The position numbers were made by a program, and so were the translations under genes. Shown here one piece after another: positions 1-53,674 of a DNA stretch of 53,674 nucleotides (positions are counted from its first letter, which is position 1; the number at the start of each line of letters is the position of its first letter). The DNA is from Bacteroidaceae bacterium (lineage in GTDB: Bacteria; Bacteroidota; Bacteroidia; Bacteroidales; Bacteroidaceae), in the NCBI GenBank assembly GCA_017408685.1, contig JAFQUE010000078.1, positions 1 to 53,674 on the forward strand, read 5' to 3'. The notes under the pieces were generated by a model. The model worked only from the letters and a program-made list of their open reading frames with translations. It was not told the DNA's origin and did no database searches.

Positions 1-116
1 AACAAAGCGCAAAATGACTGTTTTTGCAGTGCCGGGCGCTTTGGTTCTTTAGATAAGATACTTGCACTCGTTGCAAAACGTTTAAGCAAGCTTAGCGTTT
101 CACTCGTTTAATCGTA

Positions 117-188
117 TCTTTCACGCGATGAAAGAACATGATAGAACGACTACAAAAAGAATACAAGATAACAGGTTAAGGGTAAGTT
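117..188 (+). repeat. Left arm of a 72-bp long-range inverted repeat
   Basis: This 72-base segment is the reverse complement of 53207-53278 with one mismatch (GGTTAAGG here, GGCTAAGG in the partner). Both arms begin at a small palindrome (TCTTTCACGCGATGAAAGA), which could itself form a hairpin. No gene overlaps it. The arms could be two copies of a dispersed repeat in opposite orientation, or ends of a larger mobile unit; the sequence alone does not decide. Confidence 0.85.
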
Positions 189-320
189 TGTTGAAGAATA
201 CAAAAATTCTCATTCCTGTTCATATACTATCTCAAGAAGTATACCCCTAATTTTTACTGGTGAGCCGAAATACCTCTTAAGATGACGTGAGTCCGATATA
301 AACTCAACCAAATCGCGAAA

Positions 321-436
321 TTGTCATCCCGACAGAGCTAAGCGACGAGGGATCTCGAAATATCGTGAAATAAGAGATCTCTCACATTGACTTTAGCCCC
401 TTCGGGCGTCGACCGTTGGTTCGTTCGAGATGACAA
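321..436. repeat. 116-bp MITE-like intergenic element
   Basis: The segment is bounded by inverted 8-mers TTGTCATC and GATGACAA. Inside, GATCTC/GAGATC words recur and could extend a hairpin. Its right third (GTCGACCGTTGGTTCGTTC) recurs at about 52535-52575 just before GATGACA, so the sequence is dispersed. Similar 'gtcatcccgac...gagggatctc' repeats are common between genes in Bacteroidales assemblies (recollection, not a search). Confidence 0.6.
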
Positions 437-580
437 GTACGCTAAATTACAGTATTAATTGTTATTTCGAACTCACGTTAACTATATCGATAGATTTCTC
501 GTCGCTTCTCGGGATGGAGACGGAACGCAGAATTGCCTCTGTCATTTCGATGGAGCGGAAACAGGTCATGCCTAAGAGGG

Positions 581-1342
581 CTATTTGAGCAACATCTCCA
601 CCTCCTTGAAGGCATAGCGCGAAAGCGTTCCGCAGCTGTGGCGCAGCAAAAGGTGCCCGGTTGGTTCAACACCCTCCATAACAGCCTCAAAAGCATTGCC
701 GTTGCTATTGACAAACTTGCGTTGCTCGCCAAGGCCCAACAACAAAGCCTTGTAATCGGCAGCAATAGCACTCTTGCAGCCCCAACGCATTTCGGAATAA
801 TAGTGACTGAAATTGCAAAGCACATCGCGCAGCACATCTTCAACAGAAATATCCCTACCCAAGAGCATTTTCATTGAAACAGGCACACGGTCCATAGGTG
901 GGAACTCCGTCTGGTTCACATTCAGTCCAATCCCTATTATAGCCTGCTCCACAAACGCTCCGGAATAATCCACTTCCACGAGAATACCTGCCAGTTTTCC
1001 ACTACCGACATATATGTCATTAGGCCACTTGAACTTTGTATCAATGCCATAACACTTCATTGCGTCATGCAGGGAAACAGCAACTGCCTGCGAAAGCAGG
1101 AACTGCTCTTTAGTCTCAAGGGAATTTCCCGGGCGCACAAGAATGCTCATCAACAGGTTGCACCCGCTCTGCGACTGCCACACATTGCCACGCTGCCCAC
1201 GCCCCGCCGTCTGTTGCCTTGCCGTGACAGCAACGAAATCTTCGCCGCAACGCTCACGCCATAAGCCCACAGCCTCATCACGCACATAACGGTTGGTGGA
1301 GTCCACCACATCAAGATGCTTAACGGTAATGCTATAATCCAT
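581..1342 (-). CDS. birA: Biotin--[acetyl-CoA-carboxylase] ligase
   Basis: The enzyme adenylates biotin and attaches it to the lysine of biotin carboxyl carrier proteins. At 253 residues it is the catalytic and C-terminal part only. There is no N-terminal winged-helix domain, so it should be monofunctional rather than a biotin-operon repressor. The ligase signatures are visible: the GRGQRGNVW biotinyl-AMP loop and KWPNDIYVGSGKLAGILVE, with the active-site lysine in KWPND. The start at 1342 overlaps the end of the upstream YjbR-like gene by 11 bases. It is the last gene of a yraN-mmcQ-birA minus-strand operon. Family assignment is secure. Confidence 0.95.
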   Translation of the reverse strand: MDYSITVKHLDVVDSTNRYVRDEAVGLWRERCGEDFVAVTARQQTAGRGQRGNVWQSQSGCNLLMSILVRPGNSLETKEQFLLSQAVAVSLHDAMKCYGIDTKFKWPNDIYVGSGKLAGILVEVDYSGAFVEQAIIGIGLNVNQTEFPPMDRVPVSMKMLLGRDISVEDVLRDVLCNFSHYYSEMRWGCKSAIAADYKALLLGLGEQRKFVNSNGNAFEAVMEGVEPTGHLLLRHSCGTLSRYAFKEVEMLLK

Positions 1343-1679
1343 ACTTCACACGTATTTTCTTTGGCAGTTTCTTTATTACCTCCTCATAGGAATGGTCAAC
1401 AAGTCTGCAGAACAGTTCATCATTAAGCGCCGCTATATCCAGTTGGTTCCAGTAACGCTTGTTCATGTGCCATGCAGGCACTATCTGCGGGTACTTGTCA
1501 CGCAGTTCAATGGCATAGTCTGCGTCACACTTCACGCAGAACCACTTTGTGTTCTCAAGGTCGCATATTGCAAAAATCTTGTTCTCGACCCTGAATGCAA
1601 GCGTTGTCTCATCGAACGGAAAATCTTCCGTTGCATTCTCCTTACTCAAACAATATAAACGCGCGTCTTCAATATTCAT
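1332..1679 (-). CDS. MmcQ/YjbR family protein
   Basis: This 115-residue protein matches the small MmcQ/YjbR fold. It has an N-terminal 'YCLSKENATEDFPFDETTLAFRV' type segment, a central 'KWFCVKCD' strand and the 'VPAWHMNKRYWNQL' motif. Such proteins adopt a CyaY-like alpha/beta fold and are often called DNA-binding; their cellular role is not established. The gene lies between yraN (3 bases upstream) and birA (11-base overlap), so it is almost certainly co-transcribed. Length is typical. The family call is firm; function is unknown. Confidence 0.88.
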   Translation of the reverse strand: MNIEDARLYCLSKENATEDFPFDETTLAFRVENKIFAICDLENTKWFCVKCDADYAIELRDKYPQIVPAWHMNKRYWNQLDIAALNDELFCRLVDHSYEEVIKKLPKKIRVKYGL

Positions 1680-1682
1680 AAC

Positions 1683-2045
1683 CTACCATGTTGGAGAGAA
1701 GGCGTCCTCAATGTGTTCAATCCTGTATGGTTCACATCGGCCTATCACTGTTATTATATCAAATCGGAATTTCAAATCAATCTTGTAGCGGAGGATGTAA
1801 GCCTGTGCCGCCGAAATAAGAAGCCTTATCTTCCTGTCGGTGACAGCCTCCTCGGCATTGCCATACATTTCACTGGCACGACTCTTAACCTCAACGAACA
1901 CAAGCACATCGTGCTGCTTTGCAATGAGGTCAATCTCCTTGTGCCCCGAGCGCCAATTATAGTGCAGCACCGCGTATCCCTTATCCATGAGATATCGCGA
2001 CGCAAGCATTTCGCCCTTGTTACCCAAAAGATTATGTTCGGCCAT
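1683..2045 (-). CDS. yraN: YraN/UPF0102 family nuclease-like protein
   Basis: This 120-residue protein begins MAEHNLLGNKGE. I chose this start because the frame's further upstream extension looks unlike the family, which starts close to the 'G...GE..A..YL...GY' helix. The restriction-endonuclease-like core is visible as HKEIDLIA followed by VFVEVKSR (acidic residue, then ExK), a PD-(D/E)XK arrangement. UPF0102 proteins are thought to act in DNA processing, but the reaction is uncharacterised. It is divergent from the 2170 gene, and the roughly 125-base gap holds the plus-strand promoter. Confidence 0.9.
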   Translation of the reverse strand: MAEHNLLGNKGEMLASRYLMDKGYAVLHYNWRSGHKEIDLIAKQHDVLVFVEVKSRASEMYGNAEEAVTDRKIRLLISAAQAYILRYKIDLKFRFDIITVIGRCEPYRIEHIEDAFSPTW

Positions 2046-2113
2046 ACCGGTTGCTGTTTTACTCAAATATTCCACTAAGATAGCGCAAGAGAGCAGGAAA
2101 AGCAAAAGAAAAC

Positions 2114-2144
2114 TTGCTTTTCCTCACAATATAACCTATTTTTG
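2114..2144 (+). promoter_or_regulatory. Bacteroidetes-type promoter for the 2170/tadA pair
   Basis: A TTG at 2114-2116 and TATTTTTG at 2137-2144 are separated by 20 bases, matching the TTG-N17-21-TAnnTTTG form. Transcription would begin near 2150, about 20 bases before the ATG at 2170. Confidence 0.7.
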
Positions 2145-2169
2145 CAGCAGAAAAGAGATTCCTTACTCA

Positions 2170-2409
2170 ATGAGCGCAAAGAAAGCAAAGGCACCCAAAG
2201 CGACGACAGCACGCACACAACCGGTGCGCCATTCACGCATTGTATGCCTCGTTAGCGACGAGGAGATGAGAATCATTGACGAATACCTCAAGAAGTACCG
2301 CATTACCAACAAAAGCAACTGGATGCGTGAGACACTCCTCTCATTCATATACAAGAACCTTGACGAGGATTACCCCACACTTTTCGGCGAACACGACATG
2401 CGCCGGTAA
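2170..2409 (+). CDS. Small ribbon-helix-helix-like protein
   Basis: This is a 79-residue basic protein. The ATG at 2170 is preferred because it lies just downstream of the promoter; a longer in-frame extension would begin inside the yraN gene and upstream of the transcription start. After a Lys/Ala-rich N-terminus come RHSRIVCLVSDEEMRIIDEY and 'TNKSNWMRETLLSFI', an arrangement like the strand-helix-helix of RHH proteins (mobilisation or antitoxin type). The DNA-binding role is inferred from this pattern. It sits 27 bases before tadA and is probably co-transcribed with it. I do not know a named function. Confidence 0.75.
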   Translation: MSAKKAKAPKATTARTQPVRHSRIVCLVSDEEMRIIDEYLKKYRITNKSNWMRETLLSFIYKNLDEDYPTLFGEHDMRR

Positions 2410-2436
2410 CAAGCGGTTCACACACCAGTAACACCC

Positions 2437-2868
2437 ATGACCGATACCGACTACATGAAACAGGCGCTCATTGAAGCGCAGAAAGCATATGAGCGCGACG
2501 AAGTGCCCATTGGTGCCATAATCGTGTGCAAAGGAAGGATTGTAGCACGTGCCCACAACCTCACCGAAGCACTCAACGACGTGACCGCACATGCCGAAAT
2601 GCAGGCAATAACCGCTGCAGCCGCAAACATCGGCGGCAAATACCTTAATGATTGCACCTTGTATGTAACTGTAGAACCCTGTCCCATGTGTGCAGGTGCA
2701 ATAGGTTGGTCACAGTTAGGGAAATTAGTCTATGGTGCCGAGGATGAAAAGCGAGGCTACCGCCGCTACGCTCCCGGCGTGCTCCACCCCAAGACCGAAG
2801 TCGTGAGCGGTGTCTGTGCCGACGAAGCGACAGCCTTGATGAAAGAATTCTTCAAAAACAAGAGATAA
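2437..2868 (+). CDS. tadA: tRNA-specific adenosine deaminase
   Basis: The enzyme converts the wobble A34 to inosine in tRNA-Arg(ACG). The 143-residue protein carries the cytidine/deoxycytidylate deaminase zinc site: His52-Ala-Glu54, and PCPMCAG with Cys82 and Cys85. Glu54 is the proton shuttle. The C-terminal 'FFKNK' helix is typical of bacterial TadA, and length is normal. It follows the RHH-like gene and ends about 12 bases before a seven-base repeat array. Confidence 0.95.
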   Translation: MTDTDYMKQALIEAQKAYERDEVPIGAIIVCKGRIVARAHNLTEALNDVTAHAEMQAITAAAANIGGKYLNDCTLYVTVEPCPMCAGAIGWSQLGKLVYGAEDEKRGYRRYAPGVLHPKTEVVSGVCADEATALMKEFFKNKR

Positions 2869-2880
2869 AAGCAGGAAAAC

Positions 2881-2969
2881 GTTTAACGTGGAATGTCTAT
2901 AGTTTAACATGGTATGTTTATCGTTTAACAGTCACATTAAACATTAAACATAAAACATTAAACGTTAAG
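2881..2969. repeat. Seven-base periodic array between tadA and the DUF4834 gene
   Basis: GTTTAAC occurs at 2881, 2902 and 2923, exactly 21 (3x7) bases apart. It is followed by consecutive heptamers CATTAAA, CATTAAA, CATAAAA, CATTAAA and CGTTAAG at 2935-2969. The last unit covers the stop codon of the minus-strand gene ending at 2965. The array fills almost the whole convergent gap. Confidence 0.8.
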
Positions 2970-3243
2970 ATTCCTCGTCCTTTATCTCCTCAAAGTCTAC
3001 ATACTCTCCTTCGTCCTTTCCAAAAAGAATCTTCTTCTCCTTTTGAGTATTGCTGCTACCGCTGCGGCTCCATTGCGTGTTGCTGCGACGTTGCCCGTCA
3101 TGTGTAGCATTCCCTCCGGTACTTGTATGGTTGTCATTACGACCGAACAAGGAAAGGAACCACCTCATGACCGACACCGCAACCGATGTCATGAATATAA
3201 AGGCGAGCAGAGCAAATATTATTATGAATATTAAAAAAGACAT
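2965..3243 (-). CDS. DUF4834-like single-pass membrane protein
   Basis: The 92-residue protein starts with one hydrophobic helix (about residues 3-30, MSFLIFIIIFALLAFIFM...). It continues with a polar Gly/Asn/Ser-rich linker and ends in an acidic 'KILFGKDEGEYVDFEEIK' segment. That layout is what I recall for the Bacteroidetes family DUF4834. Function is unknown. It is third in the psd-pssA direction, about 96 bases after pssA, with a hairpin at 3280-3311 between them, so it may be transcribed partly independently. Confidence 0.7.
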   Translation of the reverse strand: MSFLIFIIIFALLAFIFMTSVAVSVMRWFLSLFGRNDNHTSTGGNATHDGQRRSNTQWSRSGSSNTQKEKKILFGKDEGEYVDFEEIKDEES

Positions 3244-3279
3244 TTCAAATCTATTATAAGTTATACATATACTTCAATA

Positions 3280-3311
3280 GTGGAACAACGCCTCAAAGGT
3301 TAATGTTCCAC
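3280..3311 (-). terminator. Hairpin between pssA and the DUF4834 gene
   Basis: GTGGAACA at 3280-3287 pairs with TGTTCCAC at 3304-3311 (8 bp, 16-base loop). There is no strong U-run, so it may be an attenuating or processing hairpin rather than a full terminator. Confidence 0.45.
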
Positions 3312-3339
3312 CATAATGTGCCTCAATGGTACAAGGAAA

Positions 3340-4056
3340 TCAGACAGCGGTTCCTCTCAAATGAAGCGCCACCGACAATATCAGGTACCACGATATTATT
3401 GCCACAGGTGCCAGGAAACCAAGTGCGAGCATTGGTGCACAGCATATAAGGAATATATACCTTACCCTGTTGCTCTTCCATGAAAGGTTCTTGAACTTGA
3501 GCGAGAACATCGGAATTTCAGACACAAGCAGATAAGAGAACAGCACAATAAGCACCAGAAGCAACACCCAACCGGCATTGAGACTGTTGAGCCATTCCCC
3601 GCCACCGGCAATGAGTGAAGACCAGAAAAGTGCATTGGCCGGAGTGGGCAAACCTATGAATGTAGAAGTCTGGCGTGTATCCACGTTAAACTTTGCCAAC
3701 CTGTATGCCGAGAACACCGCTATGAAGAATGCTGCATAAGGCAACACGCAAAGTACCTTGCTCAAATAAAGAGGATAAAGCAACTTTGTCTGCATGAAAG
3801 AGAATACAATTGTTGCAGGGGCAAGACCGAACGTCACATCATCGGCAAGCGAATCCATCTGCACTCCCATTGGTGAAGAGACACCCAACAGACGGGCAAC
3901 CATCCCGTCAAAGAAATCGAAGAACGCACCCAGCACAATGAACGCCATAGCCAAGTGAAAGTCACCTTTGAAAGCCATCACGCATGCTATGCAACCCGAA
4001 AAGAGATTGCAGCAGGTTATTGCGTTCGGTATATGCTTCTTGAAAGACATACTCAT
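3340..4056 (-). CDS. pssA: CDP-diacylglycerol--serine O-phosphatidyltransferase
   Basis: The enzyme makes phosphatidylserine from CDP-diacylglycerol and L-serine at the inner membrane. The 238-residue polytopic protein has the CDP-alcohol phosphotransferase signature DG..AR........G...D...D, read here as DGMVARLLGVSSPMG then QMDSLADD. Several hydrophobic helices follow. The start codon is adjacent to the psd stop (a second ATG lies two codons in). Product and substrate of the two genes are consecutive steps to phosphatidylethanolamine, so the pair is one operon. Confidence 0.95.
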   Translation of the reverse strand: MSMSFKKHIPNAITCCNLFSGCIACVMAFKGDFHLAMAFIVLGAFFDFFDGMVARLLGVSSPMGVQMDSLADDVTFGLAPATIVFSFMQTKLLYPLYLSKVLCVLPYAAFFIAVFSAYRLAKFNVDTRQTSTFIGLPTPANALFWSSLIAGGGEWLNSLNAGWVLLLVLIVLFSYLLVSEIPMFSLKFKNLSWKSNRVRYIFLICCAPMLALGFLAPVAIISWYLILSVALHLRGTAV

Positions 4057-4758
4057 TTATTTAAAGTTTGCAACAATAGTCTCGTTACCCACAGTCTTCT
4101 GGTTAAGCGCAACCTTAATTTCTGCGTCAAGCGGCAGATAAAGGTCTACACGTGAACCGAACTTAATAAAACCCATATGCTGGTCAATGAAACACTCCTC
4201 ACCGGCTTTTGCATATGTTACAATGCGGCGTGCCATTGCACCGGCAACCTGACGCACCAGTACCTCGCGGCCGTCTTCCATCTTTATTACAACAAGCGAA
4301 CGCTCGTTCTCGGTACTTGCCTTGGGCAACCAAGCCTTGTGGAACTTGCCTTTCTGGTGTTCAGAACGGACAACCACACCATCGACGGGATACCAGTTGG
4401 CATGCACGTTTGTGGGACTCATGAAAATAGAAACCTGCATTCTCTCATCCTTGAAGTGGTCGGGTTCAAAGACCTTTTCAATGACAACCACCTTGCCATC
4501 GGCCGGAGCCACAACAACATTCTCCACATCACCGGGGAATATTCTCTTGGGACTGCGGAAGAAGTTTACCATGAGCAGGTAAACCACAAGCGATGTCAAA
4601 GAGACAATAGAGTTCAGGATAAACAGGTCGGGCAGGAAATACCATAGCGGTACATTTATCAGAAGCGCTATAATGAACGACACAACAAGGATTGATGTTC
4701 CTTCTCTGTGAATTCTGTAGTCCTTCAGTTTCCTGATTCTTTTAAATTTCTTCTTCAT
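4057..4758 (-). CDS. psd: Phosphatidylserine decarboxylase proenzyme
   Basis: This pyruvoyl enzyme converts phosphatidylserine to phosphatidylethanolamine. At 233 residues it is the short (PSD-A type) form. Two hydrophobic helices lie at about residues 22-68. They are followed by the conserved 'FFRSPKR' and 'APADGKVV' motifs and '[16 protein letters not shown]'. The self-cleavage site is Gly201-Ser202 in [11 protein letters not shown]; Ser202 would become the pyruvoyl group. First gene of the psd-pssA operon, behind a good promoter at 4847-4876. Confidence 0.95.
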
Positions 4759-5073
4759 AGATGACTGTCTGTTAAATGACCGTTCTTATTCCATTAACCC
4801 TTGCTTAAACAGCAAAACAGAACCAAAACGAATTCTTATTATTTCACAAAATTAGCAAGAATTTATTAAACGCCAAACAAAAATGTACAAAATGCACAAT
4901 ACTGCTGCAAAATCCCTTACCGTTCCTCTTTTTATTCTACCGTACAAAAATTCGTTAATGTTGATAACTTTTTGCTCTCATTGCAACGCCCATGAGCAAA
5001 AAGGCATTATCTTTATCAAGTGAAAAACGCATTAATCCATCAAGCAGTATAAACATACAACAAAACACACGCC
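4759..5073. other. Divergent control region between psd and dnaE
   Basis: The AT-rich gap holds the psd promoter on the minus strand. For dnaE I see only a weak candidate: TTG at 4981-4983 and TATCTTTA at 5008-5015, with 24 bases between, longer than usual. No repeats or RNA gene were recognised. Confidence 0.5.
4847..4876 (-). promoter_or_regulatory. Promoter of the psd-pssA operon
   Basis: On the minus strand TTG (4876-4874) and TAATTTTG (4854-4847) are 19 bases apart, matching the Bacteroidetes sigma-ABfr form. The leader to the psd ATG would be about 80 bases. Confidence 0.7.
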
Positions 5074-8000
5074 ATGCAAGATTTCGTTCACCTGCACGTA
5101 CACTCCCAATACTCCATTCTCGACGGCCAGGCAGCCATAAAGAAACTTGTCGACAAGGCCATTGCCGACGGCATGAAGGGCATTGCCATAACCGACCACG
5201 GCAACATGATGGGCATAAAGGAGTTCTATAATTATGTAAACAAGGTGAACAAAGGCAAAAGCGACGAGGAGAAGTTCAAGCCCATCATCGGTTGCGAGGT
5301 ATACATTGCCCCGCGCCGCCTGCAGGACAAGGAGACCAAGGACGACCGTGGATACCACCTCATTCTCCTTGCCAAGAACAAGCAGGGATACCACAACCTT
5401 GTTAAGATTGTATCCAAGGCATGGAGCGAGGGATATTACTACAACCCGCGTACTGACAAGAGCGAAATAGAGAAATACCACGAAGGCATTATCTGCTGCT
5501 CGGCCTGCCTTGGAGGCGAAGTTCCGCAACTCATAAAGAACGGCAACATAGACCAGGCCCAAGAGGTCGTGAACTGGTACAAGGACCTCTTTGGCGACGA
5601 CTACTACCTTGAGTTGCAACTCCACAAAGCCACCGTTGAACGTGCCAACCACGAGGTATACCCCTTGCAGGTAGAAGTAAACAAGCACATCATTGAACTC
5701 AGTCGCAAGTGCGGTGTAAAACTCATCTGTTCCAACGACGTGCATTTTGTGGACGAGGAGAACGCCGAGGCACACGACCGCCTCATCTGCCTCAGCACAG
5801 GCCGTGACCTCGACGACCCCACCCGCATGCTCTACTCAAAGCAGGAGTGGATGAAGACAAAGGCCGAGATGTGGGAAATGTTCAGCGACATCCCCGAAGC
5901 CATGGCAAACACCGTGGAGATTTGCGACAAGATAGAATACTACTCCATTGACAACGCCCCCATCATGCCAAACTTCGCAATACCCGAGGAGTTCGGCACC
6001 GAGGAGGGTTACCGCCGGCAATTCACGCACGAAGATCTCTTCAACGAATTCACCCGTGACGAGAAAGGCAACGTTGTGCTCTCGCAGGAGGAGGCCGAGA
6101 AGAAGATAAAGAAACTCGGCGGTTACGACAAACTCTACCGCATAAAACTCGAAGGAGACTACCTGCGCAAGATAACATACGACGGAGCAAAGAAGTGCTA
6201 CGACGAACCATTCTCACAGGAACTCATCGACCGCATAGACTTCGAGCTCCACATTATGAAGACCATGGGTTTTCCCGGTTACTTCCTTATTGTACAGGAC
6301 TTCATACGCGCTGCGCGCGAGGAACTGGGCGTGTCAGTGGGCCCCGGCCGCGGTTCGGCTGCCGGCAGCGTAGTGGCATACGCGCTCGGTATCACACGTG
6401 TGGACCCCATAAAATATGACCTGCTGTTCGAGCGTTTTCTCAACCCCGACCGTATCTCGCTCCCCGATATCGACGTGGACTTTGACGATGACGGCCGCGG
6501 GCGCGTACTCAATTGGGTAACCGAGAAGTACGGACAGGAGAAGGTGGCCCACATCATCACATACGGCACCATGGCCACCAAACTCGCCATCAAAGACGTG
6601 GCACGCGTGCAGAAGGTACCCCTTGACATCTCGAACAAACTGTGCAAGGCCATCCCCGACCGACTGCCCGACGGCCTGAAGATGAACCTGCAGAACGCCA
6701 TCACCGCCGTTCCCGAGTTGCGCGAGGCCGAGGCTTCGCCCGACCCGCTGCTGCGCGACACCATAAAATATGCGAAAATGCTCGAAGGCAACGTGCGCAA
6801 CACCGGCGTGCATGCCTGCGGAACAATCATCTGCCGCGACGACATAACCGACCATGTACCCATAAGCATTGCCGAGGACAAGGAGACCGGCGAGAAAATG
6901 CTCGTTACCCAGTACGAAGGCAGCGTCATCGAGGAGACAGGTCTCATAAAGATGGACTTTCTGGGACTAAAGACCCTTTCCGTCATAAAGGAGGCGCTCG
7001 AGAATATACGCCAGAGCCTCAAGACCGAGGTGGACATAGACGCCATCCCCATTGACGACCCCAAGACATATGAACTCTACTGCAAGGGCAACACCATAGG
7101 TACATTCCAGTTCGAGTCGCCGGGCATGCAGAAGTACCTGCGCGAACTCCAGCCCAGCACCTTCGAGGACCTCATTGCCATGAACGCCCTCTACCGCCCC
7201 GGCCCAATGGACTACATCCCCGACTTCATCCAGCGCAAGCATAACCCCGCGCTGGTGCAGTACGACATACCCTGCATGGAGAAATACCTGAAGGACACAT
7301 ACGGAATCACGGTATATCAAGAGCAGGTCATGCTCCTCTCGCGCCTGCTTGCCAACTTCACACGCGGCGAGAGCGACACCCTGCGCAAGGCCATGGGTAA
7401 AAAATTGAAGGACAAACTGGACGAACTCAAACCCAAGTTCATAAACGGCGGCAAGGCCAACGGCCACGAGGAAAAGACGTTGGAGAAGATATGGGCCGAC
7501 TGGGAGAAGTTCGCCTCATACGCCTTCAACAAGTCACACGCCACCTGTTACTCATGGGTAGCATACCAGACAGCATACCTCAAGGCCAACTACCCGCCGC
7601 AGTACATGGCAGGTGCCATGAGCCGTAACCTTGACAAGATAACCGAAATAACCAAACTCATGCAGGAGTGCAAAAGCATGGGTATAAACGTGCTCGGCCC
7701 CGATGTAAACGAGTCGCGCCGCAAGTTCAGCGTAAACAAGAACGGCGACGTGCGTTTCGGTCTTTGCGCCGTAAAAGGCGTGGGCGAAAATGCTGTGCAG
7801 TGTATCATCGACGAACGCGAAGCCAACGGTCCTTTCACCAGCATATTCGATTTCGTGGAGCGCGTGAACCTCACGGCCTGCAACCGCAAGAACCTCGAAT
7901 GCCTTGCCTTTGCCGGCGCATTCGACGAACTTCCCGGCGGCATAAGCCGCGACCAATACGCAGGCACCAACAGCCGTGGCGACCTGTTCATAGAGGCACT

Positions 8001-8766
8001 AATCCGTTACGGCAACCTCTACCAGACCGACAAGGCCAACGCCAGCGCGTCACTCTTCGGCGACACCGAAATGGCCGAAATCCCCAGGCCCGAAGTACCC
8101 GAGGGAGGCATTTGGAGCACCCTTGAAAGGCTCAACCGCGAAAGGGAACTCGTGGGCATATACCTTTCGGCCCACCCGCTCGACGACTATTCGCTCATAC
8201 TCAGCGAATTCTGCAACACCAAGGCAGCCGAAATGGAGAACATGCAATCACTCATTGGCCGCAAAATTACCCTCGGCGGTGTTGTGAGCGACCCGCCACG
8301 CACAGGCTTCACAAAGAAAGGCAGTCCCTACGGAGTGGCAAAAATAGAGGACTTCTCGGGAACAGCCGAAATGTTCTTCCTGGGCGACGAGTGGATGAAG
8401 AAACAGAACTACTTCATCCCCGGCAACTTCCTTTACATCAAAGGCAGTTGCCAGGCCCGCAAATGGGACCCCACAAAGTTTGATTTTGTGGTAGACAGCA
8501 TAGAACTCATGCCCGAGATAAAGGACGACATGGTAAAAAGCATAACAATATCGTTCGACGTAATGTCCCTCACCGACGAATTTTATGCAACCATAATGGA
8601 TTACATCGAGCGCCACCCCGGCAAGAGCAAACTCATATTCAAGATAAAGGACTATGAGCACGAATTCTCCCTTGAACTCTCCTCAAAGAACCGCGACATA
8701 GAAGTCACGCAAGAACTTCTTGATTATATAAAAGAGATTGAAAATATTGAGTACAAATTGAATTAA
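5074..8766 (+). CDS. dnaE: DNA polymerase III alpha subunit
   Basis: This is the replicative polymerase catalytic subunit, 1230 residues. Residues 1-270 form the PHP domain (FVHLHVHSQYSILDG at the start, further His/Asp motifs after). The palm carries SVGPGRGSAAGS and PDIDVDFDDD, with catalytic aspartates near residues 465-469. The thumb/fingers motifs TGVHACG and 'NKSHATCYSWVAYQTAYLKA', a helix-hairpin-helix segment and a C-terminal OB fold ('GRKITLGGVVSDPPRT') follow. The length is that of a Bacteroidetes DnaE1. It stands before trxA with an imperfect hairpin in between. Confidence 0.98.
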   Translation: MQDFVHLHVHSQYSILDGQAAIKKLVDKAIADGMKGIAITDHGNMMGIKEFYNYVNKVNKGKSDEEKFKPIIGCEVYIAPRRLQDKETKDDRGYHLILLAKNKQGYHNLVKIVSKAWSEGYYYNPRTDKSEIEKYHEGIICCSACLGGEVPQLIKNGNIDQAQEVVNWYKDLFGDDYYLELQLHKATVERANHEVYPLQVEVNKHIIELSRKCGVKLICSNDVHFVDEENAEAHDRLICLSTGRDLDDPTRMLYSKQEWMKTKAEMWEMFSDIPEAMANTVEICDKIEYYSIDNAPIMPNFAIPEEFGTEEGYRRQFTHEDLFNEFTRDEKGNVVLSQEEAEKKIKKLGGYDKLYRIKLEGDYLRKITYDGAKKCYDEPFSQELIDRIDFELHIMKTMGFPGYFLIVQDFIRAAREELGVSVGPGRGSAAGSVVAYALGITRVDPIKYDLLFERFLNPDRISLPDIDVDFDDDGRGRVLNWVTEKYGQEKVAHIITYGTMATKLAIKDVARVQKVPLDISNKLCKAIPDRLPDGLKMNLQNAITAVPELREAEASPDPLLRDTIKYAKMLEGNVRNTGVHACGTIICRDDITDHVPISIAEDKETGEKMLVTQYEGSVIEETGLIKMDFLGLKTLSVIKEALENIRQSLKTEVDIDAIPIDDPKTYELYCKGNTIGTFQFESPGMQKYLRELQPSTFEDLIAMNALYRPGPMDYIPDFIQRKHNPALVQYDIPCMEKYLKDTYGITVYQEQVMLLSRLLANFTRGESDTLRKAMGKKLKDKLDELKPKFINGGKANGHEEKTLEKIWADWEKFASYAFNKSHATCYSWVAYQTAYLKANYPPQYMAGAMSRNLDKITEITKLMQECKSMGINVLGPDVNESRRKFSVNKNGDVRFGLCAVKGVGENAVQCIIDEREANGPFTSIFDFVERVNLTACNRKNLECLAFAGAFDELPGGISRDQYAGTNSRGDLFIEALIRYGNLYQTDKANASASLFGDTEMAEIPRPEVPEGGIWSTLERLNRERELVGIYLSAHPLDDYSLILSEFCNTKAAEMENMQSLIGRKITLGGVVSDPPRTGFTKKGSPYGVAKIEDFSGTAEMFFLGDEWMKKQNYFIPGNFLYIKGSCQARKWDPTKFDFVVDSIELMPEIKDDMVKSITISFDVMSLTDEFYATIMDYIERHPGKSKLIFKIKDYEHEFSLELSSKNRDIEVTQELLDYIKEIENIEYKLN

Positions 8767-8820
8767 TATTTATATATTCGCACAGGAAAACGCGAACACC
8801 CGAATGGACTAAAGTCAAGT

Positions 8821-8863
8821 ATCCCTGACAACGGATTTTTGATATCCTTCCTGTCGTCAGGAT
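8821..8863 (+). terminator. Imperfect hairpin after dnaE
   Basis: ATCC(C)TGAC pairs with GTCAGGAT around a shorter inner pairing GGAT/ATCC. There is no clear U-run. It could terminate dnaE or form part of the trxA leader. Confidence 0.35.
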
Positions 8864-8913
8864 TACAAGACAACAAAAGAAACAGAACCAATAACATTAA
8901 AAACATTACAATT

Positions 8914-9228
8914 ATGGCAGTAAATTTGACAAACGACAACGCAAAGGAATTCATGGCAACCGAGTTGCCTATAGTACTTGATTTCAGCGCAGCATGGTGC
9001 GGCCCCTGCAAGCAGTTGGCCCCAATCATCGAAGAACTTTCAAAGGAGTACGAAGGCCGCATTGCAGTTGCAAAGTGCGACATTGAGGAGGCCGACGACC
9101 TGACAATGGAGTACGGCATACGCAACATCCCCACAGTCATCTTCATCAAGAACGGACAAATAGTTGACAAGTTCGTAGGTTTAAAGTCAAAGAGCGAGGT
9201 ACAGGCAAAATTCGAGGCACTTCTCTAA
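8914..9228 (+). CDS. trxA: Thioredoxin
   Basis: This is a cytoplasmic disulfide reductase of 104 residues with the classical active site Trp28-Cys-Gly-Pro-Cys32 and the cis-proline loop 'IRNIPTVIFIKNG'. The start at 8914 (MAVNLTNDN) is chosen because it gives the standard thioredoxin length; the in-frame extension upstream would be untypical. The gene follows dnaE by 147 bases, an order often seen in Bacteroidales, and precedes a small acidic gene by 10 bases. Confidence 0.95.
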   Translation: MAVNLTNDNAKEFMATELPIVLDFSAAWCGPCKQLAPIIEELSKEYEGRIAVAKCDIEEADDLTMEYGIRNIPTVIFIKNGQIVDKFVGLKSKSEVQAKFEALL

Positions 9229-9238
9229 TACAGCAACC

Positions 9239-9553
9239 ATGAACAACGACGAGTTCGCAATGGACGACCTCGATGACGAGAAGACCATTGCATTCATACG
9301 CGAGCGCCTGCCGCAGCATTTGAAGGAAAAGTTCAGCGATGACGAGTTCTACTACTTCCTCGACACCATCTACGACTACTACGAAAAGAGCGGCATACTC
9401 GACAGCAACAACGACGAAGTCGACATAGACCTCAATGAAATTGCCAAGTTCATAGCCAAAGAAGCAAAAAAGAACAACATAGGCAATTTCGACCCCGAAG
9501 AACTCTACTTCGTAGTTGAAGGCGAGTTAGCATATAACGGTATTCTCGATTGA
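9239..9553 (+). CDS. Small acidic conserved protein
   Basis: The 104-residue protein is very acidic (MNNDEFAMDDLDDEKTIAFI...). It is predicted mostly helical, with a 'SDDEFYYFLDTIYDYYEKSGILD' stretch and 'FDPEELYFVVEGELAYNG' at the C-terminus. It has no signal peptide or membrane helix. It starts 10 bases after trxA and probably shares its transcript. I recognise it as a Bacteroidetes hypothetical often found after trxA but know no function. Its last 28 bases are one arm of a 22-bp hairpin. Confidence 0.8.
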   Translation: MNNDEFAMDDLDDEKTIAFIRERLPQHLKEKFSDDEFYYFLDTIYDYYEKSGILDSNNDEVDIDLNEIAKFIAKEAKKNNIGNFDPEELYFVVEGELAYNGILD

Positions 9554-9573
9554 GAATACCGTTATATGCTAAC
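9526..9573 (+). terminator. 22-bp perfect hairpin overlapping the stop codon
   Basis: Bases 9526-9547 are the exact reverse complement of 9552-9573, with a four-base loop. The left arm is coding sequence for the last residues of the upstream gene, and the stop codon TGA lies at the loop/right arm junction. It is probably a terminator, though no U-run follows. Confidence 0.8.
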
Positions 9574-9693
9574 GAGACTCGAGCAAACATCAGAGCCATA
9601 GGTCACGCAAAGCACCGCGTCAGTGGTGCCGCGTGGGTGGCGATTGCGAAGCAACTGATGTTTGGTCAAGGCGAGTATGCTAACGAGACTCGA
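9565..9693 (+). repeat. Direct repeat flanking element A
   Basis: ATGCTAACGAGACTCGAGC occurs at 9566 and again at about 9677, around 110 bases apart. With the shared core CCGCGTGGGTGGCGATTGC (about 9629 and 9740), it makes the gap look like two tandem copies of a unit. Confidence 0.7.
9584..9664 (+). repeat. Structured intergenic element, copy A
   Basis: Inverted arms CAAACATCAG (9584-9593) and CTGATGTTTG (9655-9664) enclose a 61-base GC-rich core. The core ends in CCGCGTGGGTGGCGATTGCG and is shared with copies B (9706-9758), C (24207-24291) and D (13552-13635, opposite strand). Confidence 0.65.
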
Positions 9694-9705
9694 GCGTCAT
9701 TTTGA

Positions 9706-9758
9706 GCAATAGTCGCACGCAGTGCAGACGAAGTTTGCACCGCGTGGGTGGCGATTGC
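9706..9758 (+). repeat. Structured intergenic element, copy B
   Basis: GCAAT..TCGC at 9706-9716 pairs with GCGATTGC at 9751-9758. The core GCAGTG...CACCGCGTGGGTGGCGA matches the other copies closely. It ends 10 bases before the stop codon of the convergent gene at 9769. Confidence 0.65.
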
Positions 9759-9768
9759 ATTCTCCCCA

Positions 9769-10464
9769 CTACTCACTCACCATTTCAACAACCCGCTGCA
9801 GCGTAAACGCCCGGTACCACGACTTTGCCTCGCTGTAGCGTTGGTTAATCTTCATAAAAGAACGCCAATAGTCACTGAACGGGCGCAAGGAAACCGTTTC
9901 CTCCCTGCCATCCTCGCGTATCGCCGTGCAACTGTTCACGCCACTGAGCGGACTTCCCGCCAAGCGGTACACCAGACTCCTCACTCCGTTCTCATCCCTC
10001 CTCAAGGCACCCTCGCACAGATTCCACCATTCAAGATACACCCCCACCGTAGGATTCCTGAACCCCGATGTTCCGGTATATGCAAGACCGCTTTCAACCG
10101 CCACCGGGGCAAGGAACATGCGGCTGTCCTGTAGAATACGTTCCCTATTCTGCAGCAGCAGAAAGGCATTATCAACGAACAGTTGTCTTTCTATGAACAT
10201 TTCAAGGTCTTCAACATATTTCTTTGAACGTCCCCTCATCTTGCCAAAGGAAAGATACCTGCCTGTGGTGTCAAATTCAAAATTATTGTAATCGACCGCC
10301 TTGCTGCCTTGCAGGCCATGAAGACCTTTCACATTTCCGTTTTCACCATTCAGTTCGTTAACGCAGGGGTAACATTCAAGTTCCCTTCCGTCGAGCAATG
10401 TTATTTTCCCTCCGGGAAAGAAAGCGCTCTCTTCATTGTAAAGTTTATCTTTGAGACCTGCCAT
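9769..10464 (-). CDS. Unrecognised 231-residue protein
   Basis: I do not recognise the family. The start MAGLKDK at 10464 is preferred: it lies 2 bases after the stop of the upstream nucleotidase gene, as in a coupled operon, while the longer frame overlaps that gene. The protein has no signal peptide or membrane helix. Visible segments are 'FFPGGKITLLDGRELECYPCVNEL' near the N-terminus, 'RQLFVDNAFLLLQNRERIL' (helical) and 'YSEAKSWYRAFTLQRVVEMV' at the end. It is third in a minus-strand operon with a deoxyribonucleotidase and a 76-residue protein. Confidence 0.75.
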   Translation of the reverse strand: MAGLKDKLYNEESAFFPGGKITLLDGRELECYPCVNELNGENGNVKGLHGLQGSKAVDYNNFEFDTTGRYLSFGKMRGRSKKYVEDLEMFIERQLFVDNAFLLLQNRERILQDSRMFLAPVAVESGLAYTGTSGFRNPTVGVYLEWWNLCEGALRRDENGVRSLVYRLAGSPLSGVNSCTAIREDGREETVSLRPFSDYWRSFMKINQRYSEAKSWYRAFTLQRVVEMVSE

Positions 10465-10466
10465 AA

Positions 10467-11129
10467 TCAATCTGCGTAATATGCCGGTTCCTCTTCCTCG
10501 CCTGACGCTTTGAGCCACTTGTTTGTGAGCGCCATCATCCTTGTTATCCTCTTATAGTCCTCGTTGTCACCGTTGTAGTTGTCATTGAGTATCTTGGAAC
10601 ACTCATCGAGCATACCAATAGTCTGCTCCACCAGAACATCGTCAATCAGGGTGTGATTTATGCTCTTGCCATTGTACACCTCGGGATCCAGCAGGTAGCA
10701 AAGTACATCATCCCACCCCGTATACATGAACGAGCCGAACTCAATCCACTCGCCGGCAAAGTCACAGGCTCCGTTCTTGGGTCTGTCATCAATGAGGAAG
10801 TCGCCATGGCACTGGTCCTTGCAATGCGTCAATATTACTCGCTTTTTAAACAGCCCACCAAAGTGCTTGGTAATCCAATTGATTTTATCGCTCCACGCCG
10901 ACGGGTTTTTCCACGGAGCCGTGGAAAGAATATACACATCGTAATGCTCGCTCAGCTTGTGCACGGCCTCTATCGCACCCGGCATAGGGTCCATAAGGGA
11001 AAATATGCCCGGAACCTCATCAAGACGACCTTCGTACTCTTTCTTTGTTTCGTCACTCAACTTGTCTATACCCGACTGGAAATCAACAAGCACACCGTCC
11101 ATGTCAAAAAACAGTTTTCTCTTGCTCAT
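10467..11129 (-). CDS. 5'(3')-deoxyribonucleotidase-like HAD phosphatase
   Basis: The 220-residue protein belongs to the HAD superfamily, NT5C type. Motif I is FFDMDGVLVDF (nucleophile Asp9, acid Asp11). Motif II is 'YILSTAPW', a lysine region 'FKKRVILTHCKDQ' follows, and motif IV is 'FLIDDRPKNG'. The family removes phosphate from deoxynucleoside monophosphates; the exact substrate here is inferred. It is the middle gene of three, 21 bases after the 76-residue gene and 2 bases before the 231-residue gene. The C-terminal extension after residue 160 is longer than in minimal family members. Confidence 0.85.
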   Translation of the reverse strand: MSKRKLFFDMDGVLVDFQSGIDKLSDETKKEYEGRLDEVPGIFSLMDPMPGAIEAVHKLSEHYDVYILSTAPWKNPSAWSDKINWITKHFGGLFKKRVILTHCKDQCHGDFLIDDRPKNGACDFAGEWIEFGSFMYTGWDDVLCYLLDPEVYNGKSINHTLIDDVLVEQTIGMLDECSKILNDNYNGDNEDYKRITRMMALTNKWLKASGEEEEPAYYAD

Positions 11130-11150
11130 AAATGTTTTTTTTATAGTGAT

Positions 11151-11381
11151 TCAATACTTTATAGTTACAAAAGCCGCAGGAAACCTCTCCTCGAGATACT
11201 CCCTGGCCGCCAGAATCTGCAACGCATTGTTCACGTTGGTTACATACAGGCGCAAGGAATTTTCTTTGGCATTATACTCCGACGATACTTCGAAATTCTC
11301 CTTTATATACTCTTGCGCAGAAACAATGTGCTTGTCATAGTTGACAATCAAATCAGCAGACATTCTTTCGTTCTCTGTCAT
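11151..11381 (-). CDS. Unrecognised 76-residue protein
   Basis: This small soluble protein (MTENERMSADLIVNYDKHIVSAQEYI...) ends 'YLEERFPAAFVTIKY'. The pattern suggests an alpha/beta fold with helices around 'KHIVSAQEYIKENF' and 'NNALQILAAREYLEERF'. A second ATG lies six codons in. First gene of the operon with the nucleotidase. No family or function is recognised. Confidence 0.65.
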   Translation of the reverse strand: MTENERMSADLIVNYDKHIVSAQEYIKENFEVSSEYNAKENSLRLYVTNVNNALQILAAREYLEERFPAAFVTIKY

Positions 11382-11512
11382 AACATGTAAATTTCAAATT
11401 ACATATATAATATAGTCACGAAAAGGAAAAAATTCAATTTTCAGAGCAACTTTTTTCAAGAGGAACTTCATTTAGCCCCTTACTGTCCTTGTAACCATAT
11501 TCGTATATAAAA

Positions 11513-11539
11513 AGCAGCACTGCCCAGGGCAGTGCTGCT
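11513..11539. terminator. Bidirectional terminator-like palindrome after nagB
   Basis: AGCAGCACTGCCC and GGGCAGTGCTGCT form a near-perfect palindrome around one base, giving a practical stem of about 10 bp. It lies 20 bases beyond the nagB stop codon (nagB reads leftward) and is an obvious terminator candidate. Confidence 0.75.
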
Positions 11540-11559
11540 ACTATACAATCATTGCTCAA

Positions 11560-13482
11560 TTACAGCAACCTTGCAAAAAGTTCTATTGCCTGATACTCGG
11601 GCAAGCCAATCTTGTTGAAGAGTTCTGCTGTGCCCTGTGTGCGCTCCTCGGCGCGCTGCCAGAACTCGCGTGCGTCCTCGCCGGGGAAAGGAACTATATC
11701 CTTCTGCGAGAGGTGGCGGAAGATTGCATGGCGCTTGCGTATGAGTTCCTCGGGACTCAGGGGCACTGCCATGTCGGCAACAGCAAGGTCCCACTCCTGC
11801 CAAGCGCCGCGGTAGAGCCATATATGGCACTCCTTTGCCCAAGGTTCGTCCTTCACCTCCTCGAATGCACGCAACACAGCCTCAATACATACACGGTGTG
11901 TGCCGTGCGGGTCTGTGAGGTCACCCGCTGCATAAATCTGGTGAGGTTTAACCTCGCGCATGAGCGCCTTTACAATCTCAATGTCATCGTCACTGAGTTT
12001 GCCTTTCTTTATACCACCGGTCTCATAGAACGGCAGATTGAGGAAGTGCGCATTAGTACGGTCGTTAAGACCTATCGAGCGGCATGCCGCGCGTGCCTCG
12101 GCACGGCGGATAGCGCCTTTGAGGTCGAGCAAACGGCGCGGTTCAGGCTCACCAACCTTTTTATTGGCAATAACCTCGCGTATTTCGTCGAACGCGTCAC
12201 CGAAACCCATCTCCTTGGCTGTATCAATGTTCTGCAGCACCACATCGTCGTACACTGCAACGTTACCCGATGTCTGATATGCGACATGCACGTCGTGTCC
12301 CTGTTCAATGAGACGGTTGAATGTACCACCCATGGAGATTACATCATCGTCGGGGTGCGGAGAGAAGATAATCACTCTCTTGGGGAACGGTGTCGATGGC
12401 ACGGGACGTGTAGAATCGTCGGCATTCGGCTTGCCGCCGGGCCAACCCGAAATTATATGCTGAATCTCATTAAACACGCGGATGTTGATTTGGTCATACG
12501 AACCCACGCGGTCGAGAAGGTCGGACAGAGAGTTCTTGATGTAGTCCTGGTGTGTGAGTTTCAGAATTGGTTTGTCTACTGTCTGACACAACCAGATGAC
12601 AGCCTTGCGTATGAGTTTGTCGCTCCACTCCTGCGGCGGCGCTATAATCCAAGGTTGCTTCACGCGTGTGAGTTCCTGCGCTGCGGCCTCATCAATCACA
12701 ACCTGAATGTCATCGTGCTCCTGAAGGAATGTTGCGGGATATTCCTCATTAACTTCACCCTCGATGAGGTCGCGTGCAATGGCTGCCTTATCCTCGCCCC
12801 ACATCATGAGAACAATCTTCTTTGCACTCATAATGGTTTCAAGACCCATTGTTATAGCCATCTTGGGCACTTCATTGGGGTTTGAGAAGAACTTGTCCTG
12901 ATTCTTGCGGGTGTTGTAACTGAGTTGCACAACGCGTGTTGTAGAGTGAGCATAACTGCCCGGTTCGTTGAAACCTATCTGACCGAGTTCGCCCACACCC
13001 ATAATCATGAGGTCTACATTGCCGTTGACCTTCTGTTCATATTGGCGGCAATACTCGTTCACTTTTTCAATGGACACTGTGCCGTCGGGGAAGTGCACGT
13101 TTGCGGGGTCAATATCGATGAATTTGAGGAAATCCTCGTTTACCCTGTGGTTACGGCTCTGTGGAGAGTCGGCAGCCATTGGATAGAATTCGTCAAGGCT
13201 GTACACCTCGACATTGGCAAAACTCACCTCGCCGGCGTTGTAACGTTTCACAAGTTCGTTGTAAAGCCCCAGCGGAGTGCGACCGGTAGAGAGACCGAGC
13301 ACAAAGGGCTTTTCACCCTTGTGGTTCTTTATTGCTTTTACCACTATGTCCGCAGCCCTCTGCACGCCCTCGCTTTCCTGGGCACAGATACGGGTAGGAA
13401 CTTTCTCGAACTTGCAGATACTTTCTATTGAAGCCAATATCGGCATTTCACCGACTTTGGGAAGTACAAAATTAGGATTCAT
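11560..13482 (-). CDS. nagB: Glucosamine-6-phosphate deaminase fused to a PIG-L/LmbE domain
   Basis: The 640-residue protein has two parts. Residues 30-300 are a NagB-type deaminase that converts glucosamine-6-phosphate to fructose-6-phosphate and ammonia: GLSTGRTPLGLYNELVK, 'SLDEFYPM', 'GVGELGQIGFNEPGS'. From about 365 the PIG-L deacetylase fold starts with FSPHPDDDVISMGG, a zinc-site His-Pro-Asp-Asp, and 'DPHGTHR' later. The fusion is known in Bacteroidetes, where the second domain's substrate is unclear; an N-acetyl-glucosamine derivative would fit. It is the last gene of the sulfatase/anSME run, separated by element D. Confidence 0.92.
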   Translation of the reverse strand: MNPNFVLPKVGEMPILASIESICKFEKVPTRICAQESEGVQRAADIVVKAIKNHKGEKPFVLGLSTGRTPLGLYNELVKRYNAGEVSFANVEVYSLDEFYPMAADSPQSRNHRVNEDFLKFIDIDPANVHFPDGTVSIEKVNEYCRQYEQKVNGNVDLMIMGVGELGQIGFNEPGSYAHSTTRVVQLSYNTRKNQDKFFSNPNEVPKMAITMGLETIMSAKKIVLMMWGEDKAAIARDLIEGEVNEEYPATFLQEHDDIQVVIDEAAAQELTRVKQPWIIAPPQEWSDKLIRKAVIWLCQTVDKPILKLTHQDYIKNSLSDLLDRVGSYDQINIRVFNEIQHIISGWPGGKPNADDSTRPVPSTPFPKRVIIFSPHPDDDVISMGGTFNRLIEQGHDVHVAYQTSGNVAVYDDVVLQNIDTAKEMGFGDAFDEIREVIANKKVGEPEPRRLLDLKGAIRRAEARAACRSIGLNDRTNAHFLNLPFYETGGIKKGKLSDDDIEIVKALMREVKPHQIYAAGDLTDPHGTHRVCIEAVLRAFEEVKDEPWAKECHIWLYRGAWQEWDLAVADMAVPLSPEELIRKRHAIFRHLSQKDIVPFPGEDAREFWQRAEERTQGTAELFNKIGLPEYQAIELFARLL

Positions 13483-13551
13483 AATTTTTAATTTTTTGGT
13501 TGTTAGTTATTTAGTAAGTTTATATTTCAGTTTTAACTTTTCATCTTTCCG

Positions 13552-13635
13552 CTTTGACAACGCCGTCTTTTCGCAACCCGCAGGGCGTGACCTTGCCACG
13601 CAGCCTGCGACCTGTTGCTGCCGGCGTTATCGAAG
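13552..13635 (-). repeat. Structured intergenic element, copy D
   Basis: Read on the minus strand, CTTCGATAACGCCG (13635-13622) pairs with CGGCGTTGTCAAAG (13565-13552), 12 of 14 positions. The arm includes the last codons and TAA stop of the upstream sulfatase-maturase gene. The core reads GCGTGGCAAGGTCACGCC then GCGGGTTGCGAAAAG and aligns with copy C nearly base for base. Confidence 0.7.
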
Positions 13636-14883
13636 CCTGTGGCTTTCACCTTTCATCACCCCTGCTGCGGGTTCTCCCTTTTCAATGAGAGTCTTCATAC
13701 GCCGCATATATGGGTCGGTGTGGCGGAAGAACATCTTGTAGCCCTCGCACAGCACATTCATATACGGTTCGCCATTCCTTGCATAGGCAAAACGGTGCTT
13801 GGGGCACTCGCCATGGCACAGGAAGTAGTAGTTGCAGCGCTTGCACTCCATGGGGAGGGCGTCGCGCTTGTCGCGCCCGAAGGACTGCTGTTCCTCACTG
13901 CGGTACATGTCGACAAGTTCACCTTCCATAATGTTTCCGAGGCGGTATTCGGGATAGACAAAGTGGTCACACGAATAGACATCGCCGTTGTGCTCCACCA
14001 CCATACCGTCGCCACAGATTTCGCCGAATGCACACAGCGGAGGTTGCACACCGCACCAGTTGGCAAGTGTAACATCGAACAACTGCACAAAACAGTTGCC
14101 CACATCGCTCCTCACCCATTCGTCGAACACATCGCACATGAACTGCCCGTAACCTTTTGAAGACACCGACCATGGAGCCTCAACAGCGTCCTCCTCGTCG
14201 GGCGATACAATGAGCGGGCGCTTGCCGGGACGCTGGCGCACATACTCAACCACCGGCAGGAACTGCATGTAAGGGTTCAGCGCGCGCAGGAACCTGTACA
14301 CCTCGGCACCTCGACCCTCGCTGCGGGCGTTCACGGTGGAGAGGATATTGAACTCGGTACCTGTACGCGTCATCAGTTCAACAGTCTTCATCACCCTTGC
14401 GAATGTGGGAGCGCCGCCGCAATCGTGGCGGAAAGCGTCGTGTATATCTTCGGGGCCGTCGAGCGAGAGCCCTACAAGGAAATTGTTCTCCTTGAAGAAA
14501 CTGCACCACTCTTCGTTGACAAGGATTCCGTTTGTCTGCAGGGTATTCTCAATGACCTTGTCACCGGCATACTTTTTCTGCAGTTCCATAGCCTTGCGGA
14601 AGAACGGAAGGCCGGCCATGAGAGGTTCGCCGCCGTGCCAGCAGAATGTTATGTTCTGCTGCGATGCACCTTGTATATATTGCCTTATATATGTCTCCAG
14701 CAATTCCTCGCTCATGCGGGGCATGCTGTTGCCATATATTTCGCTCTTGTCGCGGTAGTAACAATAGTGGCAATCGAGGTTACAGGCCGAACCTATTGGT
14801 TTGACCATAGTGCCGAAAGCCGGGGCACGCCCCATCTTTGCGACATCACCCAAATGCAATGTATTTCTCTTGTTACTCTTCAT
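13627..14883 (-). CDS. Anaerobic sulfatase-maturating enzyme (radical SAM/SPASM)
   Basis: The enzyme oxidises the active-site Ser or Cys of sulfatases to formylglycine without oxygen. The 418-residue protein has the radical SAM cluster Cys34-x3-Cys38-x2-Cys41 (ACNLDCHYCYYRDK). It also has the anSME-typical 'FCWHGGEPLMAG' segment and a C-terminal SPASM domain with cysteines in CGVQPPLCAFGEIC, 'YSCDHFVYPEYRLGN' and 'CKRCNYYFLCHGECPKHRF'. It lies 16 bases after a serine-type sulfatase, its obvious substrate. Bacteroides homologues have been named chuR. Confidence 0.93.
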   Translation of the reverse strand: MKSNKRNTLHLGDVAKMGRAPAFGTMVKPIGSACNLDCHYCYYRDKSEIYGNSMPRMSEELLETYIRQYIQGASQQNITFCWHGGEPLMAGLPFFRKAMELQKKYAGDKVIENTLQTNGILVNEEWCSFFKENNFLVGLSLDGPEDIHDAFRHDCGGAPTFARVMKTVELMTRTGTEFNILSTVNARSEGRGAEVYRFLRALNPYMQFLPVVEYVRQRPGKRPLIVSPDEEDAVEAPWSVSSKGYGQFMCDVFDEWVRSDVGNCFVQLFDVTLANWCGVQPPLCAFGEICGDGMVVEHNGDVYSCDHFVYPEYRLGNIMEGELVDMYRSEEQQSFGRDKRDALPMECKRCNYYFLCHGECPKHRFAYARNGEPYMNVLCEGYKMFFRHTDPYMRRMKTLIEKGEPAAGVMKGESHRLR

Positions 14884-14899
14884 TATTATATAGTCTTAA

Positions 14900-16477
14900 T
14901 CACTCGGCAATGAACTGTTCCTCGCCATACTGTTTCTGCAGTGTCACGAGTTTCTCTTTCAGTTGTGCAGTCACCTCTTCGGTCCCCGCCTGACCATAGA
15001 TATTGTTGAGTTCATTCCTGTCGGCACGCAAGTCATAGAGTTCCCATACATTGTCCTCATAGAAGTGTATGAGTTTATGAGTTTCGGTGCGCACGCCAAG
15101 ATGACGCTTTACGGCATGCTCGTCGGGGTACTCATAATAGTGGTAATATATGCCGTCGCGACCGGGATTCCACTCCTCGCCCTTTAGCAGAGGCAGGAAC
15201 GAAGCACCGTGTATATCCTGCGGAACCTCGACACCCGCAAGTTCAAGGAACGTGGGGGCATAGTCGATATTCTGCACCATCTGCGGTATATCGCCCTTTA
15301 CCTTACCGCCCGGCAGGCGCGCAAGCAACGGGGTGCGGAAGGACTCCTCATACATCCAACGCTTGTCGAACCATCCATGTTCGCCCATGTAAAAGCCCTG
15401 GTCCGAAGTGTAGACGATGAGAGTATTCTCCATGAGACCGTTCTCCTCGAGATAATCGAGCACACGACCCACATTTCGGTCGACCGATGTAATCACGCGC
15501 AAGTAATCGCGCATGTACTGCTGATATTTCCATGCGTCGAGCGCCTTGCCCTCGAGCCCTGCAGCCTTGAACTTCTCTATTACCACATCGTAGTGAGCGT
15601 CCCAGACTCTCTTCTGCTCGGGGTTCATGTTGCTGTACATGCGGCGCCCCCACTCCTCAAGCGCCGGACGGCTGTGTATGGTACTGTCCTTGTCGGCAAG
15701 TTTCAGGTCATAGACAAGGTCCATGTCCTTGCTGATGGACATCTTCTGTATCTTGGCAGCCTCGCGCCCGTCATAGTTGTCATAGAATGTTGCGGGCAGC
15801 GGAAAGTTACTGTCGGCAAACAGGTCAAGGTCGCAAGTATCGGGCATCCATGTGCGGTGCGGTGCCTTGTGGTGTAGCAGCAGACAGAACGGTTTGCTGC
15901 TGTCACGCCCTGCCGACAGCCATTCAAGGGCAAGGTCGGTGGTGACGTTGGTGGCATAGCCCTCACGCTGTACCTTCTCACCGTTGCGTATGAATGTGGG
16001 GTTATAATAATCGCCCTGACCTATGAGTATATCCCAGTGGTTGAAGCCTGTGGGTTCCGAGGTCAAGTGCCATTTGCCTATTACGGCAGTCTCATAACCC
16101 TGCTGCTGCAGCAGTTTGGGGAATGTCTGCTGGCTGCCGTCGAACGACGAACTGTTGTCGGTGAAGCCATTGGCATGACTGTGCTTGCCGGTGAGCATGC
16201 ATGCACGCGACGGACCACTGATTGAGTTCGCCACGAAACTGTTTGTAAAACGCACGCCGTCGGCTGCAATGCGGTCAATATTCGGGGTGCGTATGAACGT
16301 GCTGTCATAGGCACTGATTGTCTGGTACGAGTGGTCGTCGCACATTATGAACAAAATGTTCATGGGGCCTTTGGGTTTTGCCTCTTCGCCTGCACATGAG
16401 ACCAGCATGGGCAGCACTGCGGCACCGGTAAGGGAGAGGCCCAACGCCTTTTTAGTCTTGTCAAGAATGGTGTCCAT
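14900..16477 (-). CDS. Serine-type sulfatase lipoprotein (S1 family)
   Basis: The 525-residue protein has a lipoprotein signal peptide ending VSCAG, so it should be anchored on the outer membrane or in the periplasm. Metal-site motif MCDDHSYQTIS follows. The formylglycine site is Ser87-Gly-Pro-Ser-Arg91 in NSISGPSRACMLTGKHS; being a Ser-type site it depends on the anSME encoded next door. Other visible motifs are 'ETAVIGKWHL', 'TSDQGFYMGEHGWFDK' and 'DIDGAS-like FLELAGVEVP'. The N-terminal pattern resembles the S1_11 N-acetylglucosamine-6-O-sulfatases; the substrate is inferred from that and from the neighbouring hexosaminidases. Confidence 0.9.
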   Translation of the reverse strand: MDTILDKTKKALGLSLTGAAVLPMLVSCAGEEAKPKGPMNILFIMCDDHSYQTISAYDSTFIRTPNIDRIAADGVRFTNSFVANSISGPSRACMLTGKHSHANGFTDNSSSFDGSQQTFPKLLQQQGYETAVIGKWHLTSEPTGFNHWDILIGQGDYYNPTFIRNGEKVQREGYATNVTTDLALEWLSAGRDSSKPFCLLLHHKAPHRTWMPDTCDLDLFADSNFPLPATFYDNYDGREAAKIQKMSISKDMDLVYDLKLADKDSTIHSRPALEEWGRRMYSNMNPEQKRVWDAHYDVVIEKFKAAGLEGKALDAWKYQQYMRDYLRVITSVDRNVGRVLDYLEENGLMENTLIVYTSDQGFYMGEHGWFDKRWMYEESFRTPLLARLPGGKVKGDIPQMVQNIDYAPTFLELAGVEVPQDIHGASFLPLLKGEEWNPGRDGIYYHYYEYPDEHAVKRHLGVRTETHKLIHFYEDNVWELYDLRADRNELNNIYGQAGTEEVTAQLKEKLVTLQKQYGEEQFIAE

Positions 16478-16511
16478 AGGTTTTTGTCGGTTGTTTTTCT
16501 ATAATTTGGAA

Positions 16512-16558
16512 AAAATGTCCCTGAAGTCTCAATGGAACAGAGGCTTCAGAGACATTTT
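16512..16558 (-). terminator. Terminator of the ROK kinase gene
   Basis: AAAATGTC + CTGAAG (16512-16526) pairs with CTTCAG + GACATTTT (16544-16558) with one mismatch. On the minus strand the stem runs into a T-rich tract, placing a terminator between the ROK gene and the sulfatase. Confidence 0.7.
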
Positions 16559-16584
16559 CTAATGTCATCCGGTAATCTCTATCC

Positions 16585-17550
16585 TTAATCTTTCCAGCCA
16601 AGGGCCGAAGCACCGAGCACAGCAGCGTCGGCACCGGGCAGTGAAGACTTCAGAACCTTCACCTTATCTTTCCACAGGAATACCACATTCTCGTTCATCT
16701 GCTTGCGGATTGGTTCAAGCAACAGGTCACCGGCATTAGCAAGACCACCGAAGAGGATTATTGCCTCGGGAGCCGAGAAGGCGATGAAGTTGCAGAAAGC
16801 GTCACCAAGCACCTTGCCTGTAAACTCAAATATTTCGTTTGCGAGTTTGTCGCCCTGCATTGCTGCATCGAAGAGCATTTTAGATGTAAGTTCGTTCATG
16901 CATATCTCGCGCAAAGAACTTGGAGTATCACGCTCTACCAGCCATTTTTTTGCAGTGCGCACGATACCGGTAGCCGAAGCATAGGTCTCAAGACAGTCTG
17001 TTCTGCCGCAACCGCATGCACGACCCTCAATCACGGGCGATGTAGTGTGACCCAATTCGCCGGCAAAACCGTCGTGACCGTAGATGAGTTGACCGTTGGC
17101 AACAACACCGCTGCCCACACCTGTACCCAAAGTGATGTACACAAAATCCTTCATGCCCTGCGCAACACCATACTTCATTTCACCTATGGCAGCAGCGTTG
17201 GCGTCATTGGTAACCTTGGTAACAAGCCCTGTCTTCTTCTCTATGAGCCAGCCCAGGGGCACGATTCCCTTCCATGGGAGGTTGGCGGCATTCACTATCT
17301 CGCCGGTATAGTAGTTTGCCATAGGAGCACCGATACCCACGCCTTCGAGTTTACCGGCGCAACCGTTTTCTTCGGCAAGTCTCTTTATAACCGCTGCAAT
17401 AGAGTCGGTATACTCCTCGATGTCAGGGTGTGCCTGAGTCTTGATTGAATCATCCTTTGCCAGAATGTGCCCTTTTGCGTCCACAAGACCTATCACGGTA
17501 TTTGTACCGCCAAGGTCAATTCCAATTACATACTTTTCGCTCATGTTCAT
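16585..17550 (-). CDS. ROK-family sugar kinase (glucokinase-like)
   Basis: The 321-residue protein begins with the ATP-binding motif GIDLGGTNTVIGLVD. It carries the ROK zinc signature GRACGCGRTDCLETYAS and the catalytic 'ANDANAAAIGE' aspartate region. No DNA-binding domain is present, so it is a kinase and not a ROK repressor. The family includes glucokinases and N-acetylglucosamine or N-acetylmannosamine kinases. The context favours an amino sugar, but the sequence reads as glucokinase-like. A start two codons later (17544) is equally possible. It is divergent from the GH20 gene. Confidence 0.88.
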   Translation of the reverse strand: MNMSEKYVIGIDLGGTNTVIGLVDAKGHILAKDDSIKTQAHPDIEEYTDSIAAVIKRLAEENGCAGKLEGVGIGAPMANYYTGEIVNAANLPWKGIVPLGWLIEKKTGLVTKVTNDANAAAIGEMKYGVAQGMKDFVYITLGTGVGSGVVANGQLIYGHDGFAGELGHTTSPVIEGRACGCGRTDCLETYASATGIVRTAKKWLVERDTPSSLREICMNELTSKMLFDAAMQGDKLANEIFEFTGKVLGDAFCNFIAFSAPEAIILFGGLANAGDLLLEPIRKQMNENVVFLWKDKVKVLKSSLPGADAAVLGASALGWKD

Positions 17551-17580
17551 ATTATTGTTAGGTTATTTTTTCTGTTTTGC

Positions 17581-17616
17581 GAATGTAAACAAAAAAAACC
17601 ACTTATGTTCACATTC
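17581..17616. promoter_or_regulatory. Imperfect inverted repeat in the ROK/GH20 divergent region
   Basis: GAATGTAAAC (17581-17590) and GTTCACATTC (17607-17616) are inverted copies with one mismatch and a 16-base spacer. The position between two divergently transcribed amino-sugar genes suggests an operator. A GH20 promoter element TATCTTCG lies at 17671-17678. Confidence 0.4.
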
Positions 17617-17698
17617 CGGCACATTTTTATATTTTTTTTGTTTTATCATTATTTTTTGGCAACTATTGCATATCTTCGCGTATCAAAATTAAAGAACT

Positions 17699-19348
17699 AT
17701 GCTAAAGAGACTCTTTTCGCTTACGTTTGCATTAAGCCTGTTCCTATCGGTTGCGACAGCCCAGACAAATGCAACCCCATCAATCCTTCCCAAGCCCGCA
17801 AAAATTGAGATGGGCAACAGCAACAGCCTGTTTGAACTGAACCTTGATACCAAGATTGTATGCAAATTCAACGGCAACGACGTAAAGTACGCCATTCAGG
17901 AACTCGACCGCCTGACTGTGGAAATTTTCGGCAGGAAGTTGAAGAAGACATCAAAAATCAAGGAATACAACCATATTATAATACGCAGGGACGATTCAAT
18001 CAAAGACGAAGGATACGTACTCGACATAAACCCCGAGAACATTATAATAAAAGCAAGCACCGCTGCCGGCGTATTCTATGCCGTGCAGACATTAAAGCAG
18101 ATTGTACCCGTACAGGCATATGAAACCCCTCTTGACCTCGAGCGCATTCCGCTCCCCACATTGAAGGTCACCGACACTCCGCACTTCCCCTACCGCGGTT
18201 TCATGCTCGACTGCTCCCGCCATTTCTGGGACGTGGAGACCGTGAAAGAGGTGATTGACATCCTTGCCATGCACAAGATGAACCGCTTCCACTGGCACCT
18301 CACCGAGGACCAGGGTTGGCGCATTGAGATAAAGAAATACCCCTTGCTAACCAAGATAGGCAGCCTGCGCGAACAGACAACCACCGGGCACAACGAAGGC
18401 CTTGACGGCATACCCTACGGTGGATATTATACCCAAAAAGAGATAAAGGAAGTTGTGAAATATGCCCGCCAACGTTTTGTGACCATAGTGCCCGAGATTG
18501 AGATTCCGGGACACTCGCTCGGCGCGCTCAGCGCATACCCGTGGTTAGGTTGCGAGGGAGAGAAGGGTAACTACAAGACATGGGCCTATTGGGGAGTTTC
18601 CAAGCAGATTGCCTGTGCCGGACGCGAGAGCACATTCAAGTTCTGGGAAGACGTGCTCACCGAAGTGATTGACCTTTTCCCCGGCGAATACATTCACATT
18701 GGCGGCGACGAGGCACCGCGCGACATGTGGAAGGAGTGCCCCGACTGCCAGAAGCGCATAAAGGAGAACAACCTGAAGAACGAGGCCGAACTGCAGTCAT
18801 ATGTAAACAGTCGCATTGAAAAGTTCCTGAACAGCCATGGACGCAAACTCATAGGTTGGGACGAGATTCTTGAAGGCGGTGTGAGCCAAGACGCCACTAT
18901 CATGTCATGGCGCGGCACCGAGGGAGGCATTGCTGCAGCCAAGAAGGGCAACACCGTAATCATGACCCCCGGCGCATATTGCTACCTCGACTACCGCCAG
19001 ACAACCGACCGCAAGGACGAACTTGACAGCAACGGCAGCTATGTCCCCTTGCGCAAGACCTATTCGTTCGACCCATACGACCAGTTGACCGAAGATGAGT
19101 ACAAGTATATCATGGGCGTTCAGGGCAACCTTTGGACCGAATATGTGACCACCCCCATGCAGTTGCAATACAAGGCACTGCCCCGCTTGGGCGCCATTGC
19201 CGAGATTGGTTGGAGCAACCCCGACCCGGCGACAAAGGATGTAGAGGAGTTCATTGGCCGTGCAAAGGAACTTGCACGCTACTACAATGTGTTCGGATGG
19301 AGTTTCGGACGCCACTTCTACGAAGACGGCGTGCAGGTAGGCTGGTAA
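17699..19348 (+). CDS. Beta-N-acetylhexosaminidase (GH20)
   Basis: The 549-residue protein has a Sec signal peptide (MLKRLFSLTFALSLFLSVATA) and a GH20b N-terminal domain at about 25-155. The catalytic barrel follows with 'FPYRGFMLDCSRHFWDVETV', 'FHWHLTEDQGWRIEIKKYP' and the catalytic pair Asp337-Glu338 in HIGGDEAPRD. It releases terminal beta-linked GlcNAc or GalNAc by substrate-assisted catalysis. It lacks the C-terminal sorting-type tail of the larger enzymes nearby and has no lipobox, so it should be periplasmic or soluble. It ends before a terminator at 19455. Confidence 0.94.
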   Translation: MLKRLFSLTFALSLFLSVATAQTNATPSILPKPAKIEMGNSNSLFELNLDTKIVCKFNGNDVKYAIQELDRLTVEIFGRKLKKTSKIKEYNHIIIRRDDSIKDEGYVLDINPENIIIKASTAAGVFYAVQTLKQIVPVQAYETPLDLERIPLPTLKVTDTPHFPYRGFMLDCSRHFWDVETVKEVIDILAMHKMNRFHWHLTEDQGWRIEIKKYPLLTKIGSLREQTTTGHNEGLDGIPYGGYYTQKEIKEVVKYARQRFVTIVPEIEIPGHSLGALSAYPWLGCEGEKGNYKTWAYWGVSKQIACAGRESTFKFWEDVLTEVIDLFPGEYIHIGGDEAPRDMWKECPDCQKRIKENNLKNEAELQSYVNSRIEKFLNSHGRKLIGWDEILEGGVSQDATIMSWRGTEGGIAAAKKGNTVIMTPGAYCYLDYRQTTDRKDELDSNGSYVPLRKTYSFDPYDQLTEDEYKYIMGVQGNLWTEYVTTPMQLQYKALPRLGAIAEIGWSNPDPATKDVEEFIGRAKELARYYNVFGWSFGRHFYEDGVQVGW

Positions 19349-19454
19349 GTTTCCGACAAAAGCCTAAAAGGACTAAAAGAACCGAAAAGGCAAAAAGGTC
19401 AAAGACATATTAGATTAAATCTTTATTCTATTAAATAATTTTAAGAAAAATAAT

Positions 19455-19486
19455 AGAGGCTTGTTAACAGCAAGTCTCTATTTTTG
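19455..19486 (+). terminator. Terminator after the GH20 gene, overlapping a promoter-like site
   Basis: AGAGGCTTG and CAAGTCTCT form a 9-bp stem (one G-T pair) around TTAACAG, followed by ATTTTTG. The same bases contain TTG (19461-19463) and TATTTTTG (19479-19486), but the 15-base spacing is short for a promoter. Confidence 0.65.
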
Positions 19487-19547
19487 TGACCATATATTAT
19501 ATTTATTAAACAACTGAATAACAAACAAACAACTAACCTTAATGTTT

Positions 19548-22500
19548 ATGAAAAAAATCACGACCTTCCTATGCATGTTGCTCATGGCAACGATAGCATT
19601 GGCCGACGAGCCGTTCCGCAACCACCGTTACGACTCATTCAAAGTGCTTGCGCCCGACAGCGAAAGCATTGTATTCATTGGCAACAGCATAACCGACATG
19701 CATTGCTGGCCCGAGGCATTCATCACCTCCGAGGGCAAATACCTGCCCATTGTCAACCGCGGCAACTCGGGCACCTATTCTACAGAACAGAGCAACAACC
19801 TTGAATCGTACATCGCCGGCAAACCCAAGAAGGTGTTCATGATGATTGGCACCAACGACATTGCCACAAGCGGCGGTCTCAACTTCAGCGGCGAGCAGGT
19901 GCTTTCCTATGTAAAGAGCATTGTCGAGCGCATACACAAACGCTCGCCACAGACAAAAGTGTACCTCTACAGCATTCTCAACAACAAGACAGGCAACCGT
20001 GTGGAAGCCACATGGTTGCACACCAACAAGATTGTGAAGGAGTATGTCGAGGCACAGAAAGCCGACTGGCTCAAGTACATCGACCTTTACGACAAACTCA
20101 CAGGCGTTGCACAGGGCGGTGTTTGGAGTTACGATAACCTGCACCTCACAGCAGCAGCCTATCAGGTATGGTGCGAAACCATTTGTGAGTATTTGGCCGA
20201 GGGCGAGGATTACACCGTTTCAACAGTATATCCCGCCAACACACAGAACATACAGCAGAACGGCGGCCTTGGCAGTGCCCACGGCATGCGCGCAACATAC
20301 TTCAGCGCCCTGCCCATAAGCAGCAACGACGTGTTGGTGCTTGGCGACGAGTTCATAAAGAACGGCGAGTGGCAGGAGCTTCTTGGCAACCTCAACGTGA
20401 AGAACCGCGGCACGGGCTGGGGCTACGGCGGCGACATTTCCATCACAAGTAAACTTGTTGACGCCATGTACGCAAACACAGGCGTTGAGAAGAAGGACGC
20501 AAAGGCAATCTTCATCTACACCGGAACAGGCGACTGCAACGGCAGCACAAGCATTGAGACCGTAAAGAGCAATTACAAGGCACTTATTGACAAGGTTGCC
20601 GCAAAATCGCCCACATCAAAGATTTATCTCATGGCATTGTGCCCCACAAACAACGCCACAACCAACACATCGCGCATTAAGGTGCTCAATGACTACCTTG
20701 CCACACTCGCGACAGGCAACATACGGTTCATAGACACATACACCCCGCTGCTCAACGGCAGCGTGGCCGACACAAAGTACTTCTATCCATCGAACTACCT
20801 TGGAGCCATGGGTTATGTAAAGATGGCCAACCTCATGAAAGACGCACTTGTTGCAGATTTCCCCGGTGACACATACAATGTAATAAGCGAAGCCGACGCC
20901 CAAGTGCGCCACACACAGGCAACACTGCGCAACACCCTGTCACAAGCCATTGCACGCGGTCTCATAATGGAGCGCGGGACAGCGATGGGACAGTACGACC
21001 CTGAGAAGTTGGCCGCATTCGACGCCGAACTCGAGAACGCCTACGCCCTGCTGGAAAAGGAGAGCGTAACCGAGGAGGAAGTAACCGCATGCGCGGGCAA
21101 ACTTGCCGCAGCGGTCGAGGGCGCACTCTCAATGCCTAAGGCAAGCACTGCCGACGAGGAGCACTGGTACCAGTTCACGTCACTGCGCAGCCCGGACCTC
21201 TACATTACAGCCGAAGGTGAAGCCTCAGGCGTTGCAGGCAAGGGCAACACCGCCACAGCAGCCACATCCATGTGGAAGTTCATCGACCGCGGCGACAACA
21301 CATTCGACATTGTCAACCGCAAGTACGGTTCATACCTGAACCCTGTAGCCAACTACAACACACAGATTACCACAACAAAGACAAAACCCGCCAAGGGATG
21401 GACGGTGAGTTATGCCGACACACCTTCATACTACATCATCTCATCGGGCGAAGTGCAGTTGAACCAGACAGGTTCGGGTCAGAACTTTACCATATACAAC
21501 TGGAGCAGCAGCACAAACCTCGGCAGCGACCGCGGCGACACCGGTTGCCAGTTGGCAATAGCCGAAGCGGGCGAAATCGAGGAACTGCCCACATCATTAA
21601 CATACACCGTAGACAAGAACAACGGCAACCTCTACCGCGGCACAGCAGTGAACCAGGCATGGAACAGCACCTGGAAGAGCAACGCTACCCCGCAATTGCA
21701 GTTCGGTTGCGGCACAATAAACAACATGAACTGGGAGGGCACCAACGTGCAGTTAATGACAGGAACAGCCGCCAGTGCAACATACACACTCACCGCACCG
21801 GCAGGCTACGCCATTACCGAGTACAGTTTCACATTCGCCAACAACGGACACGATGTAGGGCTTTCACTCACAATGGAGGACGGAACGGTATATACCACCT
21901 CTACCACACCGCAGGCCATAAGTGCAACAAAGAAGGCACTCAGTTCAGTGTCGTTCACACTTGCCGGAAACAACGGCAAGGGTGTTGTCCTCACAGACTT
22001 CACTGTGACAATAAAGGACGACTCTCCCGAAATGCCGGCAATAAGCACCGAGGGTGACGAGCACTGGTACTACATCACCAGCGCTTCGGCAAAGGCATAC
22101 TGCGCCGGAAAGGTCATATACCACGACGGTGAGACCGCAAAACTACGTTTCGGCGACAAGACATTCAGCGCCGACCGCGTGTGGAGTTTCTGGGAGAAGG
22201 ACGGCAAACTTGCCATAAAGAACTACAAGGGCGAATACTTCGGCACTGCCGGAGCCGGCACAGGCGGCAGCACATCATTCGGTGTCGTTAGCGAACCTAA
22301 CTACATCTACAACATACAGAGTGCATTCGGATTCTTCACCATAAAGGATAACGCCGTTGAACTCCACGCCCAAGAGGCCGGTGCAATTATCGTGCGCTGG
22401 GGTGCCGAAGAGGGTGGCGCTTCATTGTGGCGATTCGATGAGGTCGACACAAGCAACGCGCTTGCCGAACTTGCCACAACCAAGGTTGTGCAGGGCAAAG

Positions 22501-24197
22501 TGAGCACCGGTATCGGCAACGCCAATCAGGCAATCGTACGCTCCACAATACGCGTTAGCGGTCTTGAGGGCAATGTTGATTTCCAGGGTGTCAAGGGCGC
22601 ATTTGTGGGAACCGACAAGAACGATGTTGCCAACGTAAAGGCATACTTCGCCACAAACTCACGCGAACTGTTCGTTGACGCCGACAAGAAGATGACCTGG
22701 CGCGAGGAGAACGGCGAACTGTTCGGCGAACCGGTGACAATAAACAGCGACGGCACATTCACCATAACAGGCACCAGGACACTTGAACCCGGCGACCACT
22801 ACCTGTGGATTACATACGACATTGCAGAGGGCGCCAAGGAAGGCAACACCGTAGACGTTAACATCACAGCCTACACTGTAAACGGCAAGGATGTTGCCGA
22901 GAGTAAGGGTAACCCCGAGCACAGCGTAACCATCTTCCTCTCCGAGGGCGCGGTGCTCATGCCAATGGATAAGGGTTCGCTCTACTACCGCATACCGGCA
23001 ATCACAGTAACAAAGGATGGCAAGCGCCTTGTAACCCTCACCGACGACCGCAAGGGACACAACGCCGACCTTCCTTCGCACTGCTACCTTGTAGCGCAGT
23101 ACTCCGAGGACAACGGCCGCACATGGAGCGACCCTGTAACCGTTGCCGGAACATCAGAGACCGGCGGTAACTACGGCCACGGCGACGCCTCAATAGTCAC
23201 CAACCGCGAGAACGGCGAGATTGTGGGCATTATGACAAGTGCCGGCACATACGGGCACGGATTCTTTGCCGGAACAGCAGCCGAGCCCCCACGCTGGAAG
23301 ACTATCACCAGCCGCGACGGCGGCCTCACATGGGAAGCACCCGTTGACCACACCGATGACCTTTTCGGCGCCAACTGCTCTAACCCCAACACAAATACTT
23401 GGAAGAGCGGATTCTCAGGTTCAGGTGCAGCACTGCAGAAGCGTGACGGTACACTCGTTTCAAGTTTCGTAAACCGCCAGGCCGACAACAGCCAGCACTT
23501 CTACTTCTTCATGAGCAAGGACGGCGGACAAAACTGGTACGTGAGCGGCACAAGCGGTACAAGCAGTGCCGACGAGCCCAAGACACTTGAGCGCAACAAC
23601 GGCGACCTCGCCATAAGCGTACGTTCAAGCGGTTACAACTACTACAACTACACATCGGACGACGGCGCAACATGGCACTTGCCTTCACAAACACGCTTCA
23701 CAAGCGGAATCTCGGGCAACGCATGCGACGGCGAGTACATGGTATGGTGCTCAACGGTAGAAGGCAACCCATGGGACATTGCACTGCAGACACTGCCCAA
23801 CAGCGGCAGCCGTCAGAACGTGAGCATTGCCCTATCGACCGACGAAGGTGCGACCTTCGGCACCCCCAAGACCATTTGCCCAAGAGGTTCGGCCTACAGT
23901 GCGGCTGTAGTGCTCCCCGACGGCACACTGGGTGTATACTATGAGGAGAACGGAATATTCGGCGGGTACACCATGCGTTTCGTACGTTTCTCACTCTACT
24001 GGGCAAGCGACGGCAAGTACAAGTTCACTGCCGACGCCCCATTCTACCCCATCAAGTCCACCAATCCCACAGCTATTGAGGAGATAACAGATAACAGAGT
24101 ACAGAGTACAGGTGTATACGACCTGCAGGGTAGAAAAGTAGAGAACCCTTCAAAAGGTATATATATAGTAAATGGCAAAAAGTTTTTGGTAAAGTAA
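19548..24197 (+). CDS. Exported SGNH esterase-sialidase fusion (GH33)
   Basis: This is a roughly 1549-residue multidomain enzyme. A signal peptide (MKKITTFLCMLLMATIALA) precedes an SGNH esterase domain at about 40-210 with Ser47 (GNSIT), Asp196 and His199 (DNLH). A second SGNH-like domain at about 260-440 has GDEF (Glu268) where the nucleophile serine belongs and no DxxH, so it looks inactive. Two beta-trefoil-like modules ('DEEHWYQF...', 'DEHWYYI...') follow at about 540-680 and 835-990. A sialidase N-terminal domain comes next, then the GH33 propeller: Arg1148 in YYRIPAI and Asp-boxes SEDNGRTW, SRDGGLTW, SKDGGQNW, SDDGATW. The C-terminus is a sorting-type tail (YDLQGRKV...GIYIVNGKK). Likely role: removing O-acetyl groups and then sialic acid from mucin-like glycans. 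A start at 19542 is possible. Confidence 0.9.
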   Translation: MKKITTFLCMLLMATIALADEPFRNHRYDSFKVLAPDSESIVFIGNSITDMHCWPEAFITSEGKYLPIVNRGNSGTYSTEQSNNLESYIAGKPKKVFMMIGTNDIATSGGLNFSGEQVLSYVKSIVERIHKRSPQTKVYLYSILNNKTGNRVEATWLHTNKIVKEYVEAQKADWLKYIDLYDKLTGVAQGGVWSYDNLHLTAAAYQVWCETICEYLAEGEDYTVSTVYPANTQNIQQNGGLGSAHGMRATYFSALPISSNDVLVLGDEFIKNGEWQELLGNLNVKNRGTGWGYGGDISITSKLVDAMYANTGVEKKDAKAIFIYTGTGDCNGSTSIETVKSNYKALIDKVAAKSPTSKIYLMALCPTNNATTNTSRIKVLNDYLATLATGNIRFIDTYTPLLNGSVADTKYFYPSNYLGAMGYVKMANLMKDALVADFPGDTYNVISEADAQVRHTQATLRNTLSQAIARGLIMERGTAMGQYDPEKLAAFDAELENAYALLEKESVTEEEVTACAGKLAAAVEGALSMPKASTADEEHWYQFTSLRSPDLYITAEGEASGVAGKGNTATAATSMWKFIDRGDNTFDIVNRKYGSYLNPVANYNTQITTTKTKPAKGWTVSYADTPSYYIISSGEVQLNQTGSGQNFTIYNWSSSTNLGSDRGDTGCQLAIAEAGEIEELPTSLTYTVDKNNGNLYRGTAVNQAWNSTWKSNATPQLQFGCGTINNMNWEGTNVQLMTGTAASATYTLTAPAGYAITEYSFTFANNGHDVGLSLTMEDGTVYTTSTTPQAISATKKALSSVSFTLAGNNGKGVVLTDFTVTIKDDSPEMPAISTEGDEHWYYITSASAKAYCAGKVIYHDGETAKLRFGDKTFSADRVWSFWEKDGKLAIKNYKGEYFGTAGAGTGGSTSFGVVSEPNYIYNIQSAFGFFTIKDNAVELHAQEAGAIIVRWGAEEGGASLWRFDEVDTSNALAELATTKVVQGKVSTGIGNANQAIVRSTIRVSGLEGNVDFQGVKGAFVGTDKNDVANVKAYFATNSRELFVDADKKMTWREENGELFGEPVTINSDGTFTITGTRTLEPGDHYLWITYDIAEGAKEGNTVDVNITAYTVNGKDVAESKGNPEHSVTIFLSEGAVLMPMDKGSLYYRIPAITVTKDGKRLVTLTDDRKGHNADLPSHCYLVAQYSEDNGRTWSDPVTVAGTSETGGNYGHGDASIVTNRENGEIVGIMTSAGTYGHGFFAGTAAEPPRWKTITSRDGGLTWEAPVDHTDDLFGANCSNPNTNTWKSGFSGSGAALQKRDGTLVSSFVNRQADNSQHFYFFMSKDGGQNWYVSGTSGTSSADEPKTLERNNGDLAISVRSSGYNYYNYTSDDGATWHLPSQTRFTSGISGNACDGEYMVWCSTVEGNPWDIALQTLPNSGSRQNVSIALSTDEGATFGTPKTICPRGSAYSAAVVLPDGTLGVYYEENGIFGGYTMRFVRFSLYWASDGKYKFTADAPFYPIKSTNPTAIEEITDNRVQSTGVYDLQGRKVENPSKGIYIVNGKKFLVK
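24082..24109 (+). repeat. Four heptamers in the linker before the sialidase tail
   Basis: AGATAAC, AGATAAC, AGAGTAC, AGAGTAC are consecutive. They encode the linker ITDNRVQST just before the YDLQGR tail. Related heptamers occur at 24363-24395 and inside feoB. Confidence 0.75.
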
Positions 24198-24209
24198 ATA
24201 CCAAAAACT
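24181..24209 (+). terminator. Hairpin overlapping the sialidase stop codon
   Basis: AGTTTTTGGTA (24181-24191) pairs with TACCAAAAACT (24199-24209). The left arm is coding and the stop codon lies in the seven-base loop. Confidence 0.65.
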
Positions 24210-24291
24210 CGACAAAGCCTACAGCAATTGGTCGTGCGCAGTGTGGCGCAAGTCACACCGCACGGGTTGCGAAAAGTAGGCTTTGTCAAGT
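24207..24291 (+). repeat. Structured intergenic element, copy C
   Basis: Arms 24207-24222 (AACTCGACAAAGCCTAC region) and 24276-24291 pair over about 16 bp with one mismatch. The 53-base core GGTCGTGCGCAGTG...CACACCGCACGGGTTGCGAAAAG matches copies A, B and D. Confidence 0.7.
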
Positions 24292-24326
24292 TGATAATAA
24301 GATAAGGTTTTACTTCTGACACATTA

Positions 24327-24354
24327 AGCGGGTGACCCGGCCGGGTCACCCGCT
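24327..24354. terminator. 28-bp perfect GC-rich palindrome
   Basis: AGCGGGTGACCCGG is followed directly by its reverse complement. It can form a very stable hairpin or cruciform. A role as a terminator between the sialidase and rplY is plausible, but no U-run follows. Confidence 0.55.
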
Positions 24355-24362
24355 ACGCGTGG

Positions 24363-24395
24363 TTACTCTGTTATCTGTTATCTGTTATCTGTACT
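24363..24395. repeat. Intergenic heptamer array
   Basis: TTACTCT followed by three GTTATCT units and GTACT. On the minus strand this reads AGTACAG/ATAACAG-type heptamers, the same words as at 24082 and 44127. Confidence 0.75.
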
Positions 24396-24409
24396 TTTTC
24401 CCCCACAAC

Positions 24410-24440
24410 TTGCATATTCCATAAAAAAAACATATCTTTG
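24410..24440 (+). promoter_or_regulatory. Promoter of the rplY-pth-hslR operon
   Basis: TTG at 24410-24412 and TATCTTTG at 24433-24440 are 20 bases apart, a textbook match to the Bacteroidetes promoter. Confidence 0.8.
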
Positions 24441-24520
24441 CACCCGCTTTAGAGAGACATCGTGTGATGGCGAATTAAGCAATAACAATTAATCTTAATT
24501 TAGAGTAACACATTTTTATT

Positions 24521-25099
24521 ATGAAATCAATCAAAGTTTTAGGTTCAAGCAGAACCGAGGTAGGCAAGAAGGCTACCAACGCATTGCGCAAGGCAGGTCT
24601 TGTACCTTGCAACCTCTATGGTGTAGAGAAAGAAGCAAAGGCATTCAGCGTGCCTGTTGAGGGTCTCCGCAAGTTGGTTTACACTCCGGACATCCACATC
24701 GTTGACCTTGAAATCGACGGTAAGGAAGTGAAGGCTGTGATGAAGGACATCCAGTTCCACCCTGTAAAGGACACTATCCTTCACGTAGACTTCTACCAGG
24801 TAACAGAGGACAAACCCATTGTTATGGCAGTTCCTGTTAAGCTCGAAGGTCTTGCCGAGGGTGTACGTGCCGGTGGTAAGCTCGTTCAGGTACAGCGCCG
24901 TCTCAAGGTTAAGGCTGTTTACTCAGCAATCCCTGAGATTCTTACAGTAGACGTTACATCACTTGGTCTTGGCAAGTCAATCAAGGTTGGAGACCTCTCT
25001 TACGAAGGTCTTGAACTCGCTTCTGTTAAGGAGTCACTCGTTGCTTCTGTTAAGACAACACGTGCTTCTGCAGCAGCTGCCGCAGCAGCCAAGAAGTAA
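24521..25099 (+). CDS. rplY: 50S ribosomal protein L25 (Ctc-type)
   Basis: The 192-residue protein binds 5S rRNA through its N-terminal L25 domain (about 1-95, 'GSSRTEVGKKATNALRKAGLVPCNLYG'). It has the C-terminal TL5/Ctc extension and an Ala-rich, Lys-ending tail. Codon use (many GTT, CTT, TCT) differs from the GC-rich neighbours, as expected for a highly expressed gene. It starts the rplY-pth-hslR translation-related operon, 29 bases before pth. Confidence 0.95.
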   Translation: MKSIKVLGSSRTEVGKKATNALRKAGLVPCNLYGVEKEAKAFSVPVEGLRKLVYTPDIHIVDLEIDGKEVKAVMKDIQFHPVKDTILHVDFYQVTEDKPIVMAVPVKLEGLAEGVRAGGKLVQVQRRLKVKAVYSAIPEILTVDVTSLGLGKSIKVGDLSYEGLELASVKESLVASVKTTRASAAAAAAAKK

Positions 25100-25128
25100 T
25101 CCGTAACTTCTAAATTGAACCCGAACAA

Positions 25129-25722
25129 ATGAAATATTTGGTTGTAGGCCTGGGCAACATCGGAAGTGAGTACGAAGGAACCCGCCACAATATCGGTTTT
25201 ACAGTATTGGATGCCTTTGCAAAGGCATCCAATACTTCTTTTCAGGACAAGCGTTACGGATTTGTTGCCGAGACCTCGGTACGCGGCCGCAAGCTCATCC
25301 TGCTCAAGCCATCCACCTACATGAACCTCAGCGGCAACGCAGTGCGCTACTGGATGCAGCAGGAGAAGATACCCTTGGAGAACGTGCTCATAATAGTCGA
25401 CGACCTTGCATTGCCCGTGGGCGCTTTACGCCTAAAAGGTCAAGGAAGCGACGGCGGACACAACGGTCTAAAGCACATTGCCGCCACACTGGGCACTACC
25501 AACTATGCACGCCTCAGATTCGGCATAGGCAATGACTTCGGCAAAGGACACCAAGTGAATTTTGTTCTTGGAGCATTCGACAGCGAGGAGCAGAAGACCA
25601 TTGACGAGCAGTTGGAGACAACAACAGAAATAATCAAGAGTTTCTGTTTCGCAGGCCTTGCCCGTACCATGAACCTATTTAACAAAAAAGGCAACGGCAA
25701 CAAACCGAAAGAGCAGCAGTAA
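25129..25722 (+). CDS. pth: Peptidyl-tRNA hydrolase
   Basis: The enzyme cleaves peptidyl-tRNA released from stalled ribosomes. The 197-residue protein shows [20 protein letters not shown] with catalytic His20, Asn10 in the same motif, '[15 protein letters not shown]', '[10 protein letters not shown]' and 'GHNGLKHI'. It sits between rplY and hslR (3-base gap). An exact 34-bp palindrome lies in the codons for [11 protein letters not shown]. Confidence 0.96.
25203..25236. repeat. Perfect 34-bp palindrome inside pth
   Basis: AGTATTGGATGCCTTTG (25203-25219) is followed with no spacer by its exact reverse complement (25220-25236), all within coding sequence. Confidence 0.9.
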
Positions 25723-25725
25723 ACA

Positions 25726-26145
25726 ATGGCAGAACAGGCACGCATAGACAAATGGCTCTGGGCAGTGCGTATATACAAGACACGCAGCATAGCGGCCGAA
25801 GCATGCAAGAAAGGGCATGTGAGCATTGGCGAGCGCACAGCCAAACCTGCACACAACGTGCGTGTGGGCGACGTTGTAAATGTAAAGAAAGCCCCGGTCA
25901 CATACTCGTTCAAGGTACTCAAGTGCGCCGAAAACCGTGTGGGAGCGAAACTTGTTCCTGAACTCATGGAGAACGTCACCCCACAGGAGCAGTACGAGAT
26001 ACTGGAGATGAGCCGCATGAGCGGTTTCGTGGGCAGGGCAAGAGGAACAGGGCGCCCCACAAAGAAGGAGCGCCGCGACCTCGACCAGTTTGTCGAAGAG
26101 GGGTACGACTTTGACTTTGAAGAGTTTGATTTTGAAGAGCTGTAA
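25726..26145 (+). CDS. hslR: S4-domain RNA-binding protein (Hsp15 family)
   Basis: The 139-residue protein has an S4 RNA-binding domain at residues 4-65 (ARIDKWLWAVRIYKTRS, 'CKKGHVSIG', 'VRVGDVV'). This is followed by a basic segment (GRPTKKERRD) and an acidic repetitive end (YDFDFEEFDFEEL). Hsp15 binds free 50S subunits carrying nascent chains and acts in ribosome recycling, which fits the neighbouring pth and rplY. Confidence 0.9.
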   Translation: MAEQARIDKWLWAVRIYKTRSIAAEACKKGHVSIGERTAKPAHNVRVGDVVNVKKAPVTYSFKVLKCAENRVGAKLVPELMENVTPQEQYEILEMSRMSGFVGRARGTGRPTKKERRDLDQFVEEGYDFDFEEFDFEEL

Positions 26146-26167
26146 TCACAACCGCGAATATAAGAAC

Positions 26168-26196
26168 GTAGGGGCACCCACAAGAGGTGCCCCTAC
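26168..26196. terminator. Terminator hairpin between hslR and the GH89 locus
   Basis: GTAGGGGCACC (26168-26178) pairs with GGTGCCCCTAC (26186-26196) around a seven-base loop, in the convergent gap. Confidence 0.75.
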
Positions 26197-26217
26197 TGGT
26201 TATGATGCTTTTGCCCT

Positions 26218-26748
26218 TTATTTTACCAAAACCTTTTTGCCGTCGATAATGTAAACGCCCGGTTCGGTAATCTCGGTGAGTTTGCGACCCTGGAGGTCAT
26301 AGATAGTTTTCGCCTTTCCGTTTTCACCTTTCACCTCCTCAACGCCTGTAGTACCGGGGAAGCGGAAACTGTAAGATGAAGCATTGTTTGGCTGTTTAGG
26401 AAGAACCATATATGCCTTGTTGCCCTCACACTTGATATGAGTGTTTCCACTGCCCAAAGACTCATCATACTCCTCAAGCATCCAATAGAATGCCTCACCC
26501 TTGGTACCGCGGAACAACAGGTAGTAGCAGTAATTTTCCTTGTCACCACCTACCGCACTTGTCATTACACGTCCATCGAAGATATTATTAACGGCAGCAG
26601 TACCCTCGTCGGTTGTATAACCGAACTTGTACTCCTGAAGTGCAGGTGCTTCGCCCTCACGGTAAAGCACAACAGCAGTTCTTGCAGGGATAATGCCATT
26701 CTCAACCTCCTGAAGGTCAACATAACGCCTTGTGGCTTCCTCTGCCAC
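26218..26748 (-). pseudogene. Detached C-terminal part of the GH89 protein (frameshifted)
   Basis: This frame continues the GH89 protein in sense and sequence: VAEEATRRYVDLQEVENGIIPARTAVVLYREG..., then '...KTIYDLQGRKLTEITEPGVYIIDGKKVLVK', the sorting-type tail of the neighbouring giant proteins. The 176 residues have no start of their own beyond a GTG at 26748 and no signal peptide. The upstream frame runs '...PDGISAYTARLV' and then reads nonsense for about 60 residues. A single missing base near 26750-26785 would join the two. It may be a true mutation or a sequencing/assembly error; no slippery heptamer is visible. Confidence 0.85.
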
Positions 26749-29700
26749 ATTACTAACCGAGCCGTATATGCCGAGATTCCATCGGGCACTGTTGCCGCAT
26801 AAGGCAAGTAAAGAGTTGCATAGTTGTAGCCCTTTGCAATTGAACGGCTGTGGAAAGCCTTAACATCATCGGCTACAGGCTCAATGTACCAGTCGGTCGA
26901 CCATGTATTGTCCTGTTCTGTTGCATTATTTGCAATGTGACCGAACAATACACCATTTGCATTCTCCTCATTAGTGAGTGTAAGGTTGTCGGTACCGTAT
27001 GCCAAAGCAACCGCGCCCTGCTCAACACCGCTTCTTATTTCATAGTCAACAGCATTCTCGCCAAAGTTCTTCCAAGTGAGTGTTGCAGAACCTACACCGC
27101 TGATGAACTGGAACTTGCCATCGGCACCCTCAACGCAAATCCACAATGTAGTGTTGTCATCGGCCTCAGTCGGGAACGAAAGTTTTGCATTAGAGTTAGC
27201 AATGTAGTGGTTCTTGTGTCCCTCCTCGGCAGACTTAGAGATATGGTTTTTCAAGCGGTATACATTACCGGGGGTTGGCATTATCATATCGCCCAATGCC
27301 TCGCGTGTTGCACGCAGGGTTGTATAAACTGTATAGCAGTCGGCCGCAGCAGCGACATCACTGCCCTTGTTTATCTGCTCCATTGCAGCAGTGTACGAGT
27401 TATAGTGTTCGTCACCGTTTTCGCGGCAACCGGGAGCGTCACCGCTCATAGCCTGCTTTGTAACATCCATTACCATAGTAACATCCTTCAACTGATAGTA
27501 GCGTGGATTGTCATCGGTAAACACGGCCTCAACGAACTTGAATTGAGAACCATTGTCGTTTTTGTCGTTATAGAAGCCCATTGTTTTATATGTTACGCCA
27601 CTGTGGTTACTGAAATAATTGCCATTGCCAAGAATATTATACCAATCGCCGTTATTCTCAATTGTCCACTCACAAACAGTTTTAGTACCATTCTCTACAG
27701 CCCAAACTTTACTATGACCATCTTCATTATCATCAGCACCAAGAACTTTACCGTCACCGTTATAAGGTTTAATCAGGACTGCACCGTCATTGCCGGCCAT
27801 AAAGTACCAAGCCTGCCAACTGTTGTCAGCGGCATCTGCTCTAACATTCACGCCACCCGTGTTCGCATTGTACTCCAAGACGGAAGCATTGGGAGCGTCA
27901 AAATCACGGTTTATCTGTATCTTATAAAGCACAGGGTTGCTCTCGTCGGTGGTGAAGACGAATGGACCGACTTCGGGTGCCTCGTCAAGTATCTGTGCAC
28001 CGGCATCTTCGTCAAGTACCATCCAACACTGGTTTGCTGCAATCTCGGTATCGGCAGTTACCTTGTTGAATACATTATTGGCAAATGTATAGTTCAACTC
28101 AGCTGTGCCAATTGTTGTCTTTACCATTCCGCTGCGCAGTACAGAGCCATCAGTTGCACCCTTAGCGTTCTCACTATCCATTGTAATGGTGAAAGTGTAA
28201 TTGCCGGCTACCGTCGCCTTTAGGATTACAGGAGTACCCTTGAGCAGAGTCTCATTCTCAACAGCAACACTATTCAATGAGTAGATTTTATACCCTCCCT
28301 TAGTGGTGATGTTGTCAGTTGCAATGTCATACGCAGTAACACCCGCCGGCAATACAACATTGAACGGCAAGCAGAGTGTTGTACCATTCTCGGGAACAGC
28401 AACCGTGTATTCTGTTACCTTGGCAAGAGTGAAGGTGGAGAGGTTTTCTTTGTTATAGTTATCGCTACCGAACACAGGACCCCAGTCGTTTACGTAGTTC
28501 GTTGTTGCATTGGTTGTTGTAATATTAATGGTGCTCTTGAGTTTGAATACATCTGCAGTTGCAGTCTCCTCGAACAGATATACACCGGCATTGGCTACAT
28601 CGGTGTCGAATGCCTGAATATTCCATTGATTGTGTACACCGGTTGCTCGCATATAATTTCCTTGTGCCGACAAGTGATAACCGGAGTAATCGTCTTTAGG
28701 CACAATTATAAAGAGAGCATCTGCAGCAACCTTTGCTGCAATAGCATTGTTCTGAATTGTTAAATGTTTACTATCGGTATTAGTGGTTGTGGCATCGAAC
28801 AATCTGAAGCCTGCATAGTTCGCACCGGTCAAGCCGTCAAGTTCATTGGCTGCAGCATAAGCGATAAAGAGAGGAGCACCGTTATAGTTGATGTTGTAAA
28901 CACCATTGAGGATTTTATTCTTCTTTGCATTGAGTGCTGTGTACAAAGGCTTCAGTTCATCGTATGCAGCCTGCAATTCTGCGGCAGTACCACCGTTGTT
29001 GTAGAAGTACAATGCCTCGGCCATTGAGTCGTAAACAATAGCAGTCTCCTCGTTGGTTACACCGGCAAGGTTCTTGTACTTTGGAGCGACCTCGGCTGTA
29101 GCAGTAAGGTCGTAGAGGTCAAACTCTGCCATGTGCCAGTATATATGACCGTCCTTATTCTTATTGGTTGTGGTTGCTGTAACCATAAAGCGCAGATAGG
29201 TGTATTTATTGCCATCGCCAATAACACCTGATGTCCACTCTGCACCATTTTCAATTGTTCCGCCGTTTGAATTACGAGGCTCAACTGTTGCTATATCGGT
29301 GTAGTCTGTTCCGTTATTACTACCCTGAACCTTTATAGTTTTAGGATAATCGCCAAGACCGTCACCGCTGCGTGCCTGATAATGGAAACTAAAGTCTGAA
29401 ATAGCATTTCCCTCACCCAATTCTATGGTTAGATGGTGGTCGAGCCCATCAGCCGGGGCTGTTGTGCTTTCCCAATTTGAGTGGAAGAATGTATTACCTT
29501 GACCATCAAGAAGGTTACCGACATTTCCCTCATCACCCGATTGGGGTGCGTTGCACCATATATAATAGTCGTTACCCTGTGTTGCATTAAGCGCAATCTC
29601 TGTTGCCTTGCCTGTGGGGTTAACGCTCACGGCAACCTCCTCGATAAGTGTCTCGGTAAGGTCAATAAGCTCGCCAAGAGCACGAATTTTTTCAGCGTCC

Positions 29701-32700
29701 TTCTCGCTGGCAAGAGCGTGCAACATTGTACCATCGGGGCTGTAGAATTTGCGGTCGGTAACATAATAATCGCAGCCGGTAGTAACCTTAATGTCAATAA
29801 GGTTGGTACAACCCTCGAACGGGTCGGGCACTGGGCCCTCCTTTATTTCCAATGAGGTTATGTTTACGCCTGTCGGCATAAGGGTTGAGAGTTTTGTCAC
29901 ACCACCGGGGCTAAAACTTACAGCACTGCTTGACGACGATGTTCCCTCGGTATTTGTTACGGTTACAATGGCTGTTCCATTACCTTGATTTGCAATAGAT
30001 ACTTTGAAGGTAGAGGTTTTACCAGAAGTAAGGCCTTTGAAATAATTTGTACCATTATCAACATACAAACTACCAAAAAGTACTCTCAAATGCACTGCCC
30101 CACCATTATCTGCCGATGTTAGATAGAGCCATTGATTTGTTGTGGCATCTTCGCCACCGGCAAGCAATACATTACCCCATTTGTTATACAAAGAGCCATC
30201 CGATTCAAACTCAACATCCAAAGTCCAAACCTTATTGTTTTCCAAAGCATATCCGCCAAGGTCAATAATCTGACTATCGCTTGAATTCATTTTGGTTGTA
30301 TTGGAAGGTTCAGGAGTAATTGTTCCATTAAATGATGTACAGAACACCACATTGCTGCTTACAGACTCAATGGTTGCGGGCAAGGTAATTGTCCACAAAT
30401 CCTTGTTGTTTGCAAACAAGCCGTTGTCGAAGCCTATGATTGTACACTGCTCGCCAAGTATTTCCACGGTTTCAGGGATTACAAGGTCGTGGTTACCACT
30501 CTGGCGCACCTTGGTAAGGATTACGTTGTCGGGGTAAGAAACCTCAACAAATACAAAGTCGGTGGTATGATCATCTGTTGATTGGTTATGAGTTGTTTGT
30601 GACTGATTAAAGCCAGAACCATCGTCATTTATAACAAAGAACCTACTATCAGCAACCGAATAGATGGTGATACCCTCGTAACATGTTGTGCCTGTTCCGA
30701 GAGTGAAATTATAGGGCGAAGCAGCTGTGGCCTTGTGAGCAAGGTATTTTGTGGGGTCGCCTACATTCTGGAATGTGTAGTTCTCGCCATCGACACTGCA
30801 AGTCCACAAATAGCTATCGTCTCCGGCTGCAGTGTTCAACGAGAGTGTACCGCTGTTGTTATAGAGGTAACGGTTAACGTAATCGCCATCGTTTGTCGGG
30901 CGTGTAGGAGCATATATATAATATGTCTTGCCGTTCTCAGGCTTAACGCCACTTGCAAGCTTGTTTGTTACCATTGAGCCCGGTTCAGTGCGGTACTCTA
31001 TCTGCCAGCCGTCAATCTCAAGGAAGCGGCGGAACTTGGCTGTGTAGGTAGCGTCCTCACGGGCATACATTGTGTGCTCCAAGTTCTCTGTTACCAAACG
31101 GCCATAGTGGTCGTACCAGCCAAGGAATTCGGTATCTTCGCTCGCCTTTGTAGCACGCAAGTACATTGGGATATTCGCACTTACAACCCACTCAGTGCCT
31201 GTTGAGCCGTCGGGGGTCTCATCGGTCCACACCTCAACAGTACCCCAATCGGCGCTGTTGGTCTCTACATTGATTGTAGCGGCCTTATCACTCTTCTCGG
31301 TTACATTGATTATAATTTCATAAACAGGGCGGACTGATGGGTCTTTTGCACCTTCGCCAATGTTCCAAGCACTGTCGAAACGCAAACGCATGTGAGTGAT
31401 ACCCAAAGGCATGTTATATGGCAGAAGAACATTTACCTTGTTTGAGCAAACAGCTGTATTCTGTACACCTTTGGTACCTACCTCTTTTAACAGCTCGCCC
31501 TCATCGTCAAAATCGCCGTCGGCATTTAGGTCAATATAAGCACGGAAATAACAATGCTTAAAGTTGTCAACGCCTTTATATTCAACATCAAAACTTGCGC
31601 CCTGTGGTACATTTATTATCTGTGGAATTGTTGTAAAAATGCTTGTAGGTGCAGATATTGCTTCAAAGATTGTCTCAGCCTCACGATTATAATACGCAAG
31701 TGTGAGTTCGGGGATATACTGTTTATTGTTGCTTATATCGTTCATTACAGCAGCCTCGTCCTTGACATTTCCTAGACCATCTACATCGTCGCCACACTCT
31801 ACCACGCCCCACTTGTCCTGAATGAAGTTGGCGGTGAAAGTAGCCGCATCCTTACCATAGTAGATGAATGGATTGTCGTTGCTGACAACCTCGCCGTTCT
31901 TTGTCCAGTTCTCGAAGTTGTAACCGGCGTTTGCAGTTGCAGTAATCTTCACAGCCTCTTGGTTGGTGATTGTGAGCTCGTTTGTACCCTCAATGGCAAC
32001 CGAACCGTTAGCACCGGCAACGGCTGTTACGGTACGCGCATTGGTAATATCCTCAATGAGTGCGAGGTTGAATGTGATAACTGTGCCGTCGCTGTATGTA
32101 ACCTTGGCTGTTGTCTTGCCAATGGCTGCATCGGCAGGGATTGTCACATTGTTGCCGTTTGCTGTGAGTGTCTCACCGTTGCCGGCGTTACCGTCGTTGT
32201 TAAGGTCAACCCAAACGCTTGAAATTGTAACCTCCTTGCCAATGATGAGAGGAAGTTCAACCTCCTTGCCACGATAAACCTCGGGGATTACGTCGCTCTT
32301 TGTTGCGTTGGTTGCAACACCCATTGGGAAGATATAGTTCTTTGTTGCACCCTTTACACGACCGAAGTAGTTGCCGAATGTCTGTGCAGCCTTCTCTGTT
32401 GCGGTCATGTCTGTGGGGATAACAATATTTGAGTAGTCGCCGGCATAACTGTAAACATCGTTGAAGTCGACAGTCCAGGGATATTCAAAACCGCTGAACC
32501 AACCGCCCGATGGCGCGTTACCGTTGTTCTCAAAGAAGTATTTCCAGCGCCAGTAGTGGAAGTCCTTGATAAGGCCTGCCCAGCAACGGTTAGAGTAATC
32601 GTGAAGGTCGGTGTTGCCTTTTGACCACACGGTTACTTGTGTGCGGGCGTTCCACTCAAGCCAGTTACGGTCGTTCTCTGTTGTGCCGCTTACCTCGCCG

Positions 32701-34700
32701 GCAATGTTGCGTGCAAGGCTTGTCCAACGCTCGAGCTTGAAGTTCTCGTCGTATGAGAGCATCTCGTCGAGGTCGAGCATCAACTGCAAGTAGAGCTGAT
32801 AGAGACGTGTATACTCTGCATTGTCGCCACTTTCGTGTGCTGTCTTGATAAGTGGCAGCAACTGTGCCGCATAGTCAACCATTGCCTGGCGAACAACATC
32901 AATAAAGTCATAGTTATAGTTTGCAATACCATCCTCTCCGCCGTTTGCTGTTACAAGGTCTTTGACAGAATAGAGCTGGTCGGCAGCAAGTAGCACATCC
33001 TGTGTATCCCAGTAGATAGCCGATGTACTCCAAGACGATACGCTACCGATTGTCCAGTTTGGACGCGCAAGGATAACCGCCTCGGATGTACCCTGCTGGT
33101 TCACCCTACAATCCCAAACAGACTTCTTGAGGTTCTTCAAAGCTTCGAGAGCAGCGGGAGCAGTCTTTGAATCTACGCCGTAGCGTGAGTGAGCATACTC
33201 GGCCAACCACGCATCAGCGCCCGGGTTACTACTCATCCACGGAAGCTCAAAGAGCATATCATAGAGGATAGGGTTGGTCTCGGTACCCTCGGGGGTAGCA
33301 CCAATACCCTGACAGTTGTTGTTCTTGGCAAGAGCCTGGAAATAGCCGTCCATTGTGGTCTCCAATCGGCCGTGCAAACCACTGCGGCCACCGAAGTTAT
33401 GGAGCATACAGTAGATGTATGGACAAGTGTCGTAGTAGTTTGTTCTCCACTTTGCAGCGTTATCAGCATAAATATTGTCGGCAAAGAGGTCGAGACCGAT
33501 GAAACGGCTTGCGTAACCGGCATTCTTCATTGCGGTGAACGCACCGCTCTGTGGCACACCCAGCCAGTACTGGATAATCCAACTTGGAGATTTTGTTACC
33601 TTGTAAGTATCCTTTACACTCTGCTCAACATTGCCGAAATGATTGTCAAGCTCCACCATAATATTGGGGTAGCAAGTCTCGTTGGTCACGCCGCCGGGGA
33701 GTGAGCCCTCGTGGAAGGGGTCGATGCTGTAAAGCTCGGACACACCCATCACCTCGTGCAGGTGCTTGTAGTAAACGGCTGCAAAGGTCTGATAGCTTGT
33801 TGTGTTGGGCTTCAAGATGTCGGGGCGTGTGTAACCACCTGCCCAAGTACCGTTGTTCACAACATCGCCGCTGCTGAAGCCGTTGATTGAGTAGTTCACA
33901 ATGCAGTTGGGTACCTGGCCGCTGAAACCGGGGATAACGGGCTGCATACCAAGCTCACGCATACGCTGGAGCATATTGCGGCAGAGCTGCTCCTGACGGG
34001 TGTACCACCAGTCGGGGTTACCTTGCATGAACACACCTGTACCCTGTGACTCAATTGTACCACCCCAACCCTCGAGGTTGTTCATTGCAAACCAAGCAAT
34101 GAAACCCGGGCCTGCAATGTAGGCGTTGATATCATTCTCGCTAACGCCAAGCTCGCGCAGGAACTTGCGTGTAACAACATCCAAGCCCACAAGGTTAAGC
34201 GGTGCATTTATGCCATGAAGTGCCATCCAGTCAATCTCCTTCTGCCAACGCTCCCATGTCCAGAAGGCCATTGAGTAGGAGAATGTACATGTATTGAAGT
34301 CGTAACGGTATTTTGCACTGCTTACATGCTTGTCCTCACCGACAGGAACAGGGAGGTCAATACTCACAAGGTCGGTTGTGAGGTTGTTCCATGTGAGGTT
34401 GATGTGTGCAACGTGGTTCAGATACCAGTTGATACCTGTTGCCACCGACAACTGGTTGTTACCCTTGATACAGGGCTTGCCGTTCTGTGCGGTAATGACG
34501 AACACATCCTTGCCACCTTCGGCGAGGTTTGCGTCAATGACAATCTCAAACTTGTTGGCTGCGCCGGAGCCGCCAATGCGGTTCAGCAATCCGGTGATTG
34601 CCTGTTCGGGCGTTGCAACCGGCGCCTGTGCAACTGTTGGCTGCACTGTAAACAGCGCAACAAGCAACAGCACTAATGTTAATAGGAAATTCTTTTTCAT
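26565..34700 (-). CDS. Giant exported alpha-N-acetylglucosaminidase (GH89), frameshifted near the end
   Basis: The 2711-residue frame starts with a signal peptide (MKKNFLLTLVLLLVALFTVQPTVAQ). The NAGLU/GH89 catalytic region covers about 35-800: 'MAFWTWERWQKEIDWMALHGIN' and the two glutamates expected in the family, Glu331 (DPFHEGSLPGG) and Glu471 (GATPEGTETNP). Accessory modules follow: an InlB-like repeat (about 885-940), a GEVED-like domain (about 1030-1110), a module shared with the 1931-residue protein (1250-1390), BspA-type leucine-rich repeats (1390-1455), a LamG-like sheet (1470-1610), a CBM32-like domain (1690-1830) and lectin-like modules. The enzyme removes terminal alpha-GlcNAc, as in mucin cores or heparan. 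The last ~60 residues are out of frame; the true tail is at 26218-26748. Confidence 0.88.
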   Translation of the reverse strand: MKKNFLLTLVLLLVALFTVQPTVAQAPVATPEQAITGLLNRIGGSGAANKFEIVIDANLAEGGKDVFVITAQNGKPCIKGNNQLSVATGINWYLNHVAHINLTWNNLTTDLVSIDLPVPVGEDKHVSSAKYRYDFNTCTFSYSMAFWTWERWQKEIDWMALHGINAPLNLVGLDVVTRKFLRELGVSENDINAYIAGPGFIAWFAMNNLEGWGGTIESQGTGVFMQGNPDWWYTRQEQLCRNMLQRMRELGMQPVIPGFSGQVPNCIVNYSINGFSSGDVVNNGTWAGGYTRPDILKPNTTSYQTFAAVYYKHLHEVMGVSELYSIDPFHEGSLPGGVTNETCYPNIMVELDNHFGNVEQSVKDTYKVTKSPSWIIQYWLGVPQSGAFTAMKNAGYASRFIGLDLFADNIYADNAAKWRTNYYDTCPYIYCMLHNFGGRSGLHGRLETTMDGYFQALAKNNNCQGIGATPEGTETNPILYDMLFELPWMSSNPGADAWLAEYAHSRYGVDSKTAPAALEALKNLKKSVWDCRVNQQGTSEAVILARPNWTIGSVSSWSTSAIYWDTQDVLLAADQLYSVKDLVTANGGEDGIANYNYDFIDVVRQAMVDYAAQLLPLIKTAHESGDNAEYTRLYQLYLQLMLDLDEMLSYDENFKLERWTSLARNIAGEVSGTTENDRNWLEWNARTQVTVWSKGNTDLHDYSNRCWAGLIKDFHYWRWKYFFENNGNAPSGGWFSGFEYPWTVDFNDVYSYAGDYSNIVIPTDMTATEKAAQTFGNYFGRVKGATKNYIFPMGVATNATKSDVIPEVYRGKEVELPLIIGKEVTISSVWVDLNNDGNAGNGETLTANGNNVTIPADAAIGKTTAKVTYSDGTVITFNLALIEDITNARTVTAVAGANGSVAIEGTNELTITNQEAVKITATANAGYNFENWTKNGEVVSNDNPFIYYGKDAATFTANFIQDKWGVVECGDDVDGLGNVKDEAAVMNDISNNKQYIPELTLAYYNREAETIFEAISAPTSIFTTIPQIINVPQGASFDVEYKGVDNFKHCYFRAYIDLNADGDFDDEGELLKEVGTKGVQNTAVCSNKVNVLLPYNMPLGITHMRLRFDSAWNIGEGAKDPSVRPVYEIIINVTEKSDKAATINVETNSADWGTVEVWTDETPDGSTGTEWVVSANIPMYLRATKASEDTEFLGWYDHYGRLVTENLEHTMYAREDATYTAKFRRFLEIDGWQIEYRTEPGSMVTNKLASGVKPENGKTYYIYAPTRPTNDGDYVNRYLYNNSGTLSLNTAAGDDSYLWTCSVDGENYTFQNVGDPTKYLAHKATAASPYNFTLGTGTTCYEGITIYSVADSRFFVINDDGSGFNQSQTTHNQSTDDHTTDFVFVEVSYPDNVILTKVRQSGNHDLVIPETVEILGEQCTIIGFDNGLFANNKDLWTITLPATIESVSSNVVFCTSFNGTITPEPSNTTKMNSSDSQIIDLGGYALENNKVWTLDVEFESDGSLYNKWGNVLLAGGEDATTNQWLYLTSADNGGAVHLRVLFGSLYVDNGTNYFKGLTSGKTSTFKVSIANQGNGTAIVTVTNTEGTSSSSSAVSFSPGGVTKLSTLMPTGVNITSLEIKEGPVPDPFEGCTNLIDIKVTTGCDYYVTDRKFYSPDGTMLHALASEKDAEKIRALGELIDLTETLIEEVAVSVNPTGKATEIALNATQGNDYYIWCNAPQSGDEGNVGNLLDGQGNTFFHSNWESTTAPADGLDHHLTIELGEGNAISDFSFHYQARSGDGLGDYPKTIKVQGSNNGTDYTDIATVEPRNSNGGTIENGAEWTSGVIGDGNKYTYLRFMVTATTTNKNKDGHIYWHMAEFDLYDLTATAEVAPKYKNLAGVTNEETAIVYDSMAEALYFYNNGGTAAELQAAYDELKPLYTALNAKKNKILNGVYNINYNGAPLFIAYAAANELDGLTGANYAGFRLFDATTTNTDSKHLTIQNNAIAAKVAADALFIIVPKDDYSGYHLSAQGNYMRATGVHNQWNIQAFDTDVANAGVYLFEETATADVFKLKSTINITTTNATTNYVNDWGPVFGSDNYNKENLSTFTLAKVTEYTVAVPENGTTLCLPFNVVLPAGVTAYDIATDNITTKGGYKIYSLNSVAVENETLLKGTPVILKATVAGNYTFTITMDSENAKGATDGSVLRSGMVKTTIGTAELNYTFANNVFNKVTADTEIAANQCWMVLDEDAGAQILDEAPEVGPFVFTTDESNPVLYKIQINRDFDAPNASVLEYNANTGGVNVRADAADNSWQAWYFMAGNDGAVLIKPYNGDGKVLGADDNEDGHSKVWAVENGTKTVCEWTIENNGDWYNILGNGNYFSNHSGVTYKTMGFYNDKNDNGSQFKFVEAVFTDDNPRYYQLKDVTMVMDVTKQAMSGDAPGCRENGDEHYNSYTAAMEQINKGSDVAAAADCYTVYTTLRATREALGDMIMPTPGNVYRLKNHISKSAEEGHKNHYIANSNAKLSFPTEADDNTTLWICVEGADGKFQFISGVGSATLTWKNFGENAVDYEIRSGVEQGAVALAYGTDNLTLTNEENANGVLFGHIANNATEQDNTWSTDWYIEPVADDVKAFHSRSIAKGYNYATLYLPYAATVPDGISAYTARLVMWQRKPQGVMLTFRRLRMALSLQELLLCFTVRAKHLHFRSTSSVIQPTRVLLPLIISSMDV

Positions 34701-34804
34701 ATTATTGGTTTTTATTTATTTCTTTGTTTTTGAGAAATATTGAGATTCTTGACTTTAGCAATGAAAACTATTTTTGCGCTGTCAAAGTTTCGCTTTCACC
34801 TTTC

Positions 34805-34993
34805 TTACATATTTCCCCAAATGTTATCCCAGTCGCTGCGGAACTCATCGGTTCCCTGGAAACTGAAGTCTCCCCTCTCATCATGATTATCCGGGTCAGA
34901 GCCTCCAACAACATCGAGACTTGCCCTGGTCATTATTGCAGGTATTACCACCGATACAACTTCAACCGTTGGTGTATTATATTTCTTTTTCAT
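34805..34993 (-). CDS. Short Bacteroidales-type peptide between two giant genes
   Basis: The 62-residue product starts MKKKYNTPTVEVVSVVIPAIMTR and continues 'ASLDVVGGSDPDN', then an acidic/aromatic end 'DEFRSDWDNIWGNM'. I recall many short Prevotella/Bacteroides products with this layout (basic 'KKxYxxPxxEVV' start, small-residue turn, Asp/Trp-rich end); function is unknown. The start at 34993 is chosen because the longer frame overlaps the upstream gene. It lies 19 bases after the 1931-residue gene and 104 before GH89, in the same direction, so a three-gene operon is likely. Confidence 0.65.
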   Translation of the reverse strand: MKKKYNTPTVEVVSVVIPAIMTRASLDVVGGSDPDNHDERGDFSFQGTDEFRSDWDNIWGNM

Positions 34994-35012
34994 TTCTGCT
35001 GATATTATAGTT

Positions 35013-38000
35013 TTACTTAACAAGTACTTTCTTGCCGTTAATAATGTAAATACCGGGAGTCTTTATTTCGCTAAGACGGCGACCCTGCAAGTCGTATATA
35101 GTCTCTACAAGTTCTGTGCCATCGGTGTTTTCATTCTCAAAAACCTCTTCAACATCTGTTGCTCCACCATTGGCAAATCTCAAAGAGAATGAACTCGGAC
35201 TTGCGCTTGCTGCCGGCAAAATCATGTATGCCTTATTGGCGCTGCATACAACATAACCGCCATTATCGGTATTGTCATTCTCCGGTTTGACTGTTCCATC
35301 TGCTTCAGCCTCTTCATATATCCAGTACATCTTTGATGTTCCCCTATTTGTCTGCAACATGTATATGTTGACATCGCCGGTTTCAACTTCGGCAGTAAAT
35401 GGGTCGTCGTACTCTCTTGCATTCACAACTTTATAGTAGAGCGAGCCACGTAGATAATTATCGGCTTCACGTACAGCATTAGACTCCCTGTAATAGAACT
35501 TCGCTGTTTTCGCAGTCTCGGAAACATCGGTATTCCTTATCACTACAGGAGTTTCAGCAGGCAAGATACGCTCGTTACCAGGTTCACCGTAAGAGGTCAT
35601 TGAGAAGTACTGGACATTGGCAAGCGGACCATGCTGTACTCCACGGAATGCCTCAACCTCAGCGGGTATCAACGCCGGGAAACCAAGCATAAGTGTCGCA
35701 TGTCCGGCGCTTGTTGTTGTAACGCTGTAATATACCTTAGATTCGGGATTTTCAATCTCCTCGACAAACCAAGTTGTTTTATCATCGCCGATATTCAAGA
35801 CTTTAGCATTCGCTTCAAGTCCATCATCGACAGTGAGGTAACCGCTTATATTTATGTAACCACCATATTCATTAATTTTGTCACCGTCGGTGAAGTTGTA
35901 GACATAGCAATGCAATGTATATTCACCTGCAGCAACACCCTCTAAGGTGTAAATATTATCTGTGTGGCTGTTACCGGCAGAACCTTTATGGTAATCGCTA
36001 TAAACGATATTGCCTTCACCATCCTTTAGTTCTACTCCAAGAATATTCTGTTTGTGGTTACCTTTACCATCTACGTGGCGGAATGTAACAATAACATTAC
36101 CGGCAGTTTGAACAGTAACGTTCTGGTCATGGCTGTAGACCTGCCCTTCAGGACTACCATAGTAATTTGTGAGAACATCGGTAATACCTGTAGATGGTGT
36201 CGGGACATGGGTCCAGAATGAGGCATAGTCATCTTTGCTATAGTCTATTCGATAATCACTCATGGCCATATAGTTGTTGCCAACCTTAAAGTATGTTTTG
36301 GCTCCAAGCGGTGCAAGCGTTATTGAACCGGCGCCGGTCTCGTTTAGAATTGTAGCATCATTACCAAAGCTTGTAATGTAAGTCTGTGTATGAATGTTCT
36401 TAAGTCTAAGACCGTCAAGTGCAAGGAACTCGCCATCGGCCGTACCTTCGAACATCCAAACACCACGGCTATCAAATTCCCTGTCATTGCCATCGCCGGT
36501 TGCTACAGTACTCTTGTAGATCTCATTTGTGCTATGTTTTGCACTCTTGTCGACATGAACCATTAGACCTTCATTTGTTTCACCGTCGAGTACAGGGCGT
36601 ATTGTGTAGAGTTTGCCCGGCTTTGGAGCCTTGTAGTCTGATGGGTCGGGAGAACCGTACTCTTTGATGAGTTCAACCATTGCATTGAAGGTTGCCTCGT
36701 TCTTTTCGCCATCACTAAGGGCTGCAAGTTTACTATGAAGTTCATAAAGTTCTTTGTTGTAAATGACACAATTCGCAACATTGTACATATCAAGGAGTTC
36801 CTTTATGTTACCTGTAAAGTCGGTTACACGCTCGAACTGCCACGTTGCATAGTTTGATGTACCCATATCCATGAATATGTCATCGTGCTCGCCATCGGAG
36901 TTCGCCCAACCCAGTTTGCTGTCATCGGGTTCATCTACCGTGACAGCAAGACCTACATACTCGGTATTTGACGATGGGTGGATGTACCAATCGGCAAAAC
37001 CTTCAGCATTATTGCTGTGCTTGTTCCACCTCATGGCGCTTACGGCATCGGCTGCCATTTCGCTGATAAACACACCCTTAGGCATATATGCACACAATTG
37101 GGTGATATCGGCCATGTTGTCGCAAGGGATGTAATCGCGGCCCTTGTTACAAGCATTAATAATCGTTTGTGTAAGACCTTGTGAGTTAGTCACATATACT
37201 TTGAGTCGCTTGTCGGCATAAGAAAGCACAACCTTAAGGTGCGAATATGCGTTCTGTGTGTGTGTGAACACATATATGTCGTTGTTGCCAGAGTCACCGG
37301 CCTTAATAACAAGACGACCGTCCTGCTTGAGGAACACCTGGAAACCTGTATCGTAAACAGGGTCGTTACTTTTGGTACCGGTAGCGAGCAGTGATGTTCC
37401 CCAACCGTTGGAGAAGGTACCTGTTGTGTTTTCGAACTCGGCAGTAATTTCCCAAGCAATATCATTCTTCAATGGCTTTACACCCGCAATCTGCTGGTTT
37501 TGCGTGCCGGAACCTTCGAATTCCGCAACCGTGAAAATGGTATTGTTGTCACTCACCAGAGTGCTGTCGTTTGAAACGCTCTTTTCCTTAAGGTTCTGTG
37601 CCATGAAGTTATGTACATGAACCTTGAGGTACTCATCGTTATATCCGCGTGATTCGCCGTTTGACAGGCTGTCGCCCGAGAAATAGAAGAGGTTGGCAAG
37701 AGCCGGATTGTCTGTGCTGAGTTTCATCAGGTTATCGGCACCATTATACTTTGCATACAGGGGCTGCCCCTTAAAGTCGGTACCGTAAACGTTCTTTACG
37801 TAGTACCATTTTGCCTTGTACTCATCGGGAGTAGCCTTGTCAAGTTCACCTGCAGGTTCTTTAGTGAGCGCAGGGAACTTCTGCATCGCATACTTCAGTT
37901 CATGCTCAAGTATGTGGAAAATCTGCGCATAACCTACGAGGACTGTAACACCCGCGGTATTCATTGTGGCATTTGTAGAATTGATTGTCTTGTTTTCAGT

Positions 38001-40808
38001 GTCATAGGTACCTACAATACCTGTTATATGTTTTATTGCCGAGTTTACCCTGTCCACGTCATAAGTCTCTGTATCACCGAGCATTCTATGAAGTTCTGCC
38101 AAAAGGCCTCCTGCAGTTTCCAGGATATTGCTTTTCAGCAATGGTTCTGACTCAGCAGCTTCCACAGCCTCAAATATCCAGGCTGCACCTTCGTTCTCGG
38201 CATTGCCAAAGGAAACAATATTGGTGTTGAAATCGCCAACCCATGCGTTGCCGGGGTTATTGCTTGCATCGAGTTTTGTTCCTGAAATTGTAAAGCCTTT
38301 ATTGTCGCCGGCAACAAGGTTTGGCTGAACGAAATAGAGTTGTCCCGCATCGGTCCACTCAGCGGCTTCCTTGAATTTCTTCGTTGTTATAGCACTGTTA
38401 ATTAACACATTAGCCTCTTCTTCATCATATTCCTGGCTGTTGGTGAAATAAAAGAGTGTTCTGGCATTATTCTTATCTTCATCGGTATATACAAGGTCGA
38501 GGTTCTTGTCACCTTCTGCAAACTTCACATAGACATTTACACCTTCACTTGCCGACACTTGACCACCGCCTTCATCGGTTTCAATGTCAACATTTACATC
38601 GGCACGGTGTGGTTTTGACTGTTGCGAAGCAATCTGCTTGTTCTTCGCGTTCTTTATTCGGTAGAGTATAATGTTATCATTAGTTGACTTCACGAACAGA
38701 TTGTTAACCTGGAAACGCGCTACAAGGGTGTCTCCGCTGCTTATTGAATTTGTATAAATATCAGCATCTATTTCATCACATACTTTTGTATCTGTACCCT
38801 TCTTGTAGAAGCCAAGGAACTGGTGGTAAGGGTAGGCTGTAGATACCACAACCGGCAAATCGCTTGCACCGGTAAAAATGCGTGAGAAAGGTATGCCATA
38901 TACTTTTGTATCATTGCCGAGAGTGAGTTTTGCGTTGCGTGTTGCAAGTTCGCTGGCAATAATGGTTATCTGCTTTTCTGTGCCGGTTAACTCTACGGGT
39001 AGGAAGACAAAATCGGTACAGTTGAGAGTCTTCTTCTGGTTCTGCACCCAACCGATATCGGGAACCCAATCGGTACCGTCGTTGAGCAATGTGAGGTATT
39101 TATTGTTATTGTCTACCAAGGGCACACCATGACGCTGCGTGTAGTTGGTGCTGAACTGCCACTCGTACGGAGTATCGCTCACTGCGCCATTGGCAAGGTA
39201 TTTGGTAGGATACTTCACGTTGCGGAGCACAATCTTGCCGGAACTTGTCTCCTCGCAGTACCACTCGAAAGCACCGGCGTTCTCGCCTGCTGCATGGTAT
39301 CTCGTATTTGCCACAAGGCTGTATACATCATCGGCTACAGCAATGCTGATATCACGGTTCACATATGCAGGGTTATCGACATCGTCAGCAGTGTCATCGT
39401 TGTATGCATCGGCATAAATGCGGTACTTGTTACCGGGAATAGGGACACCGGAGAGGAGTTTCACCGCTGAAACAGTCATGTTATACTCCTCTATCTTTTC
39501 TTTCAGTTCAGCCTCTGTAGCAACAATTGGCAATGAAGAGTCGAAATATTGAATTCCACTATTGATGACATCGTTATCGGGAAGCACATAGAGTTCGGCA
39601 AGCCCCATACAGGTCATATTTTTTTCCATTGCCGATGTTTTGGTTGCCACGATTCTTATTTTCTTAATAGCTGAGCCTCCTAATTCGCTGCTTGTAAACA
39701 GTCTGTTATAGCTGACAGTGCTGCCAAGGGTTGTTTCGTATGTACCTTTTGAAGTGAAGTTTGTACCGTCGGTCGATACTTGAAGTTCATATTCAGTAAG
39801 TACATCTATGTTATTGGCTCTGCGCTGCATATAAATCCTGAAAGAGGTGATATCAGCGGCTTCCAAGTCAATTTCAAAAGCGTGACCCGGTGTAGTATTT
39901 TCCCCGTCCGTGGCAGCAAATGTGTTGTTGTCGCCATCGAGAAGAGGTGCAGCAGTTGTGAGAGCATCGCCAAAATTTATCGCTGTACCATCGGAAAGTA
40001 CAGGTTTAATCTGCGATGCGTCCTTTATGTAACCATAAATCTGCTGTGCCGAATAGAGGTCGCAACGGCTGAAGACGTGTAGGTCGGTAATATCAAAAGA
40101 ACCAACAGAGGTAACCTCGTCGGTATCATAGAAAGCAAAAGGGTGGCCGGATTCCAATTGAATGAAACTGTCCTTATTACCGCTCCAATATTCCGTTTTG
40201 TCCTCGCTGCAGATGATGAATACCTTGTTATCGTTAAATTTAATCTGGTTCTCGGGGATAACAGTGTAATCGGGGTGCTCGGAACGTACAAAAGCCTGCT
40301 TTATACCATTGTTCTCATTGAGACGAACTACACCATTCCCGTCCACCGAGTATTCCGAAACAATAGTATCCTTTTGATTGATGACAGTTTGATAATTTGT
40401 CGCCTCGTCCCATGTATATAAACAAAGTTTTACAGGTGTTGTACTGGGATTACCTTTGGCATCGACATAAACACCCTTTTCAGACTTAATGTAGAAGGTA
40501 TTGGCATTATCGTCGCCTGCATCCTCAAGAGTAAAGACAAAACAGTCGTTGTAGATAAATATACCACTGTCCTTTGACTTCCACAACCCCAAACCGTTGT
40601 TGTCATTGTTGTACAAGAAACCTGTATAGTCGTCGGTTCCGTTAAAAGCCGTGTTGTAAATCATGTACTTTGTACCGTCGGTCTTCAGTTCAGTAACACG
40701 ATGTTTCGAGGCGTAACTGTACCTTGCCTTGTAGTACTTGTCGGCAAATGCCGTCGTTGTTCCAAGCATGAGGAACAACAGGCATAACAAAAATCCTTTA
40801 GTCTTCAT
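35013..40808 (-). CDS. Giant exported multi-lectin protein without a recognised catalytic domain
   Basis: The 1931-residue protein has a signal peptide (MKTKGFLLCLLFLMLGTTTAFA) and a sorting-type tail (YDLQGRRL...GIYIINGKK). Between them I see beta-trefoil-like modules at about 25-260 and a discoidin/CBM32-like domain at about 270-400 ('LLDGDNNTF...', 'FRIYMQRR', 'YELQVSTDGTNF', 'IRIVATK'). A module shared with GH89 follows at about 450-600 ('NKYRIYADAY...PTKYLANG...TDFVFLPV'), then a LamG-like sheet at about 1090-1250, plus further repeats. No glycoside hydrolase motif was recognised. It is probably a surface glycan-binding protein; a new catalytic family cannot be excluded. First gene of the run with the 62-residue peptide and GH89. 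Confidence 0.82.
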   Translation of the reverse strand: MKTKGFLLCLLFLMLGTTTAFADKYYKARYSYASKHRVTELKTDGTKYMIYNTAFNGTDDYTGFLYNNDNNGLGLWKSKDSGIFIYNDCFVFTLEDAGDDNANTFYIKSEKGVYVDAKGNPSTTPVKLCLYTWDEATNYQTVINQKDTIVSEYSVDGNGVVRLNENNGIKQAFVRSEHPDYTVIPENQIKFNDNKVFIICSEDKTEYWSGNKDSFIQLESGHPFAFYDTDEVTSVGSFDITDLHVFSRCDLYSAQQIYGYIKDASQIKPVLSDGTAINFGDALTTAAPLLDGDNNTFAATDGENTTPGHAFEIDLEAADITSFRIYMQRRANNIDVLTEYELQVSTDGTNFTSKGTYETTLGSTVSYNRLFTSSELGGSAIKKIRIVATKTSAMEKNMTCMGLAELYVLPDNDVINSGIQYFDSSLPIVATEAELKEKIEEYNMTVSAVKLLSGVPIPGNKYRIYADAYNDDTADDVDNPAYVNRDISIAVADDVYSLVANTRYHAAGENAGAFEWYCEETSSGKIVLRNVKYPTKYLANGAVSDTPYEWQFSTNYTQRHGVPLVDNNNKYLTLLNDGTDWVPDIGWVQNQKKTLNCTDFVFLPVELTGTEKQITIIASELATRNAKLTLGNDTKVYGIPFSRIFTGASDLPVVVSTAYPYHQFLGFYKKGTDTKVCDEIDADIYTNSISSGDTLVARFQVNNLFVKSTNDNIILYRIKNAKNKQIASQQSKPHRADVNVDIETDEGGGQVSASEGVNVYVKFAEGDKNLDLVYTDEDKNNARTLFYFTNSQEYDEEEANVLINSAITTKKFKEAAEWTDAGQLYFVQPNLVAGDNKGFTISGTKLDASNNPGNAWVGDFNTNIVSFGNAENEGAAWIFEAVEAAESEPLLKSNILETAGGLLAELHRMLGDTETYDVDRVNSAIKHITGIVGTYDTENKTINSTNATMNTAGVTVLVGYAQIFHILEHELKYAMQKFPALTKEPAGELDKATPDEYKAKWYYVKNVYGTDFKGQPLYAKYNGADNLMKLSTDNPALANLFYFSGDSLSNGESRGYNDEYLKVHVHNFMAQNLKEKSVSNDSTLVSDNNTIFTVAEFEGSGTQNQQIAGVKPLKNDIAWEITAEFENTTGTFSNGWGTSLLATGTKSNDPVYDTGFQVFLKQDGRLVIKAGDSGNNDIYVFTHTQNAYSHLKVVLSYADKRLKVYVTNSQGLTQTIINACNKGRDYIPCDNMADITQLCAYMPKGVFISEMAADAVSAMRWNKHSNNAEGFADWYIHPSSNTEYVGLAVTVDEPDDSKLGWANSDGEHDDIFMDMGTSNYATWQFERVTDFTGNIKELLDMYNVANCVIYNKELYELHSKLAALSDGEKNEATFNAMVELIKEYGSPDPSDYKAPKPGKLYTIRPVLDGETNEGLMVHVDKSAKHSTNEIYKSTVATGDGNDREFDSRGVWMFEGTADGEFLALDGLRLKNIHTQTYITSFGNDATILNETGAGSITLAPLGAKTYFKVGNNYMAMSDYRIDYSKDDYASFWTHVPTPSTGITDVLTNYYGSPEGQVYSHDQNVTVQTAGNVIVTFRHVDGKGNHKQNILGVELKDGEGNIVYSDYHKGSAGNSHTDNIYTLEGVAAGEYTLHCYVYNFTDGDKINEYGGYINISGYLTVDDGLEANAKVLNIGDDKTTWFVEEIENPESKVYYSVTTTSAGHATLMLGFPALIPAEVEAFRGVQHGPLANVQYFSMTSYGEPGNERILPAETPVVIRNTDVSETAKTAKFYYRESNAVREADNYLRGSLYYKVVNAREYDDPFTAEVETGDVNIYMLQTNRGTSKMYWIYEEAEADGTVKPENDNTDNGGYVVCSANKAYMILPAASASPSSFSLRFANGGATDVEEVFENENTDGTELVETIYDLQGRRLSEIKTPGIYIINGKKVLVK

Positions 40809-40845
40809 TTGTATTTAGTTATTTTTCAGTCAATTATGAAAATAC

Positions 40846-40886
40846 TTTACACCTTGGCGAATACCGCCAAAACCGTAGGGTGTAAA
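40846..40886 (-). promoter_or_regulatory. Leader hairpin upstream of the 1931-residue gene
   Basis: TTTACACC-TTGGCG pairs with CGCCAA and GGTGTAAA, with a five-base loop and an eight-base one-sided bulge (14 bp paired). It lies in the predicted 5' leader, about 40-80 bases before the start codon. Confidence 0.55.
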
Positions 40887-40901
40887 ACACGATAATTTAA
40901 G

Positions 40902-40931
40902 CAAAATTATCATTTATTATATAAAATGCAA
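40902..40931 (-). promoter_or_regulatory. Promoter of the giant-protein/peptide/GH89 operon
   Basis: Minus strand: TTG (40931-40929), 19-base spacer, TAATTTTG (40909-40902). Confidence 0.72.
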
Positions 40932-41226
40932 ACAGAAAGGCCATTTTTAACAAAACAAAGTACAACAAACAGTACAAACGTGGTTCGCAGGGAGCAAAAC
41001 ATATAAAAAAACGGAGCAAAACAACTAAAAAGCAGAACTACAAATGCGCATAACATTTTATATCAAAAAATTATCGATAATTTGCAGAAATATTTACAAA
41101 ATTATGACATTACCTCAAAAATATTATCCTTTATTTACAAAGGAACCCGGGTTCTCTGTTTTACAAACGAGAAGGAATCCCCTATGCAGTTTAGGAATTT
41201 CCCCTTCTACGATTAGGGAATAAACA

Positions 41227-41257
41227 TTGCAAGGGGGTTTTTATGCCCATATCTTTG
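41227..41257 (+). promoter_or_regulatory. Promoter of the 41333 gene
   Basis: TTG at 41227-41229 and TATCTTTG at 41250-41257, 20 bases apart; leader about 70 bases. Confidence 0.75.
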
Positions 41258-41332
41258 CGACAGAAGAAGAGAGGAAATCTCTCATGATAAAGTGAATTCA
41301 AGAACAGGTTTAACCATTTAAAGATTACGACT

Positions 41333-41701
41333 ATGAAGAAGATGATTGTTATTGCAGCGTTGATAGGCGGAATGCTTATGCCTGCACAGATTATGGCTCA
41401 GAGGAACAACCGCAACGAGAAGCCAAGAATTGAGAACAGAGGCGGCCGCAAGGAGTACAAGGACAAGAAGGGCGGCAAGAAGGATATGAACTTTGGCAAA
41501 CCGGGCAAAGGCAACAGACCGGGCAGATACAAATATAACAGGCCTGCACCTCCACCGGTAGTGGTAGTCAACCGCCCTGCACCCCGTCCATGCCCTCCCC
41601 CACCACCTCCTGCACCATGCAGATATTACTGTAACGATGTTGTTGGCGCAGCGGCAACTGTAGTAGGCCTCGCAGCGCTGGTTGCACTGATAGCGGACTG
41701 A
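41333..41701 (+). CDS. Small secreted basic, proline-rich protein
   Basis: The 122-residue protein has a signal peptide (MKKMIVIAALIGGMLMPAQIMA) and a Lys/Arg/Gly/Asn-rich basic middle. A Pro-rich stretch (APPPVVVVNRPAPRPCPPPP) follows, then a Cys pair 'CRYYCND' and a C-terminal hydrophobic segment (VVGAAATVVGLAALVALIA). Low complexity and the terminal hydrophobic helix suggest an envelope-associated protein. I recognise no family. It has its own strong promoter and is followed by two hairpins, so it is monocistronic. Confidence 0.75.
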   Translation: MKKMIVIAALIGGMLMPAQIMAQRNNRNEKPRIENRGGRKEYKDKKGGKKDMNFGKPGKGNRPGRYKYNRPAPPPVVVVNRPAPRPCPPPPPPAPCRYYCNDVVGAAATVVGLAALVALIAD

Positions 41702-41714
41702 AAACAGACACAAA

Positions 41715-41796
41715 AAAGCAGCACTCTTTTCATATAATGTTTTTGGGTTAAATATATAATAGGTTTTTTAGGTTTTTCAAACAAGAGTGCTGCTTT
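41715..41796. other. Long-loop hairpin: 14-bp arms, 54-base AT-rich loop
   Basis: AAAGCAGCACTCTT (41715-41728) is exactly inverted at 41783-41796. The loop is U/A rich. It starts 14 bases after the 41333 gene's stop and could be a terminator, a 3'-UTR structure or a small RNA. Confidence 0.55.
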
Positions 41797-41822
41797 ACAT
41801 ACTGACAACTGATTAGATAAGA

Positions 41823-41861
41823 GAGAGAGGAGAACACCGGCTTAAAATGTTCTCCTCTCTC
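41823..41861. terminator. 14-bp terminator-like hairpin
   Basis: GAGAGAGGAGAACA (41823-41836) pairs perfectly with TGTTCTCCTCTCTC (41848-41861), 11-base loop, followed by ATTTTCC. Confidence 0.7.
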
Positions 41862-42099
41862 ATTTTCCTGCAACACAGGCAATGGATAATACAATTCATT
41901 TGTTGGTTTATTCAAGGGAAAGCAATCCCCATGGAAAAATTTCCACGTTGCAAAGATATCACGTACCCCGGAACCGCACAATAACCAGATGTTGTGATTT
42001 TGTACAAGAGCGGTAACAAAATCTATCTACTTTCATAATTCAGGTTGTGCAGTAGTCAAAAATAATTAGAAATATCTTCTATTTTATAAAAAACAACTA

Positions 42100-42130
42100 T
42101 TGACACTAATGTAAAAGTAGACTATTTTTG
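42100..42130 (+). promoter_or_regulatory. Promoter of the feoB cluster
   Basis: TTG at 42100-42102 and TATTTTTG at 42123-42130, 20 bases apart; predicted leader about 25 bases. Confidence 0.75.
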
Positions 42131-42161
42131 CAAGCAAAAATAACAGCGGCGAAGATTCAAA

Positions 42162-44621
42162 ATGAAACTATCGGAACTGAAAAACGGTGAAACAGCGGTC
42201 ATTGTACGTTTGTCGGGGCATGGAGGATTCCGCAAACGCATAATGGAAATGGGCTTCATACGCGGTGAGAAGGTGAAATCGGTACTCGACTCACCCATGC
42301 ACGACCCTGTGAAGTACCATGTGATGGGATACGATGTACTCCTGCGCCGCAGCGAAGCGGCAATGATTGAAGTGCTGCCCGAGGAGGAGGCAAAGAAGGA
42401 ACTCACTCCTGCCCCCACATATACCGGCCGCTCGATATACGACACATGCAGCGGCAACAACTGCGTGAGTTGCACTTTGCGCAAAGTATCGACACACAGG
42501 AAGAATGTTATAAACGTTGCGCTCGTGGGGAACCCCAACAGCGGCAAGACATCCATATTCAACGCCCTTGCCAACCAGAACGAGCATGTGGGCAACTACA
42601 GCGGCGTGACCGTAGACGCCAAATGCGGCAGTTTCAACTATAAGGGTTACCGCATTAACCTCACCGACCTGCCCGGCACATACTCCATTGCGGCTTATAC
42701 GCCCGAAGAGATTTATGTGCGCCGCCACCTCTTTGAGCAGATACCCGACGTAATCATAAACTCGGTAGTAGCGTCGAACCTTGAACGCAACCTTTACCTC
42801 ACCACAGAACTCATTGACATGAACCTGCGCACCGTGGTGGCATTGAACATGTATGACGAACTGCTTGCCCAAGGTGCCGAACTTGATTATGAACACCTGG
42901 GGGCCATGATGGGTATACCAATGATTCCCACAGTTGCAAAAAACAGCAAAGGACTGGACAAACTGCTCGACACAATAATAGAACTGTTCGAGGGCAACAA
43001 CAAGACAATCAGACACATACACATAAACTACGGAAACATAATCGAGGAGCAGATTGCCCCTCTCTCGGCCGAAATACACAAAGCCGAAGACCTGCCCCAG
43101 CAGTTCTCGGTACGTTACTGGGCCCTGAAGTTACTTGAGGGTGACAAGGAGGTTGCCGAAGAGTTGAAGGGTTGCATGGAACTTCCCCGGTGGCAACACA
43201 TTGCCGCAAACAGCGCAAAGAAGATACAGGCACAGATTGGTGTCGATGTGGAAACAGCCATGAGCGGTGCAAAATATGGTTTCATAAACGGTGCATTGCA
43301 GGAGACATATAAGGCCGGGGACAAGGACACGCAGAGAAAGACGCGCCGCATTGACCGCCTTGTAGCCAACCGCTGGTTGGGCTTCCCCATATTCATTCTG
43401 GTAATGTGGGTAATGTTCAGTTCGGTATTCCTGCTTGGCGCATACCCGCAGGAGTGGATTGACAATCTCTTCGGTTGGCTTGGCGAACAGGCTTGCAACC
43501 TTATCCCTGCCGGTGCAATACAGGACCTTGTAGTCAACGGTATAATAGGAGGAGTGGGCAGCGTTGCGGTATTCATTCCGCAGATACTTATTCTGTACCT
43601 GTTTATCTCACTGATGGAGGATTCGGGGTACATGGCACGCGCAGCGTTCATAATGGACCGCCTTATGCACAAGATGGGCCTGCACGGCAAGTCATTCATT
43701 CCCATGCTAATGGGGTTCGGGTGCAACGTTCCTGCCATAATGGCCACGCGCACAATTGAGAGCCGCAGCAGCCGCATAATCACAATACTTGTGACACCGT
43801 TCATGTCGTGCAGCGCACGCCTGCCGGTAATGGTTCTTTTTGCCGGCGCATTCTTCCCAAAGCATGCGGCACTGGTGCTCATTGGGTTGTACATGCTTGG
43901 CATTGGTGTTGCGATACTCACCGCGCGCCTGCTGAGGTTTGCAAAGTTCCAGAAGGATGAGACTCCTTTTGTAATGGAACTGCCGCCCTACCGCCTGCCT
44001 ACACTGCGCGCCACATTGCGCCACATGTGGGAAAAGTGTGCACAGTATATAAAGAAGATTGGCACCGTGATACTGCTGTCCACTGTTGTAATATGGTTCC
44101 TGAGTTATTACCCAAGACCGAAGGAGAGTACAGAGTACAGAGTACAGAGTACAGAGCAAAGAGAAAAGAGCAAAGAGTACAGAGAACAGAGAACAGAGTA
44201 CAGAGAACAGAGCAAAGAGCAAAGAGAAGAGGGTGGCATAAACGAGGAGTCGTTCATTGCTATGTTGGGGCATGCTATTGAGCCTGTGCTTGCACCGCTT
44301 GGACAGAACTGGCGTTCGAGCATTGCACTCATAACAAGCATACCGGCCAAGGAACTTGTTGTGAGTACGTTGGGAGTATTGTACAGCAGCGATTCCGAAG
44401 AGAGCATACAACAGGACCTGTGCAGTTCGGGCGACTTCACGCCCCGCTCGGCAGCGGCGTTCATGGTGTTCATCCTGCTATTCTTCCCATGCATTGCCAC
44501 AATAGCGGCAATTGCAGACGAGACCGGGAGCAAGCGATGGGCAGCGTTCTCCATTGTATACAACACCGCAGTGGCGTGGTTGGCGGGATTCCTTGTATAT
44601 ATAATAGGAGGATTGTTTTGA
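42162..44621 (+). CDS. feoB: Ferrous iron transporter, FeoA-FeoB fusion
   Basis: This GTP-dependent Fe(II) uptake protein has 819 residues. Residues 1-75 are a FeoA SH3-like domain (MKLSELKNGETAVIVRLSGH). A short linker with Cys residues (CSGNNCVSC) leads to the G domain: VGNPNSGKTSIFNAL, 'DLPGTYSIA', 'ALNMYDE'. The membrane part has the Gate motif 'TPFMSCSARLPVMV' and 'PAKELVVSTLGVLY'. FeoA fused to FeoB is usual in Bacteroidetes. After the helix ending 'VIWFLSYYPRP' there is an odd, highly charged, 35-residue insert encoded by fifteen seven-base repeats (44127-44231). Hemerythrin, regulator and msrC genes follow in the same direction. Confidence 0.95.
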   Translation: MKLSELKNGETAVIVRLSGHGGFRKRIMEMGFIRGEKVKSVLDSPMHDPVKYHVMGYDVLLRRSEAAMIEVLPEEEAKKELTPAPTYTGRSIYDTCSGNNCVSCTLRKVSTHRKNVINVALVGNPNSGKTSIFNALANQNEHVGNYSGVTVDAKCGSFNYKGYRINLTDLPGTYSIAAYTPEEIYVRRHLFEQIPDVIINSVVASNLERNLYLTTELIDMNLRTVVALNMYDELLAQGAELDYEHLGAMMGIPMIPTVAKNSKGLDKLLDTIIELFEGNNKTIRHIHINYGNIIEEQIAPLSAEIHKAEDLPQQFSVRYWALKLLEGDKEVAEELKGCMELPRWQHIAANSAKKIQAQIGVDVETAMSGAKYGFINGALQETYKAGDKDTQRKTRRIDRLVANRWLGFPIFILVMWVMFSSVFLLGAYPQEWIDNLFGWLGEQACNLIPAGAIQDLVVNGIIGGVGSVAVFIPQILILYLFISLMEDSGYMARAAFIMDRLMHKMGLHGKSFIPMLMGFGCNVPAIMATRTIESRSSRIITILVTPFMSCSARLPVMVLFAGAFFPKHAALVLIGLYMLGIGVAILTARLLRFAKFQKDETPFVMELPPYRLPTLRATLRHMWEKCAQYIKKIGTVILLSTVVIWFLSYYPRPKESTEYRVQSTEQREKSKEYREQRTEYREQSKEQREEGGINEESFIAMLGHAIEPVLAPLGQNWRSSIALITSIPAKELVVSTLGVLYSSDSEESIQQDLCSSGDFTPRSAAAFMVFILLFFPCIATIAAIADETGSKRWAAFSIVYNTAVAWLAGFLVYIIGGLF
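44127..44231 (+). repeat. Fifteen-unit heptamer array inside feoB
   Basis: Units are AGTACAG (x6), AGAACAG (x3), AGCAAAG (x4), AGAAAAG and AGAAGAG: exactly 105 bases with no break in phase. It encodes a Glu/Arg/Gln/Ser-rich loop (STEYRVQSTEQREKSKEYRE...). A gain or loss of one unit would frameshift feoB; three units change it by seven residues. Confidence 0.9.
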
Positions 44622-44658
44622 TTGGAATTTACTGAACAACTATAAAAAAGGAAAAGAG

Positions 44659-45363
44659 ATGAACAATAAAGAGACATTTTACACAAAAAGGATGAAGGTG
44701 GCCGACTTGCTTGCCAATGACGGCGCATTGCTGTCGATACTGCAACGCCTTGACATAAAGTTGGGATTCGGCGAAGCGACTGTTGAGGAATTGTGCGCAA
44801 AGTACGGCATTTCGGCCGAACTGTTCCTCATCATATGCAACATATACTCGTTCTGCGAATACCGCCCCGAAATCGAGCGCCTGGGCGAAAACGACATAAA
44901 GAGCATAACAACCTATCTGCGCGCTTCGCACCGCTTTTATACCGGAGTATGTTTCCCGGCAATACACGAGAATGTACACAGATTGGTAAAAGAGATTGAT
45001 GAGACAAGCCGACGCCTTATAGACAAATTCTATGACGACTACGACAATGAGGTGAGCGGACACTTCCGCTATGAGGAGGAGGTCGTATTCCCCTACATCG
45101 AGGCACTCATCGCCAGCAACGGGAACTGTGAAAGCAAATACAGCATAAGCCAGTTCGAGCACAACCACAGCAACATCAACGAAAAACTGAACGACCTCAA
45201 GAACATTATCATAAAGTACTTGGGCGAAGAGTTCTCGTTGCCGGTGCGCTTTGAACTGCTGAACAATATTTATAGTGTGGAAAAAGACCTTCGCAAACAC
45301 TCGATGATTGAGGACAGGTTGCTTGTTCCACTGGTAGAGAAACTGGAAAAGAACCATGAGTAG
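44659..45363 (+). CDS. Hemerythrin-type di-iron protein (ScdA/YtfE-like)
   Basis: The 234-residue protein has an N-terminal ScdA_N/DUF542-like part (MKVADLLANDGALLSILQRL at about 12-31, 'LGFGEATVEELCAKYGI'). A four-helix HHE region follows with likely ligands in SHRFYTGV, IHENVHRLV, GHFRYEEEVVFPY, 'FEHNHSNI' and KHSMIEDRLLVP. Such proteins repair iron-sulfur clusters after nitrosative or oxidative damage, or sense oxygen/NO. The N-terminal part lacks the classical Cys pair of YtfE, so a repair role is uncertain. It lies 37 bases after feoB and overlaps the next gene by 8 bases. Confidence 0.85.
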   Translation: MNNKETFYTKRMKVADLLANDGALLSILQRLDIKLGFGEATVEELCAKYGISAELFLIICNIYSFCEYRPEIERLGENDIKSITTYLRASHRFYTGVCFPAIHENVHRLVKEIDETSRRLIDKFYDDYDNEVSGHFRYEEEVVFPYIEALIASNGNCESKYSISQFEHNHSNINEKLNDLKNIIIKYLGEEFSLPVRFELLNNIYSVEKDLRKHSMIEDRLLVPLVEKLEKNHE

Positions 45364-45949
45364 AGAGGGCAAATACAAGATAGTGCTCATTGAGCCATCG
45401 GAGATTGTCGCTGCCGGCATTACAGCAATAATCGAGAGGAACCCGGAATTCACCGTGGCAAAGACTCTCGGCAACATAACCTATTTCAACAGCACAGCAA
45501 GCGACGCCGACATAATAATAGTGAACCCTGCCGTCATCGACTACAACGACAGGCTCGACGTGCGTTCATGCCTGGGTGCCGGGGAGGCAGCCATCGTTGC
45601 CCTCACGCACATAAGCCTCGAGGATAATGTAATGCGGCAATACAACGAATGCATAGGCATTTATGACAACAGCGCACGTATAATACAGAAACTCAAGAAT
45701 GCAATTGAGGAGAACGCACAGACACCGAAGAGCGACATAAACGAACTCTCGAGCCGTGAGCGTGACATTCTTGCAGCCGTGGCAAAGGGACTCACGAACA
45801 AAGAGATTGCCGACGAGTTCAACATATCGATATATACTGTAATTTCGCACCGGCGCAACATTTCGCAGAAATTGGGTATAAACAGTATCCCGGGTCTCAC
45901 GGTCTATGCTATCATGAACAAACTGGTGGACATGTCCGATTTCGGATAA
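45356..45949 (+). CDS. LuxR-type regulator with a degenerate receiver
   Basis: The 197-residue protein has a receiver-like N-terminal half and a C-terminal LuxR/NarL helix-turn-helix (LSSRERDILAAVAKGLTNKEIADEFN, then VISHRRNISQKLGI). At the phospho-acceptor position the sequence reads ADIIIVNPAV, with Asn57 in place of Asp, and the acidic pocket near the N-terminus is reduced (VLIEPSEI). It should therefore not be controlled by ordinary phosphorylation. The start overlaps the hemerythrin gene by 8 bases, so the two are translationally coupled; the di-iron protein may be its signal partner (inference). Confidence 0.85.
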   Translation: MSREGKYKIVLIEPSEIVAAGITAIIERNPEFTVAKTLGNITYFNSTASDADIIIVNPAVIDYNDRLDVRSCLGAGEAAIVALTHISLEDNVMRQYNECIGIYDNSARIIQKLKNAIEENAQTPKSDINELSSRERDILAAVAKGLTNKEIADEFNISIYTVISHRRNISQKLGINSIPGLTVYAIMNKLVDMSDFG

Positions 45950-45964
45950 AACATTCAAACAGAT

Positions 45965-46432
45965 ATGGCAGAGGAACTGCACATAGCCCGGGGAAGCAAA
46001 GAGGAGAAATACGCACTGCTATACAAGCAGATTGCTGCACTGTTACAGGACGAGAAGGACCCGATTGCCAATATGGCAAATGTAGCGGCAATGATTCACC
46101 ACACCTTCGGGTTCTGGTGGACAGGATTCTACCGCGTCGTTGGCGACAGACTTATACTGGGACCATTTCAGGGACCGTTGGCATGCAGCCGCATTGCATA
46201 CGGGCGCGGAGTGTGCGGCACGGCATGGAAAGAACATGCCACACAGGTTGTGCCCGATGTGGATGAGTTCCCGGGACACATTGCATGCAGCAGTGCCTCA
46301 AAAAGCGAAATTGTTGTGCCCATAGTAAAGGATGGTGAGGTCACGGCAGTGCTTGACATCGACAGTGAAAGGTTTGCCACGTTCGACAGCACCGACAAGA
46401 AGTGGCTTGAAAGGATTGTGAAACTATTATAA
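45965..46432 (+). CDS. msrC: Free methionine-(R)-sulfoxide reductase (GAF domain)
   Basis: This 155-residue GAF-domain enzyme reduces free Met-R-SO. All three functional cysteines of the family can be placed: Cys74 in PLACSRI, Cys84 in GRGVCGTAW and Cys108 in GHIACSSASKSEIVVP. It follows the regulator by 15 bases and is probably the last gene of the feoB-hemerythrin-luxR-msrC cluster, giving the cluster an oxidative-stress flavour. It converges with the 46444 gene. Confidence 0.92.
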   Translation: MAEELHIARGSKEEKYALLYKQIAALLQDEKDPIANMANVAAMIHHTFGFWWTGFYRVVGDRLILGPFQGPLACSRIAYGRGVCGTAWKEHATQVVPDVDEFPGHIACSSASKSEIVVPIVKDGEVTAVLDIDSERFATFDSTDKKWLERIVKLL

Positions 46433-46443
46433 CTGCACCACTC

Positions 46444-46803
46444 TCACTTCAAAGTCTTGTAGTGCAGTATATGAGCACTCACGCCAACGGCTATGGCAAT
46501 GAACATCACGCGCATCCACCACACACCGGCAACAAACACCGCGCAATAGAGCAATGTAATCCACACCAGGCTCACCGATACAATCTTTACCCTGAGGGGA
46601 ATTGCCTTGTGCTCCTGAAAGTTCTTTATATACGGCCCAAGGTGCTTGTGCGACATGAGCCAATTGTATAACCGCTGCGAACTGCGCAGATAGAGAGCAG
46701 CCGAGAGAAGCAGGAACGGCGTGGTTGGCAGCACCGGCAAAAATATTCCCAGCACACCCAACAGCAGCGACAAACTACCCAAAAACACAAGCAGATACTT
46801 CAT
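46444..46803 (-). CDS. YbaN/DUF454 family inner-membrane protein
   Basis: The 119-residue protein starts MKYLLVFLGSLSLLLGVLG. This ATG (46803) is preferred because the upstream extension is unlike the family. It has the DUF454 signature 'GVLGIFLPVLPTTPFLLLSAALYLRSS...LYNWL' and 'LGPYIKNFQEHKAIP', then two more hydrophobic helices. Function is unknown. It is convergent with msrC and divergent from the 46986 gene. Confidence 0.88.
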   Translation of the reverse strand: MKYLLVFLGSLSLLLGVLGIFLPVLPTTPFLLLSAALYLRSSQRLYNWLMSHKHLGPYIKNFQEHKAIPLRVKIVSVSLVWITLLYCAVFVAGVWWMRVMFIAIAVGVSAHILHYKTLK

Positions 46804-46985
46804 TTTCCTTTTTTTGCATGCGAAGATAAGAAAAATATCGGCGCAAAAGAGAATTAGCATGCAATGCCGACGAAAAAAAAAAAGCCGAAATGTATTTTGT
46901 TTTTCATTTTTTTCGTATATTGCACATGACATACTAAGGAGTTGCTCAAACAACTTCCAAACCATAATCTTTAACATCTACCACT

Positions 46986-47483
46986 ATGAAAAAGATCATG
47001 TTCCTTTTAGCCGCAGTGCTTTTCGGTTTTGCAGCAGCAAGTGCACAACAGAACAACGAAGATTTAAAGATTAAACCGCTCTTGGGAGTATGGCAGTATG
47101 TAGAGGAAGCCGCAATGCCTGACGGGCAGACGGCCTACATTGGGAAACAGATTTACAAAACCATCACAAGCGACAAGAAATACTACGTTATTGCCGGCGT
47201 GAACGTTCCCGTAAAGCCGCACGAGAGTCAGGAGGCCCAAACAAGCACACTCACTTTTGTGACACAGGAAGGAGATATAGTCCTTGGCAGTGACAACAGT
47301 TATCTTGAGTACATAAACAATCACTACCTTGACAAGAACCTCAACAATACGATATCACAGTTGCGTTACAGGTTCAACGAAGACAACCCCAACGTACTGT
47401 ACCTTGAATACAACCTTGGCGGAGCCGATGAGAACTGGGTAAGCGAGGTATGGCTCAGGGTAATGCCATTCGGAGCGAAATAA
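46986..47483 (+). CDS. DUF4488-like secreted protein
   Basis: The 165-residue protein has a signal peptide (MKKIMFLLAAVLFGFAAASAQ). The body has 'LLGVWQYVEEA', 'SDKKYYVIAGV' and 'SYLEYINNHYLD', resembling the lipocalin-like DUF4488 layout ('GvWq...', a kinetic strand pattern, 'Y.E.i'). The assignment is from memory and moderate. It is monocistronic, followed by a strong hairpin at 47491-47526. Confidence 0.7.
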   Translation: MKKIMFLLAAVLFGFAAASAQQNNEDLKIKPLLGVWQYVEEAAMPDGQTAYIGKQIYKTITSDKKYYVIAGVNVPVKPHESQEAQTSTLTFVTQEGDIVLGSDNSYLEYINNHYLDKNLNNTISQLRYRFNEDNPNVLYLEYNLGGADENWVSEVWLRVMPFGAK

Positions 47484-47490
47484 CAAGAAA

Positions 47491-47526
47491 ACAACAAGAG
47501 GGCGACTTAAGCCGCCCTCTTGTTGT
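47491..47526 (+). terminator. 14-bp terminator hairpin
   Basis: ACAACAAGAGGGCG (47491-47504) pairs perfectly with CGCCCTCTTGTTGT (47513-47526), eight-base loop, directly after the 46986 gene. Confidence 0.8.
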
Positions 47527-47677
47527 GAAAGTGAATAAAAAGATGAGATTCAAGGGCTTGAGAAGAGTTAAAAACCGGAGTTTACTTAGGTGTAAATGAG
47601 GATTTTAAGACAAGCGTAACGCAGAAAATCACTTTTTAGTCACTTTCTTTGACTACACAAAGTGACCCAAAGTCATT

Positions 47678-50600
47678 TCATCCGTTTTTCTCAATGACAA
47701 TCCTATAGGAATCGGGCTTGACATTCCAATTCTTTTCCTTACCGAACGGACTTTCTATAATGGAGATTATGCCATCGTGAAATATTGCAAAATCATATTG
47801 CTCGCAATGTTCCCTGGCAAAGTCATATTCATGACCTGACATTATTATTGAATCCCCATTCATTGCCTTGACTTCGAGATACCTTGTATCAGAAGTCCCT
47901 TTCTTGCGATAGGAGATGTCGTAGTGCAAAGAGTCATCACCACCCTCTTTGTTGAGGATAGTTGACCAGGCATGCACATCTTCGTAATTCGGATTATTCA
48001 ACATTGCCTCATATGTTGCCAGTTCGGCATTCTTGCCACTGCGATATTTCTCACTATCAGACAGATAACCGCCGTGCTGCTTCCCTTTTCGCTTAGGCGT
48101 ATTCTTTTTAGAGTTGTCATTTTTATATGTACTACGCCAATTTTCAGGATAATCAATCTTTACGCCAGCAACACTGCTCACTGTAGTTTGAATATTGGGA
48201 ATAACCTGTTCTTGACCTTTATCGATAAGCTTTTTAAACAGTTCTTCAAGACCTCTAAATTTAGCAACAAGCGCAGTTGTCTGGTCAAGGTTGCCTTCCG
48301 AGAGATGATATTCAGTGAGAATTTTCTCATATTCCGGCAAAATCGTTTTCGGGCAGGGGTTTTCACAAGACCGGGGTACCTCTAATCCAGAAGCATTTAT
48401 ACGGAATTTAGTTTCTATTATTTCATTCATTAGCTGTTTCAAATCAGTTTCAGCGACATATTTTTTCTTGATACCATCAGCGACAGTTTCATAAAACGGC
48501 CCGCAAAACTCTTGACAATTGCTCTGATAATTTTCTATATATTTCAGAGCATTTTCCGGTTCGCGAGCAACACTCTCAGAGCATTGTTTATACAACAATG
48601 ACCTGTAGTTCTCAAAATATCTGTTACGGATAGTTGAAAAATACTCCATGTAATATGCCTTAAGGCCATCGCAACCAAAGAATTCTATCATCTCATCACG
48701 ATGTCCGTTCATGCTTTCTATGAGCCGGTATTGCTCACAAGGCTTAAGGTCGGCAATTCCTGTATAGTTGTCGGGCAATACAACGCATTTAAAGCGCTCC
48801 CTGATATAACTCACGTAACGGTTTGAGTCCATGATATATTCAGACAACTTCGATATATCAACTACAGATTTGGAAAGTTCCCCGTACTTTTCCCAGAAGA
48901 GGCGTTCTGTTTCGTTGAGCCCCAGACTCTTCAGGACCTTTTCCCAGGCTTCCGGTGTTACATCCTTTTTCACAATATACTCAAGATACTGAGGATTATT
49001 GGAGATTACACTCCTGAAATAGTTAGACATGGTACTGCTTGTCACTTTCAGTTCCATACATAATACCTCTTTGATATTCTCACAGAATACAGGGTCATCG
49101 GCTATGGCCTTGGCACAGTTCTTGTAATTTGAACATATATGGTACTCGTTATTGCAAGAAACCATGAGGTCCCCATCTTTCATATCCACTGGAGCCTTGT
49201 CATTAAAGGAATATTTTGCAGAATAATACACATGTAGTCTTTGGCCAAGGCTCTTCAATCCAGAAACAAATTGTTTAATGCTATCGTCATCTTTTACATC
49301 ATCGCCAATCCTGTATGCCAAAAGATATTTGACCCTATCGGCAAGAAAAATACTCAACTCATCGGCAAGATCCTTGTTCTCTTCTTTTGGTTCTTGAAAA
49401 GATATCTTAATATCTTTTGCCAAATTCACACCAAAAATCTTTTTCACCGAATCTTCGCCCACACGACTGCCAATCTCCAATTTCGGCAAATTGGACAAGA
49501 TAGCCTTTGGCAATTGGTCATTATCCCAATAATATACTTCATGAACCGGACACCATTGCAATCTTCCATCCTTCCTTGCCCAAACCTCGGTTATTGCCTT
49601 TCTTTTATCTTTTAGGACATCATCGCTCGCATTCTTGCTTATTATGGCTTTCCTTAAATCCCTGTACCTTTTCTGTACGCCGATACTATCGCCTTCTTCG
49701 GCAAGAAGACTATACAGGTTCTCGATTGGAAAATCATAAATGTTTGTGTGTGCCCCCAGAGCCACCAACATGGAATCTATTTGTACAGTATCACCATTCA
49801 GTTTACCGTAATCGACACCACCGCTGAACAAAGAGGAACGGAGTACCATGTTCTGAATAGGCTTGAACATGTCATATTCCCTTAAACAATATGCCGAATA
49901 ACTATATTGTACAGTTTCGGATTTTATTTTACGAAAGAACAGGGATATATTTTTATCCAGAATATTATCCAAGACCCTTTTATCATTCAACATCAATTCT
50001 AAAGCCTCGCAGAGTTCAAAATTATTCAAAAATTCTTTACAAGGCACGAATGAATAATTATACTGTTTATTGAGATTGCCATCGCCAAAATTGTCGCAGT
50101 AGTAATTATCTATTTGAGTTATATTATTCCTATCCCTGACTGCATTAAAATAGCATTCTTCGGTTCCATAGTATATGTGTTCCGACGGTACTCTGCACGA
50201 CACACCGAGTACGTTATGTATGAAATCCGCAACATCCGCAACATCCGCATCATTTTCAGCGCCCAGTTTCTCACGCCATTCTGCCATATCGCCATATAAC
50301 CACCACTCATCATCTATTTTTTCAGCCAAATCTTTCGGGAAACCGGGTTCAAAAAGCAGTTTGCATGCATATCGCTTTTCATCACGCCGATTCATAAGTT
50401 GCAGGTCCGACGAGAAGGGAGTGGAATCCTTCGTCGGGTTCGTGTATTCCCATTTAAGCACTTCATACATGTCATCAACATTATTCATGTCGTTTTTCGA
50501 CCATGTCTCAATTTTCTTACGGATAGCCGTATGGTCACCATCCCTGACTGTTGTTATATTCTGCAGCCTTCTTGTTACTTCGCGAACACCGGCAACTTGC

Positions 50601-52288
50601 CATTTTTCGCGAAGTTCTTCTATAAGTTCCTTGTCTACAGAACGTATGTTCAAACAAACTGGTAGAACCGTATTGTCTTTTATACTCAACACATAGGCCG
50701 GATTTGTGTCATCGGCGGGTATAATGTTACCGTCAGCGTCGACAAGAATATCAAGACGCGTTTCTGCGCCACGATACCATGAGACCATGACGTCTATAAG
50801 TTCCGCCCTTACCGGAATATCCATTTTTTTACGGGCGATAATATTTATATCTTTGGCAACATCTGCGATTTCTTTTTTGGGAAGTAAATCAAAAAGACTC
50901 TTACCCTGCGAAAACACCTTATCGGCATTTGCTATAAGATGACAATACATTGCTGTCTTTTCTGCAAAAGCAGAATTTTTGGCCAGCCATTCGGCACATT
51001 TTTCATTAAGCCATAATGCATTATCCAAAGTTTTATATTCGCCACTGATTGTAGGAAATATAGCAGCCGTCCCTATTTTCTCCTTAATAGAATCCAACAA
51101 TGGTTGCATTCTTCCCGCTTCAATGTCTGCTTTCGGCAAGTTCAATATTTCGAATGGTTTCCAGCACACATTTCCATCTGTAAGTTTTTCTTTGGCAATA
51201 TAACATGATAATTTAAGCGCCACTTCACCCAAACGTTGTAACACCTCTTTATTTTGTTCTGAATCGACAAGGTAATTTCGAGAAGCGTCAAGTTCGAAAG
51301 TTCCATGATATATAGCCGGAACATCCAAGCACACTCTGGTTGGGAAGTATGAATACAGGACACGAGGTTGTTTAATGGAATCAAGCGGGTATGCAGGGTA
51401 TGCAGCACCTACTTCATAAGCAAAAGTAGAAGTAGAAGTGGAAGCAGCACTGCAAACTATAAATTCAATCTTTTTGTCACGGCCTGCATTACTATCGTAG
51501 ATTGTTATTTTTTTTACTCCATCGCCTTGGTCAACACACTCTTCAACTTTTATATTACGTTCCTCACCGTTAGGGAGTTTAATGCCTATCTTTTTTATAT
51601 TTCTCAAGAAAAGCAAGACCGAACAAGGCAGAGTCCGCAACTTCTCTGCAATATCGTTTTGCACTTCATCGCTGCTGCAACGTACTTCTATGTCTGTTGT
51701 ACAGTCTCCGTTCTCATTAAAACAGTTCTGTTTAGTAATGTCGTCATTATCAACAGCGGGAATAGACAGAATTGGCAATGGTAACCCGCCACGCTCGTTT
51801 TCGAATTGGTCATACTCATTTTTAAACATACGTTTTTTCAATTCGTCCCAAGCTTTTTGGGCAATCTCTTGGCTGAAGGAGCACTTTACACCGTTGGAAT
51901 GAATTATTATTTCATTACTCCAGTTAAGCAACGAACGAAAACCAAGTCCTTTGTTTCCAATGGGTTTTATTGAAGTATTCTTATTTTTAGGAGAAAGGAA
52001 TGAACGCATAATTGACAACAGGCCACCTTCCGTAAATGGTCTTTCACCCCAATTCTTTATGTGGAAAGAGCCATCATCGGTTAATTGAAGCTCTATTTTA
52101 GGAGAACCTTCATCATCGGCATTCTGAATCATCTCATACAATTCACGCCCCGAATATTCCTGCTTCATGTCAAGTTCTATCTTCTTGTCCTGACGTATGC
52201 GGGAACTGACAAAAGACAATTGCTCCTTGTATTCCCGCTCATTGATTGTCAGACATTGACTATCTATTGTAATAAAATCTCCATTCAT
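47678..52288 (-). CDS. Hsp90/sacsin-like ATPase with C-terminal DUF3883 nuclease-like domain
   Basis: The 1536-residue cytoplasmic protein starts with a GHKL ATPase. Its N box GRELYEMIQNADD is at residues 48-59 and the Gly-rich lid IGNKGLGFRSLLNW at 110-123, with 'WGERPFTEGGLLSI' between, as in sacsin-type domains. The long middle (about 300-1380) is unrecognised. The C-terminus matches DUF3883, a PD-(D/E)XK-like fold: 'GKNAELATYEAM', Asp1457 in HYDISYR, Glu1472/Lys1474 in YLEVKA. This combination occurs in anti-phage and DNA-processing systems. The gene looks more AT-rich than its neighbours and stands alone beside a tRNA and an IS. ATG at 52288 is preferred over an upstream TTG. Confidence 0.85.
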   Translation of the reverse strand: MNGDFITIDSQCLTINEREYKEQLSFVSSRIRQDKKIELDMKQEYSGRELYEMIQNADDEGSPKIELQLTDDGSFHIKNWGERPFTEGGLLSIMRSFLSPKNKNTSIKPIGNKGLGFRSLLNWSNEIIIHSNGVKCSFSQEIAQKAWDELKKRMFKNEYDQFENERGGLPLPILSIPAVDNDDITKQNCFNENGDCTTDIEVRCSSDEVQNDIAEKLRTLPCSVLLFLRNIKKIGIKLPNGEERNIKVEECVDQGDGVKKITIYDSNAGRDKKIEFIVCSAASTSTSTFAYEVGAAYPAYPLDSIKQPRVLYSYFPTRVCLDVPAIYHGTFELDASRNYLVDSEQNKEVLQRLGEVALKLSCYIAKEKLTDGNVCWKPFEILNLPKADIEAGRMQPLLDSIKEKIGTAAIFPTISGEYKTLDNALWLNEKCAEWLAKNSAFAEKTAMYCHLIANADKVFSQGKSLFDLLPKKEIADVAKDINIIARKKMDIPVRAELIDVMVSWYRGAETRLDILVDADGNIIPADDTNPAYVLSIKDNTVLPVCLNIRSVDKELIEELREKWQVAGVREVTRRLQNITTVRDGDHTAIRKKIETWSKNDMNNVDDMYEVLKWEYTNPTKDSTPFSSDLQLMNRRDEKRYACKLLFEPGFPKDLAEKIDDEWWLYGDMAEWREKLGAENDADVADVADFIHNVLGVSCRVPSEHIYYGTEECYFNAVRDRNNITQIDNYYCDNFGDGNLNKQYNYSFVPCKEFLNNFELCEALELMLNDKRVLDNILDKNISLFFRKIKSETVQYSYSAYCLREYDMFKPIQNMVLRSSLFSGGVDYGKLNGDTVQIDSMLVALGAHTNIYDFPIENLYSLLAEEGDSIGVQKRYRDLRKAIISKNASDDVLKDKRKAITEVWARKDGRLQWCPVHEVYYWDNDQLPKAILSNLPKLEIGSRVGEDSVKKIFGVNLAKDIKISFQEPKEENKDLADELSIFLADRVKYLLAYRIGDDVKDDDSIKQFVSGLKSLGQRLHVYYSAKYSFNDKAPVDMKDGDLMVSCNNEYHICSNYKNCAKAIADDPVFCENIKEVLCMELKVTSSTMSNYFRSVISNNPQYLEYIVKKDVTPEAWEKVLKSLGLNETERLFWEKYGELSKSVVDISKLSEYIMDSNRYVSYIRERFKCVVLPDNYTGIADLKPCEQYRLIESMNGHRDEMIEFFGCDGLKAYYMEYFSTIRNRYFENYRSLLYKQCSESVAREPENALKYIENYQSNCQEFCGPFYETVADGIKKKYVAETDLKQLMNEIIETKFRINASGLEVPRSCENPCPKTILPEYEKILTEYHLSEGNLDQTTALVAKFRGLEELFKKLIDKGQEQVIPNIQTTVSSVAGVKIDYPENWRSTYKNDNSKKNTPKRKGKQHGGYLSDSEKYRSGKNAELATYEAMLNNPNYEDVHAWSTILNKEGGDDSLHYDISYRKKGTSDTRYLEVKAMNGDSIIMSGHEYDFAREHCEQYDFAIFHDGIISIIESPFGKEKNWNVKPDSYRIVIEKNG

Positions 52289-52367
52289 AGTTTGCAATAT
52301 GTTTATGCCCTGACCCTATTTACTAAAATATACATTTCTCAAAATTAATATTATTCTTGATAAATGA

Positions 52368-52396
52368 CAAATATAGTGACATATGAATCCGCGCAA
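52368..52396 (-). promoter_or_regulatory. Promoter of the ATPase-DUF3883 gene
   Basis: Minus strand: TTG (52396-52394), 18-base spacer, TATATTTG (52375-52368); leader about 75 bases. Confidence 0.7.
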
Positions 52397-52409
52397 ATGA
52401 ATCTGCGAA

Positions 52410-52518
52410 GTGAGCGAGATAAGCAAAGTTCACTTTGGCATTTCGTAGCGAGCACAGGATATACTCGAGAACCTCAAATATATGAACCAGTGAGCAAGAT
52501 AGACAAAGTTTACTTTGG
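52410..52518 (+). repeat. Two copies of a 29-base repeat, 80 bases apart
   Basis: 52410-52438 and 52490-52518 match at 25 of 29 positions (GTGAGCRAGAT...CAAAGTTYACTTTGG). A shortened relative (AGCGAGTGGGAAAGTTTACTTT) recurs twice before the tRNA copies at about 52715 and 52898. This intergenic stretch (52289-52961) also holds a partial copy of the 321-436 element near 52535 and the tRNA promoter. Confidence 0.65.
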
Positions 52519-52646
52519 ACCCTTCAACTGACGCCTCGGACGTCGACCGTTGGTTCCGTTCCGACGGATGACAGGTTCGCGCAATGTTCGCGCTAATCAA
52601 TTAGACAACAAAATCAACTTTCACAATAAAAAAAAATCGAAATATT

Positions 52647-52676
52647 TTGTAGATTTGAAAAATAGTACTACCTTTG
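52647..52676 (+). promoter_or_regulatory. Promoter of the tRNA-Gly locus
   Basis: TTG at 52647-52649 and TACCTTTG at 52669-52676, 19 bases apart. It lies upstream of both the truncated and the complete tRNA copy; I see no second promoter between them. Confidence 0.75.
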
Positions 52677-52699
52677 CACCCGTTAAGCGAAACACAATG

Positions 52700-52814
52700 C
52701 GGAAATTTCGTGCTAGCGAGTGGGAAAGTTTACTTTCACGCAACGAGCGAAGCCGAAAATGCCAAGTTTCGCAGAAACGCGGAAATAGCTCAGTTGGTAG
52801 AGCACAACCTTGCC
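52700..52814 (+). repeat. About 115-bp direct repeat, first copy (partner 52883-52997)
   Basis: The segment, including the 5' half of the tRNA, is repeated exactly 183 bases downstream with only a few mismatches. The copies end together at the anticodon (…CCTTGCC). The 68 bases between the copies are unique. Confidence 0.85.
52779..52814 (+). pseudogene. tRNA-Gly 5' half (truncated at the anticodon)
   Basis: Bases are identical to the first 36 of the complete tRNA at 52962, then diverge. Afterwards AAGGTT (52825) can still pair with AACCTT, and an inverted copy of the anticodon arm (CAACCTTGGCAAGG) follows at 52833-52846. No T-arm or acceptor 3' strand is present, so it cannot be a functional tRNA. 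Confidence 0.8.
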
Positions 52815-52961
52815 GCAAAAAAATAAGGTTTACAACCTTGGCAAGGGAACGTAATACTAAAGAGAAAATTCGCAGAAAAACGCGGACTTTTCGTGCAAGC
52901 GAGTGGGAAAGTTTACTTTCACACAACGAGCGAAGCCGAAAATGCCAAGTTTCGTAGAAAC

Positions 52962-53034
52962 GCGGAAATAGCTCAGTTGGTAGAGCACAACCTTGCCAAG
53001 GTTGGGGTCGCGAGTTCGAGCCTCGTTTTCCGCT
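52962..53034 (+). tRNA. tRNA-Gly (GCC)
   Basis: The acceptor stem is GCGGAAA with TTTCCGC. The D-arm is GCTCAGTTGGTAGAGC, the anticodon stem CAACC/GGTTG with loop TTGCCAA (anticodon GCC), and the T-arm CGAGTTCGAGCCTCG. The discriminator is U, usual for glycine. The CCA end is not encoded. A terminator follows at 53043. Confidence 0.95.
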
Positions 53035-53042
53035 CTTTAGTT

Positions 53043-53066
53043 AAGACAGCAAATGCTGTCTTTTTT
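53043..53066 (+). terminator. Rho-independent terminator of the tRNA
   Basis: AAGACAGCA / TGCTGTCTT stem followed by a run of six T. Confidence 0.88.
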
Positions 53067-53543
53067 CTTATTTAACAACAATTGCAGATTACAAAGGGCA
53101 CAGTCCATTGGACTGGGATCGCGAGTTCTTTCGGCTCGACGTAAAAAGTTGAGGCTGCTTCTTATGACGACATGGGAGTAAACATCTGTCGTGTATTTTC
53201 AAACACAACTTACCCTTAGCCTGTTATCTTGTATTCTTTTTGTAGTCGTTCTATCATGTTCTTTCATCGCGTGAAAGAACATGAAAGCAAGAGTTGAAGA
53301 AAAATACAAGTAAACAATTAAGGTTGATGACTGCCGTAGAATATTAGACGAGCAAAAGCGAGCAATAACCTCTAAACAGCATTCCTTGACAATCATACAA
53401 ATCTATTTTGATTTTTGGGAATAAGGTACTGCCCCCTAGACTTTGCAGGTGAGGCCAGGTGAGCCAAGAAGAGCGGCTCAACGTAAAAAGTTGAGGGGTA
53501 AAAAATAAATGTTTATTTTTGCTGTCAATAAAATTCAAAGACT
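53067..53543. other. Gene-free stretch between the tRNA and the IS
   Basis: It contains the right arm of the long inverted repeat and two copies of GGCTCRACGTAAAAAGTTGAG (about 53133 and 53475), each able to fold on itself (CTCAAC/GTTGAG). A segment near 53110-53135 resembles a tRNA T-arm. No convincing gene is seen. Confidence 0.55.
53207..53278 (-). repeat. Right arm of the 72-bp long-range inverted repeat
   Basis: Reverse complement of 117-188 with one mismatch, 53 kb away; lies between the tRNA and the IS start. Confidence 0.85.
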
Positions 53544-53674
53544 ATGCAAAAAGACGGCTACTCCCTTCTGCTTCCCAGCGGTACACTTGATTATTTTGAT
53601 GTTATAAACGTTGTTGAGGACTCTACTCAAATAGTAATATACCTTGAAGAAAAGAATGTCGTCCCTGTCGAGTA
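53544..53674 (+). CDS. Start of a probable ISAon1-family transposase N-terminal protein (cut by window end)
   Basis: The visible 43 residues read MQKDGYSLLLPSGTLDYFDV then INVVEDSTQIVIYLEEKNVV. The 'LLLP.G.LDYF......I..YLEEKN..P' pattern is what I recall for the small N-terminal-region protein of two-gene ISAon1-type insertion sequences in Bacteroidetes. The gene runs off the window, so its end and the partner transposase are not seen. The repeats just upstream could include the IS left end. Confidence 0.6.
   Translation, partial: MQKDGYSLLLPSGTLDYFDVINVVEDSTQIVIYLEEKNVVPVE

Follow-up and report, generated by a model that had tools for sequence, protein, structure and literature searches.

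A family of structured repeats behind genes of a Bacteroidaceae genus, possibly mobile and accompanied by a hairpin that can match the host gene end

The window analysed here (the whole 53,674-nt stretch of contig JAFQUE010000078.1, from a Bacteroidaceae bacterium, assembly GCA_017408685.1) contains four short structured segments, A, B, C and D, at the ends of genes. What are these segments, and how did they come to lie there? The original prediction described them as one small, seemingly mobile family, in which a conserved core forms the loop of a 3' hairpin with host-derived arms. We built two covariance models, R1 and R2; R1 was trained on 15 copies, A, C and D among them, and the R2 training set contained A. 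The results showed that all four segments lie where claimed and belong to one family of structured repeats, here named E, and that the models also found B, which was in neither training set. The features are listed below, P being a second hairpin directly 5' of E.

9526..9573, plus strand: P hairpin of A, a 22-bp perfect palindrome; its left arm is the last codons of gene 9239-9553, and the stop TGA (9551-9553) is central
9580..9669, plus strand: element A, type 2, with mini-hairpin, ending in TCAA; R2 89.3 bits at 9571-9672, R1 55.7 bits (in both training sets)
9670..9690, plus strand: gene-tail copy (GGCGAG...) behind A, judged from its sequence to be the start of a second array unit that has lost the palindrome centre
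9691..9758, plus strand: element B, type 2, with the 3' arm missing; R2 40.1 bits, E value 1.4e-10, at 9682-9791; R1 28.5 bits at 9706-9756
13554..13632, minus strand: element D, type 1; R1 97.1 bits (in training)
13633..13645, minus strand: short P hairpin of D, AAGCC-ACA-GGCTT
24181..24209, plus strand: P hairpin of C, an 11-bp palindrome around the stop TAA (24195-24197) of gene 19542-24197
24210..24289, plus strand: element C, type 1, ending in TCAA; R1 95.6 bits (in training)
24288..24292, plus strand: AAGTT, repeating 24180-24184 of the gene tail in direct orientation; its first two letters also belong to the terminal TCAA of E

E is about 80 nt long, with the consensus ends C-GA...TC-A-A and a conserved internal loop. 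Type 1 (C and D) is a single long hairpin of 29 pairs, 19 of which were changed on both sides in the 15-copy alignment. Type 2 (A and B) is a three-way junction of 34 pairs, 23 of them changed on both sides, and differs from type 1 by an additional mini-hairpin within the 3' bulge. The arms covary, in support of the original prediction. Common to both types are an internal loop in which GGT stands opposite GG (AGT in some type 2 copies) and ends running from C-GA or A-GA to TC-A-A. The tail TCAA was present in 102 of 111 R1 and 48 of 51 R2 matches examined (drawn from the best 125 of 150 R1 rows and the best 62 of 107 R2 rows, duplicates removed), compared with a chance of about 8% per 18-nt stretch; in R2 matches, it was retained while its 5' partner varied. 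When folding was compared with 200 shuffles, C, A and D beat 200 of 200, with z scores of -9.2, -9.6 and -4.6, respectively (C and A including P).

Conservation was not confined to the core but extended to the outer ends of E, which means that the core is more than a loop closed by a hairpin of the host. The stem of E has conserved ends of its own, with the host-like palindrome forming an adjacent hairpin, and this part of the prediction was not supported. A similar correction applies to D, whose arm was said to contain the end of the upstream gene: the stop TAA (13627-13629) of gene 13627-14883 on the minus strand does lie within the element, but 63 nt of D recur at other loci, indicating that its arms are element sequence. 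This 63-nt core was letter-identical at C34, C44 and C79 of the genome that holds the window (the own genome), C47 carried it with the alternative letter at one ambiguous position, and two further cores had 1 and 3 mismatches. Outside the core, C34, C44 and C79 had only short flanks in common, about 20 nt on the 5' side. The copies are homologous over stem and loops, and an independent origin of the segments is not borne out.

The family extends well beyond the window. A strict pattern derived from two segments matched the own genome, a 2.25-Mb draft that is 86% complete, 13 times (12 distinct places), while the reversed pattern gave 0 matches. R1 yielded at least 68 own-genome matches at an E value of 0.1 or less, with 150 of 707 first-look candidates scored; both results are far above chance. 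Among 156 R1 matches, 150 were aligned and 141 remained after duplicate removal. Matches were found in 37 of 37 genus genomes scanned with R1 (up to 72 candidates scored per genome, making high counts lower bounds) and in 44 of 44 searched with R2, and R1 found none in 24 genomes from other families of the same order. Counts per genus genome varied from 1 to at least 82. A scan of 151 genomes of the family, under stricter scoring that loses weak matches, detected the element in 11, of which nine belonged to the own genus and two to one other genus, g54. In the pattern scan of named genomes, 38 stretches were returned; every title named a metagenome-assembled member of the Bacteroidaceae or Bacteroidales, and 27 titles indicated a ruminant gut sample. 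Tandem arrays of E were seen at contig ends in L001, L008 and L013 (C12, C46, C84), and copy numbers in the drafts are therefore likely too low.

Placement was counted from simple ORF calls in 84 clusters, 31 of which were dropped for want of a neighbour gene on one side. A sense gene lay upstream in 41 of the 53 remaining clusters; 26 of the 53, all among these 41, were within 30 nt of a stop, compared with 2.4% of random intergenic points in the same loci, confirming that copies mostly sit at gene 3' ends. Ten clusters were located between two antisense genes (random 28.8%) and two between divergent genes (random 15.9%). The host genes are unrelated and include guaA (GMP synthase), dnaG (DNA primase; the name rests on a partial protein with 247 bits against a cut-off of 284), lumazine synthase and a radical SAM protein. 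At ribH (lumazine synthase; L054, L062, L064), the last 11 nt of the gene lie within E, which appears to provide the stop codon in three species. After clustering of the proteins within 600 nt of E, the recurrent families looked by eye like orthologous host genes or secreted proteins, and no transposase was seen among these families (singletons unannotated).

A hairpin P with a score of at least 7 was present at 39 of the 118 copies, compared with 0.7% of control points; for a score of at least 4, the figures were 73 of 118 and 12%, indicating that it is common and not universal. The arms of the 27 copies with a score of at least 8 contained 396 Watson-Crick pairs, 6 GT, 1 AC and 11 others. 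P can be carried by the element, as in the guaA type 1 unit, which keeps TTTTTGCC...GGCAAAAA across species with few changes. At dnaG and gene A (9239-9553), P consists of host gene-end sequence: its left arm is coding sequence for a protein end common to E-free orthologs, in which the tail of 9239-9553 is coded alike, and its right arm is an inverted copy of the left. In 60 orthologous loci of these two genes, a gene-tail palindrome was present in 17 of 18 with E and in 8 of 42 without it (Fisher 4e-8, with related rows counted as they come and uncorrected for relatedness). Four of the latter eight (L201, L215, L230 and L233) showed a broken E by eye. The guaA panel (30 loci, 26 with E by R2) was left outside this comparison because its P is partly terminator-like.

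At dnaG, E of G020 and E of the own genome were identical at 79 of 81 letters, and the right arms of P differed save for the last five letters, each fitting its own host codons. The claim of host-derived arms thus holds in that several loci match the host gene tail, but not in its location, the host-like hairpin being a separate P 5' of E at A and C. The description of C as starting directly behind a stop-codon hairpin was accurate. There were exceptions to the pattern: in L221, E was present and P began at the stop, and in L195, L219 and L223 the arms of P differed at unmatched positions, suggesting that any rewriting of P is not instant. P as an ordinary terminator was rejected, as this partly fits guaA type 2 (a U-tract in the stem) and fails at dnaG and gene A. 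Separately, long palindromic terminators (17-26 bp) were seen at the stop without E in L205, L225, L231 and L237 and may be usual in the genus; the scan that returned them missed the stop-centred palindromes of gene A. L224 and L226 (gene A of G018 and G019) retained the outer arms and the tail copy, but a core could not be clearly made out; they seem to have arisen by internal deletion of E.

The presence of E at one gene differs between species. At guaA, the unit was present in L160, L168 and L153 and absent in L156, the site lying between the last codons and a downstream terminator-like hairpin. Where a type 1 unit stands first behind guaA, the P plus E unit measured 111-112 nt, with GAA on its left and TAA or TGA on its right in 8 of 8 loci; all eight units opened with a TAA or TGA of their own and closed with TCAA. 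The TAA or TGA behind the unit is probably the displaced old stop. Gene A of G022 (L221) had the same layout in 120 nt. The L160 unit was flanked by the direct repeat AATGAT and the L168 and L153 units by an inexact AATAAT/AATGAT; repeats this short and partly inexact would allow a target duplication, though not an exact one.

At C and A, the order is gene tail, palindrome, E and a short tail copy (AAGTT and AAGGCGAGT, respectively), and both g54 loci showed this layout by eye. Tandem arrays of E likewise contained copies of the gene tail between the E copies. At C79 of the own genome, E terminates a gene whose G032 ortholog lacks E and has a different end. At gene A, we rejected the idea that what follows E is in every case the former end of the gene, because the tail AYNGI-L/I-D (with up to a few more residues) is also found in E-free orthologs. 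The existence of E-free orthologous sites agrees with the predicted picture of a small family that looks mobile.

We also compared copies at the same locus between species. E was 82-100% identical, compared with 19-79% at fourfold sites (31 pairs; 5 dnaG and 7 guaA loci), which reflects either strong constraint or recent movement. On the GuaA tree (28 of 30 rows; L147 and L157 too short), the labels type 1, type 2 and none changed 8 times, and 16 of 200 shuffles were as low, which favours turnover; the well-supported branches forced only 3-4 changes per label. On the dnaG tree, a quick tree in which the decayed copies L197 and L201 counted as E, E changed 4 times, a number that none of 500 shuffles matched or undercut; this clustering speaks for inheritance at dnaG.

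Taking these results together, we lean, with some reserve, towards E being a non-autonomous REP/MITE-like mobile repeat at gene 3' ends, with a terminal hairpin that replaces or copies the host gene end. The mobile unit would have P as its left hairpin and the structured E as its second one, with TCAA at the end. It would land at gene 3' ends, mostly in sense orientation, with P bringing or copying the host gene end including the stop codon and the old end displaced downstream. Because P includes a stop codon, the reading frame would stay closed. The unit might move as DNA hairpins by means of a trans-acting enzyme, and the right arm of P would be rewritten from the host sequence through template switching at the hairpin, that is, quasipalindrome correction, which would make the arms look host-derived. 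Such switching would be the best explanation of the host-matching arms. In quasipalindrome mutation, the two arms of an imperfect inverted repeat are converted into copies of one another (excerpts of PMC7202029 and PMC8604942); that process runs without a mobile repeat, and for E it would act on a hairpin at the element edge.

We counted in favour of this reading the spread of the family through genome and genus, the identical 63-nt cores at separate loci, the layout of the guaA unit and its absence in L156, the match of P to each host's codons at dnaG, the association of palindromes with E, the near-complete pairing of the P arms, the 8 label changes on the GuaA tree and the retention of TCAA. 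Counted against it were the lack of Y1 and reverse transcriptase matches in the own genome (86% complete), the cross-species identity of E, for which purifying selection on a useful RNA would be another possible cause, the clustering on the dnaG tree, the few changes forced by well-supported GuaA branches, the unmatched differences between P arms in L195, L219 and L223, the short and partly inexact flanking repeats, and stop palindromes without E. A bolder version is offered only tentatively: tiny mobile elements might target stop codons and remodel the hairpin at their end on the host gene, each copy holding an inverted gene tail, and this hairpin would keep the gene intact and may be the handle for the next move. 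If mobility holds, this would be a natural case in which the hairpin arms of a repeat follow host coding sequence, and palindromes at gene ends would be traceable to an element and not to terminators. It could show how a repeat can settle at the end of a gene and leave that gene intact, and with many occupied and empty orthologous sites in one genus, the way REP-like repeats settle behind genes becomes testable.

The strongest competing explanation, which we regard as rather improbable, is that E and P are a functional 3'-UTR RNA, kept by selection on the sense transcript and spread by rare recombination. It might act, for instance, as a stability or translation-end switch, since T' (the letters just 5' of E) has two alternative pairing partners, the gene tail and the base of E. 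Such an RNA would account for the sense orientation behind stops, the covarying outer-stem pairs, the very close similarity of E between species at dnaG and guaA, and its clustering on the dnaG tree. It would also fit the excess of GU over AC in type 1 stems, with 181 against 29 cells (three fixed GU pairs excluded) and about 34 against 14 among representatives below 75% identity. This excess suggests that the strand that folds is the sense strand, either as RNA or as single-stranded DNA. However, the bias was weak in R2 matches (34 against 20 in the best 62 of 107 rows, duplicates removed), and all of these counts come from alignments fitted to the structure. Nor does an RNA function sit easily with unrelated host genes, or with counts from 1 to at least 82 per genome and a presence that varies at one gene between species. 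A mobile repeat and a useful 3'-UTR RNA may also both hold.

We consider it unlikely that E belongs to the REP/RAYT or IS200/IS605-derived elements proper, its Y1 transposase having been lost or being missing from the drafts, with the two hairpins as its ends and TCAA as the right end. Hairpins at both ends, a feature of IS200/IS605-derived MITEs, are present as P and E, and TCAA, which is conserved here, is the right cleavage site of IS608. However, Y1_Tnp (PF01797) had no match in the own genome (86% complete) and was absent from 23 of 25 scanned genus genomes, the own included, and RAYT/Y1 was rejected as the mover on this ground. One of the two matches is a RAYT-like Y1 protein at L084 1417-1950 (G004), and no E was found in the 2.6 and 3.2 kb that span the two Y1 genes (L084, L085). 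According to excerpts of PMC3733652, REP/REPIN repeats with RAYT are, like E, short and palindromic, numerous in a genome, clustered and downstream of genes, where they may supply stop codons, and they show GT pairs. Unlike them, E is 80-112 nt long, has conserved internal loops, is mostly in sense orientation, adjoins a gene-tail palindrome, and has no own-genome Y1 gene. No GTAG or CGTC tag was seen at the ends of E in alignments read by eye, and E is two to four times the size of a REP, a 20-40 bp palindrome. The suggested REP membership was not supported.

Replication accidents alone, in which hairpins provoke tandem duplication and quasipalindrome correction and homologous recombination spreads E without transposition, would explain the tandem arrays with gene-tail copies between E and the near-perfect arms of P, but are very unlikely given a guaA unit at the stop codon that is absent in L156 and given separate loci that have the same core and, for the most part, unlike flanks.

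We next looked for other movers and for known families. Reverse transcriptase (RVT_1, PF00078) had no match in the own genome and exceeded the cut-off in 17 of 44 genus genomes; E copies per genome had a median of 24 with the enzyme and 16 without (P = 0.09), and it was rejected as the mover for lack of a clear link to copy number. Phage or plasmid carriage was rejected for type 1, as its pattern had 0 matches in viral_contigs and element D had no blastn match in plasmids or phages. MITEs, including one of Porphyromonas gingivalis (PMC4596501), are, like E, non-autonomous, multi-copy and intergenic; unlike them, E has two different hairpins in place of the matching ends expected, sits at stop codons, and no parent IS was found in the search for Y1 genes. 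E also resembles integrative elements that restore a gene 3' end in supplying a replacement gene end and displacing the old one, but it codes no integrase, is about 100 nt long and uses many different protein genes. Among such elements are tRNA-targeting phages, which restore the 3' end of their target gene.

In agreement with the statement that no named family was recognised, only tRNA exceeded the Rfam threshold over the window. Seven E loci searched at an E value of 5 or less gave tRNA and four sub-threshold matches, all in L103, and none reached threshold over E; one of the four (1493-1614, minus strand) touches the edge of E. No such element appeared by title or start of abstract among the literature matches listed, a search with bioRxiv outside its scope and few subscription papers, and a term look-up in PMC2267715 gave no match.

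Two further sequence features were seen near E. Some copies (L106, L119, L124 and L131) are immediately preceded on the 5' side by a second repeat, TCATCCCGA...AGCGACGAA. In addition, the stretches at L048 1358-1744 and 2586-2616 and at L103 1264-1645 and 4146-4263 are bounded by doubled TTGACACCAGTT sites and adjoin, by eye, apparent C-terminal fragments of serine recombinases. One of these stretches holds a copy of the guaA tail with its P and E, and the arrangement looks like a cassette system.
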